Shown here: one piece after another, positions 1 to 64,000 of the stretch
Layout of the letters: every line of letters begins with the position of its first letter
How positions within the stretch are numbered: position 1 is the stretch's first letter
Assembly: GCA_016124755.1 (NCBI GenBank)
Contig: WGNA01000011.1
Coordinates: 62,001 to 126,000, forward strand
Direction of reading: 5' to 3'
Length of the DNA: 64,000 bases
DNA from: Bacteroidota bacterium
Lineage (GTDB): Bacteria; Bacteroidota; Bacteroidia; NS11-12g; UBA9320
Translations under genes and position numbers: made by a program
The notes under the pieces: generated by a model
What the model was told of the DNA's origin: nothing
What the model saw: the letters and a program-made list of their open reading frames with translations, nothing else
The model's database searches: none

Positions 1-1
1 G

Positions 2-1048
2 GTTGAAATTTTAAGTGAAATCCCTTCTCTTCAAATTCATCGAAACATCGGCGGACATGGAATCGTAGCAGAATTTATCTCAAAGTCGCCCGGTCCGCAA
101 ATCATGATTCGCGGTGATATGGATGCATTGCCGATTCACGAAACCGGAACTCCGGATTACAAATCGAAAACCGATGGAGTGATGCACGCTTGTGGCCACG
201 ATGGTCATACCACCATTTTAATCGCATTAGCCCAAAAACTTCACGAACAACCTGTTGAGAGCGGTAGTGTTTTGTTGTTGTTTCAGCCTTCCGAAGAAAA
301 TGGTCATGGAGCTCAGGCGGTTCTGAATGATGAAAAATTTATCTGGAAATCCGATTTTGTTTTTGCACTGCACAATTTGCCGGGGTATGAACGAGGAAAG
401 GTTGTTTGGCGAAACGGGTCTTTTACGGCATCTGTTATTAGTGTTATTTTTAAACTAAAAGGCAAAACATCGCACGCCGGAGAGCCGGAAAACGGAATAA
501 ATCCGGGAAGGGCAATGGCCGAGATGATGCTGAAATTTTTAGAGCATCACCACGATGTTCCGGATTCGGAAGATTTCGCGGTTATTACTCCCGTGTACCA
601 GATAATGGGAGATCATTCGTACGGAATTTCCGCCGGATACGGAGAAATTCATTTAACCATCCGAACCTGGACAGAAAATACACTTCAGCAATTAACCCGA
701 TCATTATTAGAAGACGCAAAGGTGATTTGTGCTAAATACGATATAAAATTAGAAACCGAAACCTTACAACATTTTCGGGCTAATGAAAATAATGAAGAAG
801 CCATTGAAATATTAAAAAGTGTTTTAACGAAGAATTCATTTCCCAATGAAATAAGGCCGTACCCTTTTAAATGGGGAGAGGATTTCGGATTATTTACCCA
901 GAAATTTAAAGGTGCCATGTTTGGAGTAGGTTCAGGGAAAAATCATCCCGCACTTCACAATCCCGATTATGATTTTCCGGATGAAATTATTCCGGTAAGC
1001 ACCGAAATTTTTTATCAATTAATAAAACAAACAATACGTGAAAAATAA
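2..1048 (+). CDS. M20-family amidohydrolase, 5'-truncated by the window edge
   Basis: Zinc-dependent M20D-type amidohydrolase, the family that includes hippurate hydrolases and IAA-amino acid hydrolases; it would cleave an N-acyl amide. The frame is open from base 2 with no start, so the N-terminus lies outside the window. Visible motifs are RGDMDALPI, the metal-ligand stretch HACGHDGHT near base 190, and PSEENGHGA with the catalytic Glu near base 295. The dimerisation domain and a C-terminal GVGSGKNHPALHNPDYDFPD segment, typical of the family end, are present. It overlaps the next gene (alanine racemase) by 11 bases, so the two are probably co-transcribed and translationally coupled. The true substrate cannot be told from sequence. 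Confidence 0.9.
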   Translation, partial: VEILSEIPSLQIHRNIGGHGIVAEFISKSPGPQIMIRGDMDALPIHETGTPDYKSKTDGVMHACGHDGHTTILIALAQKLHEQPVESGSVLLLFQPSEENGHGAQAVLNDEKFIWKSDFVFALHNLPGYERGKVVWRNGSFTASVISVIFKLKGKTSHAGEPENGINPGRAMAEMMLKFLEHHHDVPDSEDFAVITPVYQIMGDHSYGISAGYGEIHLTIRTWTENTLQQLTRSLLEDAKVICAKYDIKLETETLQHFRANENNEEAIEILKSVLTKNSFPNEIRPYPFKWGEDFGLFTQKFKGAMFGVGSGKNHPALHNPDYDFPDEIIPVSTEIFYQLIKQTIREK

Positions 1049-2195
1049 ATATGCCAGCCACATTGTATTAAGTCGATCGGCGTATTGGCATAACATTCAA
1101 TTTATCCGGAAACTGATCGGAAAGGATGTCGAATTAAGTCTGGTTGTAAAAGGAAATGCATACGGACACGGAATCCGCTATTTGGTGCCATTGGCGGAAG
1201 AAGCAGGCATCCGGCATTTTTGTGTTTTTAGTGCGGATGAGGCGTTAATGGTAAAAGCGGAAATTCGCTTTAACAGTGAGATTCTGATCATGGGTATGTT
1301 AACGGATGATCAGTTGGTTTGGGCGATTCAGGAGGAAATTCAGTTTTATGTTTTTAATAAAGAGCGTTTACATAAATGTATTGAATTAGCTAAAAAAATA
1401 AACAAGCCGGCACACGTACACATTGAGATTGAAACCGGAATGAATCGCACCGGTTTTTCTATGGAAGCACTTCCCGATGTGATGGAACTTATGAAATCGC
1501 ATCCGAATGAATTACGCTGGGAAGGAGTTTGTACACACTTCGCCGGGGCAGAAAGTATCGCCAATTATTACCGGATTCAACAGCAGAAAAAAATATTTAA
1601 AAAAGCAATTCAATTTCTAAAAAATAACGGTGTTAATCCGGGGAGAATTCACGCTGCCTGTTCCGCTGCGGCAATCCGTTACCCCGAATCCATTGCAGAT
1701 ATGGCAAGAATCGGTATTCTGCAATACGGTTTTTTTCCAAGTCGTGAGGTGTTAATTGATTATTTAACCCGAAAAAAAATTCAGGAATCTCCGTTAAAAA
1801 GAATTATCAGTTGGAGGTCGCAGGTAATGACGACAAAATATGTTAAACGGGGAGAATTTATTGGTTATGGCAATGCGTATTTTACCGATTCAGAAACGCG
1901 AATTGCCGTGGTGCCCGTTGGATACAGTCTTGGGTACAGCCGTTCGCTCAGCAACCACGGACGAGTTTTAATAAAAGGCAGATTTGCACCGGTAATCGGG
2001 TTGGTAAATATGAATATGATGTCGGTTGATGTAACGCACATCGACGGGGTGGAGAACGGAGACGAAGTGGTTTTAATCGGTCGGCAGGGTGAACAGGAAA
2101 TTTCGGTTTCTTCTTTCAGTGATTTCAGCGATCAGGTGAATTATGAATTGTTAACCCGACTACCGTCCAAGATTCCGCGGATTGTTGTTGATTAA
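1038..2195 (+). CDS. alr: alanine racemase
   Basis: PLP-dependent racemase that makes D-alanine for peptidoglycan in the cytoplasm. The 385-residue product has the PLP-lysine motif VVKGNAYGHG (Lys38), the GMNRTGF segment of the TIM barrel, and GYGNAY with the second catalytic Tyr near residue 270, followed by PVGYSLGYSRSLSNHG in the C-terminal beta domain. Length is normal for the monofunctional enzyme; the MurF-Alr fusion seen in many Bacteroidota is not present here. The start is GTG, overlapping the stop of the upstream amidohydrolase by 11 bases. It converges on the minus-strand lipoprotein gene that ends 5 bases downstream. Confidence 0.95.
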   Translation: MKNKYASHIVLSRSAYWHNIQFIRKLIGKDVELSLVVKGNAYGHGIRYLVPLAEEAGIRHFCVFSADEALMVKAEIRFNSEILIMGMLTDDQLVWAIQEEIQFYVFNKERLHKCIELAKKINKPAHVHIEIETGMNRTGFSMEALPDVMELMKSHPNELRWEGVCTHFAGAESIANYYRIQQQKKIFKKAIQFLKNNGVNPGRIHAACSAAAIRYPESIADMARIGILQYGFFPSREVLIDYLTRKKIQESPLKRIISWRSQVMTTKYVKRGEFIGYGNAYFTDSETRIAVVPVGYSLGYSRSLSNHGRVLIKGRFAPVIGLVNMNMMSVDVTHIDGVENGDEVVLIGRQGEQEISVSSFSDFSDQVNYELLTRLPSKIPRIVVD

Positions 2196-2199
2196 ATCT

Positions 2200-2805
2200 T
2201 CACAACGGACCAATGGAAAATTCGAATTCCACTAAATAAGATTTCCGGGAAAGTTTACGTATTGGTTTTAACGTAAATATTTCCATAATTTCTGAATCGT
2301 TCAGATATATGGGTTCATCAAATGATTTAATTCCAGGAGCATTAAGGTACTTTTTAATGGAGTCGGAAGCTATTTTTAAATTAACAGGAGAAAGATTAGC
2401 CGGATTAAATTCCATTAATAACAAAGCCGCATTTGAAAGCCAGAATCTGCAATCAGCAGAATCTCCGGAGAACCGCGAAGTTTTATATTGATACTTCAGG
2501 ACGTAATATTCGCAACCGCCGTGGTGAATAAAAAGAGAATCTCCGGTTGGTGATTTCACCGATTCAATAGCATTTGTTTCATTAATTAATACAAAGGAAG
2601 AATTCGGATAAAGCGTAGAATCAATAACTCTTTCTGGTCTTCCGCGAACGCAATCAGAATAGGTATCAATTGAATCCTTTTCCACTTTAATTTCAGTGGA
2701 TGGTAGGGTTTTATTCTTCGAATTTTGAGACTGTGTGGAACAGCCCGAAATAAAAGAGGCGAATAAAATGAAATAAAAAACGAATTTGAGTTTACGTGTT
2801 TTCAG
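2200..2805 (-). CDS. putative lipoprotein, apparent CTG start
   Basis: Unrecognised protein. The conservative start is a GTG at 2685 (161 aa), but the open frame continues upstream and encodes a textbook lipoprotein signal: charged n-region (LKTRKLK), hydrophobic core, lipobox ISGC, then a Ser/Thr/Asn-rich linker. The only candidate initiator ahead of this signal is a CTG at 2805-2803, which overlaps the TGA stop of the gene before it (CTGA). With that start the product is 201 aa and probably sits in a membrane. The signal sequence is directly visible; the CTG start is inference, and another non-ATG codon or a sequencing error remains possible. No domain recognised in the mature part. Confidence 0.6.
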   Translation of the reverse strand: MKTRKLKFVFYFILFASFISGCSTQSQNSKNKTLPSTEIKVEKDSIDTYSDCVRGRPERVIDSTLYPNSSFVLINETNAIESVKSPTGDSLFIHHGGCEYYVLKYQYKTSRFSGDSADCRFWLSNAALLLMEFNPANLSPVNLKIASDSIKKYLNAPGIKSFDEPIYLNDSEIMEIFTLKPIRKLSRKSYLVEFEFSIGPL

Positions 2806-3398
2806 CCGCGTCTTCTTTCTAAAAGAATCATCATCATTAAACCCAGCATTACGCGATCGTCGTCGTCGCTATCGAGTTCTCCAACTTTCTCCAACAGAAA
2901 TTCCTTCCCCCAAAACGAAGGTTGTTTTTTTAGCCGGATGATGTTTTTGCCATTGAGATCAGTAACCATGTAAGAAGGATTAAATACATATCCGGTGAAC
3001 ATACCGAGTACGGGAATTTCGCTGAATAATCCGTCTAAAACTTTTATCCAGGCATTTTCTTCCCGGATGTGGTATTGTACTTTTTCATTCTCATCTACCA
3101 AATGGTATTCTGATTTCCAGATGGATCTCCAACCTTTTCGCACAACCTTCCCGAACTCACTTCCATCGGTGTCGAAAAAGCTGTAGGCAGCGGAGAAGTC
3201 GAGCCATCGATCGGCTTTGATGGTGTAATTTACCTTGCTTCTGCTTTCATCACTAAAAATCTGAATGTCTTCTTTGAGCTTGAATATCTTCTGCCGAACA
3301 TATCCGACCACGCGGCCGTTGGCATCGGTTGCCGTAAAATCATTGGCGAGTGTTCCTATTTTAAAAACAAATCGAATAGGGAATTGCAAATCCTGCAT
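2802..3398 (-). CDS. LURP-one-related / scramblase-like protein
   Basis: About 198 residues with the beta-rich pattern of the LURP-one-related (tubby C-terminal/phospholipid-scramblase-like) family: alternating strands around phrases such as DANGRVVGYVRQKIFKLKED, FFDTDGSEFGKVVRKG and MVTDLNGKNIIRLKKQ, each ending in a short hydrophobic turn. Family members fold as a closed beta barrel around a buried helix; bacterial roles are mostly unknown. The C-terminal hydrophobic helix (VMLGLMMMILLERRR) fits that central helix. Cytoplasmic or membrane-associated; no signal peptide. It precedes and overlaps the lipoprotein gene at 2200-2805, suggesting joint translation. Confidence 0.7.
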   Translation of the reverse strand: MQDLQFPIRFVFKIGTLANDFTATDANGRVVGYVRQKIFKLKEDIQIFSDESRSKVNYTIKADRWLDFSAAYSFFDTDGSEFGKVVRKGWRSIWKSEYHLVDENEKVQYHIREENAWIKVLDGLFSEIPVLGMFTGYVFNPSYMVTDLNGKNIIRLKKQPSFWGKEFLLEKVGELDSDDDDRVMLGLMMMILLERRRG

Positions 3399-3605
3399 TG
3401 TGGCGTTTTATTGTTGTGTTGCAATAGTATGGAAATCATTCAACTTCAAAGAAGTTTAGGCGAAATGGATTGCACAAAATTTTAACATACCGATGCAGAC
3501 ACGGTTTTGGGAATTAAATGTTTTCGATGGTTTAAGATATCCGTCTTTGGTATGATTCAGTTATCAAAATCCTCTTAGTTCCTGAAGTATATCAACTAAA
3601 TATGG

Positions 3606-6542
3606 CTATTTCAGTTTGTACATTTTCTGCGTAAAATATCCAGTTTCGGTTACAATCTGAACAAAGAAAATTCCCTTGTATTCTACCGGTTTAATGGTAA
3701 TGGACATTGGATCTTTTTCACTGCTAAATGAAATTTCACGACCTACATAATCTGTTAATTTTACGGAAAGAATAATTTCTCCCGGATAAATAATTTCAAA
3801 TTTTTCCTCAAAGGGATTTGGTCGAATGATAAACGTACGGTCTAAGTCAGTTGCGGATAAATCCTGATAGTTAAATCCTGCGCTGGTGTCAGATGTACAA
3901 CCGTCGGGATTTGTATAAGTAACGGTGTAGATTCCATTTGTTTTTGGAACGATATAGTCGTGTGTGGCGCCGGAAACGGGAACACCATTCCGGTACCATT
4001 GATTTCCGTTTCCTTTTTTACTCGACTCCAGTTCATTGAAATTTTTAGAAATAACGGGAGGATCAGGAGGTGTCGAAAAGCGCACATTTACGGTATCTGA
4101 ATTAACGCAACCGAATTCACTTTTAACTTTATCGTAATAAATGCCGGCTTTGGATATTCGTATTTTGGTGGTTGAATCACCGTTGCTCCAATAATTTTTG
4201 AAAGAAGCGGAACCCGACAGATCCATAAAACCGGAACAACAAACCGTATCGGAAGGTAAATTAATTTCCGGGATGGGGTAAAGATTCACATGAGCAGAAT
4301 CCTGATAATGGCAGTTGAAAGGACCTGTGGCGTTCAGAAAATACCAGCCGCTTGAATCAACCTTTAAGGATTGTGTTGAGTCGGATGTGTTCCAATAATA
4401 TTTGTTGAAATTTCCCGCATCCAAAACTACGGTGTTTCCGCAGACAGAAGTATCTGACAGGTTGGTCTTGATTTCCGGACAATTAAAAAGCGCTACTTCG
4501 ATGTTGTCGAGAAATAAATTATTGCCAAATTTAACTTCCTTGTTTGCCACAAATGAATCTGTGTGAATTACGAATTGCAGCATTATTTTTTCATACGGAA
4601 TAAAGGAGTCGAGAACCAACGAATCTTTCATCCATTGATTGCAATTGGTCGGGGACCAGTCGTTATAATTTTTACCTTTAACCGTAGCCAATTCATCCTG
4701 AGTTTTAGAATAAATATTTTGAAAATGGAGTCCACAGTCGGTGGAAATATTTACATCTAAAACTGTATTGTAATTGTCGAAGGAAGTGGTGTAAGCGCGA
4801 TCGAACCTCAGTCTGGCTCGCTCGTAATTGCTAATGTCCACAACAGGACTGATTAAATATTCCTTTTGATTTTTATCGGTTCCGGAATTGGTGAAACTGT
4901 GAAAAAACAGGCACGTGGAATCTGCATTGGAACACCCCGGATTTTCATTAAAATCAAGAGCAGTCCGGTTGTCGGGATTTAAAATAAACCAGTGGAGGAG
5001 TGAGCTGTCTTTTGTGGTTTCGACCCAGCTTTGTTTGGTGTTTTCTAATGCAATTACTTTATAACACACAGCATTTTGCGGGATATAATTTCTAACTCCG
5101 TTTTCAATATTTATTAATTCAATTTCTAATAAATTTAGGGTGGATGTTAAGGGTACATTGGGCAACGTAAAAGATTGAGTCTTACCCGGAGCAAGTGAAT
5201 CGTAAATTAAATAATTAGAAATTTTATTTCCGTTTAAGAGCAGATTAACTTCAAAACTGTCGACAACGATGAAGCTGTTATTTTTAACAGTGAATTGAGG
5301 TTGAACCACCGAGTCACAAACAAAGATGTAGTCTTTAGCATCGGTAAAAATATCCAAACAATAGTCTCCCGTATCCAGCAGATGATTCCAATTCAATAAT
5401 TGCTTCCGTATATCCAACAGGGCGCCGTGCATCCGTTGTTTCTGACCATTGGTGAAGGTGTTTTGCAAACTGTGAAGTGAGTAGTCCATGTAATCTTCAC
5501 ACAAGTCGGGTTGGTCACTGGTAAAAGGAGTATTTTGTTCTTTGCTGTCGTTGATGCAGGAATTACCACAACTGGTTCTGGAAGAACTAGAAACTTCCTG
5601 AGGCGGTGTATCACAAACCCGGTCTCCATCGAGCAGACAATCGTTGTTTGGGATATTGCAATCGTTTTCAAAAGTGTGATACAAACCAAAATAATGACCG
5701 ACTTCATGAATTAAAGTAACACCGTGATCTGCCGATGAAGTGTAGGAAGTAAGTATGACAACACCGTCGTAAGGTTGGCCATACGCATCGGGCATGTATG
5801 CATAACCGGCGGCAAAATCGCATTGTGGCACGATATAAATATTGAGAAATTTCGTTACCGGAAACGCGTCTTTGCAAAAACCACGGACTGCGTTTTTCAT
5901 CTGAATATCTTTGGCCGAATTGGTGATTCTTAAAAAGCTGTCGGCCGGCCACCGGCAAATTCCGTTTAGACCGGAACCGGTTCCATATTGAAACCATTCT
6001 TTACTTTGGTTTTTATCAAAGGTTGCCAGTTTAAATTCGAAATGAATATCGACACTTTGAACAGCGGGATTTTTATTGGATGAACTGCCGCTGAAGTATC
6101 CACGATTCCGGTATCCGTCGTTCAGGTTTTTAATGAGATTGAGAATTATTCCATCAGAAACATTTGTGCTGTACCCCAAACCATCTGCGCTGCTGTGCAG
6201 AACGTGCACCACAACCGGAATGGTGTACGTCGGTTCCTCCAATGAACAATAAGGTTCGTTTTCAACCATTGCGGAAGCATCCGATTTCTCCAACGGATTA
6301 TGGTTATCCGGATCGGGTTGAGGTACCGGGTCGTTGATATGTTTAGACTGAAATTGATACATTCTGGATTCAAAATCCCGGTATTTCATTGAATCCATTT
6401 GTGAATTTCGAATTAATGCTGAGCCGCAAACGAAGTCGGATGTGGTCTGAGAAAGTGCATTTTCGGATAAAAATAGAAAAAGCAAAAGAATCGAGAAGCC
6501 TATAGCTGGTCGCATTCCAGTCGTATTCGCTGAGTTGACCAT
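3606..6542 (-). CDS. T9SS-exported M43 (pappalysin-type) metalloprotease
   Basis: Secreted zinc protease of 978 residues. A signal peptide (hydrophobic core about residues 13-27, ending LSQ) is followed by the M43 catalytic domain, about residues 100-385, with the metzincin motif HEVGHYFGLYH at 279-289 and many cysteines. A central region of about residues 510-690 looks like a jelly-roll/MAM-like domain, then two Ig-like segments with SprB-style 'NTSDSTQSLKVDSSGWY' pattern. The last ~75 residues (IIRPNPFEEKFEI ... FVQIVTETGYFTQKMYKLK) form a type A T9SS sorting domain. The start at 6542 gives a long n-region; Met10 (base 6515) would place the signal peptide at the very N-terminus and may be the real start. 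Monocistronic. Confidence 0.9.
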   Translation of the reverse strand: MVNSANTTGMRPAIGFSILLLFLFLSENALSQTTSDFVCGSALIRNSQMDSMKYRDFESRMYQFQSKHINDPVPQPDPDNHNPLEKSDASAMVENEPYCSLEEPTYTIPVVVHVLHSSADGLGYSTNVSDGIILNLIKNLNDGYRNRGYFSGSSSNKNPAVQSVDIHFEFKLATFDKNQSKEWFQYGTGSGLNGICRWPADSFLRITNSAKDIQMKNAVRGFCKDAFPVTKFLNIYIVPQCDFAAGYAYMPDAYGQPYDGVVILTSYTSSADHGVTLIHEVGHYFGLYHTFENDCNIPNNDCLLDGDRVCDTPPQEVSSSSRTSCGNSCINDSKEQNTPFTSDQPDLCEDYMDYSLHSLQNTFTNGQKQRMHGALLDIRKQLLNWNHLLDTGDYCLDIFTDAKDYIFVCDSVVQPQFTVKNNSFIVVDSFEVNLLLNGNKISNYLIYDSLAPGKTQSFTLPNVPLTSTLNLLEIELINIENGVRNYIPQNAVCYKVIALENTKQSWVETTKDSSLLHWFILNPDNRTALDFNENPGCSNADSTCLFFHSFTNSGTDKNQKEYLISPVVDISNYERARLRFDRAYTTSFDNYNTVLDVNISTDCGLHFQNIYSKTQDELATVKGKNYNDWSPTNCNQWMKDSLVLDSFIPYEKIMLQFVIHTDSFVANKEVKFGNNLFLDNIEVALFNCPEIKTNLSDTSVCGNTVVLDAGNFNKYYWNTSDSTQSLKVDSSGWYFLNATGPFNCHYQDSAHVNLYPIPEINLPSDTVCCSGFMDLSGSASFKNYWSNGDSTTKIRISKAGIYYDKVKSEFGCVNSDTVNVRFSTPPDPPVISKNFNELESSKKGNGNQWYRNGVPVSGATHDYIVPKTNGIYTVTYTNPDGCTSDTSAGFNYQDLSATDLDRTFIIRPNPFEEKFEIIYPGEIILSVKLTDYVGREISFSSEKDPMSITIKPVEYKGIFFVQIVTETGYFTQKMYKLK

Positions 6543-6632
6543 AGTAATAATTGACAGGTAAAATTAAAGGAAAGCTGTTAAAGTTTCTTGGTTCGGGATT
6601 TTGTTTACAAAACCAACTTACCTGAATAAAAA

Positions 6633-7834
6633 TTCGCCGCTCTCTCGCTCTAATGCGCTCGCGCTCTTTTCAAAATCGCTGTTACAGTTACCGTTACTAT
6701 TCCCGTGTTCGTTCGCTTCACTCACGATGACGCTCTTTTTTGGGTGAACGTGGGATTCTTCGCAGTACTCAGAATTCCCCGCTCTATCGTTCTAATGCTC
6801 TCGCGCTCTTTTCAAAATCGCCGTTACAGTTACCGTTACTGTTACCGTTACTGTTACCGTTACGGTTCCCGTTCCCGGGTTCGTTCGCTTCGCTCACGAT
6901 GACTGTCTTTTTGGGGTGAACGTGGGATTCTTCGCATTGCTCAGAATTCCCCGCTCTTTCGTTCTAATGCTCTCGCGCTCTTTTCAAAATCGCCGTTACA
7001 GTTACCGTTACTATTCCCGGGTTCGTTCGCTTCGCTCACGATGACTGTCTTTTTGGGGTGAACGTGGGATTCTTCGCAGTACTCAGAATTCCCCGCTCTA
7101 TCGCTCTAATGCTCTCGCGCTCTTTTCAAAATCGTTGTTACAGTTACCGTTACTGTTTCCGTTCCCGTTCCCGGGTTCGTTCGCTTCGCTCACGATGACT
7201 GTCTTTTTTGGGTGAAGGTGGGATTCTTCGCGGTGCTCAGAATTCGCCGCTCTATCGCTCTCCCGCTCTTTTCCAAAATATCGCGTTCCCGTTTCAGTTC
7301 CCGTTACCGTTACTGTTTCCGTTCCCGTTCCCGGGTTCGTTCGCTTCACTCACGATGACGCTCATTTTGGGGTGAACGTGGGATTCTTCGCATTGCTCAG
7401 AATTCCCCGCTCTATCGCTATACAGCTCTCCCGCTCTTTTCCAAAATATCGCGTTACCGTTTCAGTTACCGTTACCGTTACTGTTTCCGTTCCCGTTCCC
7501 GGGTTCGTTCGCTTCGCTCACGATGACTGTCTTTTTGAGGTGAAGGTGGGATTCTTCGCGGTACTCAGAATTCCCCGCTCTATCGCTCTCATGTTCTCCC
7601 GCTCTTTTCAAAATCGCCGTTCCCGTTACCGTTCCCGTTACCGTTACTGTTACCGTTACTGTTACCGTTACCGTTACTGTTTCCGTTCCCGTTCCCGGGT
7701 TCGTTCGCTTCGCTCACGATGACTGTCTTTTTGGGGTGAACGTGGGATTCTTCGCATTGCTCAGAATTCCCCGCTCTTTCGTTCTAATGCTCTCGCGCTC
7801 TTTTCAAAATCGCCGTTCCCGTTACCTTCGCTCC
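6633..7834. repeat. tandem array of 142-196 bp units with internal hexanucleotide tracts
   Basis: Seven near-identical units can be counted by their shared phrase GTTCGTTCGCTTC, which starts at 6707, 6879, 7021, 7175, 7335, 7503 and 7699 (periods 172, 142, 154, 160, 168, 196). Each unit contains a fixed part (TTCGCTCACGATGAC, TGGGATTCTTCGC, CTCAGAATTCCCCGC, CTCTTTTCAAAATCG) and a variable run of hexamers GTTACC, GTTACT, GTTCCC and GTTTCC. Most period differences are near multiples of six, so copy-number change in the hexamer run explains the length variation. The last partial unit ends directly at the ppk2 start codon. Open frames here in both directions are by-products of the repeat and are not called as genes. 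Confidence 0.95.
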
Positions 7835-8725
7835 ATGTCTTATTTATACGATCCTAAAATTGCCGTCACCGGAGGTGAGAATTTCCGGCTTGAAGAGTAC
7901 GATACAAAATATACAGCCGGGTTAATGGATGATGCGGAATCTGAAAACAAACTGATCCGCGACAAGCTATTGCTGTACGAATTTCAGCGGATGATGTATG
8001 CAACCGACAGTCATGCGGTTTTGCTGATTTTTCAGGCAATGGATGCGGCGGGAAAAGACAGTACGATCAGTCATGTTTTTTCGGGTATGTTTCCGCAGGC
8101 CGGGCATGTGCACAGTTTTAAAGCGCCGAATGCTCAGGAGCTGGATCACGATTATTTATGGAGAACGCAGCTTTGTTTACCGGAGCGCGGAAAGTTTTCC
8201 ATTTTTAACCGGTCGTATTACGAGGAAGTTTTGGTTACCCGGGTGCACACGTCCTTAATATTAAAGCAAAGAATACCGGGCATAGAAACCAAAGAAGACA
8301 TTGATGAAAAATTCTGGGAAAAGCGTTACAGGTCGATCCGCGATCACGAGGAACATCTGGCAGAAAACGGAACCATCATTTTAAAATTCTTTTTAAATGT
8401 GAGTCGCGAGGAGCAGAAGAAAAGATTTTTAAGCCGGATTAACACCGCAGATAAAAACTGGAAATTCAGTCTGGCAGATTTAAAAGAGCGGCAACACTGG
8501 AATTCGTATCAGCGGGCATACGCCGAAGCCATTAAACACACGGCTGCTGAACATGCGCCCTGGTTTGTAATTCCGGCCGATAATAAATGGTTTATGCGAA
8601 TGGCGGTATGCGACATAATTGTAGAACAGTTACGGATTTTAAATCTTTCATATCCAAAAGTAGGAGAGAAGGAAAAGCGGGATTTGGAAGAAGGAAAACG
8701 AATATTGGAATCGGAGAACGACTAA
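7835..8725 (+). CDS. PPK2-family polyphosphate kinase
   Basis: Polyphosphate:nucleotide phosphotransferase, moving phosphate between polyphosphate and nucleotides in the cytoplasm. The 296-residue single-domain product has the Walker A-like stretch FQAMDAAGKDST (Lys74), the SFKAP turn, the LDHDYLWR motif and the Walker B region FNRSYYEEVLVTRVH at about 124-138. The C-terminal half has the usual lid helix and EHAPWFVIPADNKW. I cannot assign a class (ADP versus AMP as acceptor). The frame is open for 99 bases further upstream into the repeat array, but homology begins at the ATG at 7835 (MSYLYDPKI), so the upstream part is repeat, not protein. Its promoter must lie in, or be supplied by, the repeat array. 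Confidence 0.92.
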   Translation: MSYLYDPKIAVTGGENFRLEEYDTKYTAGLMDDAESENKLIRDKLLLYEFQRMMYATDSHAVLLIFQAMDAAGKDSTISHVFSGMFPQAGHVHSFKAPNAQELDHDYLWRTQLCLPERGKFSIFNRSYYEEVLVTRVHTSLILKQRIPGIETKEDIDEKFWEKRYRSIRDHEEHLAENGTIILKFFLNVSREEQKKRFLSRINTADKNWKFSLADLKERQHWNSYQRAYAEAIKHTAAEHAPWFVIPADNKWFMRMAVCDIIVEQLRILNLSYPKVGEKEKRDLEEGKRILESEND

Positions 8726-8830
8726 AAACTCAATTGTCACCTTTGCCGGTTTGGCTTGCAGAAAATGTAAAAAAATTGTAACGTAGTGCCACACATCGAT
8801 CACCGGTGTAATTCCTAAAAGTGTTGCATT

Positions 8831-11800
8831 ATGAAATTCAAATCCATTCTTTCAATCATTACTGTGACAGGCTTCTGTTGTATGTCTGTTATGTCAAAGG
8901 CTCAATGTATTTCTAAGTTTCCGTACTATCAGGATTTTGAAAATTTTGATAGCATTCAGGCAAATGTTAGTTGTGAAGTTGCTGTTTTGGGAGACACATC
9001 AGAAGGTTGGTCTCAGGATCAGTACGACGGTGGGGAATGGCGGATTGATACTGCCGGAACACCTACATTAGGAACCGGTCCGGGCGCCACAGCTCTCACT
9101 TCCGGGCTAGGAACCGGAACCGACTACGATCCCGGAACTACCTCAGGGAAGTATTTTTTGGTTGAAACCGGATATAACACATCAGGGTATGTTTGTTCCA
9201 ATGTTACCTGCAACCTGATTAGCCCCTGTTTTGATTTTTCTGCAAAGGCGACCTATTATCAGTTATCGTTTGCATACCACATGTTCGGATCAGATGAGGG
9301 CAGTCTGCATATTGATGTATACGATGGTTCAAATTGGAAAAATGATGTCTGGACTTTAAGCGGAAGTCAGGGTACGTCCTGGAAAATTGCCAAAGTCGGA
9401 TTAAAAGATTTTAACGGGTCAAAAAATCAAATTCGTTTCCGATATATCAGTGGCGGTTTTTATAATGGGGATTGTGCTATCGATGCTGTAAAAGTTGATA
9501 CATACAATCCATTGGATTACGACGGGATACTCACGTCGGTTATTCCCGATTCTTCGGAATATTCAATGGTTCCATTAAAACACATGGGATCTTATGGAAT
9601 TAGCAGTTATTTAATAAATAAGGGAAATAAAGATTTAACCGGAGTAAAAGTTAAATATCAATTTTCCGGAAGTGCGGATAGTATTACAGTAGGTTCTGTA
9701 GCGAAAGATGCTGTTGATTCAGCAATTTTTACTTCGCGGTTTACTCCGTCATCATTGGCAGATTCAACTGTAATTGTTACGCTCGCACAAAACGAAAAAG
9801 ATGGTGATCCTTCTAACAATACGATTGAATATAGATTGGCTACTTCGGATGGAATTTTGGCAAGAGATAAAGGACTTACTTCAGGTGGGCTTGGATTTAG
9901 TACAACAGGAACTTTAAATTGTGGACAATTGTTCGAGTTGAGGCAAAAGGATACATTGTCGTCTGTTTCATTTCTTCAAGACAATCCGGCTGCAGGTGAT
10001 TCTGTAAAAATTATTATTTATAGTGTAAGTGGTGGAATTCCTCAGAGTGTTATTTATACCTCTCAAGCTGTAATTACTATTTCGGGTAGAAATTGGAGGA
10101 CAGCTAAATTTAGTTGTGAACCCATTTTAGCAGCAGGCACTTATTATGTTGCACTTCAACAGTATTCCGCGAATACGATGAGGTTGGGTTTTTCTCCAAA
10201 TTGCTATACCTCAGGTGCCGCATTTTATTATAATAATGTAGCGTTTGTTGCCCTTGATCAGACCAATTTCCCGGTTTGTTTTCTTATTAGATTAAATTTA
10301 AAAGGAGTTGAATATCCTAAAACTTCCATTGCATCAGCCGATACTGTTTGCCAACAGATACTCACATTAGCGAAAGGTTCCGGTGCCGATACCTATTTGT
10401 GGGGCCCAACCGGAATTGTTAAATCCAACAATCAGATTAATACACAATTTGCAGCCGATACATCTTTCAATTTAACATTAAAAGGAACCAATAAATGCGG
10501 ATATTCAACTACCGTAAGTAAAAAAATAAAAATTGAAAATAATCCGTCTGCCGGCAGATCCAACGATACAACTATTTGTCCGAAGGAAATGGTGGTTTTA
10601 AAAGCCTATACAACCAATGCATATCACTATGTGGGCGGACCATTGAACACCAGCTACACAGTTAATCCCGCCGTGAGTAAAACGTACACACTCGAAGTGG
10701 ATTCGTCAAACGGATGTTCGAAAACATATAATGTAAAGGTGAATGTGAGTGTGCCGATTCCGGTAGTTAACAACGACACAACCGTTTGTGAGGCGCAACC
10801 CGTTCCGTTGGTTGCCGGAGGTGGAAAATCGTATCAATGGCTGAACGGCCCGGCGACCCAAACTTACACGCCGAAACCCACGAAAGACACAAAATATATC
10901 GTGACCGTAACCGACGGATATGGATGTACGGCGAACGATACGGTTTCAGTTACCATTACTCCCGGGCCACCGATAAAAGCTTCAAATGATACGGCAATTT
11001 GTTTCGGACAAAAAGTTACGTTGCATGCTACCGGCGCGAATAGTTATGAATGGACCGGAGGACCCAAAACGGCAGATTACAATCTGTTCCCCATTATTTC
11101 TAAGAACTATTATGTAAAAGGTACCGGAACAAATGGCTGTTATTTATCAGACAGTGTATTTGTAACGGTTGCCAATATTCCGGTGATTGCGCTCAGAGAA
11201 GACACAACCATTTGTGAAGGGACTTCCATTCCAGTTAAAGTTTTGACTGCCGATCAGGTGGATTATTCTTGGAATACCGGTGAAAAAACGCAACAGATAA
11301 CGGCAAGTCCGAAAGTAAAAACCACATATAAAGTTGCGGTTGCAAATACTACAGGATGTGCGGCAGAAGACTCTGTAGTTATAGACGTAAATCCGCTTCC
11401 AAGGGCAAGTATTATTTCTTCGGTAAATCAAAAGAATGTGACGTTTACAAATAATTCAACAGGAGGAAAAACCTATTCGTGGGATTTCGGAGACGGGAAA
11501 ACCAGTACGTCAAAAAATGAATTTCATAAATACGATGTTCATGGAACTTATACGGTGAAATATTCGGTAACCAATGAGTGCGGAAGTGATGATACTACTT
11601 TCACGATAGTAATTGAGAATATTGGAATTGAAAGGGTTGTTTGGGGTGAAATGGAAGTGAAGCCCAATCCGACAAACGATCGGATTAACGTGAGTATTAA
11701 TGCATCTGTTTCCGGAAATGTGCAATTTGATGTTTACGATTTACAGGGCAGGCGGGTGCGTTCTCAATCAATGGTTTTAATAGGAGGAAAGGCTGATAGT

Positions 11801-11896
11801 GAAATCTCACTCGGGGAATTGTCCGACGGAGTTTACATGTTACATGTAACATCCGAAGCCGGAACCATGACACACAGAATTGTGTTGACCAAATAA
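8831..11896 (+). CDS. T9SS-exported multidomain surface protein with PKD domain
   Basis: Secreted 1021-residue protein. Signal peptide (to MSKAQ), then a MAM/choice-of-anchor-like jelly roll (about 25-230) with paired cysteines, a CARDB-like stretch (about 250-345), a second beta-sandwich (about 370-500), and four or five Ig-like repeats of about 80 residues each opening with a phrase like 'NDTTICxG' (about 550-880). A PKD domain follows with YSWDFGDGKTS, and the last ~75 residues are a type A T9SS sorting domain (VKPNPTNDRINVSI ... GVYMLHVTSEAGTMTHRIVLTK). Likely an adhesin or matrix component; no catalytic motif seen. It begins 105 bases after ppk2 and is followed 22 bases later by the hemoglobin gene. 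Confidence 0.85.
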   Translation: MKFKSILSIITVTGFCCMSVMSKAQCISKFPYYQDFENFDSIQANVSCEVAVLGDTSEGWSQDQYDGGEWRIDTAGTPTLGTGPGATALTSGLGTGTDYDPGTTSGKYFLVETGYNTSGYVCSNVTCNLISPCFDFSAKATYYQLSFAYHMFGSDEGSLHIDVYDGSNWKNDVWTLSGSQGTSWKIAKVGLKDFNGSKNQIRFRYISGGFYNGDCAIDAVKVDTYNPLDYDGILTSVIPDSSEYSMVPLKHMGSYGISSYLINKGNKDLTGVKVKYQFSGSADSITVGSVAKDAVDSAIFTSRFTPSSLADSTVIVTLAQNEKDGDPSNNTIEYRLATSDGILARDKGLTSGGLGFSTTGTLNCGQLFELRQKDTLSSVSFLQDNPAAGDSVKIIIYSVSGGIPQSVIYTSQAVITISGRNWRTAKFSCEPILAAGTYYVALQQYSANTMRLGFSPNCYTSGAAFYYNNVAFVALDQTNFPVCFLIRLNLKGVEYPKTSIASADTVCQQILTLAKGSGADTYLWGPTGIVKSNNQINTQFAADTSFNLTLKGTNKCGYSTTVSKKIKIENNPSAGRSNDTTICPKEMVVLKAYTTNAYHYVGGPLNTSYTVNPAVSKTYTLEVDSSNGCSKTYNVKVNVSVPIPVVNNDTTVCEAQPVPLVAGGGKSYQWLNGPATQTYTPKPTKDTKYIVTVTDGYGCTANDTVSVTITPGPPIKASNDTAICFGQKVTLHATGANSYEWTGGPKTADYNLFPIISKNYYVKGTGTNGCYLSDSVFVTVANIPVIALREDTTICEGTSIPVKVLTADQVDYSWNTGEKTQQITASPKVKTTYKVAVANTTGCAAEDSVVIDVNPLPRASIISSVNQKNVTFTNNSTGGKTYSWDFGDGKTSTSKNEFHKYDVHGTYTVKYSVTNECGSDDTTFTIVIENIGIERVVWGEMEVKPNPTNDRINVSINASVSGNVQFDVYDLQGRRVRSQSMVLIGGKADSEISLGELSDGVYMLHVTSEAGTMTHRIVLTK

Positions 11897-11918
11897 GGAA
11901 TTGTAACGTTGCAGGTAT

Positions 11919-12317
11919 ATGCAACGAAGCGATATTAATAACCAACAGGATGTGCGCGATCTGGTTGATGCTTTTTACCGGAAGGTTTTGAAGGACGACC
12001 TGATCGCACATTTTTTTACAACGGTTGTGCAACTCGATTGGGAGAAACATCTACCCCGCATTTATGCATTCTGGAATTCGTTGTTATTACCCGACGGAGT
12101 GTATAAGGGAAATGCTATGGGAATTCATTTCGAACTGAACGAAAAATCGCCAATGAAAGCTGAACATTTTGAACGATGGCTAAAACTCTGGAGAGAAACG
12201 GTGAACGAAATGTTTAAGGGTACAAATGCCGAAAATGCTATTTCCAAGGCAGAGCAGATTGCGGGATTGATGAATTTTAAAATGAATAAACAAAACACAG
12301 GAAAACACATTTCGTAG
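11919..12317 (+). CDS. group III truncated hemoglobin
   Basis: Small cytoplasmic heme protein of 132 residues. The order of motifs matches group III (trHbP) globins: VDAFYRKVLKDDLIAHFF in helices B-C, LDWEKHLPRIYAFWNSLLL in helix E, and KAEHFERWLKLWRETV, which carries the proximal His of helix F. These proteins bind O2 or NO; the physiological role in Bacteroidota is not settled. It lies 22 bases after the surface-protein gene and 8 bases before the small membrane protein, so the latter two may share a transcript. Confidence 0.9.
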   Translation: MQRSDINNQQDVRDLVDAFYRKVLKDDLIAHFFTTVVQLDWEKHLPRIYAFWNSLLLPDGVYKGNAMGIHFELNEKSPMKAEHFERWLKLWRETVNEMFKGTNAENAISKAEQIAGLMNFKMNKQNTGKHIS

Positions 12318-12325
12318 TAATAATA

Positions 12326-12589
12326 ATGATGTTTAAAATTCTGATGTTCTTGCTGGATTTGTTTGGCTGGTTTAGCATCGCATTATCACCCTCCTTGATT
12401 GGAGCAATTGCAGGGCTGTGTTACTATTCGAAATATGAAACAGCGGAAAGTTTGCAAACCGGATGGGTATTATTCGGGATCGGGGTTGTTATTGGCGTGA
12501 TTTGGGCTACACGTGTCTGGATTTATTACGAACCAGTACCTTTTCATTTTATTAACAGAATATATTCAACGTCACGTGATGAAGATTGA
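12326..12589 (+). CDS. small two-helix membrane protein
   Basis: Unrecognised 87-residue protein with two predicted transmembrane segments, about residues 4-30 and 44-66, and a polar C-terminal tail ending in STSRDED. The start is a doubled ATG (ATGATG), so the first residue is uncertain by one codon. It follows the truncated hemoglobin gene by 8 bases and probably belongs to the same transcript; a role beside the hemoglobin is only inferred from position. Confidence 0.75.
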   Translation: MMFKILMFLLDLFGWFSIALSPSLIGAIAGLCYYSKYETAESLQTGWVLFGIGVVIGVIWATRVWIYYEPVPFHFINRIYSTSRDED

Positions 12590-12863
12590 TTTGTGTCGGA
12601 TTTTGAGAAGACAATTGTTAATCAAAGACTATGGTCGGTTAGTGCTTTAATACGATTGATGTAATTAATTAGGTCGTAATCCCAATCGAAAGAAATTTAC
12701 GATTTGATTTCAATTTCTGAAGACGTCGGTTCACAACAGGAAGCAGCCATTAATATAATTAGAACAGGCGGTTAGTTTGTACGATGAAGCGTTTGGTAAT
12801 AAATGTTGTTTCATTCTTTTATGGCTTGAGTTAGGAACTTAATTTACCCGAAATAATCCGGTC
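12590..12863. other. intergenic stretch, possible coding remnant
   Basis: No intact gene. Between about 12682 and 12774 one plus-strand frame reads KEIYDLISISEDVGSQ and on to IIRTGG before a stop. It looks protein-like but has an in-frame stop just upstream and no start codon. I regard it as a possible decayed C-terminus; nothing else recognisable here. Confidence 0.3.
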
Positions 12864-13373
12864 ATGCTAACCAATCACGACGCGAAATTTGTGCAATTTA
12901 TTTTGAATATCCGAGGGGTTCAGGTAATGCTGGATACGGATTTGGCGGCTATTTACGGAGTTAGCACCAAACGTCTCAACGAACAGGTTAAAAGAAACCG
13001 CAATCGATTTCCCGAGGATTTTATGTTTCAGTTAACTCGTGTAGAAAAAGACGAGGTGGTCGCAAATTGCGACCACCTCGAAAAGTTGAAATATTCCAAT
13101 ACAACCCCCTTCGCTTTTACAGAATACGGAGTGTTGATGTTGGCAAATGTTGTAAGTTCTGAAACCGCTATTAAAACCAGTGTGCATGTGGTGCGGGCCT
13201 TTGTTCGCCTTCGGGAATTGGCGATGCAAAACTCTTTATTGAGCAAACGAATGGAAGAATTGGAAGATCGCATCGATTCTCAGTTCCAAGAAATATTTCT
13301 GATCCTTTCCAATTTGATGAGCTTGCAAAATAATCCTGAGGAACGTCCCCGAATCGGATTTACATCAAACTAA
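12864..13373 (+). CDS. ORF6N-domain DNA-binding protein
   Basis: 169-residue protein with an N-terminal ORF6N domain: IRGVQVMLDTDLAAIYGVSTKRLNEQVKRN followed by RFPEDFMFQL and PFAFTEYGVLMLANVV. The domain is known from phage antirepressor-like proteins and is common as single chromosomal genes in Bacteroidota. The C-terminus (about 120-155) is a likely coiled coil. The codons for DEVVANCDHLE contain a perfect 13-bp hairpin (13052-13080). Probably derived from phage or a mobile element, though no other phage gene is nearby. Likely a DNA-binding regulator; target unknown. Confidence 0.9.
   Translation: MLTNHDAKFVQFILNIRGVQVMLDTDLAAIYGVSTKRLNEQVKRNRNRFPEDFMFQLTRVEKDEVVANCDHLEKLKYSNTTPFAFTEYGVLMLANVVSSETAIKTSVHVVRAFVRLRELAMQNSLLSKRMEELEDRIDSQFQEIFLILSNLMSLQNNPEERPRIGFTSN
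13052..13080. repeat. perfect 13-bp hairpin inside the ORF6N coding sequence
   Basis: CGAGGTGGTCGCA and its exact reverse complement are separated by the three bases AAT. The stem is GC-rich and lies fully inside the open frame, coding for the DEVVANCDHLE segment. Confidence 0.95.
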
Positions 13374-13538
13374 ATTGTGGTTAAAATAAAATCAGCGTTA
13401 CATCGATGGAGAAAACGTAGTGAGCTTTTTTGTGTTCAATAGATTTAGGAACGAATAAGCAACAGATGATTTTTTCACTGAGTATATACGTCGTGTCGCT
13501 GTGTGAAATGACTCTCAATCGTTATTGCCGAATCCAAA

Positions 13539-13556
13539 CTTTCAGAAAATATTGAA
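13539..13556. promoter_or_regulatory. putative GbsR operator upstream of its own gene
   Basis: Dyad TTTCA-N8-TGAAA, full sequence TTTCAGAAAATATTGAAA. The same 18-mer with one base changed occurs at 14102-14119 before the next gene. It covers the ATTG that is a candidate -33 box for gbsR, which fits autorepression. Confidence 0.6.
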
Positions 13557-13581
13557 ACTATAAAATATTTACGTACATTTG
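13550..13581 (+). promoter_or_regulatory. candidate Bacteroidota promoter of the GbsR-like gene
   Basis: ATTG at 13550-13553 and TACATTTG at 13574-13581 (matching TAnnTTTG) are separated by 20 bases, the usual spacing. The -7 box ends 8 bases before the ATG, implying a very short leader. Confidence 0.5.
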
Positions 13582-13589
13582 AACGCGAA

Positions 13590-14081
13590 ATGGAACTCGA
13601 AGAAGCAAAACAACGATTTATACAGGGATGGGGCCAATTGGGAGCCAGTTGGGGCATCAACCGAACCATGGCGCAGATTCAGGCCCTTTTACTCATTTCA
13701 ACCAAACCATTGTCGACCGACGAAATCATGGAGAAGCTTATGATCTCGCGCGGGAATGCCAATATGAATATTCGTGATCTCATTGCATGGGGACTCGTGT
13801 ACAAATCCTTTATTCCCGGTGACCGAAAAGAATATTATTACTCCGAAAAATCCATGTGGGAGCTGGCAAAAAAAGTTAGCCGGGAACGCAAAAAACGCGA
13901 GTTGGAACCGCTGGTGCGAATGCTCGATGAAGTGAAGGCCGTAAAAGGAAACGACGATGAGACCAAAGCTTTCCGCGCCTTGGCAGAGGATGTTCGAAAA
14001 ATGGCCGGTCGAGCCGAAAGTATGCTCGACATGGTTACCCGGCTCGAGGAAAACGTATTTTTTAAATGGCTCACCAAATGA
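13590..14081 (+). CDS. GbsR/MarR-family transcriptional regulator
   Basis: Winged-helix regulator of 163 residues. It starts with MELEEAKQRFIQGWGQLG, then a MarR-type HTH, with the recognition region around DEIMEKLMISRGNANMNIRDLIAWG and the wing in VYKSFIPGDRKEYYYSEK. The C-terminal half is a long helical dimerisation arm. GbsR-type regulators are usually repressors of neighbouring genes. The dyad before the gene and its copy before the next gene support control of both. The stop codon lies inside a terminator hairpin. Likely effector and regulon are unknown. Confidence 0.88.
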   Translation: MELEEAKQRFIQGWGQLGASWGINRTMAQIQALLLISTKPLSTDEIMEKLMISRGNANMNIRDLIAWGLVYKSFIPGDRKEYYYSEKSMWELAKKVSRERKKRELEPLVRMLDEVKAVKGNDDETKAFRALAEDVRKMAGRAESMLDMVTRLEENVFFKWLTK

Positions 14082-14091
14082 GCTTTTTTTT
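14069..14091 (+). terminator. Rho-independent terminator overlapping the gbsR stop codon
   Basis: GCTCA-N5-TGAGC hairpin (14069-14083) followed by eight T residues. The TGA stop of the regulator gene is part of the second arm, so transcription of the regulator can end exactly at its last codon, separating it from the genes downstream. Confidence 0.7.
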
Positions 14092-14101
14092 AGCTATAAA
14101 C

Positions 14102-14119
14102 TTTCAGTAAATATTGAAA
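14102..14119. promoter_or_regulatory. second copy of the putative GbsR operator
   Basis: TTTCAGTAAATATTGAAA, identical to the site at 13539-13556 except for one spacer base. It lies between the gbsR terminator and the ATG of the membrane-protein gene at 14136, indicating that the membrane-protein/methyltransferase pair has its own controlled promoter. Confidence 0.6.
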
Positions 14120-14135
14120 ATATAAAAATATCAGT

Positions 14136-14489
14136 ATGAAAAATATCAACCTACTCATTCAATCCTTTCTGTTGGTTATCGGATTCTTCTTAATCCTGTT
14201 GTCACTCTTCAGCCCCACATTTATCGGTTATCTGCTGGTTTATATGGCGTTATTGGGTCTCACTCAGGTTTTGTTTTCGCTGATATTCGCCATATTCAGT
14301 GAGAAGCGATGGTACTTCATTTTTCACCTGATTCTTTCCGCACTCGTACTCACTTCCCTTGGTTATTTTATAATGTTTGGCGGAGGACTCCTCGCAATCT
14401 ATTACTGGATTCTTACCTATACCGTTGTAAAACCGGAATCAAAATCAAGCCATTCAACCCGCGCTATTCTCGATAATTCAATCCAATGA
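14136..14489 (+). CDS. small integral membrane protein
   Basis: Unrecognised 117-residue protein with four probable transmembrane helices (about 7-25, 29-50, 58-77, 81-102) and a short polar tail. Sequence style resembles small DUF308/HdeD-like membrane proteins, but I do not claim that family. It starts 17 bases after the second GbsR-type operator and its stop overlaps the methyltransferase start (ATGA), so the two are a coupled operon under probable GbsR control. Confidence 0.8.
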   Translation: MKNINLLIQSFLLVIGFFLILLSLFSPTFIGYLLVYMALLGLTQVLFSLIFAIFSEKRWYFIFHLILSALVLTSLGYFIMFGGGLLAIYYWILTYTVVKPESKSSHSTRAILDNSIQ

Positions 14490-15370
14490 ACACACTCATA
14501 TCCACCACAGAAACCCGGAATTCACAGCACATCCGCGACATTATTGAATTCTACGACGAAGCCACTTCCGATTATTCCTATTGGAGTAAAAACTTGAATA
14601 TGCATTACGGCTTTTTGAGAAAATTCAGTGATTTTTTTCATCGGGAGCGAATGCTTGAAAATATGAATCTGGAGGTTTTTAAGCGACTCAATCCTCAAAC
14701 CAACGGAAAATTCCTCGACGCCGGATGTGGAACCGGCGCCACTTCCCGTGCGTTGGTTTCATCATATAATAGTGTAGAAGTAACCGCACTGAATATTGTG
14801 AAATCCCATATTCTCCGCGGAAAAGAACTCAATAGAACCACCATGGGAAATGAAAGAATTACGATGGTGCACGGAGATTATCAACATATTCCGTTCGCCG
14901 AAGAAACGTTCAACGGCATTTTTTTTATGGAAAGTCTTTGCCATGCTACCAACAAATTTCAGGTACTAAAAGAATGTTCCCGAACCTTGAAATCCGGTGG
15001 TAAAATCGTAATCGCCGATTGCTTCTTGCGTAACCCGAATCGCAAAATGTCGGCGGTAACACGATGGGCGTATTCCGAATTCCGCCGCTGTTGGAGCGTC
15101 CCGCATCTGGCAGAAATAAACCATTTTCAATCGTTGTTAACCGAAGCCGGATTTCAAAATATTACAACCGAAAACCTGCGCTGGCAGGTCGCTCCGAGCG
15201 TATTTCACTCACCGTTTATCGTCTTGCAATTTCTCATCAACCGATTTTTAAAAGGGCAAAAAAACCAAACGCAAACCCGAAAAAACCTGAAGGCTGTTTT
15301 GTTATCCATAATCATCGGACTCAGTTTTCGAAACTTTTCCTACTACATGGTTAGCGCAGAAAAAAAGTGA
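14486..15370 (+). CDS. class I SAM-dependent methyltransferase
   Basis: Cytoplasmic methyltransferase of 294 residues. Motif I is KFLDAGCGTGATSRAL (Asp78), an acidic motif II region precedes ILRGKEL, motif III-like VHGDYQHIPFAEETFNGIFFMES follows, and LKSGGKIVIADCF is the post-motif strand. The opening EFYDEATSDYSYWSKNLNMHYGF recalls small-molecule, sterol and tocopherol methyltransferases that start with a 'HYGYW' type phrase, so a lipid or other small-molecule acceptor is likely. The hydrophobic C-terminus (about 245-285) may touch the membrane. Translationally coupled (ATGA) to the membrane protein before it. Confidence 0.85.
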   Translation: MNTLISTTETRNSQHIRDIIEFYDEATSDYSYWSKNLNMHYGFLRKFSDFFHRERMLENMNLEVFKRLNPQTNGKFLDAGCGTGATSRALVSSYNSVEVTALNIVKSHILRGKELNRTTMGNERITMVHGDYQHIPFAEETFNGIFFMESLCHATNKFQVLKECSRTLKSGGKIVIADCFLRNPNRKMSAVTRWAYSEFRRCWSVPHLAEINHFQSLLTEAGFQNITTENLRWQVAPSVFHSPFIVLQFLINRFLKGQKNQTQTRKNLKAVLLSIIIGLSFRNFSYYMVSAEKK

Positions 15371-15919
15371 GACGATTTTTTTGGGCTTTACGGGCTATCC
15401 ACTTTAGTCCTCGGCCCCGTCGTGTAACAACTGGCAGGTTCGCGGCTCTGTGCCCATCGCCACCAACCTGCTGTTGTTTACAACTCCGTTTCCTGCGGGC
15501 TGCCGCTGCTATCCCTAAGCCGCATCCTTCAAAAAAAATAATCGGTAGTAAATGAATCCACCTTTTTTTGAGGGTTGTAATTGTGAAAAAACAGAATATT
15601 TATGTGCAAAAAGTCATGGGAGAAGAGGCCGGGGCTATAGCCACCCCTCCCCGGACGAAAGATCGGCAATTTCAAAATACGTCGCAAAAAACGGGAGGCA
15701 ATTAAGTGCTTAGATTTCCGCGTTATCATAGTTTGTTGAGCTCTAATCGAATGATTTATCCTAAACTCCAATTTGTTCTGAGTATCACAAAATAGAGTCA
15801 GACTTCTCGGAATTACCTGAGCGGGCACTTTGAATTGCCTACGATCCGCGAAATAAATAACCTGATCAGCTTTTTGGGGTTGAAACCAACTTTTAGTAGA
15901 GAGAAAAATTGACATCACT
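15371..15919. other. 549-bp non-coding stretch with repeat-like sequence
   Basis: No gene called. 15384-15540 holds a GC-rich phrase set (GGGCTTTACGGGCTATCC, CCTCGGCCCCGTCG, CTGCTATCCCTAAGCCGC) that reads like a recurrent intergenic element of Bacteroidota, ending in an A-run. 15629-15722 holds repeat copy A, matched by copy B at 16950-17040. The minus-strand open frame over 15529-15954 crosses these repeats and is not accepted as a gene. Confidence 0.55.
15629..15722 (+). repeat. diverged direct repeat, copy A
   Basis: Shares GGGCTATAGCC, GAAAGATCG, an AATT stretch and TTAAGTG-TTAG with copy B in the same order and similar spacing, roughly two-thirds identical by eye. It lies upstream of the ArsR/SRPBCC cassette. 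Confidence 0.6.
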
Positions 15920-15967
15920 TTTGTGCAACCGAATAATTGCACATATATTTGCAATCAAATTGTTGCA
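15920..15967 (+). promoter_or_regulatory. arsR promoter with two tandem dyad operators
   Basis: TTTG (15920-15923), 20 bases, TATATTTG (15944-15951) is a near-perfect Bacteroidota promoter. Operator 1, TGCAA-N8-TTGCA (core 15924-15941; with flanking bases GTGCAA...TTGCAC), fills the spacer. Operator 2, TGCAA-N8-TTGCA (15950-15967), begins at the end of the -7 box and runs to 2 bases before the ATG. The two centres are 26 bases apart. This is an arrangement where repressor binding would block polymerase at both boxes. Confidence 0.75.
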
Positions 15968-15969
15968 CT

Positions 15970-16299
15970 ATGAAAGCGAGACGGGATATTTTTCAAGCAG
16001 TAGCCGACCCCACAAGGCGGGCCATCATTTCATTAATTGCTTTACAGGCCATGACACCGAACGCCATCGCTGAGCAATTTAACACGAGCAGACAAGCTGT
16101 TTCCAAGCACTTGCAAATTTTAACGGAGTGTGAACTGTTAACGCAGAAACAACAAGGAAGGGAAATTTACTACCAGCTTGAAATAAACAAAATGAAAGAA
16201 ATTGATCAATGGTTAAATCAGTTTCGAAAAATATGGGAAGACCGCTTTAATCAAATCGATGATATTTTATTAAAATTAAAAAATAAGACGAATGAATAG
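15970..16299 (+). CDS. ArsR-family HTH regulator
   Basis: 109-residue winged-helix regulator. It opens [20 protein letters not shown], the standard N-terminus of ArsR-type regulators paired with SRPBCC proteins, with HTH region [24 protein letters not shown] and the wing [15 protein letters not shown]. No metal-binding cysteine pair is seen, so it is probably not a metal sensor. A longer frame from a TTG at 15937 exists but would run through both operators; the ATG at 15970 gives the conserved start. It overlaps the SRPBCC gene by 8 bases. Expected to repress this two-gene operon through the paired dyads. Confidence 0.92.
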
Positions 16300-16825
16300 C
16301 AACTTAAAATCTGAATTTTCATTTGACGAAGAAAAGCACACGATTGAAATAATCCGTGAGTTTGATGCCAAACTGGAAATGGTGTGGGAAGTTTGGACAA
16401 AACCGGAACATCTTGCAAACTGGTGGGGACCTCCGGGCTTGCCGATTACCGTGGAGAAGTATGAGTTCGCACCTCAGGGCATATTTCTTTATAGCGCATC
16501 TGTTCAGGGGCAATCTTCATTTGGAAAATTTGTTTACCACCGCATTATAAAACAGGAATTGTTGGAATATATAACCTCTTTTTCTGATGAAAACGGACAA
16601 ACCATCCGCGCACCTTTTAATGAAAAATTTCCCCTTGAAATATTTAATAGTGTAATTTTTTCAGAGCAAAATGAAAGAACAACAATTGTTCTGAGAGGCA
16701 CTCCCTTAAATGCCACTGAGGAAGAGTTGGAATTCTTTTCTAAAATGTCGGGGAGCATACAACAGGGCTTTGCCGGTTCATGTACACAACTGGAGAATTA
16801 TTTGGAAACACTTAAAAAACATTGA
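16292..16825 (+). CDS. SRPBCC (AHSA1-like) domain protein
   Basis: 177-residue START-like fold protein of the AHSA1 (activator of Hsp90 ATPase homologue 1-like) group. Typical phrases are [26 protein letters not shown] at the start and [25 protein letters not shown] at the C-terminal helix. These proteins have a hydrophobic ligand cavity; ligands are generally unknown. Overlap with the ArsR gene (ATG inside its last codons) and the shared promoter make this a standard ArsR-SRPBCC pair. Confidence 0.9.
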
Positions 16826-17123
16826 TGGTGATTTATTCCTTGTTAGATTTATTTAATGATGAGGATTGTCGATATTCTCATTGTGCCAATTCCAGATTAA
16901 ATAAAAGGTTAAAATATTGATCGGAAGGATTTTAGGAACCGTCTTGTTTTGTGCGGGCTATAGCCCCCCATACCCAGATGAAAGATCGCGAATTTTTTCT
17001 GTAGTAGAGGAAATCCATACTGATTTAAGTGTTTAGTTTCTCAACTGCATCATCCAATTCTGCAATCCGTTTTCTCATTGATTTTGTGCTGAACTGTTCT
17101 TATAAAAAGTATTCTCAGTTTCT
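16826..17123. other. non-coding stretch with repeat copy B and a coding remnant
   Basis: 16950-17040 is copy B of the diverged direct repeat seen at 15629-15722. On the minus strand, 17031-17105 reads EQFSTKSMRKRIAELDDAV and on to KLNT before a stop, which looks like the C-terminal tip of a helical protein, but the frame is closed immediately upstream. I read it as a gene remnant. Confidence 0.4.
16950..17040 (+). repeat. diverged direct repeat, copy B
   Basis: Same order of conserved blocks as copy A (GGGCTATAGCC, GAAAGATCG, TTAAGTG, TTAG). Copies A and B bracket the ArsR/SRPBCC cassette at a distance of about 1.3 kb. Confidence 0.6.
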
Positions 17124-18176
17124 TTGCCATCAAATCTATCCGCCCTGAACGCGACCGCTAAAAAGTTTTTCCGGAATCCATTAGCCACTATCGGATTGGC
17201 TTTTATTGCGCTTTGTGCTTTAATTGCTCTCTCGGGTTATCTTATTGTTCCAGACAAAACCCACGCGGCAAACCAGATGTTTCTGGAAATAAGTCTTCGC
17301 AAACCGGGGTTTTCGGCAACAATTCTGAATCCTCCCGAAACGGCTTCTAAAAACGGCTTGCGGGAATTATTCGCCGGTCGGGAAGATCCGGGTTCATCTT
17401 TTCTTTGGGATAATTCCGGGGATACTGCCGTGGCCAACGTTATAGCGGCTCAGGAATCATACGGAAAGGAACTGAATAAAAACCTCACGCAAAAAACTTT
17501 CTGGCTGGGAACCGATGTTTTTGGACGCGATGTACTCAGCCGACTGTTACTCGGTACCCGAATCTCCCTGTCTGTCGGGTTAATTTCTGTGTTCATTTCG
17601 CTGGTGCTTGGGATTCTACTCGGAATGATCGCCGGCTATTATCGCGGTTGGGTAGATAAGATAGTTATGTGGCTGATCAACGTAATCTGGTCGTTGCCAA
17701 CCTTACTTTTGGTAATTGCCATCACCTTCGCTTTGGGTAAAGGTTTCTGGCAGATTTTTGTTGCCGTCGGAATTACCATGTGGGTGGAACTGGCAAGAAT
17801 TGTTCGTGGACAGGTATTTTCGTTACGCGAAAGAGAATTTATACAAGCCGCACGAATGCTGGGCTTCAGCGATTTCCGGATTATGTTCAAACACATCCTC
17901 CCAAATCTTGTTGGTCCTATTGTCGTAATAGCTGCCGCCAATTTCGCTTCGGCTATTTTATTGGAAGCCGGACTCAGTTTTCTTGGTCTGGGAGTGCAAC
18001 CTCCGATGCCGAGCTGGGGGCAAATGCTCAATGAAAATTATGCGTACATATACGCCAATTCCACTCTCAATGCTGCACATCTGGCATTGGCTCCTGGCAT
18101 CGCAATAATGCTATTGGTGATGTCTTTCAACTTTGTGGGCAACGGACTCCGGGATGCATTGGATGCGAAGATGTAA
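17124..18176 (+). CDS. ABC transporter permease, DppC/OppC type
   Basis: Inner-membrane permease of 350 residues for a peptide/nickel-type ABC importer. An N-terminal helix (about 20-42) is followed by a large periplasmic insert, then FWLGTDVFGRDVLSRLLLGTR, the signature preceding the core domain, with five further helices. The EAA-like loop is REFIQAARMLGFSDFRIMFKHILPN, and LEAGLSFLGLGVQPPMPSWG is a classic DppC phrase. The start is TTG; no ATG exists before the core and an in-frame stop lies 21 bases upstream. No partner permease, ATPase or binding protein is next to it; partners must be elsewhere. The periplasmic insert is longer than in E. coli DppC, as usual in Bacteroidota. Confidence 0.9.
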   Translation: MPSNLSALNATAKKFFRNPLATIGLAFIALCALIALSGYLIVPDKTHAANQMFLEISLRKPGFSATILNPPETASKNGLRELFAGREDPGSSFLWDNSGDTAVANVIAAQESYGKELNKNLTQKTFWLGTDVFGRDVLSRLLLGTRISLSVGLISVFISLVLGILLGMIAGYYRGWVDKIVMWLINVIWSLPTLLLVIAITFALGKGFWQIFVAVGITMWVELARIVRGQVFSLREREFIQAARMLGFSDFRIMFKHILPNLVGPIVVIAAANFASAILLEAGLSFLGLGVQPPMPSWGQMLNENYAYIYANSTLNAAHLALAPGIAIMLLVMSFNFVGNGLRDALDAKM

Positions 18177-18249
18177 GTCATCCGGTTAATTTTAATTGTG
18201 CCGCACCGGAATATTCATATATTTTTGATTTGCCAAAATCTAAAGAAGA

Positions 18250-19305
18250 ATGTCGGGGGATAAAAGAGAATGTGAATACACCAATACTCCAATTTTAATT
18301 TCCAAATGGTTTTTCATAATTCTGTTTACCCATTTTTTTTATTTCACGTCAACTGCTCAGACCAACTACAACGACAAACTGGCCGAAGCAGCTTCTGCTT
18401 ACGATAACGGAGACATTAGCAAGGTAATCGAATTGGCGAATGTTTGTTTGTCATCATCTGAAATATCCGATAAAGCACAAGCCTACCGGTTATTGGCCAT
18501 GGCGTATCTCATCAACAATCAATCGTCGGATGCATTAAACGCGGCGGTTAAAATGCTGGAATTAAATCCCCGGTATAAACCCGATTTACTAAAAGATCCC
18601 AAAGAATTCACACAATTGCTTTCTAAAATTGATGTCGTTCCTGCTTTTTCGTTAGGACTTGCCGGAATGTACGGACTCAATTCTACTCACGTTAATGTCA
18701 TCGGTTTTTATGCCCCGGCTGATTACACCAAATCGTATTCGAGTGGAACCGGATCGCATTTTCGTTTTGCCATTAATTATAATTTTAATAATACACACGG
18801 ACTGGAATTTAACATCATGCCTCAAACCAGCCGTTACTCACTAAACTATGAGGTCTTTGAAAAGCAATACAAGGTTTCCGAAATACTTCGAACCATAAAT
18901 TTTCCTTTGTTTTATAAATTCAATTTCAGAAAAGGAAAGGCTGTTCGTTTATTCGCCGGTGCGGGTTTTTATTCTTCGGTTCTGCTGCATTCGTATAACG
19001 ATTTTATTATTTCTTCTCCGGAAGGAAAACAGGAAATTAAACACTATGGCTCCCGTACCCGACGCAATACATTTAATTATGGAGTTGCAGCAAATGCCGG
19101 GGTTAACATTAAATTCAGGGAAGGTCATATAACCGCGGGTATCTGCTATTTTAAAGCACTCAGTAACTTCACGGATGCCGGAAGCCGGTACAAAAATCCA
19201 GTGTTGGTTTACGACTATTTATATCTGGACGATGACTTTAGAATGGATAGTTTTATGTTTTCGGTGGGATACAGTAAATACCTCAATTTTAAAGTTCGGA
19301 AATGA
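18250..19305 (+). CDS. TPR-like plus outer-membrane beta-barrel protein (paralogue 1)
   Basis: 351 residues with a signal peptide (core about 20-36, ending STAQ). Residues 40-120 form TPR-like helices (AAASAYDNGDISKVIELANVC, AYRLLAMAYL, DALNAAVKMLELNP) ending in DPKEFTQLLSKI. Residues 130-351 alternate amphipathic strands, end in an aromatic strand and resemble a porin-family/PorT-like eight-stranded barrel. Likely an outer-membrane protein with a periplasmic TPR domain. The downstream gene has the same layout and overlaps it by four bases (ATGA), so this is a tandem duplication. Confidence 0.75.
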   Translation: MSGDKRECEYTNTPILISKWFFIILFTHFFYFTSTAQTNYNDKLAEAASAYDNGDISKVIELANVCLSSSEISDKAQAYRLLAMAYLINNQSSDALNAAVKMLELNPRYKPDLLKDPKEFTQLLSKIDVVPAFSLGLAGMYGLNSTHVNVIGFYAPADYTKSYSSGTGSHFRFAINYNFNNTHGLEFNIMPQTSRYSLNYEVFEKQYKVSEILRTINFPLFYKFNFRKGKAVRLFAGAGFYSSVLLHSYNDFIISSPEGKQEIKHYGSRTRRNTFNYGVAANAGVNIKFREGHITAGICYFKALSNFTDAGSRYKNPVLVYDYLYLDDDFRMDSFMFSVGYSKYLNFKVRK

Positions 19306-20318
19306 GGAAGTTGATTTTCACATCATGCCTTTTTGTTACTTTCTGTAACCTCTTTGCTCAGCACGCTACTGATTGTTCTAATTCGTTATATTCAGCAAAT
19401 CGCTTGTACGAAGGTGGTCAGGTTCGCGAGGCATTAAATTCATTAAAACCATGTATCGATAACCATAATTTTTCGGGTGACGAAAGATTCGATGCGGTTC
19501 GGCTGATGAGTTTGTGTTATTTGTTTTTAGGAAATAAAGACAGCGCAGATTTGTGTGTAACCGAAATGCTGAAAATACGGCATGATTATCAGCAATTTCA
19601 CTATGTAGATCCCAGAGAATTGACGCTTTTGGTGGAAAGTCATAAAGTGATTCGAAAGTTAGATATCGGCATCCGATCCGGCACAACGCTTAATCAGGTG
19701 CACGTGATGAACAGCTTTGCGACTACACAGACAAATTCAACCTATTATTCCCGAATGGGGTTGAATCTTGGTTTACTCGCCGAATATTATGTTAAAAACA
19801 AATGGTCAGTTCTTTTTATGCCGAATTACAATTTGCGAGGTTACCGGCACGATCTGGACAACATCGCCGGACAAAAAAAGCAATACCGGGAATTAATTAA
19901 TACAATTGAACTTCCGGTTTCAGCGAGGTATTATGTACAGAAAGGGAAATGGCAACATTATATTCAGGCAGGAATTCAATTTAATAAATTGGTGAACAGT
20001 TTTGCCGATGTGCAATCCATCGATCTCAATGACGGAAAAGTCATTCAGAACAGTACGGAAACCACTTCTTACAGGAACAGCAGGTGGTTTGGTTACCACG
20101 CCGGAATCGGTTCCTGTCTGCAGATCGGAGGCAATAAACTTACCTTTGGATTGAATTATTTTTATTTTAATAATAATGTGGTTATTCCGGAAAAACGATA
20201 CAGCAATGTAGATTTTATCATTGCTTCCCAATACGTTGATTCCGATTTCCGCATTTCTTCACTGGGATTTGTTTTTTCTTATCAGGCACCGATTCGGTTT
20301 AAGGTGGTGAAGAAATAA
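19302..20318 (+). CDS. TPR-like plus outer-membrane beta-barrel protein (paralogue 2)
   Basis: 338 residues, signal peptide to LFAQ, TPR-like helices at about 25-105 (SANRLYEGGQVREALNSL, LMSLCYLFLGNKDSADLCV, YVDPRELTLLVES) and a C-terminal barrel of about 220 residues with strands such as MGLNLGLLAEYYVKNKWSV and FRISSLGFVFSYQ. Same architecture as the preceding gene and coupled to it by an ATGA overlap. Diverged enough that the two probably have different roles; perhaps they form one complex. Confidence 0.75.
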   Translation: MRKLIFTSCLFVTFCNLFAQHATDCSNSLYSANRLYEGGQVREALNSLKPCIDNHNFSGDERFDAVRLMSLCYLFLGNKDSADLCVTEMLKIRHDYQQFHYVDPRELTLLVESHKVIRKLDIGIRSGTTLNQVHVMNSFATTQTNSTYYSRMGLNLGLLAEYYVKNKWSVLFMPNYNLRGYRHDLDNIAGQKKQYRELINTIELPVSARYYVQKGKWQHYIQAGIQFNKLVNSFADVQSIDLNDGKVIQNSTETTSYRNSRWFGYHAGIGSCLQIGGNKLTFGLNYFYFNNNVVIPEKRYSNVDFIIASQYVDSDFRISSLGFVFSYQAPIRFKVVKK

Positions 20319-20328
20319 AATCCGGTTA

Positions 20329-20862
20329 ATGCAGAGAATGAAACATCCTGTGGTCTTGTATTTTATCCTTTTCATTGGATGTAAAACAACTTCGATGCGG
20401 AATCTGCGCGATTTTGAAGAACTGAAATTAAAAATTGCAGGGGACATTAGAATTCCTTGTGACTCAACTGATATCATATATATAAAGCAGCCGGGTAAGC
20501 GAATTGACTTCTATGGTTCTGAAAAAGCCTGGAACCGTAGATGTGATTTTCAGTGGTGGGTGATGCCGTATGTAGAAATAATTGATTCGAACCATTCCAA
20601 TCCTATTTATTTGGATACATTTCGATCTAACCCTCGTATTATGCGTAATCATCAAGCCGAGACCGATTCATTTATCCATTACATAGACTCTGTCGTTACT
20701 TTTGAATTTTATTCATCCTACGGAATTGCAATCACCAACCGGAAATTTATATGTTATAATTGCTTTTATGATATGGAAAAAGAAAATAGTAACTGTGTTT
20801 CGATGTTGTACAAGCATAAACACGGAGAATGGATATTGATAAAATTGGAAAAGGAACCTTAA
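20329..20862 (+). CDS. putative lipoprotein
   Basis: Unrecognised protein of 177 residues. The N-terminus MKHPVVLYFILFIGCKTTS is a short lipoprotein signal with lipobox FIGC; the likely start is therefore the second ATG (20338) rather than 20329. The mature part has several Tyr/Trp-rich strands and a CYNCFY pair of cysteines near the C-terminus. It follows the second barrel gene by 10 bases and probably completes a three-gene operon. Confidence 0.65.
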   Translation: MQRMKHPVVLYFILFIGCKTTSMRNLRDFEELKLKIAGDIRIPCDSTDIIYIKQPGKRIDFYGSEKAWNRRCDFQWWVMPYVEIIDSNHSNPIYLDTFRSNPRIMRNHQAETDSFIHYIDSVVTFEFYSSYGIAITNRKFICYNCFYDMEKENSNCVSMLYKHKHGEWILIKLEKEP

Positions 20863-20911
20863 AGATTATCGTTTGAAAATCAACTGATAACCGGATAGTT
20901 TGAGATAGCTT

Positions 20912-22111
20912 CTAATCTAATCTCTTCACCCACTTACCATCAAAATCTACCTCGCCGATCAACTGGCAGACTTCCCCTTTGAAAACGTATGAACAGGCGA
21001 CAATCCAGGTGTTGTGATCCGTTGCGAGTTGGCGGCAGGATAAAATGTCGTTCACTTCCGGAAGCAATAAATCAAACCGTACTTTCGCTTCATCGTTTTC
21101 GAAATCCACCATTTGCAAATGCTTTTCATACGGATCATACAGAAATTGCCCAGGTTTGGATGATAGCTTATTTAATTCGAATCCCGGGCCGTTAACAAGA
21201 CCGTCAACCGGTTTCATCACTTTCACAACAGAACCGTCATCCGGATTTATTTCAATATAAAAAGGCCGTTTCTGCGAACCCTGAATGGCCATTAATAATA
21301 CATGGTTTCCGTATTCGACAATGTTCACCGGAATGAGATCCGGAGCCGGAGAAATTGTAGTTTCATATAAAGCAGAACCGTCGTTGCGAAGTTTACCCAC
21401 TATAATATTCGTAGAATCTGCAATTCGGTATATAGCGCGAAATGCATACAGAATCTCATTATTGCGAATAGGTGCCATACAGGAGTTGTCGGCTGCTTTA
21501 AACAAAGGAGTCTTATGAAATAAACTGTCACCGGGTCGGGACCAGATCCGTTTAAAATCATTGCTGAATTTATTGAATTCTACATGCGAGTCTGAATTAA
21601 AGGTAATGTTATAATCCATCGCAATCAAACTGGTTCCATCGTTCATGGGCACCAAATCCCGAACCCAGGGATCGCTGGATAAATCAAAATTAACATCCTG
21701 TTTATTTACGAATTGGAACGTATTATCCATTTCGTATAAATGAAAATAATTATCACCAAATATGGTATAGGTTTCACTCACCAGCCAGTTGTGGTTGGGT
21801 AATCTCCGGAAATTCCGGAAACCGGTGAGATCCGACCTCCCGATCATATTCGTAGAATCGACAAAGGATAGATTCGCGTCGTATTCAAGAATAATATTGT
21901 ATATATCTACGACAACTCCCTCAATGTTGTCATTATAAATAAAATAATATCCTCCGTTTTCATTCTGTACAATATCTGAAATAACAAAATACGGATCGAT
22001 AGAATTAATTTTTAAAGCGGATTTATTGATCTGGGATTCATCACCCGAACAGCCCTGTAAAAAGGCTGCTGCTATTAATATCCGTGTACTATTCCTGAAC
22101 CAGCTTGCCAT
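20912..22111 (-). CDS. putative beta-propeller lipoprotein (tandem paralogue)
   Basis: About 399 residues from the ATG at 22111. The start MASWFRNSTRILIAAAFLQGC gives a lipobox LQGC directly, whereas the longer frame to 22162 would put 17 extra residues before it. The body has repeats of the sort 'NENGGYYFIYND', 'NDGTSLIAMDY', 'PDDGSVVKVMKP', typical of six- or seven-bladed propellers. The start overlaps the end of the related upstream gene by 23 bases, so translation is coupled. Membrane-anchored; function unknown. Confidence 0.65.
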   Translation of the reverse strand: MASWFRNSTRILIAAAFLQGCSGDESQINKSALKINSIDPYFVISDIVQNENGGYYFIYNDNIEGVVVDIYNIILEYDANLSFVDSTNMIGRSDLTGFRNFRRLPNHNWLVSETYTIFGDNYFHLYEMDNTFQFVNKQDVNFDLSSDPWVRDLVPMNDGTSLIAMDYNITFNSDSHVEFNKFSNDFKRIWSRPGDSLFHKTPLFKAADNSCMAPIRNNEILYAFRAIYRIADSTNIIVGKLRNDGSALYETTISPAPDLIPVNIVEYGNHVLLMAIQGSQKRPFYIEINPDDGSVVKVMKPVDGLVNGPGFELNKLSSKPGQFLYDPYEKHLQMVDFENDEAKVRFDLLLPEVNDILSCRQLATDHNTWIVACSYVFKGEVCQLIGEVDFDGKWVKRLD

Positions 22112-23261
22112 CTGAAGTGGTTTTGGTGAAGAGAATTTTCTTGCCGTCGTCGTTATTGGCAAAAATGAATTCTCCTGAAGTTAAAACACAGGCGGTTGTG
22201 GCCGGAAATGCTATCGGCAAAACCCTTGATTCGGCGAGTTCACTCGAGAATATGTGTGCTCTGCGGTCAAAAGTGGTGACTACATAGCTGTCATCATTTT
22301 GTTGAGCAACAGACCGCAAAGGAGAATTTAACATGGAAACTTCTGTCTCAGTTGTGCTATTTTTTGCGAGATCAAATTTTAGAGTATAAATGACATCTTC
22401 AAAAAAGAGCGAGGTTGTGAGTACACCGGAATGCAAGTGATCGGAATAAAGTCCTAAGAAAGACGAAGACAGATTATTGAGATCTAAATAAAAGTCAAGC
22501 GTATTGCTGATCTGATAATTATTTCCGGTGGGTTGATTTTTGGGATAGCTGATGGTTTTAATGTCGCTGTCGCCATTCGGGTCGCACGTCATTATATAAT
22601 AGTTCTCGTCGCTTTCGATAACCGACAAAGGCTGCATCGGATTGGTATGCTTATGCAGTGTTTTACCGGAATTGTCAACTACCAGAAATGCCCCCACATT
22701 GAAAAATGCCTGTACCGCAATGGAAGGCCGGAAGCTGAACACATCGTAGGTTGTGATGAGAATCGATTGATCCTCCGACTCAACCATATCGGTTATTTGA
22801 TAATTAGAAGTATAAGCAGAGAGAGTTTTATCATCAATATCATTATACGATTCCCATTTAATGGTTCCATCCGTATTTAAAGCAGTTAAATACAGAAGCC
22901 CTTTTGTCGTGTTCACCGGATTTTTGTTTTCATCGGTATTGGCGATGCACGCGACAATAATTTCACCGGATTTCATCACCAACATGTCATGAATAATTTC
23001 ATCGCCTTTCCCGCCAAGTGTGATTTGCCATTCCTGTTTTAACTGGCTGTTGAATTTTACCACTAATACATCCTGATTGCGGTTAGAAGTGGTATTGATG
23101 CCAATTACGAAACCGCCGTCACTTGTGGCATACATCGAATTAAGTTTTATGTACGAACCGTCCCCATAAAAGGCAACCGCAGATTTTTTTATTCCATTAT
23201 CTTCAACAGTGCAGGAACCGAGGAATACAATTCCCAAAAGTATTGTGAAGATTTTGATCAT
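22089..23261 (-). CDS. putative beta-propeller lipoprotein
   Basis: 390 residues, lipoprotein signal MIKIFTILLGIVFLGSC followed by a TVEDNG linker. Repeats of the form 'TSDGGFVIGINTTSNRNQDVLVVKFNS' and 'GGKGDEIIHDMLVMKSGEIIVACIAN' resemble delta-60/SBBP-type propeller blades that record 'data plus value' strands. The following gene (20912-22111) has the same plan and overlaps it. Anchored in a membrane and facing the periplasm or outside; no active-site motif seen. Confidence 0.7.
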   Translation of the reverse strand: MIKIFTILLGIVFLGSCTVEDNGIKKSAVAFYGDGSYIKLNSMYATSDGGFVIGINTTSNRNQDVLVVKFNSQLKQEWQITLGGKGDEIIHDMLVMKSGEIIVACIANTDENKNPVNTTKGLLYLTALNTDGTIKWESYNDIDDKTLSAYTSNYQITDMVESEDQSILITTYDVFSFRPSIAVQAFFNVGAFLVVDNSGKTLHKHTNPMQPLSVIESDENYYIMTCDPNGDSDIKTISYPKNQPTGNNYQISNTLDFYLDLNNLSSSFLGLYSDHLHSGVLTTSLFFEDVIYTLKFDLAKNSTTETEVSMLNSPLRSVAQQNDDSYVVTTFDRRAHIFSSELAESRVLPIAFPATTACVLTSGEFIFANNDDGKKILFTKTTSDGKLVQE

Positions 23262-23332
23262 CAGAGAATACGTCTGAACAAATATAAGCCACTGGCATAA
23301 ATTGCAAAATATTCGGAGTAGAAGAATTGGGT

Positions 23333-24733
23333 TTATTCTTCTATAAAAATACTACCAACCGAAAAATACTTTTGGGATTGTTGGTCTAATGCAAATGTGA
23401 GGCAGCCATTCTCATACACTTCTAAAACGAGAATTTGGGGTGTAAATCCGCAAACAGACTTTATGAAATCTTTCATAGTTATTCCATTAACATATAATTG
23501 CGTGTTTGCGGGAGGATTGGGTTTTGGGTGTAATTCATCATTGGATTTCATTGCATACAGCAATTGAAAAGGCAATAAGTCCGGGGAAATAGCTCTATTC
23601 CTGACTATCGAAATCAAACCTCCTAAATAGTCGAATGTGTAATAGGTGGTGTCGGGTTTAATTGATTTATTTCTGGAAAGTAAATTCAAATAATCTAAAA
23701 GTTCCAAACAATTATTTTGATTAGTAGAATCCGGAATATTTACTGACGGGAAGCTGATTTCCGTCCTTGTAAAGGTATTTGAATAATTTTCACGAAATAT
23801 CAAATTAGAAATTCCCGGGTTGGAATCTACAGTTTTTTCAAAAAGAAGAAAGGGTGGATGCGCTTCTTCACACAATTTATGTCGGGTAAAATTTCCAAAT
23901 GAATTTTTCATTCGCACCATGTGGTCGTCTTCGAAAAACATTTGCACTTCTGATTCAACGGAAGTATGATTGTTATTCAGCCAATCTAAGTTGACGGATT
24001 GTTTGGTAGAACTTGTTTTCAAATAATTCCGGACCAGCAAATTGGTGTCTGTTATGAACTCATAATTTTTAATTGACCAAACGGTTGAATCCTCAACGGT
24101 GTGCATTGAATGTACTTCCGATATTATATGTACACCTTCAAAGCGCAATTGCTCTGCTAGAATCGAATACACTTTATCTGTCTGACCATAGTTAAACGTG
24201 GCAAACATGGGCGTTCCGAAACGGGTACGGCACAACGCACTTCCCATGTCCAATATCAATTCTTCGGAGGATGAAACGGATTCAACTTTTTGTTTGGATC
24301 TTTTGTCTGTGTCCTTTTCATGATGGGCATACGACATAATGTAGTAAAAAATGCAAAGTGTTCCGTTTTTTAGCTTTTCGGTTTCCATCCTAAAATCCGG
24401 ACTCATGTAAAAACGCATCGGATAATTTGATTTACTAAACCAGTAATTTGTTCTATTACCTACCTCACTTTTAATAAAACCAGAGCATTGCTTGAATTCA
24501 TTAATAAGAATGGCAAATGAATCAGTGTTTTGGTCTGTAATTACGGCGGCAAATCGATTCCAACTCTCCAACAACGGAAAGTCCTTCAGCATAAAAAAGC
24601 GATTGACTTTATACTGTTCTAATTGCGATTTATCAGAATAAGAAAGAGTGTCGCTTGCATAACCATTATTGGTTATGAATATCAAAAAAATAATAGCAAA
24701 GAAGTGATGGATTGTGTTACGGTTTGGTGTCAT
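23333..24733 (-). CDS. secreted protein of unknown function
   Basis: About 466 residues from the ATG at 24733 (MTPNRNTIHHFFAIIFLIFI), which gives a clean signal peptide ending NGYAS; the frame extends 10 codons further to 24763. I recognise no domain. The mature part is mixed alpha/beta with few cysteines. It lies 65 bases before the next minus-strand gene and shares its orientation with the following cluster. Confidence 0.55.
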   Translation of the reverse strand: MTPNRNTIHHFFAIIFLIFITNNGYASDTLSYSDKSQLEQYKVNRFFMLKDFPLLESWNRFAAVITDQNTDSFAILINEFKQCSGFIKSEVGNRTNYWFSKSNYPMRFYMSPDFRMETEKLKNGTLCIFYYIMSYAHHEKDTDKRSKQKVESVSSSEELILDMGSALCRTRFGTPMFATFNYGQTDKVYSILAEQLRFEGVHIISEVHSMHTVEDSTVWSIKNYEFITDTNLLVRNYLKTSSTKQSVNLDWLNNNHTSVESEVQMFFEDDHMVRMKNSFGNFTRHKLCEEAHPPFLLFEKTVDSNPGISNLIFRENYSNTFTRTEISFPSVNIPDSTNQNNCLELLDYLNLLSRNKSIKPDTTYYTFDYLGGLISIVRNRAISPDLLPFQLLYAMKSNDELHPKPNPPANTQLYVNGITMKDFIKSVCGFTPQILVLEVYENGCLTFALDQQSQKYFSVGSIFIEE

Positions 24734-24798
24734 TCCGTTATTGTTTGCCAAAATAAACAACAAATAAGTTGCCCGAATACCGGGAGCACAACAACCAA

Positions 24799-25449
24799 TT
24801 AGCGAACGTTAAAAGAATACGATCTACCGTTCCATTTGAACACACCTTCGTTTTGAAGTATTAATTCTGAGTGGATCTGATCCTGTCCGAAAATCTGATA
24901 GAAGTCGTTTTTGTGTGTCGATATACGACTCAATTCGGTTGAGCATCGATTCGTCTTTTTTGTTAATTGAACATCTTCACCTGAAAAATTCAATTTTAAC
25001 TGATAAAGACAGTCTGAGTGCGATTCTTCTGACGTGGTGTCATCCGGTAAGCGAATAAAATCTTCGGTGTAATGCAATTCAATCTGGAAATGAGTGAGCA
25101 CTGTTTTTAAATCCGGTGTGAACACAAGACACACTTTTTCAACTTCTTTATAGCCGCCGTTTTCGCCGAGATTATCTGTTCGTGTACAGTTAATTATAAC
25201 CCATTGTTCTTTGCGCGATGAGAGCGTTCTCTGAAATGAGGAATCAAGACTAACTGACCAGGCAAGAACGGTGTGCATCCTCACAGTATCGTTTAGCGTT
25301 ACCGAATACAACCGCACGGAATCTGCATAGGACCGGGCAATTATTTCTCCGGTTTTACTGCTGAAAATTTTTTGATACGGAGTTTTTCCGGTTTGGGCTA
25401 ATGATGTGAGGCCCATCAGAATCAGAAAAAATGTTTTTAAATATCGCAT
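24799..25449 (-). CDS. secreted protein of unknown function
   Basis: 216 residues with a signal peptide MRYLKTFFLILMGLTSLAQ and an all-beta-looking mature part. The ATG overlaps the stop of the beta-CASP hydrolase gene (TAATG), so it is translated with that gene, although one product is cytoplasmic and the other exported. No domain recognised. Confidence 0.65.
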   Translation of the reverse strand: MRYLKTFFLILMGLTSLAQTGKTPYQKIFSSKTGEIIARSYADSVRLYSVTLNDTVRMHTVLAWSVSLDSSFQRTLSSRKEQWVIINCTRTDNLGENGGYKEVEKVCLVFTPDLKTVLTHFQIELHYTEDFIRLPDDTTSEESHSDCLYQLKLNFSGEDVQLTKKTNRCSTELSRISTHKNDFYQIFGQDQIHSELILQNEGVFKWNGRSYSFNVR

Positions 25450-26879
25450 TATCTTGTTCTCACACTTACATCATCCAAATTATAAACCTGCCCGAAATGC
25501 GGAATTTCAACTTTTTGAAATTTATGATTTAGCAGGGCTGTCTTAAACATTTCCTGTCGTTCGATTTCGCCGTGAACCAAAAAGATTTTTTTCAATTTAT
25601 GACGATTAAGATTATCCAGATAGCTAAGCATTTCGTCCTGATCGCCGTGTGCTGAGAACGAATCCATTATTTCAATTCGGGCATTCACTTTAAAAGTATT
25701 TCCAAAAATGTGCACTTCTTCCGCACCGCCGCGAAGTTGTCCGCCCAGCGTTCCCTGAGAACAATAACCAACTATTAACACACAGTTTTTACCGTCTTCA
25801 ATATTATTTGCAAGGTGATGTTTAACGCGGCCTGCGTTCATCATTCCACTCGCACTGATGATTACAGCCGGACCTTTCAGATTATTTATAGCTTTTGATT
25901 GTTCCACACTGCGCACGTATTTCAATGTGTTAAATCCGAACGGATTCGGATCGTGTGTCATATATTCTAAAATGTCTCCGTCGTAACATTCGGGATGCAT
26001 GGTGAAAATATCAGTGGCATTTACTGCGAGCGGACTATCGACAAAAACCGGAATGGAAGGAAGTTTCTTCTCATTTGCCAACTGATCGAGCATGTACACA
26101 ATTTCCTGAGTCCGACCAACGCTAAAGGCCGGAATAATGAGTTTGCCTTTGTCTTCAACACAGGTTCGGTGAATTACGTCTAACAGTTGTTTGCGGCTGT
26201 CGGGTGTTCCTTCATGTTTTTGGCCGCCGTATGTTGACTCGCAAACCAAATAATCGACATCATCGAGCGGATGCGGATCGCGTAATATCGGTCGGTCTGG
26301 ACGACCAATATCTCCCGTAAAAGCGACGTATTTGTCGTATCCGTCGGGGTGAGAAATTCGCAGAGTTACACTCGCGCTTCCGAGAATGTGGCCACTGTCG
26401 CGGAAACGAACCGCAATATCTTCCCGAATTTTAAACCAACGATTGTAACCAATGCCGACAAACTGATCCATGCAGTTTCGGGCATCATTCACCGTATATA
26501 GCGGATCAACGGGTTTGAGTCCGAGTCGCTCTTTTGATTTGTTGATGTAAACAACATCTTTCTCTTGAATATATGCGCTGTCGAGCAACATGATCGCTGA
26601 TAAATCCCGGGTTGCGCTCGTGCAGAAAATTTCACCGGTATATCCGTCTTTACAAAGTTTCGGAATACGGCCGCTGTGATCGATATGGGCATGACTGAGA
26701 ATCATGTAATCAATATCTTCCGGATTAAAGAGCCATTCGCGGTTGAAGGTTTCGTATTGCTCTTCATAGCCTTGGTACAGCCCGCAATCGAGAAGAATTT
26801 TCGTGTCGTCGTCGAGAGTTATCAAGTGACAACTTCCGGTAACAGTCTGATCAGCTCCGCAGAATTTTATTTTGGTCAT
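25449..26879 (-). CDS. beta-CASP metallo-beta-lactamase-fold hydrolase
   Basis: 476-residue metallo-hydrolase with the beta-CASP insertion, a group that includes ribonucleases acting on RNA (CPSF/RNase J-like). Metal-binding HAHIDH at residues 63-68 follows ILLDCGLYQG. FRDSGHILGSASV supplies motif 3, FTGDIGRPDRP motif 4, and SFSAHGDQDEML plus KIFLVHGE are the C-terminal beta-CASP and RMMBL segments. Probably a cytoplasmic RNA-processing nuclease; the substrate cannot be deduced. It starts the unit that includes the overlapping secreted-protein gene. Confidence 0.9.
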   Translation of the reverse strand: MTKIKFCGADQTVTGSCHLITLDDDTKILLDCGLYQGYEEQYETFNREWLFNPEDIDYMILSHAHIDHSGRIPKLCKDGYTGEIFCTSATRDLSAIMLLDSAYIQEKDVVYINKSKERLGLKPVDPLYTVNDARNCMDQFVGIGYNRWFKIREDIAVRFRDSGHILGSASVTLRISHPDGYDKYVAFTGDIGRPDRPILRDPHPLDDVDYLVCESTYGGQKHEGTPDSRKQLLDVIHRTCVEDKGKLIIPAFSVGRTQEIVYMLDQLANEKKLPSIPVFVDSPLAVNATDIFTMHPECYDGDILEYMTHDPNPFGFNTLKYVRSVEQSKAINNLKGPAVIISASGMMNAGRVKHHLANNIEDGKNCVLIVGYCSQGTLGGQLRGGAEEVHIFGNTFKVNARIEIMDSFSAHGDQDEMLSYLDNLNRHKLKKIFLVHGEIERQEMFKTALLNHKFQKVEIPHFGQVYNLDDVSVRTR

Positions 26880-27228
26880 GAATTGATTTTGAGTGTCAAA
26901 AGTAGCATTCTTTGCCTTTTTCGTTTCTCAGAATCCGGAAGGTTTGTGTTGTTATGTGAACTAATGATTGAGGTTCATAACGCACGGGTTAGCTTTAATC
27001 CCAAATCCATTTGGTGAAATTGTTCGCTCTGCTTCCTGTATTAATTGGGAAGGATGAACAGCATTTATAGTTTAATCTTTCTCCGCTTCATTTCACCAAC
27101 GGTTTGCGGCATGACCAGTGCGTTTTGGGAACACCGGATTGCTTTCGCAAGATAAGACAAGAGGGTGAGAAAGCCTTCAATTTGTATCTGCTGTAAGCTT
27201 TGGCTATACCGAGGGTTGGGTGTAGTGC
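26880..27228. other. 349-bp intergenic region
   Basis: No gene or strong hairpin seen. It contains scattered phrases such as CAACGGTTTGCGGCATGA that look like worn recurrent intergenic sequence. It should include the promoter of the beta-CASP gene near 26880-26930. Confidence 0.4.
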
Positions 27229-27912
27229 TTATTGCAACTGACTATTCAACCAGTTTATGCTTTTTGGAATTTCTTGGTTTAAAAACAAATTCCATTTTGG
27301 CCAGCTAAATCTCCTACTTGTATGTTTAATAAAGACAACTTTGTGATTACCGCCGGACTTGTCCCGGAAACTTGCTATTCGTGGGAAGGTGTTGTCAACT
27401 TTTGGGGCACGACTTATTTGAGGTAAGGTAACCTGGAATTGGATTGCTGCATTCATGAAAGAGTTAGACGCATTTACCCCAATGAAGAGGCATAGATGAG
27501 GATCGATCAACTCAATTAGTTCAAAGAAGGTTTCCCAACTTTTCATCAAGTCTTCATACTTGGGTCTTTCTTTTATTGTATTCATTGGGCGTTGAACAAA
27601 ATTGTAAAAAGACACCAAACTCCAAAATTCGGTGCATTCAAATGTGTCGTGTTGAAAGATTGCTCGATGAAGGTTCGGAAATATTCTGGTTTGGTAATAG
27701 TCCCGTTTAATTGCCATTTCATTGACTACCCTCCTTGTGTACCCTGGCGATTGATGTTTAACTATGGATTCTTTGTCATCTCCTTGATAATGGCTTTCTC
27801 CTACTATAAGGATTTTATGTTCAGGTGCCAGATTTTGATATTTAGCACCTATCCATGGCAACCATTTTAAGCCGTTAATCTGAGAAAGCATAGGGTCTAA
27901 AGTTGTGTTCAT
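27229..27912 (-). CDS. putative uracil-DNA-glycosylase-like fold protein
   Basis: 227 residues, no signal peptide. The opening WLPWIGAKYQNL ... KILIVGESHYQ resembles the start of uracil-DNA glycosylase-superfamily proteins of unknown role, with a first strand ending in GESHY. A later strand LCLFIGVNAS and the end HTSRRFSWPKWN fit the second strand and the final His-containing loop. This is fold-level inference only; catalytic residues of true UDGs are not confirmed. It starts at a TAATG junction with a small frameshifted gene upstream and stands apart from other operons. Confidence 0.5.
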   Translation of the reverse strand: MNTTLDPMLSQINGLKWLPWIGAKYQNLAPEHKILIVGESHYQGDDKESIVKHQSPGYTRRVVNEMAIKRDYYQTRIFPNLHRAIFQHDTFECTEFWSLVSFYNFVQRPMNTIKERPKYEDLMKSWETFFELIELIDPHLCLFIGVNASNSFMNAAIQFQVTLPQISRAPKVDNTFPRIASFRDKSGGNHKVVFIKHTSRRFSWPKWNLFLNQEIPKSINWLNSQLQ

Positions 27913-28065
27913 TAACCATTTTTTTTTACATCAAGATATACTGTGGACAAGCCGACATTTTTCTTGATGTCAATTCCGTAAATTCTTTTAAAAGGCATCA
28001 ATAACTTCATGTCCCCCATTAGATGTTACAAGGTTTGAGTATCGAGAAGAAACATCAACGGACAT
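27912..28065 (-). pseudogene. small frameshifted gene upstream of the UDG-like gene
   Basis: From ATG at 28065, preceded by AGGAAAAAGG, the frame reads MSVDVSSRYSNLVTSNGGHE then VIDAF and stops. At the run CCTTTTAAAAG the reading can pass to the next frame, which continues KRIYGIDIKKNVGLSTVYLD and VKKNG to a TAA that overlaps the ATG of the next gene. Both halves look protein-like, suggesting one gene of about 50 codons with a frameshift at the T4A4 run, or programmed slippage there. It could also be two unrelated short frames. Confidence 0.4.
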
Positions 28066-28069
28066 GCCT

Positions 28070-28299
28070 TTTTCCTAGTGTATGCCATTCGCATTGTTTT
28101 TTGTTTTACAGTTATTCTAAAAAGTGCCATTTGAATTTTTCATTTATCAATGATTAGGATAAATTATATATGATTGCTATGTCAATCAGCGCTGCATTGC
28201 GCATTTCACCACCTCGTTCAATCACTTCAATTTTAGTGTAAAAAAGAACAGAAATGAAATGCGAAGCGGATCTTAAAACAAGAATAGGAACGCGTGGGT
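28070..28299. other. intergenic stretch before the palindromic element
   Basis: AT-rich with no gene. A minus-strand frame over 28154-28486 crosses this and the palindromic element, with a composition like repeat-derived frames; it is rejected as a gene. Confidence 0.4.
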
Positions 28300-28433
28300 G
28301 GGCTGTCGGAAAGGCGGGATAGCCCCGGCGGGAATTTGTCATTTGGTAGAAAATCGGGGAAAGTGCTTGACACTTCTTTCCCCAGATTTTCAACAAATGA
28401 TAAAGGGCGCTTGGGCAGCTTTCTTTCCGACTT
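28300..28433. repeat. nested palindromic (MITE-like) element
   Basis: Outer arms GTCGGAAAG (28305-28313) and CTTTCCGAC (28423-28431) enclose a long imperfect hairpin at 28335-28404. Its arms, of about 29 bases, share TCATTTG, GAAAATC and GGGGAAAG, and a small AGTG/CACT hairpin sits at the tip. No transposase frame is present. It lies immediately after the carboxylesterase gene. Confidence 0.7.
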
Positions 28434-28441
28434 GATTTTTT

Positions 28442-28469
28442 GCTTACTTTTTTATCAAGAAAAAAGTGA
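28442..28469. terminator. terminator-like hairpin containing the carboxylesterase stop codon
   Basis: CTTACTTTTTT-N4-AGAAAAAAGTGAG pairs nearly completely and has T-rich arms on both strands. The TGA of the carboxylesterase frame (28455-28457) falls within the loop. Confidence 0.55.
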
Positions 28470-30350
28470 GATAAGAGATGGTACATCGATACCCAAACCG
28501 ATGTTCAAACTTGGTGTATCCAAACCGAGAAGCATGTATAGTTTTAACAGTTTGCCAACAAATTGATTATTATCCGAATTAATTACAACGGAATAAAAGC
28601 CAGTAATCAAATCTGAAATATCTATTTCTGTATTGGCTTTTATTTCTATTGATTTTGCGATTTGTCCCTGAACAGTATAAAAAGTAATCTTAAAAGTTTC
28701 CGATCCCGGAAAATGAATTTTTATATTTCCATTCGCCGGATTCGGGTAAATTGAAATTTCCGGTGATTGATTTAATTCATCAATGTTTACCGAAGCTGTA
28801 CAGGGAGTGAATCCGAAAGCATCATCCCACAAATCGCATTTTTCAGTTCGCAATCCGCAATTATTGGAATTCGGTGTGGCTTTTAATTCCATATAACAAT
28901 CGGTTTTGGAATTATATAAAGGCCATTCATTTAAAACACCCGTTTTAGCAAAGGTCGTCCAGTATTTCAACATGTTTTTTTGAACCGAATCGTCGGCCGG
29001 TTTAAAGAAAATACCCGAACCCAAAGTGGCGTCTTCCCAGGTATTAAAAACATAAAAAAGTTCCATGCCATGATAACTTCCGAATTGTTCTAATTGCGGA
29101 ACGGTATGTCGGTGCGTGAAAAAATAACGGTACACCGGTTCGGTCTGATTGCGACTGATACACGCTGCGGTGCGTCGGGTTGAAACTGTAAATTGAGCAT
29201 CGGTTAAAATTGCGACATACGATTCACGCGCCTCGGTTGAATTGGAGCCTGCGGGATAGAGACTCTGAGCTTCACTTTGCAACGAGGATGGAACATAGGT
29301 TTTAATAAGCGCAGTTACCGCTACCGGGGGAACCACTGCCGGAGCATTTAGACTCATTTCATCGGCGTTTGAACCAATGATCAGCGGAACTTTATTGAAA
29401 TTCCCGCTTTGAAAAATGGTTTGAGGGAAGTCTGAGAAAATGTATTTGTCTATTACCGGTTGCCATTTCATCTGAACGAGTCCGCCTGCCAACGGACTCT
29501 TATCATTCATCACCAGACTGTCGGATGGAATTTTTCGCATAAGTTGAATTTTTTCTTCATCGCTTCCGGTTGATACGAAGCTGTCCACGAAATCAACTCC
29601 CATTGTTTTGTTTGTTGAATAAGTTCCGATGGAAGGAGCAGCCGATTCAATTATTGCTTTGTGAAAAAGATCCTTCGCAAAAGGAGTAGTAAGAAGGTTC
29701 CCGACATTTACACCACCGGCACTTTCCCCGAAAATGGTAACATTTCCGGCATCGCCACCAAAATTTCCAATGTTTTTCTGAACCCATTGAAGTGCCATAA
29801 TCTGATCCAACACGCCGTAATTTCCGGAAATGCGGTTGGTGTTTTCCAATTCAAGTCCCGGATGAACCATATAACCCAGAACACCAAGCCGGTACTGAAT
29901 AGTAACCACAACAACTCCACCCCGTTCGGCGATATGTTTCCCATGATATAAATAGGTTCCCGCGCTTTTTTCTCCGGTCGATCCCTGAGTGTTTCCACCA
30001 CCATGAATAAATACCATAACCGGAAGATTCGCAGCTGTGTCGGGTGACCAGATATTCAGTTTTAAACAATCTTCTTCACCGGTAATATACGAGGTGGTGT
30101 CGCCCTGAACATAGCGTCTCTGCGGACATGCGGGTGGAAAGCTGTCGGCGAGAAATGATGCCCAATTCGCCGGAGCAATGGGTGATTTCCATCTGAAATT
30201 TCCGGTGGGAGGCGAGGCAAAAGGAATCCCGAGAAATTCATAGATGGTTCCGTTTTTATGTCCGGTCACCGGTCCGTATTGCGTCGGAACCGTTTGAGCG
30301 GATGCAAAGTGTGTAAGGCAGAATAATGCAATCAGGAAATTAAGTTTCAT
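28455..30350 (-). CDS. T9SS-exported type B carboxylesterase, C-terminus extended by repeat sequence
   Basis: 631 residues from the ATG at 30350 (MKLNFLIALFCLTHFASAQ, a clean signal peptide); the frame continues 99 codons upstream but without homology. The alpha/beta-hydrolase domain has VFIHGGG (oxyanion hole), FGESAGGVNV with the nucleophilic Ser, and SYHGMELFYVF with the catalytic His. Four or more cysteines fit disulfides of this family. A T9SS type A sorting domain follows (ISIYPNPANGNIKIHF ... GFYSVVINSDNNQFVGKLLKL). Unusually, translation continues 22 residues past the normal KLLKL end, into a two-fold 'GLDTPSL / GLGIDVPSL' tail and a palindromic terminator-like hairpin. The original stop was probably lost to the adjacent repeat. 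Confidence 0.88.
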   Translation of the reverse strand: MKLNFLIALFCLTHFASAQTVPTQYGPVTGHKNGTIYEFLGIPFASPPTGNFRWKSPIAPANWASFLADSFPPACPQRRYVQGDTTSYITGEEDCLKLNIWSPDTAANLPVMVFIHGGGNTQGSTGEKSAGTYLYHGKHIAERGGVVVVTIQYRLGVLGYMVHPGLELENTNRISGNYGVLDQIMALQWVQKNIGNFGGDAGNVTIFGESAGGVNVGNLLTTPFAKDLFHKAIIESAAPSIGTYSTNKTMGVDFVDSFVSTGSDEEKIQLMRKIPSDSLVMNDKSPLAGGLVQMKWQPVIDKYIFSDFPQTIFQSGNFNKVPLIIGSNADEMSLNAPAVVPPVAVTALIKTYVPSSLQSEAQSLYPAGSNSTEARESYVAILTDAQFTVSTRRTAACISRNQTEPVYRYFFTHRHTVPQLEQFGSYHGMELFYVFNTWEDATLGSGIFFKPADDSVQKNMLKYWTTFAKTGVLNEWPLYNSKTDCYMELKATPNSNNCGLRTEKCDLWDDAFGFTPCTASVNIDELNQSPEISIYPNPANGNIKIHFPGSETFKITFYTVQGQIAKSIEIKANTEIDISDLITGFYSVVINSDNNQFVGKLLKLYMLLGLDTPSLNIGLGIDVPSLISLFS

Positions 30351-30550
30351 AATTGATTCGAAGATAGGGGCAAAAGGTGCGATTTGGCTAATTGTATCGA
30401 AGTCGGCCGATTTTTTGGCAATTCTAATTCTCGTGGTTTCGAGTACCCGCCATGTGCTTTTAAAATCACGAAATGCGGGCGAGATATTCTCTGGAAAACT
30501 TTCACTTGCCAAGAATCTATCCGTGATGGGTTTAAGTTTCGCAATAACAA

Positions 30551-31030
30551 TTATTTCAAAAAGATTATCTCTATTTCCGGATGTCCAGCTGGAATTAATA
30601 CTAAATTGCTTTTGCCCCATTTTTTTGCATGAAAAACGCAGTGCCATTCTGGTTCTTTGATTTCGACAACCACGCCATCACCTTTCCAGCAACACATTAA
30701 TGTTATTTCATTCTCTGCTTTTGAATATGTGCCATAATGCCCATCATGACAAATGAACAAATTCATTTGCAACAGATATGAGAATTCTTTTTCGGTGTCG
30801 CCTTTTATTTCTGCGATTTTATATGAAGCCTGATACTTTTTTAAAATCCTGGATGATTTGTCCCAGGCTTTTGTAGTTGAATAAGCTGACTGGAAATTAT
30901 ACCCGGATCGGGATAATTCTTGGCCATAAATACTTGAAAAGGGAAAATATTTTAGACTGTTTAATTCTTCACATTTTAAAATTATAAACGGATTCGGAAT
31001 AAACAGCAAAAGGATGAACAGATATTTCAT
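30551..31030 (-). CDS. small secreted protein of unknown function
   Basis: 159 residues, N-terminal signal MKYLFILLLFIPNPFIILKC that could be either a signal peptide or a lipoprotein signal with Cys20. Contains ICHDGHYG and MCCWKGDG phrases; several cysteines. The ATG overlaps or abuts the stop of the acetyltransferase gene (31031), so the two are in one operon. No domain recognised. Confidence 0.6.
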   Translation of the reverse strand: MKYLFILLLFIPNPFIILKCEELNSLKYFPFSSIYGQELSRSGYNFQSAYSTTKAWDKSSRILKKYQASYKIAEIKGDTEKEFSYLLQMNLFICHDGHYGTYSKAENEITLMCCWKGDGVVVEIKEPEWHCVFHAKKWGKSNLVLIPAGHPEIEIIFLK

Positions 31031-31564
31031 TTAACGTACAATTTCTTTAGCCGGAACTCCAATCAGCGTTAAATTATTAGTTAAACAATCGTTTACAACA
31101 CAGGCAAGTGCTCCGATTTGTATGTGGTCGGCTAATTTTACCGGTCCAAGAATTACGGCATTTGCGCCCATAAAACAGTCATTTCCGATCTGAATATCAC
31201 CATAACCGCAACCGGGTTTTTCTCCGATAATATTTCCACCGGTAAGAATAAGATTTCTGCCGGCCACTGTAAATCTCGAAATAATAATTCCCGGTGAAGT
31301 ATGCAAAATCAGGAGCCCTTCTTTAATATCTGCCTGATAATGAATTTCAACATTTGAATAGGCATAAATCAAATTGAACAACGGAATAAACACAATGCGG
31401 AGAATGGAATAAAACCGTCCGAAAATCAGAAATAAACTTCGTTCTACACGATATATAAAAATTCCCCAAAACGGTCGGCTCAACCAGATAGTGATAATGC
31501 TGCCGGGCTTTTTACCGACCATCTTACCAATGTCTTTCGCGAAATACCGGATCTGTATAAACAT
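31031..31564 (-). CDS. serine acetyltransferase-like hexapeptide protein
   Basis: 177-residue acyltransferase of the left-handed beta-helix (hexapeptide repeat) superfamily. The helical N-terminus precedes repeats such as IHYQADIKEGLLILHTSPGIIIS, LILTGGNIIGEKPGCGYGDIQIGND and ILGPVKLADHIQIGALACVVND, ending in GVPAKEIVR, the typical end of CysE/SAT-like enzymes. The region for serine versus sugar-type acceptors is not decisive; relatives serve in polysaccharide O-acetylation as often as in cysteine synthesis. A perfect 16-bp inverted repeat lies 100 bases upstream. Confidence 0.8.
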   Translation of the reverse strand: MFIQIRYFAKDIGKMVGKKPGSIITIWLSRPFWGIFIYRVERSLFLIFGRFYSILRIVFIPLFNLIYAYSNVEIHYQADIKEGLLILHTSPGIIISRFTVAGRNLILTGGNIIGEKPGCGYGDIQIGNDCFMGANAVILGPVKLADHIQIGALACVVNDCLTNNLTLIGVPAKEIVR

Positions 31565-31663
31565 AATTAGCGAAGGTATGTGAACGTGGTGATCTTTACG
31601 CTGTTGAAATTAGTTGTATGGAAAAAATTAGTATGAATTGTATTTTAGATTTTAAAATTCTTC

Positions 31664-31705
31664 GTGTAGTTGTGTGAAATATTGGCTTGTTTCACACAAC
31701 TACAC
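31664..31705. promoter_or_regulatory. perfect 16-bp inverted repeat upstream of the acetyltransferase gene
   Basis: GTGTAGTTGTGTGAAA at 31664-31679 and its exact reverse complement at 31690-31705, loop of 10 bases. No T-run follows on either side, so it is not a classical terminator. It lies between the katG terminator and the acetyltransferase start; an operator or a structured leader is possible. Confidence 0.55.
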
Positions 31706-31743
31706 AAGGTGTCCGGAGTAACAATAAATTAGCTACAGCATAT

Positions 31744-31776
31744 AAAAAAAACGGGCAACCGAGGCTGCCCGTTTTT
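31744..31776 (-). terminator. katG terminator
   Basis: ACGGGCA (31751-31757) pairs with TGCCCGT (31766-31772), with CC/GG in the loop able to extend the stem. On the minus strand the hairpin is followed by seven T residues (31750-31744). It starts about 20 bases after the katG stop codon. Confidence 0.85.
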
Positions 31777-31796
31777 ATCGCAAAAAGAAAATTGAA

Positions 31797-34019
<2,223 letters not shown>

Positions 34020-34115
34020 TTAGTAAGACTAACATTCGAATTTAACCGTGAGTTCAATTCGGTATCATCAGAAATTTCTTGGAGGGAAAAGGTTTTGTTT
34101 ATGAGGAGGGAATCT

Positions 34116-34487
34116 TCAGGCCGAGTGCAATTTGATCCAATTGATTATCTCTTCAATTTCAAGATTGCCTTGAATTATATTAATCACAAATTCGTATTTG
34201 TCCTGTTCATTGGCAATTAGGTTAATATGATCTTCCATTAATATTAACCGCATTAAAACATATCCTGTTCTTTTATTTCCATCGATAAATGGATGGTTAA
34301 TTAATATGCTTTGTAAGATTGAAGCAGCTTTTTCTATTGCTGTTGGATAAAGATCAATCCCGTCGAATGTGCTTTAGGGTCTGCTTAACGCGGCCTGCAA
34401 AGCAGACTCATCCCGAATACCTTTTGAACCTCCGAATTTTTCAATTAATAATTCATGAATCTTTAAGGATTCCGTTAATGATATCAT
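34116..34487 (-). pseudogene. Doc/Fic-family toxin with an in-frame stop
   Basis: Reading from the ATG at 34487, the frame gives MISLTESLKIHELLIEKFGG, then SKGIRDESALQAALSRP, a TAA at codon 38 (34374-34376), then STFDGIDLYPTAIEKAASIL and the Fic/Doc core HPFIDGNKRTGYVLMRLILM, ending at 34116; in total 124 codons. Doc relatives have an aromatic residue (ALxRPYxTFDG) at codon 38, so a single base change (TAT or TAC to TAA) explains the stop. Doc toxins modify EF-Tu by phosphorylation. The ATG overlaps the stop of the antitoxin-like gene (ATGA), as in true TA operons. A downstream restart is possible, but the product would lack the N-terminus. Confidence 0.85.
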
Positions 34488-34672
34488 TCGGCAAGTTTGC
34501 GAAGTAGGTCTTTGTCTTCCTGTAAAATTTGGCGGAGATTTTGGGCGCGTTTAATCTCCACGGTAGATTTTCCTTTTAAACTATTCAGATAATCTAAAAC
34601 ATCCTGCAAAACTGAATCAGGAATATTATTTAATGCTTGCTGAATTTCAGTCTTTATTTCCTTTGTTGTCAT
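34484..34672 (-). CDS. antitoxin-like protein paired with the Doc remnant
   Basis: 62 residues, MTTKEIKTEIQQALNNIPDS leading to VLQDVLDYLNSLKGK, then a basic and acidic helix ending LRKLAE. The pattern resembles small DUF2281/YoeB-partner-like antitoxin proteins. It directly precedes and overlaps the doc frame, so its role is presumably to neutralise the toxin. With the toxin broken it is probably a relic or retained as a regulator. Confidence 0.7.
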   Translation of the reverse strand: MTTKEIKTEIQQALNNIPDSVLQDVLDYLNSLKGKSTVEIKRAQNLRQILQEDKDLLRKLAE

Positions 34673-34770
34673 ACGAAATAATTCAAACCAAAATTAATGA
34701 ATTAAGTTTTGTCTTTTGATACCGATTGTATTAGCCAATAAATTTTTATCAAAAGAGAATCTTAAAATAA

Positions 34771-34800
34771 AAAAGGGGTAAGACATCTCTTACCCCTTTT
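34771..34800 (-). terminator. bidirectional terminator after the RND operon
   Basis: Perfect 13-bp stem AAAAGGGGTAAGA / TCTTACCCCTTTT with a four-base loop. It is 26 bases past the stop of the RND pump gene. On the minus strand the arm ends in a T-run; the plus strand also has one. Confidence 0.9.
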
Positions 34801-34825
34801 ATTCCTGTAAACCAATTATTATTGA

Positions 34826-37800
34826 TTAAGCTGTTGCCGGAACCACAACTTCTTTTCTTCTAAACCAACTGCTCATCCGGTCTTTGAGTTTATCAACGAT
34901 GTAATAAACCGTTGGAACCAAAACCAGGGTGAGCAACAACGAACTGCTGAGTCCGCCGATAATTACCCAGGCCATTCCGTTTTTAACTTCCGCACCGGCG
35001 GCATTCGACATGGCAATCGGAAGCATACCGAAAATCATGGCAACGGTGGTCATCAGAATCGGGCGCAGACGTTCGCGACCTGCTTCCACCAATGCTTCTT
35101 TCAATCCCATTCCCTGTGCTTTTAAATGATTTGTAAAGTCAACGATCAGAATACCGTTTTTAGCAACAAGACCCATCAACATAATTAAACCAATGATGGC
35201 AAACATGGTGAGCGATTGCATGCTTAGGGCCAGAGCCAGCAACGCTCCGATTAGCGCAACCGGAATGGAGAACATTACCACCAGCGGATAAACAACGCTT
35301 TCGTACAAAGCCACCATAATCAGGTAAACCAATAAAAAGCCGATCAACATCGCGAGTCCCAGACTGGAAAATGCATCGCCCTGTTGCTGAGCCTGACCCT
35401 GATAATCCACGATTACTCCGGCGGGAATTTCTTTTTTCGCAAGTCCGGCTTTTATTTCATCCATGATCGTTCCCACAGGCCGGCCGTTCGCATACGCGGT
35501 AATCCGGATGCTGTTCAAACGATCTGAACGCTGCAAAACAGATTGCCCTAATTTCTCACTCACTACTGCGATATCACCCAGACGAACATTCGCTCCCTGA
35601 TTGTTGCGAACGGTCATGTTGCGAACGCTTTCAATATCGCGTCGGGAACCTTCTTCCGAAATAATATTGATCGCGTATTCTTCTCCTTTGTCTGTGTAAT
35701 TCATGCTGTTATTTCCGCGAAAAGCAATCTGCAATGCCGTTCCGACATCCGGAATGGTTAACCCCACCATATTCATCTTTTCGCGATCGAGTTGAATGTC
35801 GATTTCGTTGCTCGGAGTTTTCGTGCTGTACTCAACGTAATCGGTTCCCGGAACAGCAGCCGTTACTTCTTTTACGATTTTGGCTCCTTCCCAGATCTGA
35901 TCCATATTCACTCCTTTCACCGCAATCTGAATCGGAGCGTCGCTGTTTCCGGTAATCGAAGTCGGACGAATGGTCACTTTTACTCCCGGAATTTTAGAAA
36001 TCAGATTTCGAACGCGCTCTCCGAACTCATCTGAACTCACATCGCGTTCATCTTTATCGACTAAGGTTGCCACAATTTCACCGATGTTGGCCGTTGCCGT
36101 TCCTCCGCTCAACGCATTTCCACTTTGTGTTCCCACATTCGAAAATACCTTTAGAACTTCCGGTTGAGACATCACTACCTGCTCGGCTTTCAGCATCATC
36201 TGATTTGTTTCATAGAGAGGTGTTTCGGTCGACATTTCGAGAGCGATATTCACTTCACCGCGATCACTCGGACTAATAAAAGCGGTTCCGATGAATCCAG
36301 CCGGAACCAAAGCGAATGCACCGATGAAGAGAACAATTATTCCTAATAAAACATAGCGTTTATGACCGAGTGCCCATCCGAGAATTTTGCCGTACGAATC
36401 TTTTAAGGAATCGATCATACCTTCAAAACCCAGACTGATGCGTCCCCACAAACTGTCTTTTTTCAGCACTTCGAGCTTTGCCCAACGGGATGCGAGCAAA
36501 GGTGTGAGTGTAAAAGAAACCACGAGACTCATGAGTGTACTGAACACCACAACCAGCGAAAACTCGCGGAGAATATTTCCGATCATTCCGCCGCTGAGTG
36601 CCATTGGAACAAAAACCACCACGTCTACCAACGTAATAGCTACAGCGGTAAAACCAATTTCCGCCCGACCTTCAATCGATGCTTTCACGCGGTCTTTGCC
36701 CATTTCCATGTGACGGAAAATATTTTCGAGAATTACGATGCTGTCGTCAACCAGAATTCCGACCACTAACGAGAGTGCCATTAATGTCATCAGGTTTAAT
36801 GAAAAACCGAATGCATACATTAAAACGAAAGTCGGAATCATTGCCGAAGGAAGAGCGACCAAAACAAACAGTGAACTTCGGAAGCTGTGCAAAAACAGCA
36901 ACATCACGGAAGCCACAATTAACACGGCGAGCATAATGTCGTCGATCACGGCGTCTGCTGATGATTCGGTATAAACGCTTTGGTCAACCGCGATGTCGAA
37001 ACCGAGATTATCGGATTTATAATCGGCAGTGAGTTTGTCCATCTGCTTTTTAACCTGATTCGAAACTTCAACCGCATTCGCGTCGGCTTGTTTAATAATT
37101 TCGATACCAATTCCCGGTTTTCCATTCACCCGGTTTACGGTTGAAGGATCGGTCTGAGCATCGGTAACCGAAGCGATATCTTTTAATAGAACCCGGCCGC
37201 CATCGGAGTTCCGGAGTACTTCAACATTTCGTATGTCGTCTACCGATCGCAGTTTTTCATCCAGACGAATAGAAAAACGGCTGTTGTCGTCTTCCACATC
37301 ACCCGCGGGAAAAGAAACGTTCGCATTGGCAATGGCGCGATTCACCTGAGCGATGGAAACTCCGTATGAATTGAGTTTATCCAAATCCAGATTCACTTTA
37401 ATCTCGCGCTTGGTTCCGCCGATGAGATTCACGCTTCCCACGCCGGCAACGTTTGAAATAATGGGTTTGATTTGCTGATCCACGAGATCATACAACTGAG
37501 CCGGATTGAGATCGGCCGACGCACTCACCCTTAGAACCGGAAGTTCTTCTGAATTGAACCGGCTAACAATCGGATCATCTGCATCTTCCGGCAAAACCGC
37601 CTTTATTCTGTTTATTCTTCGTTCGGCATCCAACTGTGCGGTTACCGTATTAATGTTGGGTTTCAACCGAACAACGATGCTCGACAAACCCTGCATAGAA
37701 CTGGAAGTGATATTATCGACACCTTCGATTGCCGAGATGGCGTCTTCAACCGGTTTGGTAACGGTGCTTTGCATTTCTTCGGCAGAAGCCCCGCGGTAGG

Positions 37801-37948
37801 TAGTATTTATGGCAATTACACTCGCTTCAAACTTCGGAAGCAAATTATAATTGAGCGATTTGTAACTGAGGAAGCCGAACAAAATCAGCGTGAAAAAGAT
37901 CACGGTGATCAGCAGCGGCCGCTTGATGGATAATTCTGTAACTGACAT
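34826..37948 (-). CDS. RND efflux pump inner-membrane transporter
   Basis: 1040-residue proton-driven exporter of the AcrB/HAE1-type family. Twelve transmembrane helices are visible in the usual 1 + 5 + 1 + 5 layout, with the periplasmic loops LISPSDRGEVNIALEMS and the TM4 region LMTLMALSLVVGILVDDSIVILENI carrying the proton-relay aspartates. The start is MSVTELSIKRPLLITVIFFTLILFG. Substrates are unknown. It is the last gene of the tolC-MFP-RND operon, 6 bases after the membrane-fusion gene. Confidence 0.95.
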   Translation of the reverse strand: MSVTELSIKRPLLITVIFFTLILFGFLSYKSLNYNLLPKFEASVIAINTTYRGASAEEMQSTVTKPVEDAISAIEGVDNITSSSMQGLSSIVVRLKPNINTVTAQLDAERRINRIKAVLPEDADDPIVSRFNSEELPVLRVSASADLNPAQLYDLVDQQIKPIISNVAGVGSVNLIGGTKREIKVNLDLDKLNSYGVSIAQVNRAIANANVSFPAGDVEDDNSRFSIRLDEKLRSVDDIRNVEVLRNSDGGRVLLKDIASVTDAQTDPSTVNRVNGKPGIGIEIIKQADANAVEVSNQVKKQMDKLTADYKSDNLGFDIAVDQSVYTESSADAVIDDIMLAVLIVASVMLLFLHSFRSSLFVLVALPSAMIPTFVLMYAFGFSLNLMTLMALSLVVGILVDDSIVILENIFRHMEMGKDRVKASIEGRAEIGFTAVAITLVDVVVFVPMALSGGMIGNILREFSLVVVFSTLMSLVVSFTLTPLLASRWAKLEVLKKDSLWGRISLGFEGMIDSLKDSYGKILGWALGHKRYVLLGIIVLFIGAFALVPAGFIGTAFISPSDRGEVNIALEMSTETPLYETNQMMLKAEQVVMSQPEVLKVFSNVGTQSGNALSGGTATANIGEIVATLVDKDERDVSSDEFGERVRNLISKIPGVKVTIRPTSITGNSDAPIQIAVKGVNMDQIWEGAKIVKEVTAAVPGTDYVEYSTKTPSNEIDIQLDREKMNMVGLTIPDVGTALQIAFRGNNSMNYTDKGEEYAINIISEEGSRRDIESVRNMTVRNNQGANVRLGDIAVVSEKLGQSVLQRSDRLNSIRITAYANGRPVGTIMDEIKAGLAKKEIPAGVIVDYQGQAQQQGDAFSSLGLAMLIGFLLVYLIMVALYESVVYPLVVMFSIPVALIGALLALALSMQSLTMFAIIGLIMLMGLVAKNGILIVDFTNHLKAQGMGLKEALVEAGRERLRPILMTTVAMIFGMLPIAMSNAAGAEVKNGMAWVIIGGLSSSLLLTLVLVPTVYYIVDKLKDRMSSWFRRKEVVVPATA

Positions 37949-37954
37949 CTGCGC

Positions 37955-39016
37955 TTATTTTGAAATCACTTCAACCACACTTCCATCGCGGAGGTTAATG
38001 AGTCCGCTCAGGATAATTTCTTCACCGGCATTAAGTCCGCTTATCGCTTCGATCGATTCACCGGATTCGCGTCCAACCACAATCTTCCGCACTTTAGCAT
38101 GACCATTTTCAACCACATACACATACGGATTCGCCAAACCTTCCGCCAATGCTGATTTCGGTATCATCAGAATTTTATCGTTTGATTTAATGTCGAATGT
38201 TACCCGAACGAAGGTTCCGGCTTTGAGTGAATTTTTCTTGTTGTTGTCGATGGTGATTTCCACCGGATAATTGTGGTTCTGATCGCCTTTCGGACTGATA
38301 AACCGAACCTTGCCCTGAAATTTTTGCCCGGCGTAAACATCGGAAGTTACCGAAACAGTCATGCCTTCTTTTAACCGGTACACCACGCTTTCACTCACCA
38401 TTACGGTAGCCTTCAGTCGTGAAACATCTACCACGGTTCCGAGCGTAGTTCCGATATTCACGAACTCGCCCTGCTGAACACGTTTGTCGACAACTTCACC
38501 GCTGATCGGACTCACAATCGATCCGTCGGCAATTTGCTGTCGGATCTGAGCTGCCTGCGATTTGGCATTTTCGTAATTGTACTGAGCGTTTTTATAATCG
38601 TTTTCGGAAGCGGCTTTGGATTCGAAAAGAGATTTGAAGTTTTTATAATCGCGTTCGGTTTTGTCCACTAAAAGCTGAGCGGCTTCTAAACTCAGTTGTT
38701 TTTGGGTTACGTCGATTCCGCCCAGACGCTGACCCTTTACAACCCGGCTTCCGCGATCAAAATTGATGGTTGCCAGTCGGCCGGAAGTGTTAACAGTGAG
38801 TTTCACTTCTTCAAAAGCTTCGGTTTCTGCCGGTAAAGAAATCACCGATTCGGGTGCCTGCATTCCGGTTTTAACAGTCGTTACCGGAATCGGAATTTCC
38901 GAGCGATCAACGACCTGATTGCTTTCTTCGATTTTGTGTTTATTGGCGGCAAGTCGGAATGCGATCAGTGCCACAAGAATTACAATGGAGAGCGTGATAA
39001 AGATTTTGCGTTTCAT
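37955..39016 (-). CDS. RND pump membrane-fusion (periplasmic adaptor) protein
   Basis: 353 residues, N-terminal membrane anchor MKRKIFITLSIVILVALIAF, then lipoyl-like halves around LTVNTSGRLATINFDRGSRVVKGQ and IVSPISGEVVDKRVQQGEFVNIG, a coiled-coil hairpin (about 105-145), and the beta-barrel segment GQKFQGKVRFISPKGDQNHN. Periplasmic link between the inner-membrane pump and TolC. It follows tolC by 13 bases and precedes the pump gene by 6 bases. Confidence 0.95.
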   Translation of the reverse strand: MKRKIFITLSIVILVALIAFRLAANKHKIEESNQVVDRSEIPIPVTTVKTGMQAPESVISLPAETEAFEEVKLTVNTSGRLATINFDRGSRVVKGQRLGGIDVTQKQLSLEAAQLLVDKTERDYKNFKSLFESKAASENDYKNAQYNYENAKSQAAQIRQQIADGSIVSPISGEVVDKRVQQGEFVNIGTTLGTVVDVSRLKATVMVSESVVYRLKEGMTVSVTSDVYAGQKFQGKVRFISPKGDQNHNYPVEITIDNNKKNSLKAGTFVRVTFDIKSNDKILMIPKSALAEGLANPYVYVVENGHAKVRKIVVGRESGESIEAISGLNAGEEIILSGLINLRDGSVVEVISK

Positions 39017-39029
39017 TTTTATGATTGAA

Positions 39030-40379
39030 TTAAAGCTGTTCGATGTATTGTCTTAAAGTTCCTTTTGATTTTTCGAGGTTGAGTCGGTTCATGCAGTAGG
39101 TGAGCAAAGAAGAGATGTAATTGTTCTGAGCTTCCTGCCACGCGTATTGGGCATTCAGCAAATCGGAAAGCGAGGTAACTCCCTGTTGATACTGAAGATT
39201 GGTATTGTCGAATACTTCTTTTGCCAGATCCAGATTTTGTTTATTAATCTCTAATGTGTTTTCACTGGTTTTTAAAGTTGAATATGCATTGGCAATTGCG
39301 AGCTGAAGATTATTAGTGGTTACTTCAAATTTTTCGCGTGCACTGTTCAGATTCAATTCACTTTGCTGAATCTGACTGCTCAGTTTCATGCTGCTGAAAA
39401 TGGGTACGCTCAGTTTTACGCCAACTACGGAATAATCGTAGAGGTTTTTGAATTGTTCACTAAAAGTGTTGTTGAAAGTCTGAGCGCCATAACGGGCATA
39501 GGCAGAAACTTTAGGAAGAACGCTGGCCCGGTTGCGGTCGAGGTCGATTTCCTTTAGTTTTAATGTTTGCATCTGAATCTGATAATCGAGTGCGTTGTTT
39601 ACATCCATTTGCACCTGCTCGTCATATACTTTAACCGAATCGTAATTAAAAGTCTCGTTTATTACTAATGGAGTTTCGGCATCCATTCCCATGGAAATCC
39701 GGAGTTGATTCATTGCAAGTTCGTAGCTGTTCATGCAGCTTTTTTGTTTCGCAAGCGTGTTGTTGTAATTCACTTTTACACGGTTCACATCCAACGGTTG
39801 AATGATCCCCTTTTCGAGTCGGTTTTGCTGAATGCGCAGTAGTTCCGAAATTTTCTTTTCGTTTTCAGCCAGCAGGTCGAGTTGTTCGCGCTGAACCACT
39901 ACCTGATAAAATGCCATTATTGTATTGTAGGCAACTTCGTCTTCGACCTTGGCTTTTTGCAAAGCGGCGAGTTCCGAATTTGGCCGGCTGGCTTTGATGC
40001 CGGTTAAAAGCGACTGATCAAAAATTACCTGATCGAGCTGTCCGAATACATTGGAAGTGTATTGGTTTCCAAACTGAACTTTTGTGTCTTTCGGGCCTAA
40101 TGCACCGGCCGGAATAACGGTTGTCATTCGTTTCAGGTTGTCATCCATGGTTCCGGTTGCGGTAATTTGCGGCAGGTAGTAGGAGAGGGCTTCCGTGGCT
40201 TTTTTGTTGGCAGCTTCCTCGTCGTATCCCGCGGCTTTAATGCTGGGATGGTTTTTTAGACTAAAGACAATACAGTCTTTCAGCGACATCGCCTGACCAG
40301 TGTCTTGAGCCCATGCAGTTGATTGAAAAACCAAAGCAAAAAAGGCTAAGAGGGCTTTGGTTCTTTTGATTTTTATCAT
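39030..40379 (-). CDS. TolC-family outer-membrane efflux protein
   Basis: 449 residues, signal peptide ending STAWAQ. Two homologous OEP halves of long helices with typical phrases LKDCIVFSLKNHPSI, NTIMAFYQVVVQREQL, LEKGIIQPLDVNRVKVNY and YQQGVTSLSDLLNAQYAWQEAQNNYI. It forms the outer-membrane channel of the tripartite pump. A MarR-type dyad (40395-40418) lies 16 bases before the start, between marR and this gene. Confidence 0.95.
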   Translation of the reverse strand: MIKIKRTKALLAFFALVFQSTAWAQDTGQAMSLKDCIVFSLKNHPSIKAAGYDEEAANKKATEALSYYLPQITATGTMDDNLKRMTTVIPAGALGPKDTKVQFGNQYTSNVFGQLDQVIFDQSLLTGIKASRPNSELAALQKAKVEDEVAYNTIMAFYQVVVQREQLDLLAENEKKISELLRIQQNRLEKGIIQPLDVNRVKVNYNNTLAKQKSCMNSYELAMNQLRISMGMDAETPLVINETFNYDSVKVYDEQVQMDVNNALDYQIQMQTLKLKEIDLDRNRASVLPKVSAYARYGAQTFNNTFSEQFKNLYDYSVVGVKLSVPIFSSMKLSSQIQQSELNLNSAREKFEVTTNNLQLAIANAYSTLKTSENTLEINKQNLDLAKEVFDNTNLQYQQGVTSLSDLLNAQYAWQEAQNNYISSLLTYCMNRLNLEKSKGTLRQYIEQL

Positions 40380-40394
40380 TTCGGTAACAATTAT

Positions 40395-40418
40395 TTAGTT
40401 TAGAATTAAATGAACTAA
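40395..40418. promoter_or_regulatory. putative MarR operator in front of tolC
   Basis: TTAGTTTA-N8-TGAACTAA: arms of eight bases with one mismatch. It shares the GTTYA-N8-TGAAC core with the site upstream of marR, and sits in the 55-bp gap between marR and tolC. Confidence 0.65.
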
Positions 40419-40434
40419 TTATGGTAAAAAAATA

Positions 40435-40908
40435 TCAGGGGTTCATTTTGCGCCATTTCTCAAATATGGCGGGGAGTTCGCCCTGAATAAATTTCATGAA
40501 GCGCACCATGCGATCGAGTCCCTGGTTGAATTCGGGTGTTTCTTTGGTGCGTTGATCGAGGATTTCCTGCCAGAGCAAACCGATGTTTGAAAAGCTTTCC
40601 AGTTTTTCCTGAGAGTTCTTTTCCCAGATATCGAGTCGGAGCCGGAAATATCTTTTTCGATCGCCGGGTTTGGTGATATACTCGATTCTTCCGTGTCCGA
40701 GCAACCGGTTAATTCCGTTACTGGCGGCACCTTTACTGATCAACAGAGTTTGGTAAATTTCCTCAAATGTGAGTTCGGTGATATCACAAACCGCGAGAAG
40801 TGCAAGAATGCGGGCTTCGGCAGGTGCAGATCCGGATCGCTCCATATACACACCAAATTTTTCAATGAGGTGTTTCTGATCTTCTGATAATTCTATGGTT
40901 CTTTCCAT
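40435..40908 (-). CDS. MarR/GbsR-type transcriptional regulator of the efflux operon
   Basis: 157 residues, winged helix with recognition region EIYQTLLISKGAASNGINRLLGHGRIEYITKPGDRKRYFRL, very like the GbsR-type regulator at 13590. Helical C-terminus for dimerisation. It is the first gene of the tolC-MFP-RND cluster in the same direction; dyads of the same design lie upstream of this gene and in front of tolC. Expected to be a repressor relieved by a pump substrate. Confidence 0.88.
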   Translation of the reverse strand: MERTIELSEDQKHLIEKFGVYMERSGSAPAEARILALLAVCDITELTFEEIYQTLLISKGAASNGINRLLGHGRIEYITKPGDRKRYFRLRLDIWEKNSQEKLESFSNIGLLWQEILDQRTKETPEFNQGLDRMVRFMKFIQGELPAIFEKWRKMNP

Positions 40909-40949
40909 ATCGTCTCAATTTGACGGGGCGAAATTAAAACACCTATTTG

Positions 40950-40967
40950 GTTCACGCAATAGTGAAC
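40950..40967. promoter_or_regulatory. putative MarR operator and promoter upstream of marR
   Basis: GTTCAC-N6-GTGAAC, equivalent to GTTCA-N8-TGAAC. On the minus strand the spacer contains ATTG, followed after 20 bases by TAATTTCG, a one-mismatch -7 box. The site therefore covers the candidate -33 box, fitting autorepression. Confidence 0.65.
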
Positions 40968-41024
40968 TGAAAAAACTTTTGAACTTTTGTTTAGCGATGA
41001 TCCGATTTCATTCCGGCAGATGCG

Positions 41025-41250
41025 ATCCAAAATCGTAAATCTGCGATCGTCCATCGGATGGTATTTCAGTCCCGATCAAAAATCGTAAATCTGCGATCGT
41101 CCATCGGATGGTATTTCAGTCCCGATCAAAACTCGTAAATCTGCGATCGTCCATCGGATGATATTTCAGTCCCGATCAAAAATCGTAAATCTGCGATCGT
41201 CCATCGGTTGGTATTTCAGTCCCGATCCAAAATCGTAAATCTAAGATCGT
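41025..41250. repeat. 50-bp tandem repeat, about 4.5 copies
   Basis: The block CTGCGATCGT recurs at 41041, 41091, 41141 and 41191, and a degraded copy (CTAAGATCGT) at 41241, exactly 50 bases apart. The whole period is conserved (for example ATTTCAGTCCCGATC and AATCGTAAAT), with only single-base changes. It lies between the upstream end of the marR region and the end of the NADH dehydrogenase gene. Confidence 0.95.
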
Positions 41251-41264
41251 ACTTTTCTCATGTC

Positions 41265-42539
41265 TTAATCTTCCTTGTCTTCCAGAATCAACCGCAACGC
41301 AGTATTTTTCGAGATATAGGCCCAAGCCCAATTGATGAAAATAATGAGCTTGTTGCGAACACTCAGAATGAGCATGAGGTGGAGAAACATCCAGATCACC
41401 CAGGCAAAAAAGCCTTTGATGTGGAGTGATTTTATATCCACCACCGAACGGTTCCGGCCAATAGTTGCCATCGTTCCGAGGTCCCGGTATTCGTATTCCG
41501 TAGTTGGTTTTTGCTGTTCAATCCGACGAAGGTTTTTGGCGAGATTATTTGCCTGTTGAATGGCAACGTTTGCCAGTTGCGGATGTCCGTTCGGATATTT
41601 GGGAGTTTCCATCATTGCCATGTCGCCCACCACAAAAATGTTGGGATGATCGGTTAACTGATTGATGCGATTCACCTTAATACGACCGCCGCGCCCGATA
41701 CATTCGGTTGGAATACCTTTGATTCCGTTCGCCATAATACCGGCAGACCAGATTACAGTTTTCGTTTTAATGGTTTCTCCGGACTGAGTTGTCAGCACTT
41801 CCCCGTCGTATGATTTTACGATGGTGTTGGTGCGAATTTCAACCCCCATTTTTTCGAGGTAGCGTTGCGAATCTTCCTGACTTTTTTTGCTCATGCTTCC
41901 CAGAGTGTGATCACTGCCTTCGATGAGAATTATTTTGAGTTTGGAGAAATCGATCCGGTGAAAATCTTTAGGAAGGATGTACTTTTTTATTTCGGCAAAA
42001 GCACCGCTCAATTCCACTCCGGTCGGACCGCCACCTACGATTACAATATTGCACAATGCTTCGACATCATTGTTTTGTTGATTCACAATTTTTTCGAAGA
42101 CCTGTAAAATGTGGTTTCTAATTTTTAATGCATCAGAAGTGGATTTTAATGAAATGGCATTTTGGGCTAATTCATTATTTCCAAAGAAATTGGTTTTTCC
42201 ACCTAAGGCTAAAATGAGATAGTCGTATTCGATGTCACCAATGCTGGTCTCCAGTTTTTTATTCGGAGCATCTACAGCTTCGGCATTAGCCAATCGTATC
42301 CGGATGTGTTTGTTGTTCCGGAAAACGTACCGGATGGGAAAGGAAACGCTTGAGGGTTCTATCTGTGCTGTTGCAACCTGATATAAGAGTGGCTGAAACT
42401 GATGATAGTTGATTTTGTCGATAAGAAGAACCTCAAACAATCCGGGGTCGAGTTCTTTTGCCAGATTAATTCCGGCGAACCCACCGCCAACGACTACCAC
42501 ATTTTTCTTCACCTTATAAATTAACAGTTGATCCAACAC
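41265..42539 (-). CDS. ndh: type II NADH dehydrogenase
   Basis: 424-residue FAD-dependent NADH:quinone oxidoreductase, single subunit, non-proton-pumping, bound to the inner membrane. FAD-binding VVVVGGGFAGINLAKEL at the N-terminus; NADH-binding IVIVGGGPTGVELSGAFAE near residue 165; GDMAMMETPKYPNGHPQLANVAIQQ in the second FAD segment. C-terminal hydrophobic region about 355-405 for membrane attachment. The recognised quinone-site phrase AQIEPSS at about 56 is typical of the family. Monocistronic on the minus strand; its 3' end is next to the 50-bp repeats. Confidence 0.92.
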   Translation of the reverse strand: MLDQLLIYKVKKNVVVVGGGFAGINLAKELDPGLFEVLLIDKINYHQFQPLLYQVATAQIEPSSVSFPIRYVFRNNKHIRIRLANAEAVDAPNKKLETSIGDIEYDYLILALGGKTNFFGNNELAQNAISLKSTSDALKIRNHILQVFEKIVNQQNNDVEALCNIVIVGGGPTGVELSGAFAEIKKYILPKDFHRIDFSKLKIILIEGSDHTLGSMSKKSQEDSQRYLEKMGVEIRTNTIVKSYDGEVLTTQSGETIKTKTVIWSAGIMANGIKGIPTECIGRGGRIKVNRINQLTDHPNIFVVGDMAMMETPKYPNGHPQLANVAIQQANNLAKNLRRIEQQKPTTEYEYRDLGTMATIGRNRSVVDIKSLHIKGFFAWVIWMFLHLMLILSVRNKLIIFINWAWAYISKNTALRLILEDKED

Positions 42540-42573
42540 ATTAGTTTACAATATTCGATAATATGTTTCATCC

Positions 42574-42760
42574 GCCGCGCTCCTATGCTGTAGCTTCGGC
42601 GCAAGCGTAAGCTTCAGCGCAGGCGGATCATCCGCCGCCCCTGTTTGCTATAGCTTTCTCTTACGCCGAAGCTTCAGCGTAGGGGCGCAGCGCAAGCCTA
42701 AGTATCAACGAAGGGGCACGGTCTAAGGGAAAGCTCAGCGTAGGAGATTGCTTTTTGATT
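42574..42760. repeat. two adjacent palindromic repeat units
   Basis: First unit 42573-42630 begins ATCCGCC and ends GGCGGAT, with inner TAGCTTC / AAGCTTCAG phrases. The second unit follows at once, with GCCCCT and AGGGGC as arms. Both can fold into hairpins; they look like dispersed intergenic palindromes. The remaining part to 42760 has degraded copies of the 'AAGCTCAGCGTAGG' phrase. Confidence 0.6.
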
Positions 42761-43172
42761 TGACCATTCAAAGTATTTGAGTATATCTTATTCGTATTAT
42801 GTCTCCGAAAATGCTACCACGGAGCGTCATCCCGGGCCGCGTTCCGGGATCTGGTTGTTGTGAATCGGAAAACCGAATAAAAAAGGTAAACCCAAATCAA
42901 ATAAAACCTCAAGTCAAAAGAAATTTAATGATTCAAATACCAGCTATAAAAACAAAAATGAGATCCCGGAATGTTGTGTTTGGTTCACACTGACAACTCA
43001 TATCCCATCTCAAATTGTGAGACTATGGAAACAGGAGGTCTTCAGTGGGATTACGCTCGGTGGTAAATCTTATGCCTGAGGTAATTTGAGAATCCGGTGA
43101 TCTTCTATATTGATCAGAATTGATTCTTCCAATTCCCGTTTTAGTTGATTTTACATAATCAAACTATTAGAA
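42761..43172. other. non-coding region with a CCGGGAT-type inverted repeat
   Basis: Contains the phrase GTCATCCCGGGCCGCG-TTCCGGGATC (about 42827-42851) and its partner GATCCCGGAA (about 42962-42971), with GTTGTG-type flanks, giving a loose 150-bp inverted repeat. The plus-strand frame over 42799-42993 is repeat-derived. No gene supported; the stretch to 43172 shows nothing recognisable. Confidence 0.5.
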
Positions 43173-44456
43173 TTACCAGCTATCAATATATACCATCAAC
43201 TGTTCCTTCAAATCTTCTCCCCTTATTGCTCTGGCTATAATAACACCACTTGGGTCGATTAAAATGGTCGTAGGGTATGCATTAATGTTATATAGTTTTC
43301 GGAAATCGTTTTCCTCATCCGATAATATTTGGATCCATTTAATGGCGTATTTTTCAATAGCGGATTTCAGAGGGTCTGGGCTGTCTACAGCAATTCCGAT
43401 AAATACAATTTTGCTGGAATCCAAGTTTGAGTGCGCTCTTCTAATATTGGCAATTTCTTCTACACACGGTGCACACCATGTACCCCAGAAATCAAGGTAA
43501 ACGAATTTTCCTTTAAAGTCGGAGAGTGAGATAACAGCGGAATCGGATCCAAATTTTCGGGCCTTAAATGGTATAGCTCTCATACCTATCTGTGATGAAA
43601 AGGGAACTGTATCACCCGGCATTTCTTCAAGACTAAGGGTTAAACTTCTGAAATCCGCTTTAAGATATTTATAATATTTGCCATCCAGTAAAATGTATTC
43701 TCCTTTGTTTATTTTATTTTTTATATCGGTTTCATTATATAAAATGGTGCCACTATAAAATGTGACACCGCTACTTGGGCCTGCTATAAAAAGGGTATTA
43801 TTTTTTAAAAAAGATCTGTAATGAACAGGAAAGTTTTGAAGAATTTCTCCGTCTTTGTGTCTCAAAATAAAAATGGGTATTTCTCTGGAAACTATTTTTC
43901 CGCCAATTTGAAAATCCCCATAAACGAAAACAGAGTTTGAACGAACAACGGAGTCTGTTAAACGACCAGGGTCAAATGGCTTCTCGCAATAATAAATACT
44001 CGTTGTTTTTTCATCCGAGAAATCCAAATTGTGATTGGTATCGATTCGATAAACGATTGAGTCATTGTGAACCTTACCCAGAACAATATTCACGAAACAG
44101 TTAATGGGTCTGGTTGAAAGGTTTTTTGTGGTGTCAATATTCCAGGATTCCGTTAAACTCAGAAATCTTTCTCGCGTAATTTTTCCCAATTTGTAATTCT
44201 GATAGGCGAACTGATGTGCATCAAACCAAATCTGGTGTACGACCGGATCTTTCCATTCGGCTGGTATTCCTTTAACTTTGGACTCAGTTGATTTCCAGGG
44301 ATTGCTCTCTGGCATGGGGTTCATTGAAATTATGCCGAAACTCTTCGAGAGATTTCCATAGCCTATTTGTGGGGTGATGTTCAACCGAAGGGTATCGCCG
44401 GCCTTTACTTTAATCAAAGCCAACGAGAAGATTGCGAGAAATACGGTTCTAATCAT
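43173..44456 (-). CDS. TlpA-family thioredoxin-like protein
   Basis: 427 residues with a signal peptide (MIRTVFLAIFSLALIKVKA). A long beta-rich N-terminal part of about 280 residues precedes a thioredoxin fold with FVYLDFWGTWCAPCVEEIANIR (redox WCAPC near residue 330), FIGIAVDSPD and INAYPTTILIDPSG (cis-Pro loop). Periplasmic thiol:disulfide exchange is likely. The N-terminal part is not a family I can name. It lies 3 bases after the DUF1801 gene, in the same direction. Confidence 0.85.
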   Translation of the reverse strand: MIRTVFLAIFSLALIKVKAGDTLRLNITPQIGYGNLSKSFGIISMNPMPESNPWKSTESKVKGIPAEWKDPVVHQIWFDAHQFAYQNYKLGKITRERFLSLTESWNIDTTKNLSTRPINCFVNIVLGKVHNDSIVYRIDTNHNLDFSDEKTTSIYYCEKPFDPGRLTDSVVRSNSVFVYGDFQIGGKIVSREIPIFILRHKDGEILQNFPVHYRSFLKNNTLFIAGPSSGVTFYSGTILYNETDIKNKINKGEYILLDGKYYKYLKADFRSLTLSLEEMPGDTVPFSSQIGMRAIPFKARKFGSDSAVISLSDFKGKFVYLDFWGTWCAPCVEEIANIRRAHSNLDSSKIVFIGIAVDSPDPLKSAIEKYAIKWIQILSDEENDFRKLYNINAYPTTILIDPSGVIIARAIRGEDLKEQLMVYIDSW

Positions 44457-44459
44457 TTT

Positions 44460-44882
44460 CTAATTTTTTTCAATTCCCATTTTTATCGCCTTCTTCAATA
44501 CATCTGAATTAACATCTTGTAATTTTTTAAATTTAATACAATACCCGGTTACGCTGGCTTTTCCGATGTTTTTTTCAAATGTTTCCTTAAGATAATGTTT
44601 GTCTTCAATCCCCATTATGTAAACCGAAATTCCGGTTGTGTTGGCACTGATACCAACCTGATAAAACTCTTTTGAATCACCATTTGCATAATGAATCATT
44701 CGGGAACCGTAACCGATATTCGGATTCGAAACCACCTTGCCCTCGGGGTTTAGTCCGTCTAAAAACCAAAGTTTGCAATCGGGAGATTCCCGTTGAATGA
44801 ATTGATGTAATTCGGTTAAATCGTTTCTTTTGATTTCCGGTTGACTGTCGATATATGCGTTAATTTGTTCCTCGGTGTTCAT
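44460..44882 (-). CDS. DUF1801-domain protein
   Basis: 140-residue cytoplasmic protein of the YdhG/DUF1801 type (beta-alpha-beta fold like SufBC-associated proteins). Typical features: AYIDSQPEIKRNDLTELHQF, the NPNIGYGSRMIHYANG stretch, and GKASVTGYCIKFKKLQDVNS. Function of the family is not well established. Sits between the TlpA gene and the TfoX gene, all minus strand. Confidence 0.8.
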   Translation of the reverse strand: MNTEEQINAYIDSQPEIKRNDLTELHQFIQRESPDCKLWFLDGLNPEGKVVSNPNIGYGSRMIHYANGDSKEFYQVGISANTTGISVYIMGIEDKHYLKETFEKNIGKASVTGYCIKFKKLQDVNSDVLKKAIKMGIEKN

Positions 44883-44913
44883 TTAAATTCAACGATAAAT
44901 TATTAGCATAGAT

Positions 44914-45237
44914 TTATTTCTTCTTTTTCGGCTTCGGTTCTGGTAATTCGTTTACTGTAATTCGCACCAATTCGCTGAGTCGGTCACGGTCTTCGAGCAG
45001 GTCTTCAATCAGGAAGTACATTTTTGCGCCGGGATAAGGTGGTGCTTCTGTCACTTCGCCGAGATATTGTCTTCCGGCGTTTGTGGGTTTAATAAATAAT
45101 CTATTGTCGCAAATCAATCCGAATATTTTTCCGTTTGAATAAATACCGTATTCACCAAACATTTTTTTAGCAGTGATATCACCGGCTTTGGGCATCTGTT
45201 CAATTATATAATCAACGAATATTTGATCTGTTGCCAT
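44914..45237 (-). CDS. TfoX/Sxy N-terminal-domain protein
   Basis: 107-residue protein matching the TfoX N-terminal domain: the conserved MFGEYGIYSNGKIFGLICDNRLFIKPTNAG phrase followed by PPYPGAKMYF. The basic tail ends PKPKKKK. TfoX is a competence regulator in gamma-proteobacteria; stand-alone N-terminal forms in Bacteroidota have no proven role. Cytoplasmic. Minus-strand cluster with DUF1801 and RDD genes. Confidence 0.88.
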   Translation of the reverse strand: MATDQIFVDYIIEQMPKAGDITAKKMFGEYGIYSNGKIFGLICDNRLFIKPTNAGRQYLGEVTEAPPYPGAKMYFLIEDLLEDRDRLSELVRITVNELPEPKPKKKK

Positions 45238-45268
45238 TTGAATTATCTTTCATTTTATGATGCAGAGT

Positions 45269-45703
45269 TTAATGTTCTTCATCCTGAACCACCATGGTGT
45301 TTGACACTTCATCGTGCCAGGCGTAATCCGAAAAAAGCAGGGATATATTATCGAGTGGAATAAACCGGCAAAGGCTTCTTCCTAAAATATTTAAAAAGGT
45401 TGGTTTGTCGCCATTGATTGTAATTACATGGGTTTTGGAAATCAATTTACCCGGAGTTTTAGAAAGGTAAAACTCAAATACCGTGAAATAACTCATCATA
45501 ACGCCCCAAAACAGGAAAAACACCAACACAGGCTCATTATCTTCATCAATCAGATTGAATGCGAAAATGAACCCAAGAAGCAATCCCAGAATTAACATGA
45601 TACAAGTTGTGTCAATCACATAATTTACCAATCGCGAGATTTTTTTCGCGACTTTGGGTCGAACGGCGGTTTCTGATTCGTCGAGGATGGTGAAATTGTT
45701 CAT
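45269..45703 (-). CDS. RDD-family membrane protein
   Basis: About 144 residues from the ATG at 45703 (MNNFTILDESE); the frame to 45745 adds 14 residues that look unconserved. RDD features: ISRLVNYVIDTTCIMLI with the Arg-Asp pair, three helices (about 25-50, 62-84 and a shallow third), and KTPGKLISKTHVI with the conserved Lys-Thr-Pro-Gly-Lys. Inner membrane. Minus-strand neighbour of TfoX. Confidence 0.85.
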   Translation of the reverse strand: MNNFTILDESETAVRPKVAKKISRLVNYVIDTTCIMLILGLLLGFIFAFNLIDEDNEPVLVFFLFWGVMMSYFTVFEFYLSKTPGKLISKTHVITINGDKPTFLNILGRSLCRFIPLDNISLLFSDYAWHDEVSNTMVVQDEEH

Positions 45704-45759
45704 ATTACGAATTAAAGGGAAATTATGCTGAGAATTGTGGACCATCGACAGAGTTATGA

Positions 45760-46518
45760 TTAAGTTAAGCGGGAATCATTTAAACAACTGTTATACAAGG
45801 CAGTTCCAAGTTTCCGATGTCCCTCTTCATTTAAATGCACGCCATCTGCCTCAAAATAATTTGTAGTGATCGCATTGGCATTGATGAAACAAATATGTTT
45901 TTTTTGGCAGAAATTATACAGGAAATCTGAATACCATTTCAAAGTAACGTTCATTAGTGCGGCTTCCGGATTCCCGGGAGGAGATATGATTCTGAGATCC
46001 ACATTCTTTTCATGACATACATCATTCAGTAATTGTATTTGCTTAGAAACATACAACCGACTCCAATGATGTAGACCAGTTACAAATCCCAACAGTAAAT
46101 TCAGGTCGCGCAGATCAATAAATTTTCGAGGGATAAAGACATAATTTCTGGTATAATACTTCTCTGTAAGTAAATTGTCCCAGAGTAATTTTCTGTTAAT
46201 GAATGCGGGATGTATTGCTCTTTTCTGAATATCACGATTTACATTATATTTAATAAGAAGTTTTTGCAATGGCATCAATGCAAAAGGTCTGACGAATAAG
46301 TAAAGGATATCTGGTTTATTTATTTGTATGAAGCTGCTACATTTTTGTATGAGATGATCAAATGTGAAATACATTCCATGTGAAATCGAAAACGAAACGT
46401 TTGTGAATTTTTCCGAAAGTAATACTTCTAAAACCGAATGAAATAGTTTGTTATCTTCCATCCCTGGTTGTTGGTTAATACACCCTCCCATAAAACCAAT
46501 TTTGAGGTTACTCGTCAC
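45760..46518 (-). CDS. SGNH/GDSL-type hydrolase-like protein with unusual block I
   Basis: 252 residues. The block V end DGVHLNEEGHRKLG is a canonical SGNH C-terminus with the catalytic Asp-His pair, and ISPPGNPEA and NANAITTNYF fit the region before it. Block I reads KIGFMGGCINQQ where a nucleophilic Ser (GDS) is expected, so here a Cys or Gly replaces it and activity may be absent or altered. No signal peptide. It is coupled to the CitE-like gene by ATGA and probably acts with it. The pair could modify a specific metabolite or polymer. Confidence 0.65.
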   Translation of the reverse strand: MTSNLKIGFMGGCINQQPGMEDNKLFHSVLEVLLSEKFTNVSFSISHGMYFTFDHLIQKCSSFIQINKPDILYLFVRPFALMPLQKLLIKYNVNRDIQKRAIHPAFINRKLLWDNLLTEKYYTRNYVFIPRKFIDLRDLNLLLGFVTGLHHWSRLYVSKQIQLLNDVCHEKNVDLRIISPPGNPEAALMNVTLKWYSDFLYNFCQKKHICFINANAITTNYFEADGVHLNEEGHRKLGTALYNSCLNDSRLT

Positions 46519-47408
46519 TTTTTTCGGTTGATTAACAGGTATTCCTGAGGAGTTAAAATTCGATTGCCCAAAAGCGAAAAACTTCGCCCTTTTTGCCGGT
46601 GTTTCCTAAAATAATCCAATTCAAATTCAGCATTTTCCTTTCGTGCATTCTCTAAAGTCGGGGTTGGAATGTTATTGATTAGGTTGAATAAGTAACATGT
46701 CTGCTGTTTATGCAAGGATAAAAGGGCAAAATCATCGGAACACATACAATTTAATTGTTGATATGAATAATGTAAGGTTGCCTGATCTGCTAAATTTACA
46801 TAGGGGCTATTGCAAAATTTAAGATTCAGATCTTCGGTAACTTTTATCAGAGGTGCAATCATTTGCCAGTATTCATCGGAGCATTGCTCAACGATTGGAA
46901 ATATTCCGAGATCCAAATGATAATCATAGTTTCCGAACATAACATATTCTATATCGTGGTGATTGTCCTTATTAACAATTTGTGGAAGTTGCCGAATTCC
47001 AATTTGTGTCTCTATTATTAAATTTATCCTGAACTTGCGGGAAGTGCATGATTGAACAGTTGTAATTGCGAGCTCATTCTCTACTTTGGGAAGGCAAAGA
47101 ATTTCGATTCTGTCTCCATATTTTTCAAGCAGGGGGATGTCCTTTTGAAATTCGTCAGAGGAAATGGCATTGATTCTAATGCAGAATTTTCGATCAGGAA
47201 ATAAAGACAGAATTTCTTCAAAAGCTTTCCTCGCATCTGCTTTGAGAATTGTGGAATTTTTAGGATTTACAACATCTTGAATTCCATCTTCAAGATCCAA
47301 AACTATTTTACAGGAAAAAGGGTCAAGAGATCGAATGAGTCTTGCAATTACCGATGGCTTGTATGCCGGAATGCATTGAAATATAGTGGCATGCTTCATT
47401 TGAGTCAT
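46515..47408 (-). CDS. HpcH/HpaI (CitE-like) C-C bond lyase
   Basis: 297-residue TIM-barrel protein of the HpcH/HpaI aldolase / citrate-lyase beta-subunit family. Motifs: KIVLDLEDGIQD (metal Asp/Glu region), FCIRINAISSDEF, ILCLPKVEN and INLIIETQIGIRQL. Citrate lyase partners are absent, so it is a stand-alone CitE homologue; such proteins cleave or condense acyl-CoA or oxo-acid substrates. The final ~60 residues (ENARKENAEFELDYFRKHRQKGRSFSL) are an extra helical tail. It starts the two-gene unit with the SGNH-like protein. Confidence 0.8.
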   Translation of the reverse strand: MTQMKHATIFQCIPAYKPSVIARLIRSLDPFSCKIVLDLEDGIQDVVNPKNSTILKADARKAFEEILSLFPDRKFCIRINAISSDEFQKDIPLLEKYGDRIEILCLPKVENELAITTVQSCTSRKFRINLIIETQIGIRQLPQIVNKDNHHDIEYVMFGNYDYHLDLGIFPIVEQCSDEYWQMIAPLIKVTEDLNLKFCNSPYVNLADQATLHYSYQQLNCMCSDDFALLSLHKQQTCYLFNLINNIPTPTLENARKENAEFELDYFRKHRQKGRSFSLLGNRILTPQEYLLINRKK

Positions 47409-47581
47409 TCTTCGACCTGATCGGTTTTTATGCTGAGAAGTTACAAAAAAAAGAACTCATACTTAATATCAGCGGGTTTTCGCATGCAAAATCAGACAGC
47501 AATTCTACTAATGCACGAACTCGAATTTAGGGTAAAGTGAAATCGATTCGTTTTTCATTCAAGTTCATTCGAAGTGCATTC
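47409..47581. other. intergenic region
   Basis: 173 bases with no gene; should carry the promoter of the CitE-like gene. Nothing else recognised. Confidence 0.4.
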
Positions 47582-48191
47582 TCATTTCACCATCTTACCA
47601 ATCATCCGCTCAATTTTTTCACCTCTTCGGATATAGGCGATGTACCGGTCTTTTTGAACATCTACTATCTTGGCTGAATACACCAATGAAGAATCTGTGA
47701 GATTGTAGGCTTGATATTCACAGGGCCCAATCCATTTAATGCCGTAAGCATAATTTACGGTTCCATTGCCGGTGGAGTAATTCTCCCGGTAAAGACTACG
47801 GGTGATCCATCCGGCTTTAATTTGAAAAATTCCGAATCTTACTCTTTGTACACTATCTGCACATTCTAATGATTCATAATTTTCTTCAGTAATGTGAAGA
47901 GCATATCCATTAAGATTTCCTTTTGCCAGATGATACTTTAACCCACTTTATGAATTGGAACTTCGTAGCGAGAGTGCAAAGCCCGAAACCACGCGGCATT
48001 GAACGAATGAAGCATAGCGCCGCTATGGTGAATGAGAAAAATGCCGTTCATCCATGTGGTGATGGGGTTTGTGCTCGCAGTAGATTTTCTAATGCATAAA
48101 GTGGGTTTAATAAAATTTCAAAAAGAGAATAAGCTATGAAAACAATTAACAACACAGTACTTCCCTTAGTTCCTGTTGATGTACTTTTCAT
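47582..48191 (-). pseudogene. small membrane-anchored protein gene split by a MITE-like element
   Basis: From ATG at 48191, overlapping the upstream stop as ATGA, 27 codons encode MKSTSTGTKGSTVLLIVFIA and on to FEIL, a signal-anchor. The frame then enters the element at 48107 and stops at 48048-48050 after 47 codons. Beyond the element, from 47940 on the minus strand, the same frame resumes LKYHLAKGNLNGYALHITEE and on to IERMIGKMVK, stopping at 47582. Removing the 166-bp element and one TTA copy gives an uninterrupted 147-codon frame (146 aa). No domain recognised in the product. The interrupted gene is the last of an operon of membrane proteins. Confidence 0.85.
47941..48106. mobile_element. 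166-bp MITE-like insertion element
   Basis: Begins ACCCACTTTATG and ends CATAAAGTGGGT: a perfect 12-bp terminal inverted repeat, extending to about 15 of 16 bases. The two halves are partly complementary over their full 83-base length, closing on CATAGCGCCGCTATG at the centre. It is flanked by direct copies of TTA (47938-47940 and 48107-48109). No coding capacity for a transposase. A 3-bp TNA-type duplication is known for the IS1031 group of the IS5 family, so a transposase of that type elsewhere in the genome may move it. Confidence 0.85.
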
Positions 48192-49474
48192 AATGCACTA
48201 TCGGTAATTTTCATGTCTCTCGTATAATGTGCATAATACTCACCGGGCCGCATTTCCGGAAATTTTTTATAATCAAAATAGGGCTCTCTGCAATGCGGAC
48301 AACGAAGCGGATTGAGATATTTAAACCGGCCTCCCTCTATTCCGAATAATTCGCGATCAACATATTCGATTTCCGATTTGGTCAGAGCAATTGGATTCGC
48401 GTATCGGATCAGATAATTATCAAGTTGGCTGTTTTTGCTATGCGATAGGGTGAGCAATTCTTTCCCGTCGTCAGAATATGCATATCCTTTTTCCGCAAAG
48501 CCCATGTGAAAGGCCCGCATGCTAAAACTCTTTTTGCAGACATCACAAAATGCGATCATCTGCATATTACCGGAAATAATTCCCCTGAAATGCAAACCTC
48601 TTTCAAAACCTCCTCTGCCTGCGAAATGATCATTCATTTGTTGCTGATCTGAAAGAAAAAAGGGTTGAATAACGATAGTTCCCAATGCATTTTTTGTTTC
48701 GTGTTTAGATTTGGAAACGGCTGCTTCGATCTGAACAGAAGAATTAGTATTCACCCGAATCTCGAAATGCAAAAACAAACCCTTTCGGTGTTCCGGATAG
48801 TCCTGTAATTGAATTCGTGCTTTGCGGTATAATTGTTCATTTTCATAAATCAACAGATCGATAAAATCTCCATGGGTTTCCAGATTGAAAAGCGACCGCC
48901 TTAGTTCCTTTCTTTTCTCGTTTGAGTTAATAATGGTGATCTCATTATCGATCACTTTTATTCCGCTTGCATTTCTTTTTACCAAGGCGGGTATAAAGTG
49001 CCACAACATTGAGATAAATACTATTATTCCTACGACCAAAAGTACCATTGCCGGATCAGCATCCTTTTTTCTGGTGGGCTGGTTTGGAAATTCAGGAAGC
49101 AGAGAATTTCGGTTTATAAAATTTTCATAGAACCGGTTATAAAGCGAATCGACCTGCTGTTCCGTTGCTTCGGGATACATTTTTCTAATGGCTTCCATAA
49201 CCTTTGTCTGGCGAATGGAAAGAACAATTGAATCCCGTTCTGATTGTGCGTATACTCTACCGGGAATTGTGTCTGCTTCAGCCCAGATCTCAGAGTCTTC
49301 CGGATTTTTAAAATGAGGAGAAGAGGTAGTGTTGGTTGCGAATAATGCTTTGGGAATGGAGGAAATAATTAAATTAAAGACAATGAAAAGAATGAAATAA
49401 ATGAAATGGCGTGTTAAAGAAAAAAGACCAAACTGAATTGAAATTGAACCAGAAACGCATTTTTCTTTTTGCAT
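48188..49474 (-). CDS. membrane protein with zinc-ribbon-like cysteine pairs
   Basis: 428 residues, two hydrophobic segments (about 22-42 and 140-162). The segment between holds an NPEDSEIWAEAD stretch and helical repeats. The C-terminal part has FCDVCKKSFSM and LRCPHCREPY, two CxxC pairs 100 residues apart that could bind one zinc ion. Function unknown. Its stop overlaps the start of the split gene downstream (ATGA), and it stands in line with the minus-strand membrane-protein genes at 49516 and 50216. Confidence 0.65.
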   Translation of the reverse strand: MQKEKCVSGSISIQFGLFSLTRHFIYFILFIVFNLIISSIPKALFATNTTSSPHFKNPEDSEIWAEADTIPGRVYAQSERDSIVLSIRQTKVMEAIRKMYPEATEQQVDSLYNRFYENFINRNSLLPEFPNQPTRKKDADPAMVLLVVGIIVFISMLWHFIPALVKRNASGIKVIDNEITIINSNEKRKELRRSLFNLETHGDFIDLLIYENEQLYRKARIQLQDYPEHRKGLFLHFEIRVNTNSSVQIEAAVSKSKHETKNALGTIVIQPFFLSDQQQMNDHFAGRGGFERGLHFRGIISGNMQMIAFCDVCKKSFSMRAFHMGFAEKGYAYSDDGKELLTLSHSKNSQLDNYLIRYANPIALTKSEIEYVDRELFGIEGGRFKYLNPLRCPHCREPYFDYKKFPEMRPGEYYAHYTRDMKITDSAL

Positions 49475-49515
49475 GTTTGATCATCTTATCTTATTCCGAC
49501 TAAAATTACATATTA

Positions 49516-50196
49516 TTATGCCTTAATTATATCTGTTAAATCAAAATCCGATTGACCAACAAATGCAGGATTTGTTTGAATAACCTTAATAAACTGTCTC
49601 AAAGCTGCTGCGTCAAAATCCGTTTCAAGTATGATAATGTTTTGCAAACCCTCATTAAAATGAATTTCAATTTCCCCCTTTTTTCGGTTTATGGCATAGA
49701 TATCTTGAATTAATCTTCTTTTTTGTCTTAGGAATTTATTTGAAATCATGTTGTCTCCATCAATGGAAAGTACAACTGGTTTAATAAAATTGATCATCGC
49801 GGAATTCAATAGGAAATAGATGATAAGCGCCACAAGGAAATAGAGCAAAAGATTGTTATATAAAACCGCAGAACGGGGAATCAACCCACACAGAGTCATC
49901 CACGGAACAACTTCCAGAATTTGCCGAGTGAGGTACGTGTGGCCAATCTGTGTTAGTTGGAAATCGCCGGGAAGTTTTCGTTTCAATTTGAAATAATTGA
50001 GGGTAATTAAAACAAATAATCCTCCAGCCACAATATAGGTTAATGCCGTATGATAAGTGTACAAAGCGGGTGCCTGTATCTTGAATGAATCTGCTCCAAT
50101 TTGCAATTGTGAAGTAACGGGAATCAAGAAAAGTATTAACAATACAGTTATGAAACAAATAACCAGAAGTGAAACACTAACAAATGCACTTTTCAT
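49516..50196 (-). CDS. multi-pass membrane protein of unknown function
   Basis: 226 residues, with four hydrophobic helices (about 5-28, 48-68, 92-112 and 113-135) followed by a soluble C-terminal domain of about 85 residues containing QKRRLIQDIYAINRKKGEIEI. The soluble part looks like a small beta-alpha (PH-like) domain. Probably in one operon with 48188-49474 and 50216-50851, since gaps are 41 and 19 bases. Confidence 0.65.
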   Translation of the reverse strand: MKSAFVSVSLLVICFITVLLILFLIPVTSQLQIGADSFKIQAPALYTYHTALTYIVAGGLFVLITLNYFKLKRKLPGDFQLTQIGHTYLTRQILEVVPWMTLCGLIPRSAVLYNNLLLYFLVALIIYFLLNSAMINFIKPVVLSIDGDNMISNKFLRQKRRLIQDIYAINRKKGEIEIHFNEGLQNIIILETDFDAAALRQFIKVIQTNPAFVGQSDFDLTDIIKA

Positions 50197-50215
50197 TTTA
50201 AGGTTGAGTTTGGTG

Positions 50216-50851
50216 TTATGGAAACCCCTGTAAATAGGATATTTTCCAAATCTTATTTTGCTTTTTAACTTTAAACCGGTATTGAAATTTTGACCAGCTT
50301 TTGTGATAACCTTGTTCCGGGATCTTCCACTTCCAATAAAAATCTCCGGAGTGGGAATCTAATGAAATAACTCTTATGTCCATCTCATTCCATGGCAGAT
50401 TGTCCTGACACAAACACCATGGGTCAACTTCACCGAACAAAAAGGGAGGTAGCTCATTTAATCCCCAAAACTCCTTTTCTTTTAATAGTGTATCATTAAT
50501 TTGATGAATTAAATGGTCAAATCTAATAATAAATGAATCCGTAAAAAATCCTGAATTCAAGAGCGCATTAACAGTTTTATTGTGCGTATTAATGTCGATT
50601 CCCATGTAATATTCTGAATCCTTATCAAGGATAGCGGGAATTATGTCCGGTGCAGTGTCGGAGTGAGTCCAAACCATTACATTTCGGATTAATTCAGTAA
50701 TTTCAACACTGTCATTAGAACCATTATTCAGTTGAATTTCTCCTTCAATTTGATCGTTTTGTTTTTGTTCATGGGAACAAGATGAGCAGAAAAAAGCAAA
50801 GGTTGTAATAAAGCAATACGCTGCGAACTTCAAATGATCAAACAAAACCAT
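50216..50851 (-). CDS. putative lipoprotein
   Basis: About 211 residues starting at the ATG at 50851 (MVLFDHLKFAAYCFITTFAF then a lipobox FCSSC); the frame runs 16 codons further to 50899, giving a longer n-region without benefit. The mature part has a stretch NGSNDSVEITELIRNVMVW and a C-terminal 'PWNEMDIRVISLDSHSGDFYW' pattern. Unrecognised family. First gene of the membrane-protein operon at 47.6-50.9 kb. Confidence 0.6.
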   Translation of the reverse strand: MVLFDHLKFAAYCFITTFAFFCSSCSHEQKQNDQIEGEIQLNNGSNDSVEITELIRNVMVWTHSDTAPDIIPAILDKDSEYYMGIDINTHNKTVNALLNSGFFTDSFIIRFDHLIHQINDTLLKEKEFWGLNELPPFLFGEVDPWCLCQDNLPWNEMDIRVISLDSHSGDFYWKWKIPEQGYHKSWSKFQYRFKVKKQNKIWKISYLQGFP

Positions 50852-50928
50852 GCGCTTTATCGGTTTCAACACTATTCTCATTAAAAAGCAAACACCCAAA
50901 TATAAAGTTGACGATGATGGTTTAAGCT

Positions 50929-51837
50929 TTACACCAAATCATCCACCGCATTTTCCAAATCCGGAAAGCGGAATGAAAATCCTTCTTTTTCGAGTCGTTC
51001 GGATTTAACATACCGACCATAGATTGCCAGTTCCGGATCTGTTTTAAAAAGCAATTTCGCCCCAATGCGCGTCATCCATTCGGGAGCGGGAAGTCCGATG
51101 GGCATTTTCATTTTTTTGCGAAGCGCTTTCATAAATTGCCTTTGTGAAACCGGATTTGGAGAACTTACCACATACACTCCGTTAAAGGAATCGTGCAGTA
51201 TTGCGTGCAAGACGATTTCATTAAAATCAAATTCGTGGATCCAGCTAAATCCCTGTTTGCCGCTTCCTATTTTTCCTCCGAGTCCGAGACGCGTAATGGC
51301 TTTAAGGCGTTTCATCGCACCTCCGTTTTTTCCAATTACAAAACTGGTTCGCAGGCGTACTTCTCGCATTCCTTCTGGCAACGATTGCAAAAAAGCATCT
51401 TCCCAGGCTCTTCCAATGTTGGGTGCAAAACCGTAACCGGTGGCTGAATTCTCGGTGCACAAAACTTTGGGCGGGTCACCATAAATGTGAGCGGTCGACA
51501 TTTGAATCCATACTTCGGGCGGACGTTCGAGCATCCGCAGCGCTTCACCAATTACCCGCGTAGATTCAATTCGCGAACGAAGAATCAGATCGCAATTGTC
51601 GGGCGTTTTAATGCAGTCCACCGATTTTCCGGTGAGGTTTACAACGGCAATTGCATCTTCTAAAGTCCGGATCCAGTCGCCGGTTGTGCGCGCATCCCAG
51701 AAAACAAAATCAAACGGGAAATTTTTATCCGGACGATTGCGGGCGATAATTACCGGATGATAACCTTTGGATTGAAGATGGCGGGCGAGACTGGTGCCGA
51801 GAAATCCTGTTCCGCCGGTAATTACTATTTTTTTCAT
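50929..51837 (-). CDS. TIGR01777-family NAD(P)-dependent epimerase/dehydratase-like protein
   Basis: 302 residues, extended SDR fold of the YfcH/SDR39U1 type. NAD-binding ITGGTGFLGTSLARHL at residues 6-21; AVVNLTGKSVDC; MSTAHIYGD in the catalytic Ser/Thr-Tyr region; SFVIGKNGGAMKRL; and the family-typical GSGKQGFSWIHEFDF and NGVYVVSSPNPVSQRQFM. Members belong to a conserved family without a known substrate. Cytoplasmic, single gene. Confidence 0.9.
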   Translation of the reverse strand: MKKIVITGGTGFLGTSLARHLQSKGYHPVIIARNRPDKNFPFDFVFWDARTTGDWIRTLEDAIAVVNLTGKSVDCIKTPDNCDLILRSRIESTRVIGEALRMLERPPEVWIQMSTAHIYGDPPKVLCTENSATGYGFAPNIGRAWEDAFLQSLPEGMREVRLRTSFVIGKNGGAMKRLKAITRLGLGGKIGSGKQGFSWIHEFDFNEIVLHAILHDSFNGVYVVSSPNPVSQRQFMKALRKKMKMPIGLPAPEWMTRIGAKLLFKTDPELAIYGRYVKSERLEKEGFSFRFPDLENAVDDLV

Positions 51838-51914
51838 GCCTGGTTTTGACGGCGAAATTATGCCAAAAACAAACAGGATTCTATTTTAAATATCTTTCAA
51901 AACTTTCATATTTT

Positions 51915-53024
51915 TCACCATTTCAAGACCCATTCAATTTCTTTGGATGTTAAGGCAGAAAGATCAATTTTATAATTCGGGTCCGGCACATACCATTCAA
52001 CATGGTTTTCGAAATAATCCTGAATCCAATTTTTATGAAATACATATCCTCTTCGGGCAAATGGCAGATTGTTTAGGATATCGCGATCGTATTTGGTTTT
52101 CGGGGGTAATATATAATCCTGTTTTTCAATTGCAAACGGCAACTCGCTCGTGAAATGATCGAAACTATCGGCTTCATTTGCGTGGAAGCCATAGTAATTC
52201 CAGTCGAAAACAAAGAGTTCACCTTTGGGTTTGAAATTTAATGTGCGGAATTCTACAGTGCCCGATTGAACGTAAAATACAGTTGTCTTTTTAGAAGTGT
52301 CGTAAGAAAATACAGAAGAAATTGCTTTTCCATGTCCGGATAAATGCCAGTCGGATGCGAAATCAAAAAACGAATTCATAATATTTAATTCTTCTCCGAT
52401 TCCCGGATCAATTATTAAATGAAAATCATCGATCTGGTGATTTGCCCAGCGATTGGCCGCAGTGAGAATATACTCGAAATTATACCGGTAATCAACGGAT
52501 CCGGAAAGGTTGTAATAATATGTATGCTCTATGTGATTAATACCTTTTTTGAAATTCGCTTTAAAATGATAGACATAATAAAAGTCGACATAATTTCCTT
52601 CTTTAACTCCTTTGAAAGTGTCGAGATTGATCCCTGAAATTTTGCCGTGTACGTATTGGCCGGTGTCGCTTACAATGGCACATTCCCACAAAAGATCGTC
52701 ATTGTTCAATGTAACAGTAAAGCCTGAAATAAAAGGGTGCTGACCATATTTTGGCGCGGCGTTCACATCTCCGGAAGGGGAAAATGCTTCAAAACCAACG
52801 ATAACCTCTTTGTCTTCTCCCGGATTGAAAAATTCATACTGAACGGAAACTCCAATATGCTTGTCACCCAATTTCGTCAGCTTTAAAACTTCTTTTTTAA
52901 TGCTGATGTCGGATTCGGTTATGGGAATAAGATGATTGCCGGAAGAGTAATAAACGCCGTCGTTGGCATTTACTTTAAAGCATACAAGATTAATCAGAAT
53001 AACGAGTGCAGATCTTAGTTTCAT
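51915..53024 (-). CDS. secreted DUF4424-like protein with C-terminal YARHG domain
   Basis: About 369 residues from MKLRSALVILINLVCF (start at 53024; an in-frame ATG at 53033 gives three more residues). Signal peptide ends VNA. The N-terminal 270 residues are beta-rich with DGVYYSSGNHLIPITESDISIKKEVLKL, typical of DUF4424-type proteins. The last 60 residues match the YARHG domain: DILNNLPFARRGYVFHKNWI then an aromatic WYVPDP. YARHG is an extracellular domain of unknown role. Confidence 0.75.
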   Translation of the reverse strand: MKLRSALVILINLVCFKVNANDGVYYSSGNHLIPITESDISIKKEVLKLTKLGDKHIGVSVQYEFFNPGEDKEVIVGFEAFSPSGDVNAAPKYGQHPFISGFTVTLNNDDLLWECAIVSDTGQYVHGKISGINLDTFKGVKEGNYVDFYYVYHFKANFKKGINHIEHTYYYNLSGSVDYRYNFEYILTAANRWANHQIDDFHLIIDPGIGEELNIMNSFFDFASDWHLSGHGKAISSVFSYDTSKKTTVFYVQSGTVEFRTLNFKPKGELFVFDWNYYGFHANEADSFDHFTSELPFAIEKQDYILPPKTKYDRDILNNLPFARRGYVFHKNWIQDYFENHVEWYVPDPNYKIDLSALTSKEIEWVLKW

Positions 53025-53083
53025 TCGGGTCAAAGTTATCGCTCAATACCTCGAACCGGAGTGAAGTAAACTACTAATTCCCA

Positions 53084-53506
53084 TCAATTTATTTTTGGCG
53101 TGTTGTCGATCACCAAGGCATCCCAGGGAGCCTCTCCAAGCTTTGAGTATTCGGGCAAAAGAAAGTTCTTATCTAACTCCAGAATGTTGAATTTGCCATA
53201 CACCATCGACAGTTCGAGTTTGAAATAATTGCCATTCCGAAACTGAATAATGGCGTATCGACTGCCTCCTTTCCATTTTTTGCTGTTTCCGTTCTGAACA
53301 GCACTTTTAAATACGGAAAGACATTTTGAGGTATCCATTAATTGATACTCACTATCAGCAATAATTTTGACAGCACTTTTGGTTTTGAAATCCGGAACAT
53401 CATGTGCGAAATAAAAAATGGAATCGATTTCATGCCAAGTCGATTTATCAAATGAACATCCGGTAAAAAGAAGTAGGATAAAAACAAAGGAGAGATATTT
53501 ATTCAT
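53084..53506 (-). CDS. small lipoprotein
   Basis: 140 residues with signal MNKYLSFVFILLLFTGC (lipobox FTGC). The mature domain of about 120 residues is beta-rich, with a single likely disulfide-free core. Unrecognised. It overlaps the preceding gene on the strand (53499-54482) by 8 bases, so it is coupled to it. Confidence 0.65.
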   Translation of the reverse strand: MNKYLSFVFILLLFTGCSFDKSTWHEIDSIFYFAHDVPDFKTKSAVKIIADSEYQLMDTSKCLSVFKSAVQNGNSKKWKGGSRYAIIQFRNGNYFKLELSMVYGKFNILELDKNFLLPEYSKLGEAPWDALVIDNTPKIN

Positions 53507-54482
53507 GTTTCGTCGGTCTTATCTGTTTGGTTTTTTTGCGGTCTAACGCCGGATGTCGCGCAAATGCATTATAAAATTCATCCATCATATCAACCTCCAC
53601 ATAACAACGGGTCGGTACTTTTTCCCCATTTTTTACGCCGGGTGTAAATGGTTCAAAGGATTTTAACAGAAGCATTAAATCCTGAAAATAATACGGACAC
53701 GAAGTGGTATCCAGATTTCCTTCAAACATTTCGATGTTAAAAATATAACCTGAGGTGTCTACCACAAAGGTGAGATTTCGGATCGCGCGAACAGGTTCGG
53801 AAACACAATAATCATTTCGTTTCATTCGCAGTACCGGGAGACTATCGGAACCGGGCATTACCGGAGGCTGATCAACCTCAGTATCCGGATAAATCTTACT
53901 GTTGAATTGAACTTTGGGATATGAGACCATTACTCCACCAGAACTGCCAAGATGTTTTCGATGATTTTTTGATAAATAATTTTCAATCCACATCGTATCC
54001 GGGTTAGAACTGGAAATAATGTACAATTTGTCAATAGGAGTAAGCGGTACAAGAGAGAGAACTTTGCCGGTTTTGCGAAACGTTTTATTATCATTGATTG
54101 TGGTTTTTACCTCCCACGAGATGGAATCAATGGAATAATAAATCCACTTTTGATTGTCGATTAGCAGTATAGAATCATTTAAAAATTCATAGTCAGAGCC
54201 GTGGCAATTCCGTTCGTTGTCGTAGTAATAACAGTACTCTACACGTCTTTTGGTTTCGGAAAAAACAATATCTTCTCTGGCGTACTTTAGACCGGAAACG
54301 AATTGTTTTCCGCGTACCGGATGCTTTGCAGATGAATAATGAATAGAGGGTTCGGTTTTAATGGTGTCCTGAGAATTGGCTACATGGCAATTAATAATAG
54401 TCAATATCAAAAGTAGGTTGATGCGCGATTGTTCAGGTATAATCAGATTCGTTATCATCGCGATATTCTCAGTGTATTTCAC
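53499..54482 (-). CDS. secreted protein with TonB C-terminal-like domain
   Basis: 327 residues, N-terminal signal-like segment (about 17-36, ending VANSQ). Residues about 235-320 follow the TonB C-terminal pattern: FVVDTSGYIFNIEMFEG, then FEPFTPGVKNGEKVPTRCYVEVDM. There is no proline-rich spacer, so this is not a regular energy-transducing TonB but a stand-alone TonB-C-like module common in Bacteroidota. The upstream half is unrecognised. Coupled by ATGA to the PQQ-propeller gene and by overlap to the lipoprotein, forming a three-gene unit. Confidence 0.7.
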   Translation of the reverse strand: MKYTENIAMITNLIIPEQSRINLLLILTIINCHVANSQDTIKTEPSIHYSSAKHPVRGKQFVSGLKYAREDIVFSETKRRVEYCYYYDNERNCHGSDYEFLNDSILLIDNQKWIYYSIDSISWEVKTTINDNKTFRKTGKVLSLVPLTPIDKLYIISSSNPDTMWIENYLSKNHRKHLGSSGGVMVSYPKVQFNSKIYPDTEVDQPPVMPGSDSLPVLRMKRNDYCVSEPVRAIRNLTFVVDTSGYIFNIEMFEGNLDTTSCPYYFQDLMLLLKSFEPFTPGVKNGEKVPTRCYVEVDMMDEFYNAFARHPALDRKKTKQIRPTKHE

Positions 54483-55729
54483 TTTATTTTAAAACACATA
54501 ACATGCGTTTCAGTCCAGGCATAAAATAATTCGGTTTTTTCATCAATAATAAAAGTGCTGAATTCCCCGACCGACCATCCCAGCTTTTGTTTTTTAGATA
54601 AATCTTCAAAGAGCGAATAATTGTGAATGTGATATTTTACGGCACCGGTGGAGGGATTTAAGCCAAATAAACCATTGCCGTTTTTAAACCAAACGATATT
54701 GTTGAGATGTTGATATTCTCCTGTATTATCTCCACAACTTTTATTCGTCCATGCTAATTTTCCGGTGCCGGTATCAAGGGCGTTGATGAAAACAGTATTA
54801 CCACTGTTCATTAAAACTCTGTTTCCGACAACGAAATATTCGGTATAACTCGGTGATGTAACACTCAACCGGTTATCCCATTTTATTTTTTCGGATGCAA
54901 GATTTATACAGCCGGTTTTCCATTCATTGGTGGCAGAAGTCATCCCGCCAAAATAAACATTATCACCTACCATTACTGAGCTGCCCGGTGTTGACGATTT
55001 GGTGTAATTACCCCAGTTGTGGAATATGGTATCGGCGGTTAGGTCAATTGCCAGAAATTCGGAATAAGGCGTTGGTAAATTATTAGGATACACCAGAGAA
55101 CTGTAAAACGCAATTAAATTCCCATTTGGATGTCTCCAGTATGATGCAGAATAAAGCGTATTTGAATTTACACCTCTTTCTGAAGGAATCAGTTCATAAG
55201 CAATAGATGCATTTCCGCTGTTTGGATCAAGACTGGTTATTCGACAACTCCGGTTTGAGTTTCCGTAATGAGCAGCAAGATATAATTTATTTTCAAAGAA
55301 GACGGGATTAGTGATGAGATCAACTCCATCATCCCATTGCCAAAGAGTTTTGCCATCATTTACATCCACGCAAATAATTCCCTTACCTCTGCTGTTTATA
55401 TATAATTTTTGATCGTGAAACAGCACATTTTCAATTGTAGCTAATTCTTTGTCCCAACACCACTGTGTATCACCGGTAGATTTCTCAATCACAAGAAGTT
55501 TTGACGAATATGTTGTATCATTCAATGTGACGAAAACGGCATATTGTTCAGTTAGCAATGAAAGAATCGCCGGGGAGTATTGGCCACCATGTTCGTGAGA
55601 CCAGATCATTTCAACATTCGGGTTAATTTCAAACGTTTCTTCTGAGCTAACTATCGGATCATCAGGCTTACAACCCGAAAGGAAAGAAGAAAAAAGAAGA
55701 AAATAAAAAATGCGATTGGGGTTTTTCAT
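54479..55729 (-). CDS. PQQ-like beta-propeller lipoprotein
   Basis: 416 residues with lipoprotein signal MKNPNRIFYFLLFSSFLSGC. Blades typical of PQQ-like (BamB-like) propellers: LLVIEKSTGDTQWCWDKE, KGIICVDVNDGKTLWQWDDG, NALDTGTGKLAWTNKSCG. No PQQ-cofactor signature can be read with confidence; similar propellers serve as structural modules. First gene of the 53.1-55.7 kb unit. Confidence 0.8.
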   Translation of the reverse strand: MKNPNRIFYFLLFSSFLSGCKPDDPIVSSEETFEINPNVEMIWSHEHGGQYSPAILSLLTEQYAVFVTLNDTTYSSKLLVIEKSTGDTQWCWDKELATIENVLFHDQKLYINSRGKGIICVDVNDGKTLWQWDDGVDLITNPVFFENKLYLAAHYGNSNRSCRITSLDPNSGNASIAYELIPSERGVNSNTLYSASYWRHPNGNLIAFYSSLVYPNNLPTPYSEFLAIDLTADTIFHNWGNYTKSSTPGSSVMVGDNVYFGGMTSATNEWKTGCINLASEKIKWDNRLSVTSPSYTEYFVVGNRVLMNSGNTVFINALDTGTGKLAWTNKSCGDNTGEYQHLNNIVWFKNGNGLFGLNPSTGAVKYHIHNYSLFEDLSKKQKLGWSVGEFSTFIIDEKTELFYAWTETHVMCFKIK

Positions 55730-55826
55730 GATGAAAAAATGTTTGGTGTCTTAGGTTTTTACAATGCAATTTACTGCTGAAGCTGAATAAATCAATATTG
55801 GGTTTCTAAAAACCTCTTATCAATTC

Positions 55827-56447
55827 TCATTTCTTGACCTTTCTCAAAACCTTCCCCGATGTATCAATCTCGTACCATTTATCTTCGATCACTACCAAGG
55901 CAACTCCGTTTTTAAATTCTTCGGCCTGCTGGTATTGGGGTTCAATTACCCATTTTCCTTTTTTGTTGAGATAACCCCAGAGTACCTTTCTTCGGTCATC
56001 ATTCACCACGGCAGCGGGGTTTATGGAATCTTTTAAATACGGAATATAATTGTTTTGATGTGCCCGACCGTACGACATTGTATCACCGTTAAAATCCATA
56101 ATTACCCAACCGCCCAAACCGCATACGTACGCACTCACCAAGCTATCGGTTCGGTTCATGAGAATGAAATGCGAAGGGGATAGAAGAATTCGACCGTTCA
56201 GATCCATTAACGCGTACATATCACCGGCCTTCACCCGAACAAAACCACATTCAAAGCGGTGACTGAAATAAGGTGAAGCGTGGCCAAAATAACTCGGAAT
56301 GTCGAATTGAAATCCGGTTGCGGTATCTTTAACGTAGCATATATTTCTGGACGAGTCGAACAGGATTTTGTATTGAAGATAGGAACGTTGGGCAAAAGAA
56401 GAGAGGGAAAATAACAGCGAAAACAGCGTGATGTAAAGGTGTTTCAT
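55827..56447 (-). CDS. secreted WG-repeat-like protein
   Basis: About 206 residues from the ATG at 56447 (MKHLYITLFSLLFSLSSFAQ), a clean signal peptide; the frame to 56474 adds nine residues. The C-terminal half has WG-type repeat phrases: LWGYLNKKGKWVIEPQYQQAEEFKNGVALVVIEDKWYEID and an earlier degenerate GFVRVKAGDMYALMDLNGRILLSP. Secreted or outer-surface; function unknown. Confidence 0.75.
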   Translation of the reverse strand: MKHLYITLFSLLFSLSSFAQRSYLQYKILFDSSRNICYVKDTATGFQFDIPSYFGHASPYFSHRFECGFVRVKAGDMYALMDLNGRILLSPSHFILMNRTDSLVSAYVCGLGGWVIMDFNGDTMSYGRAHQNNYIPYLKDSINPAAVVNDDRRKVLWGYLNKKGKWVIEPQYQQAEEFKNGVALVVIEDKWYEIDTSGKVLRKVKK

Positions 56448-56555
56448 GTAATACGTTTTTTGTTGGAACTGCATGAAACAAGAATTAAACCTTTCGCGAA
56501 ATCAATCAGGAAAGACCTGAACTATTTCCGGTGGACGTCTGAACCGACAATAAAA

Positions 56556-56590
56556 ATCAGGGTTGATCATTTTAAACGATCAACCCTGAT
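56556..56590 (-). terminator. strong terminator after the cell-surface operon
   Basis: Perfect 13-bp stem ATCAGGGTTGATC / GATCAACCCTGAT with a nine-base loop, followed on the minus strand by a T-rich run. It lies 24 bases after the stop of the T9SS protein gene. Confidence 0.9.
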
Positions 56591-56613
56591 ACATCAACAA
56601 ATGAATTAGAAAA

Positions 56614-57639
56614 CTAAATTTTAGTAATTCGTTTAACAAAAATCCGGTTGTTTCCGGTGAGAACTAAAAAATACGTTCCGGATGCAACCTGATTCATACG
56701 GATGGTTTCCGAAACATCCCAGTCGTTGGTGAGAACCGAATTCGCATCGTATAAATACACGTGATCGTATCCTTCGGCGGATTGAATATTTATTTCACTT
56801 TCGACCGGATTCGGGTAAATGTTAATTTTAGCAATTTCATCTGAACCGAAATGCACGATAATAATTTTGGAATACGTATAACTTCCATCCAGATCAACCA
56901 ATTTTAATCGGTAATAATTAACCGGTTTGTTGGGATTAAAATCAATAAATTGGTAATGGGTAATAACCTGAGATTCTGTTTCACCGGTTTCACTTTTTAT
57001 AAAAACAAATTTTCCGCTTTCATCACTGCGCTCAATTTCGAAATGACTGAAATTGTGTGATGACGCAGTAGTCCAGTTCAGCACAACCGCTTCCCCTGCT
57101 TTTTTTCCTTCAAATTGCATCAGCGTTACCGGAAGGGGAACATTGGATGCACTTCCGGCAATAGTTGGCGTATAATCAGCAACGAGATTTACATTAAAAT
57201 TCGGTTCGGTGGTTTGGTTAAATCCGGATGCCGCTATTTCAAATGTTCCATCGGATGATATTCCGTCCATTGTATTCGGAATTGAAGCAATCTCAACCCA
57301 CGTACCGGTTGTCCAGTCTGCGGGAAATGCAAAAGGCGTATTGTTCGCATAAAACGCCTGATAATACTTGGTTCCCTGCACAGATCTCGATCCGGCTTTC
57401 GAAATATTAAATGTGGTTGAAATACTGCCGAGATTTACTCTGTATGCCGTGTCCCAGGTAATTCCGAACACAATATCACAAACGTAATCCGATGTGGTGG
57501 GAGTGGAGCTGCCGCTGGTTTCTCTCATTTCAATTCCGATAACGCCCGACCCTTTGTGCACCGTCCGTATTTCGTACGTCTGAGCGGTTGCTGCCGATAT
57601 TAAAAATAATGCAAAAAAGAGATTTATAATTATTTTCAT
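56614..57639 (-). CDS. T9SS-anchored surface protein, possible partner of the giant protein
   Basis: 341 residues. Signal peptide ends ATAQ. Residues 20-170 form an all-beta domain with the phrases SGVIGIEMRETSGSS, DYVCDIVFGITWDTAY and TGTWVEIASIPNTMDG, which I read as a cohesin-like beta sandwich on weak grounds. A fibronectin-like module follows (MQFEGKKAGEAVVLNWTTASSHNFSHFEIERS). The last 70 residues (INIYPNPVESEINIQS ... GTYFLVLTGNNRIFVKRITKI) are a type A T9SS sorting domain. It begins 10 bases after the giant gene, so they are in one operon. Confidence 0.8.
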   Translation of the reverse strand: MKIIINLFFALFLISAATAQTYEIRTVHKGSGVIGIEMRETSGSSTPTTSDYVCDIVFGITWDTAYRVNLGSISTTFNISKAGSRSVQGTKYYQAFYANNTPFAFPADWTTGTWVEIASIPNTMDGISSDGTFEIAASGFNQTTEPNFNVNLVADYTPTIAGSASNVPLPVTLMQFEGKKAGEAVVLNWTTASSHNFSHFEIERSDESGKFVFIKSETGETESQVITHYQFIDFNPNKPVNYYRLKLVDLDGSYTYSKIIIVHFGSDEIAKINIYPNPVESEINIQSAEGYDHVYLYDANSVLTNDWDVSETIRMNQVASGTYFLVLTGNNRIFVKRITKI

Positions 57640-57649
57640 TTTAGTTCAA

Positions 57650-60600
57650 TTATTTGATTTGTTCCGTTTTAGTATTATTTAAATTCCCTAAACCAACAGT
57701 TTGCAGAATGATGTTTTTATCATTATTGCCGCCGTTATATTTTACATTTCCATCCAGATTTACATCGGCTTTATCGTAGGCAGTGATAATTCCGTTCGGA
57801 TTTCCTAATCCTACTTTTAGCAGAACCGAATTTTTATCATTTACGCTGCCGTTATATTTCACCTGACCATTATCACCCGCGTCGCCCGGCCACATGAGTT
57901 GTCGTCCGTTCACAATTTTTACGGCATCTGTTCCATACAAATCCACTCCGGATGTGTCGGTGAAGTCTACAGTTGTTGCGGTTACATCCAGATTTACAGG
58001 ACTGGCGGTACAAACTGATAAATGATTCCGGTGTTTAATCACGACGAAATAATTTCCCGGATCCACATTCGTGAACCGAACGGCACTTATACCATCCGCT
58101 TCCACCACTTTTCCGTCTCTTCGCAATAAGGCTGCTCTTGAAGCAATTACGGTTGAGGTATCGGATGCATCACGTAATTCGATAAATACCCAGTCAACAA
58201 TGCTGGCCGAATCACCCAGATCCTCCAGAATCCCGGAATATGAAATTTCAATATCCTCTCCAACAACTGGATACAGATTATCATCTTCATACGGATTGAT
58301 TACCGGCAGCAGTTCTTTCACTCTCAGGCTGTCGTGCATTAAACCGGATGAAGTATTAAAGTTACCTCCCAATAACACCCGGGCATCGAGCAGAACCCCG
58401 CCGCCCAACGGCCCGGGAACTGTATCGGAAATATAAAATTCAGAGAATCCCGGAACCCGGATCTGAAGACAAATAGCATTCATAACGGTATCTGCGGTGG
58501 GAGTAAATACCTGCCAATATGTGCTGTCGAGTGAGTTGTCTCCCAGCGCACCGTTTTGATTGGGCCCGGAATATTTATGAATTCTTATATCCGAAATACT
58601 GCTGATGTACGGATTATTGGCAATGAGGGAATCGATCTCTCCGAAAGAATAATACAACCTCACGTCGAATGAGTCGGTGCCCGCCGTATCAAGTGTATGC
58701 AACTGAACAACCCGGCTTCCCATTGTTCGGGAACGGGAAGTAATGGTTTTGTGCAAGGGATTTATTGTAATTCTCGCGTATGTGCTGTCGGGGTGCACAT
58801 TGTAAATTCCGGAGATCAATCCGTTGTTGGTCGGATGCAGGAGGTAGGTCCATTCCTGCGTATCGCGGTAACTACAAGATGTATCAATGCTGGCACCGGC
58901 AAGTGAATTTTGTTCAAACTCAAGACTAAAGGTGTCGCGTGCATAACAGAGATTGCAATCCTGAACGATAACCATATAATCACCGGAAGCTGTTCTTTCT
59001 AAATCCTGATCGTACACATGCAACAGATGGTATGAGCTATCAACCGACAACCACAGATAATTGTAATGCGGATTTTCTTCATCTCCGCATGGTGTTCCTC
59101 CGGTTACGGTTACATCAATTCCACCCGCACAAGAGGTCGTGGAAACCACCCCTTCTATCACGATGGGATCCGGTTCACCAATTCTTACCGTGTCGGTTAA
59201 CGGTCGGGTATTTCCGCTCGCAAATACCTCAACCCGATACAGACCAGGAGCCAGATTTCGAATTGTATCCCGATATTCTCCAGATTGAAATGTGGTGAGA
59301 TATACCGGAGACAAACTGCTGTCGTATTTAGAAATGCTAATGTCGTACGGACCTTGGGCATAGTCGATATTATACGCGATGTAACCATTTGAAAATCCAT
59401 TACACGTCGCATTTTTTCCGGCTAATTGTATTGCCGGAACTTTCCAGCAAGCCGTATCGAGAATCTGATTGTCGAATTCATTGTATTCCTGAAATTGAAC
59501 ATCGTCGATATAGCCGACCACCGCAAGAATCTGAATATTCGTACTCGCTGCGATGTTAATCGGAATTGCATTCGTAAATACTACGTCGGTTGTATCACCC
59601 GCCGGAAAACCAATTTCTTCATTCCAGTGCACGAATGCCGGAAAACCAACCGTATCTCCGTTGAGCAAAACATATCCGTAAAGTCCGATGTCTGCCCGGT
59701 TGTTTTTATGACCATCGTTAAAAACTCTGGCGGTAATACTAACATTGCCTTTGTAATTGCAGGGAGCGTTACTGTAAACAAGATCCGTAAAACGGAGGTT
59801 AGTCGCATCATCTGGCCCTCCCACAATTGCTCTGGAAGCGATGTTGTTTAACTCATCGGTTTCGGTAATCTCGTTCAGATAATCTACTTCTCCCCGAATC
59901 ACACTGATGCCACCGATGGTTTTCCATTTCTCGTCTACCAAAATGCTGGTGTCTCTTCCGGGGCGCAATCCCGGAACGGTAATCTCAGAACCCAGTTGAT
60001 CGTCGTTTACAGTACAGCGAACCACGAAGGAATCGGTTTCTACTTTTCCTTGATTTTCGTAATTCAGCACAATCGCTACACTGTCGCCATTGTTCGGATT
60101 TAATGCTTCGGGTGCGATATGATACGACCGGATAACCAGATCGGGTTTAAGTTCATTGATGTGAATTGTCATGCTGTCGGCATTGTCGAATTCCCTGCAT
60201 TCGATGTAGGCACTATCGGCATCAACAACAAATTTTACTTTGTGATCTCCTGAGGTCGGGAAAGCGTAACCGAGAGAACCGCGATAAGGAAGATTGGTTC
60301 CGCCGGTAACATAGTTTCTTCCGGTCGGATAAACGGAGGTGAAATTATACCAGCCTCCGTCAACTGTATCATCGACGATCATGTGAACTTTCACGTTTGT
60401 TCCGGTGTATAAGCCGCGGTTGCTCACATCGAATACAAGGTTTATATAGTCGCCGACATAGATGTTATTGTAAGAATACCCTTTGGCAGCACTAACGGAG
60501 AAGTCCCAGCACAAAGGAATTCTGGCAATGTTGTTCAGGTTCGTTGATTCCACAATGTAATTGGGATCGTCAATTCGCACCTGCAAAAGATTATCGCCGA

Positions 60601-63600
60601 ATTGAGGCGTGGGAATGGAAATAATTTCTGTTCGGGAAGCTCCGGTTGCGAGTCCGTTTTTATAATAAACCTTTAGCGTTGTGTCTTCAAGATGGTTTTC
60701 GGTAGTAACAATAAATTTAACTTCAATACTGTCGCCATCCGCTACATCAGCAGTTCCGATATTGAAGAAAGTATTGGTTAGATACAAAGTGTCTCCTGCC
60801 TGAACGGGTTTAACCGGTTGCGCATTAATATGTCCGTTTGCAGTTGCGAGATCGGCAATAACTGAATGGCATAGAGTGATGTTGCTGGTATTGTTATCTT
60901 CTCTTACTTCGGTAACGATTCCACCGGAAACGACCGGTAAATCTGCTTCAACAATCAAAAGATGGCAACCGAGAGTTTCAAATTCGATATTATCTGTAAA
61001 AGCACGGGTTGAAAGTCGTTGAATGCTGTTTACCGAATCGTATCTGATGATCCGGCTACCACTCACCGTGCTGTCGATTACCCGGAAATAAAATTTACCG
61101 GAAGGCATTCCTCCCTGATTCGTGATATAATAGGAAAGATTATACGGTGTGCTGAGATTGTTTACAACCGACGAAGTGATTTGAGCTTCTAAATCCGGTA
61201 ATGGTGGAAGTACAAGAACTGCCTCTGAGTAATAATTATCTGATTCGGTATTCTCTTTAATTAAATACGTTGCATCTGCCATTACACTGATCGAGTGCGA
61301 ACCCAGAACCGGGAAAACAACAATGCTGTCGAACGTGAGAAAACTGTCTGGCTCCAGCGAAGCGACAAATTGATTTAAAATAACCTGATTATCGTATCGC
61401 AACCGGATATAAAAATCACGGCAAACCGAATCTCCCGTGTTTGTGACCCGTGCATGAAAGGCACTGGAATCGTGCTGCACCAGAATGGAACTGTCAACAT
61501 CAATCCAGGCGGTGAGATTGTACGGGTTTACCGGTCTGGAAATTACTTCAATTGTGTCGGGACCAAACCGGGTTGTTAAGGTGTAATCTGTGAATTCACC
61601 GTTGATTACATATTTACCCGGAATTGTAGGTGCCGCAAAACTCACGTTAAAACTTCCCTGTGAATTCGTAAAACCCCGAATGGTTTTATTTTCTCCGGAA
61701 AGTGAAAATTCTATTTGAGCTCCCTGAACTGCGGAATTGTCTGAATTGGTTCCGATGTATTGCGCATAACCGGCAAAGGATATTATCTCACCTGGATAAA
61801 CTTTGTCAGAACTCAATGAATCGGTAATGGCAATGGTTGCACCGGTATTGAAGTCCCCGACGATCACCGGACGAATTGCCAGATTGTTGAGCTCATTGCT
61901 TTCCGTTACCCGATTGGTGCTGTCAACCAAGACCCGGATCGGATAAAATCCGGAAGTATCAAACGATGTGATATGCGAGAGCGAAACAGAGGATTTGGGA
62001 CCGACATTGCTGACCCACCAGGTTTTTTCTAATGATCCCGCAACATACAGGGCAACCAGAAAACTATCGGATGAATAGTTGCTCGTGTTGTTCACCACAA
62101 CATCAATAGTAACCCCTTCTGTAGGTTCGGGATTCCAGTCTGAAAAGGAAATGCTGTTCGCCCAGATCCGGAGATCAACCAAATCGTCATCTACCAGCGG
62201 TTCGGCCAATGAGGTTGAATTCACCGCACAGCCGTTTGAATTGGTCGCGGTAAAACGGGATCTCAAATAATCGTTGTCGGTTAATCCGGTAACCTTTACA
62301 CGATATAATTTACCATCGCTGTAAAGGGTATCGGAAAGATCCACTTCGATTGTATTGAAACTGTAATCCAGAAGATCTGAAAAAGCGTAGTTGTTATTGC
62401 CGTCGATCTGGAGTATCGGGTTTACAACCGGAGGATTATTTCCGGCATCGGAATACTTAACCTTAAACATAAAGGCAGTTGTCGACGGGCCAATTTGTGG
62501 TTCTACATACGAGCCTGCATATCCGGTTTCACCCACATAGGTGAGCGTTGGTCTCGCGAGGCTGTACACCTGAATCGTGTCGTACCGGCGGCATCCCAAA
62601 GCATTCGTAATGGTTACTCTATGTGTTTGATTTGAATTGCCCACATAAATGGTGTTCAGGTTCGAAGTTGAACCGTTATTCCACAAAAAATGAGTGCCGC
62701 CTATTGCTTCCAGTACAACATAACTACCTGCACAAACAGACGTGTCTTCCGTTACCGAATGTGACCACGCTGCGTAATTATTAAATGTATTTCTGAGTGT
62801 GTCGTTAGCCGAATTTTCATCTGAACTAAAATCAATAAAAGATTCGAAAGTGAAAGAGGAAAGTGCCGAAATACTCACTTTATCCGGGAAGGTAAAAGTG
62901 TCTTTTTCGCCCGGTCCAACGGCTGTAAATAAGGTATCGGTAATTATATTTCCTCCATTTATCGAATACGAAAAAGGAATACTGTCCTGACTCGAATTAC
63001 TGTTATTAATAATTTCCAGACGAATTAAAATGCTGTCGAGTCCGCATTCGGTGTATGGCGAAATAATGTTAGATAAAATAATATCATAGGTGTAATCCGG
63101 TGTAAACTCATCTGCACCGATACAGGGCCGGGCCGTAGTTCTTTCCTCTCCGTCTATGTCGTCGGAAACCACAGATTTTGCAGAAGCATCTCCCGCATTA
63201 TAGAGATCGGCAGTGGAGGTGTGCAAGTCACTTGCTCCGGTAAATCCGGGTAAAACATCAAGACTGTTGGCATCAAAACCGGTTGCGGATTGCCAGGCCG
63301 CCAGACTGTTGTGGGCAGTTGCATTAATTAAAAATAATTGAGATCCTGTGGTAAAAAAATCGTTGTAATCCGAATATCTCAAATAAGATGAATTTGTAAT
63401 GTTTACGGCATAACCGGAGGTATTATGAAAGATATTTCCATTAAAAAGGATGCTGTCGTTACTTCCGTAAACCCGCATTGCAGAACCGCCGGCAGAGGTT
63501 GAAGCGTAAATATTATTATGATAAAAATGAAGGTGTTCGGTGGCTGTTATGTACACCAGTTCCATGGAACCACTTGCAGTTCCGGAAATAAAATTATTAT

Positions 63601-64000
63601 ACACTTTGCCGGGAGAATTAACGGAGAACGGGGAATAGTTTACTTCCAGACCACGGGCGGCATTAGAAATATAAATCTGGTTGTAACTGATTTCAATCGG
63701 CTGGTTGTTGTATGAACTGGAAATTCCAAAGCAATTGCTGCCGTTGGTTGTTGAAATTATATTCCCGGAAATAATTCCCGGAGCGCGGTAGGCATAAATT
63801 CCCTGATAATAGAAATTAATTATGCTGTCGTTTAAAAATTGATGTTCACTGCCACCCGTAACGGATTGATAATTTATTCCGAAAGACCCTCCGTCAAGGA
63901 GTGAATTGGTAATTCGGTTAAAGGAATCAAGCAGTAAACCCGCCCCATATACAAGAGATGCTGAATTACTGGTAGTACCTCCGGAGTTGGTTAAAAACAT
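57650..64000 (-). CDS. giant right-handed beta-helix/CARDB surface protein, N-terminus outside the window
   Basis: At least 2116 residues; the N-terminus continues past the window. Residues 1-300 read like a parallel right-handed beta-helix (repeating 'ISxNxI' and 'YNNFIS' turns) ending at DIDGEERTTARPCIGADEF. About 310-1500 hold CARDB-like Ig modules ('VDIRIWANSISFSD', 'LEIINNSNSSQDS' types), and a SprB-like part follows. The last ~80 residues hold two near-copies of a calcium-binding-style motif, GDAGDNGQVKYNGSVNDKN and VNLDGNVKYNGGNNDKN, each followed by a helix ending VGLGN: a dockerin-like pair. No T9SS sorting domain is present, though the product is clearly exported. The T9SS-anchored gene downstream may supply attachment. 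Confidence 0.85.
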   Translation of the reverse strand: MFLTNSGGTTSNSASLVYGAGLLLDSFNRITNSLLDGGSFGINYQSVTGGSEHQFLNDSIINFYYQGIYAYRAPGIISGNIISTTNGSNCFGISSSYNNQPIEISYNQIYISNAARGLEVNYSPFSVNSPGKVYNNFISGTASGSMELVYITATEHLHFYHNNIYASTSAGGSAMRVYGSNDSILFNGNIFHNTSGYAVNITNSSYLRYSDYNDFFTTGSQLFLINATAHNSLAAWQSATGFDANSLDVLPGFTGASDLHTSTADLYNAGDASAKSVVSDDIDGEERTTARPCIGADEFTPDYTYDIILSNIISPYTECGLDSILIRLEIINNSNSSQDSIPFSYSINGGNIITDTLFTAVGPGEKDTFTFPDKVSISALSSFTFESFIDFSSDENSANDTLRNTFNNYAAWSHSVTEDTSVCAGSYVVLEAIGGTHFLWNNGSTSNLNTIYVGNSNQTHRVTITNALGCRRYDTIQVYSLARPTLTYVGETGYAGSYVEPQIGPSTTAFMFKVKYSDAGNNPPVVNPILQIDGNNNYAFSDLLDYSFNTIEVDLSDTLYSDGKLYRVKVTGLTDNDYLRSRFTATNSNGCAVNSTSLAEPLVDDDLVDLRIWANSISFSDWNPEPTEGVTIDVVVNNTSNYSSDSFLVALYVAGSLEKTWWVSNVGPKSSVSLSHITSFDTSGFYPIRVLVDSTNRVTESNELNNLAIRPVIVGDFNTGATIAITDSLSSDKVYPGEIISFAGYAQYIGTNSDNSAVQGAQIEFSLSGENKTIRGFTNSQGSFNVSFAAPTIPGKYVINGEFTDYTLTTRFGPDTIEVISRPVNPYNLTAWIDVDSSILVQHDSSAFHARVTNTGDSVCRDFYIRLRYDNQVILNQFVASLEPDSFLTFDSIVVFPVLGSHSISVMADATYLIKENTESDNYYSEAVLVLPPLPDLEAQITSSVVNNLSTPYNLSYYITNQGGMPSGKFYFRVIDSTVSGSRIIRYDSVNSIQRLSTRAFTDNIEFETLGCHLLIVEADLPVVSGGIVTEVREDNNTSNITLCHSVIADLATANGHINAQPVKPVQAGDTLYLTNTFFNIGTADVADGDSIEVKFIVTTENHLEDTTLKVYYKNGLATGASRTEIISIPTPQFGDNLLQVRIDDPNYIVESTNLNNIARIPLCWDFSVSAAKGYSYNNIYVGDYINLVFDVSNRGLYTGTNVKVHMIVDDTVDGGWYNFTSVYPTGRNYVTGGTNLPYRGSLGYAFPTSGDHKVKFVVDADSAYIECREFDNADSMTIHINELKPDLVIRSYHIAPEALNPNNGDSVAIVLNYENQGKVETDSFVVRCTVNDDQLGSEITVPGLRPGRDTSILVDEKWKTIGGISVIRGEVDYLNEITETDELNNIASRAIVGGPDDATNLRFTDLVYSNAPCNYKGNVSITARVFNDGHKNNRADIGLYGYVLLNGDTVGFPAFVHWNEEIGFPAGDTTDVVFTNAIPINIAASTNIQILAVVGYIDDVQFQEYNEFDNQILDTACWKVPAIQLAGKNATCNGFSNGYIAYNIDYAQGPYDISISKYDSSLSPVYLTTFQSGEYRDTIRNLAPGLYRVEVFASGNTRPLTDTVRIGEPDPIVIEGVVSTTSCAGGIDVTVTGGTPCGDEENPHYNYLWLSVDSSYHLLHVYDQDLERTASGDYMVIVQDCNLCYARDTFSLEFEQNSLAGASIDTSCSYRDTQEWTYLLHPTNNGLISGIYNVHPDSTYARITINPLHKTITSRSRTMGSRVVQLHTLDTAGTDSFDVRLYYSFGEIDSLIANNPYISSISDIRIHKYSGPNQNGALGDNSLDSTYWQVFTPTADTVMNAICLQIRVPGFSEFYISDTVPGPLGGGVLLDARVLLGGNFNTSSGLMHDSLRVKELLPVINPYEDDNLYPVVGEDIEISYSGILEDLGDSASIVDWVFIELRDASDTSTVIASRAALLRRDGKVVEADGISAVRFTNVDPGNYFVVIKHRNHLSVCTASPVNLDVTATTVDFTDTSGVDLYGTDAVKIVNGRQLMWPGDAGDNGQVKYNGSVNDKNSVLLKVGLGNPNGIITAYDKADVNLDGNVKYNGGNNDKNIILQTVGLGNLNNTKTEQIK

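Follow-up and report, generated by a model that had tools for sequence, protein, structure and literature searches.

We identified a short mobile element within a small protein gene in a 64-kb window (the whole stretch of 64,000 nucleotides that was analyzed) of a Bacteroidota genome. The features at the locus, in window coordinates, are as follows.

47582..47937, minus strand: 3' part of the split gene, 356 bases, in the same frame as the 5' part, with a TGA stop at 47582-47584
47938..47940, no strand: target-site duplication TTA, copy 1
47941..48106, minus strand: miniature element (MITE), 166 bp, non-coding, with its L end at 48106 and its R end at 47941, a full-length imperfect hairpin
47941..47952, plus strand: terminal inverted repeat ACCCACTTTATG (R end)
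48095..48106, minus strand: terminal inverted repeat ACCCACTTTATG (L end)
48107..48109, no strand: target-site duplication TTA, copy 2
48110..48191, minus strand: 5' part of the split gene, 82 bases, whose ATG overlaps the upstream stop
48188..49474, minus strand: upstream gene, 428 amino acids, whose stop overlaps the ATG of the split gene

The minus-strand open reading frame at 47582-48191 would comprise 146 codons if the element were absent. As an earlier sequence-only reading of this DNA had pointed out, its ATG at 48191 overlaps the TGA of the preceding gene (ATGA). After 82 open bases the frame passes into the element, where a stop codon at a depth of 19 codons limits translation to 47 codons in total. 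On the far side of the element, a further 356 bases are free of stops in the matching frame until the TGA at 47582-47584. A positive coding signal was found for the downstream half in the matching frame only (+15.6 bits over 119 stop-free codons), and 119 consecutive open codons are expected by chance with a probability of about 6e-4. The upstream half, with its 28 codons, is below the length that can be scored for coding signal. The matching frames and the coding signal of the 3' half bear out the proposal of the sequence-only reading that a gene has been split here, together with its codon arithmetic.

That reading had also proposed a search for homologues of the restored 146-residue protein. 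None was found at E <= 0.001 in 38 genomes of the same family and 108 genomes of the same order, an outcome which that reading had itself named as counting against its proposal, no Pfam family matched either half, and a search of solved structures gave no convincing relative. The missing homologues limit what can be tested rather than disprove the split gene, and the case that the gene was intact before the insertion is therefore made by frame and coding signal alone. By inspection, the N terminus of the encoded protein is hydrophobic and probably membrane-spanning. An obvious start codon is missing from the downstream half, where no minus-strand open reading frame of at least 50 codons beginning with ATG, GTG, or TTG is present. 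Because translation would halt within the element and the remainder lacks a start codon, the gene appears to be disrupted, and the best reading of this single insertion is ordinary insertional inactivation of an orphan gene with a predicted loss of function.

The two ends of the 166-bp element, ACCCACTTTATG and the exact complement of this sequence, form perfect 12-bp terminal inverted repeats, and a repeat search extended the inverted-repeat arms to 24 nt with 88% complementarity. The element does not contain a transposase open reading frame. The terminal 12-mer matches twice in the 64-kb window when up to one mismatch is allowed, both matches being exact (0.32 expected), and a search of the whole host genome for these termini, as the sequence-only reading had suggested, gave four exact occurrences and none for the reversed control. 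About eight dispersed copies of the element are present in the host genome. Outside the window, BLAST detected copies with 81-93% identity on contigs C16 (two), C31, C29, and C1, and a covariance model search added a copy on C34. Most host copies carry their own 3-bp duplication (TTA, TCA, or TAA). Multiple copies, TNA duplications, perfect 12-bp ends and the lack of coding capacity confirm that the element is MITE-like, and we conclude that it is a non-autonomous mobile element belonging to a multicopy family.

Some of the host copies are rearranged. A 76-bp internal-deletion derivative that keeps both ends and has a TAA duplication lies at C1:298733-298808, about 3.4 kb from a truncated copy at C1:295261-295394. 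The copies at C16:372-559 and C29:118134-118321 contain a near-identical 20-bp palindromic insertion (CCTGCCTGCCGGCAGG...) at one shared subterminal position, and the C1 derivative contains a CCTGC repeat similar to these insertions.

With the covariance model, the family was found in 32 of 396 genomes sampled at class level (about 8% of the sampled Bacteroidia), representing 20 of 199 genera. Searching 84,980 species with a degenerate L-end pattern detected relatives in Algoriphagus, Saprospiraceae, Flavobacteriaceae, Chitinophagales and in records labelled 'Chlorobiota'. Element length is nearly constant across the family, the complete relatives that were measured being 165-172 bp long. A genome of the same family as the host (G009) has about ten near-identical copies, which are nested in a larger MITE. 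This outer MITE is about 440 bp long with 29-bp ends AACCTGAGTTCGATT.. (for example L006, on contig C49 of G009, approximately 1319-1756), its tip is identical to that of an IS982 element of Algoriphagus aquaeductus (L161), and the compound of outer MITE and nested element has been amplified as a unit.

The sequence-only reading had proposed a link to the IS5/IS1031 group, which makes 3-bp TNA duplications. The duplications are of this kind across the family: of 79 copies, 44 are flanked by the same 3-mer on both sides, whereas 5000 shuffles averaged 14.6 and never exceeded 27, and in 38 of the 79 the identical flanks read TNA. This was the only IS5-like trait found, and the proposed link was not upheld. 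The transposase search suggested by that reading, carried out with the PF01609 (DDE_Tnp_1) and PF13586 profiles, detected no IS5/IS1031-type transposase in the host genome: PF13586 gave no match, and the sole PF01609 match, on contig C23, is an IS982 transposase according to NCBIfam. Genome G009, with its roughly ten copies, matched neither profile, and several copy-rich genomes gave no match to either. In element-bearing genomes and in sister genomes, IS5-type elements terminate in TAGAGGCCATCTC.., which differs from the MITE. On the basis of these searches and ends, an IS5/IS1031 partner was rejected.

The ends of the family (AACCCG..TATGCATTAG) are similar, though not identical, to those of IS982. 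The published IS982 end motif, 5'-AC(N)6T(N)5TT (PMC7335449), fits 53 of 82 MITE ends compared to 3.3% of the AC sites in the window. The IS982 ends read in Bacteroidia genomes include a AACSTGAGTTCGAT type and an AACCCG..TGCATT type. An IS982 end of the second type, AACCCGTTGTGCATTTAG, outscores 99.8% of background AACC/AACG sites when aligned with the MITE consensus AACCCGAATTATGCATTAG, although this likeness is the top one out of about 15 end sequences that were compared. The IS982 copy of the host (L058 2005-3031, on C23) encodes a 304-amino-acid transposase and has ends AACGTGAATAATG, unlike those of the MITE, and by inspection a 7-bp duplication (TAAAAGA); it appears to interrupt another gene. 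A close IS982 homologue was present in only five of the 28 MITE-bearing genomes tested. Neither the host genome nor the IS982 copies inspected in the 396 class-level genomes yielded an autonomous partner with the MITE ends; the material searched comprised draft assemblies and a restricted number of insertion sequence ends. A parental element with the same ends is usual for a MITE, although the label does not depend on it. The L-end pattern identified no parental insertion sequence in the contigs of the 84,980 species, in viral contigs or in plasmids. The sole viral-contig match to this pattern (L156) lacked the element structure and was discarded.

We consider IS982-type mobilization of the MITE likely. 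It is graded no higher because no parental element with these ends was found in the genomes searched, because few of the MITE-bearing genomes tested have a close IS982 homologue, and because the 3-bp duplication is shorter than the 5-8 bp duplications of the IS982 copies read from Bacteroidia genomes; for the IS982 family as a whole, 2-10 bp have been reported (PMC7335449). The TNA duplications, together with the 5-8 bp left by IS982 copies with comparable ends, would be explained if an IS5/PIF-like transposase moved the element and the IS982-like ends reflected coincidence or old shared ancestry. We regard this as unlikely in view of the different ends of the IS5-type elements (TAGAGGCCATCTC) and the many-copy genomes in which neither profile is matched.

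The sequence-only reading had further suggested that the insertion seems recent and may act as a reversible switch if a matching transposase, in this proposal of IS5/IS1031 type, is still active, excising the element precisely and restoring the gene. The frames match across the element and would still do so after excision to a single TTA, and both gene halves have stayed free of stop codons. This last observation lends the insertion some appearance of youth, but the nearest genomic copies are only 93 and 92% identical to the window element, and its recent origin is weakly supported. The same 7-8% divergence gives no sign of current movement; it speaks against an ongoing burst as far as this assembly shows, although draft assemblies can lose repeats. 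The switch is further opposed by the failure to find an IS5-type transposase in the host genome and by the different ends (AACGTGAATAATG) of its sole IS982 transposase gene. Empty sites could not be compared between strains or species because no counterpart of the split gene turned up in the 108 genomes of the order. As neither an empty site nor an element that has these ends and carries a transposase was observed, the switch is unsupported and we consider it highly improbable.

The whole element can be drawn as one long imperfect hairpin, and this structure is conserved. In an alignment of 27 diverse copies, compensatory double changes were found at 45 of the 55 pairs, a number not reached in any of 500 shuffles, and 92.6% of the alignment cells pair, again higher than in any shuffle and falling to 36-43% when the partners were slid. 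Paired substitutions could also arise by copying from arm to arm through template switching at the inverted repeats, instead of by selection on structure. The ratio of double to single-sided changes in the L-to-R alignment (67 versus 3 cells) fits such copying, but copying should erase the conserved mismatched internal loops that persist in nearly all copies. One-sided changes are moreover common on the R-to-L strand, and the mispairs are strand-asymmetric. We consider arm-to-arm copying a rather doubtful explanation of the covariation.

The two strands differ in how well they fold. The R-to-L strand (the plus strand of the window) is more stable as folded RNA in 77 of 79 copies, by a mean of 14 kcal/mol, and RNAalifold on the 27 copies predicted 55 pairs and -51.9 kcal/mol for this strand versus 32 pairs and -22.0 kcal/mol for the other. 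The low number of G-U pairs on the L-to-R strand had suggested that pairing is kept at the DNA level only, an interpretation that was overturned when the other strand was folded. Isolated mispairs on the R-to-L strand are mainly of types tolerated in RNA: G-U (149), G-A (161), and U-U (52) exceed A-C (36), C-U (19), and C-C (10), and G-G is also favored over the C-containing types. G-U exceeds A-C in 39 of 41 informative clusters and occurs at positions with a G-C majority as well as at positions with an A-U majority.

Transcripts of ERIC (enterobacterial repetitive intergenic consensus) and Correia/NEMIS elements have been described as structured RNAs that are processed or regulatory. By analogy, the hairpin could have been kept because the R-to-L strand is a putative structured RNA with a processed or regulatory role, besides its mobility as DNA. 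The stability of this strand, the RNAalifold prediction and the mispair types favor this possibility, which we put forward tentatively and hold to be less probable than its absence. When the letters at mispaired sites were held fixed, the G-U fraction (0.297) lay close to the shuffle mean of 0.272 and below the maximum of 0.340, which weakened the G-U excess as proof of selection on RNA, and several mispaired positions are common by descent. With G-U barely in excess and some mispairs inherited, the asymmetry could also stem from a strand poor in C or from old binding sites that are asymmetric; avoidance of C on one strand would suffice. In addition, no Rfam family matched above the gathering threshold, and the orientation of the element relative to neighboring genes (simple ORF calling) showed no bias over 79 copies. 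An orientation bias had been suggested by four host copies (C16 372, C31, C29, and C1:142273) that follow a stop codon at a distance of approximately 10-40 bp and are oriented so that the stable hairpin strand is the sense strand, and was dropped when the 79 copies were considered.

In several subfamilies the L end on the R-to-L strand (for example L073, approximately 5142-5190, minus strand) carries TTTTG, 19 bases and TAGATTTT. Bacteroidota promoters follow the pattern TTTG .. TAnnTTTG, and this arrangement resembles such a promoter facing outward from the element. The promoter-like -33 part has been lost in the subfamily of the window element. A stronger version of the RNA proposal, which we find unlikely, is that the family is a Bacteroidota-wide mobile element that moves as DNA and is shaped by selection on the RNA of one strand, its conserved product being a hairpin RNA specific to that strand and about 170 nt long. 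If true, the element would be a mobile RNA gene or an RNA-processing site and not a decaying MITE.

The history that we consider probable for the locus is as follows. A non-autonomous MITE of a family spread through the Bacteroidota would have been served in trans by a DDE transposase, most likely of the IS982 type, which joined the element into a TTA site and thereby generated the 3-bp TNA duplication. The insertion would have split the small protein gene just past its hydrophobic, probably membrane-spanning N terminus, so that translation halts inside the element and the remainder, without a start, is lost. The family appears to have been maintained as one long hairpin of mostly 165-172 bases, in which asymmetric conserved subterminal sequences are possible transposase-binding sites and the base-paired body evolves by paired substitutions.

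Several known systems resemble this family. With IS982 it shares the AC(N)6T(N)5TT motif and, for some Bacteroidia members, the AACCCG..TGCATT type of ends; it differs from IS982 in lacking a transposase gene, in length (about 0.17 versus about 1 kb), in its conserved asymmetric subterminal sequences and in the 3-bp duplication. The IS5/IS1031 group is similar in its 3-bp TNA duplication, but its ends differ and no such transposase was found in the host genome. IS982-derived MITEs have been described in Bacteroidota, namely MITECca01 of Cardinium (PMC9769881), and MITE239 and MITE700 of Porphyromonas gingivalis have the left end ACGTGAGTTCGAT (PMC4596501), which equals IS982 ends read in our analysis. 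Like these, the present family is short, non-coding, dispersed and multicopy, with IS982-like ends and Bacteroidota hosts. It is distinguished from them by its AACCCG..TATGCATTAG ends, the hairpin spanning the whole element, the 3-bp TNA duplication, its occurrence in many families instead of one species, and the lack of an identified parental insertion sequence. Integron attC sites, which also have AAC..GTT ends and form hairpins, were ruled out because the flanking copies are direct and not inverted duplications, and REP/REPIN sequences because of the duplications and the length.

ERIC and Correia/NEMIS duplicate TA upon insertion. Both are mobile, hairpin-forming imperfect palindromes of 100-200 bp that are mostly intergenic and widely distributed in a single lineage (in part from PMC10969869), and in all these respects the present family is alike; its ends are unrelated, it occurs in another phylum, and its duplication is TNA and not TA. 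No description of the family was found in the literature searched, ISfinder being outside the scope of that search. MITEs, IS982-related MITEs of Bacteroidota and ERIC-like palindromes were already known, and the best reading is that the family itself is new and unusually widespread. It represents an ERIC-like palindromic MITE for the Bacteroidota, open to annotation by covariance model, links its ends to IS982, and raises the question why a non-coding parasite would retain the RNA fold of one strand over many bacterial families.
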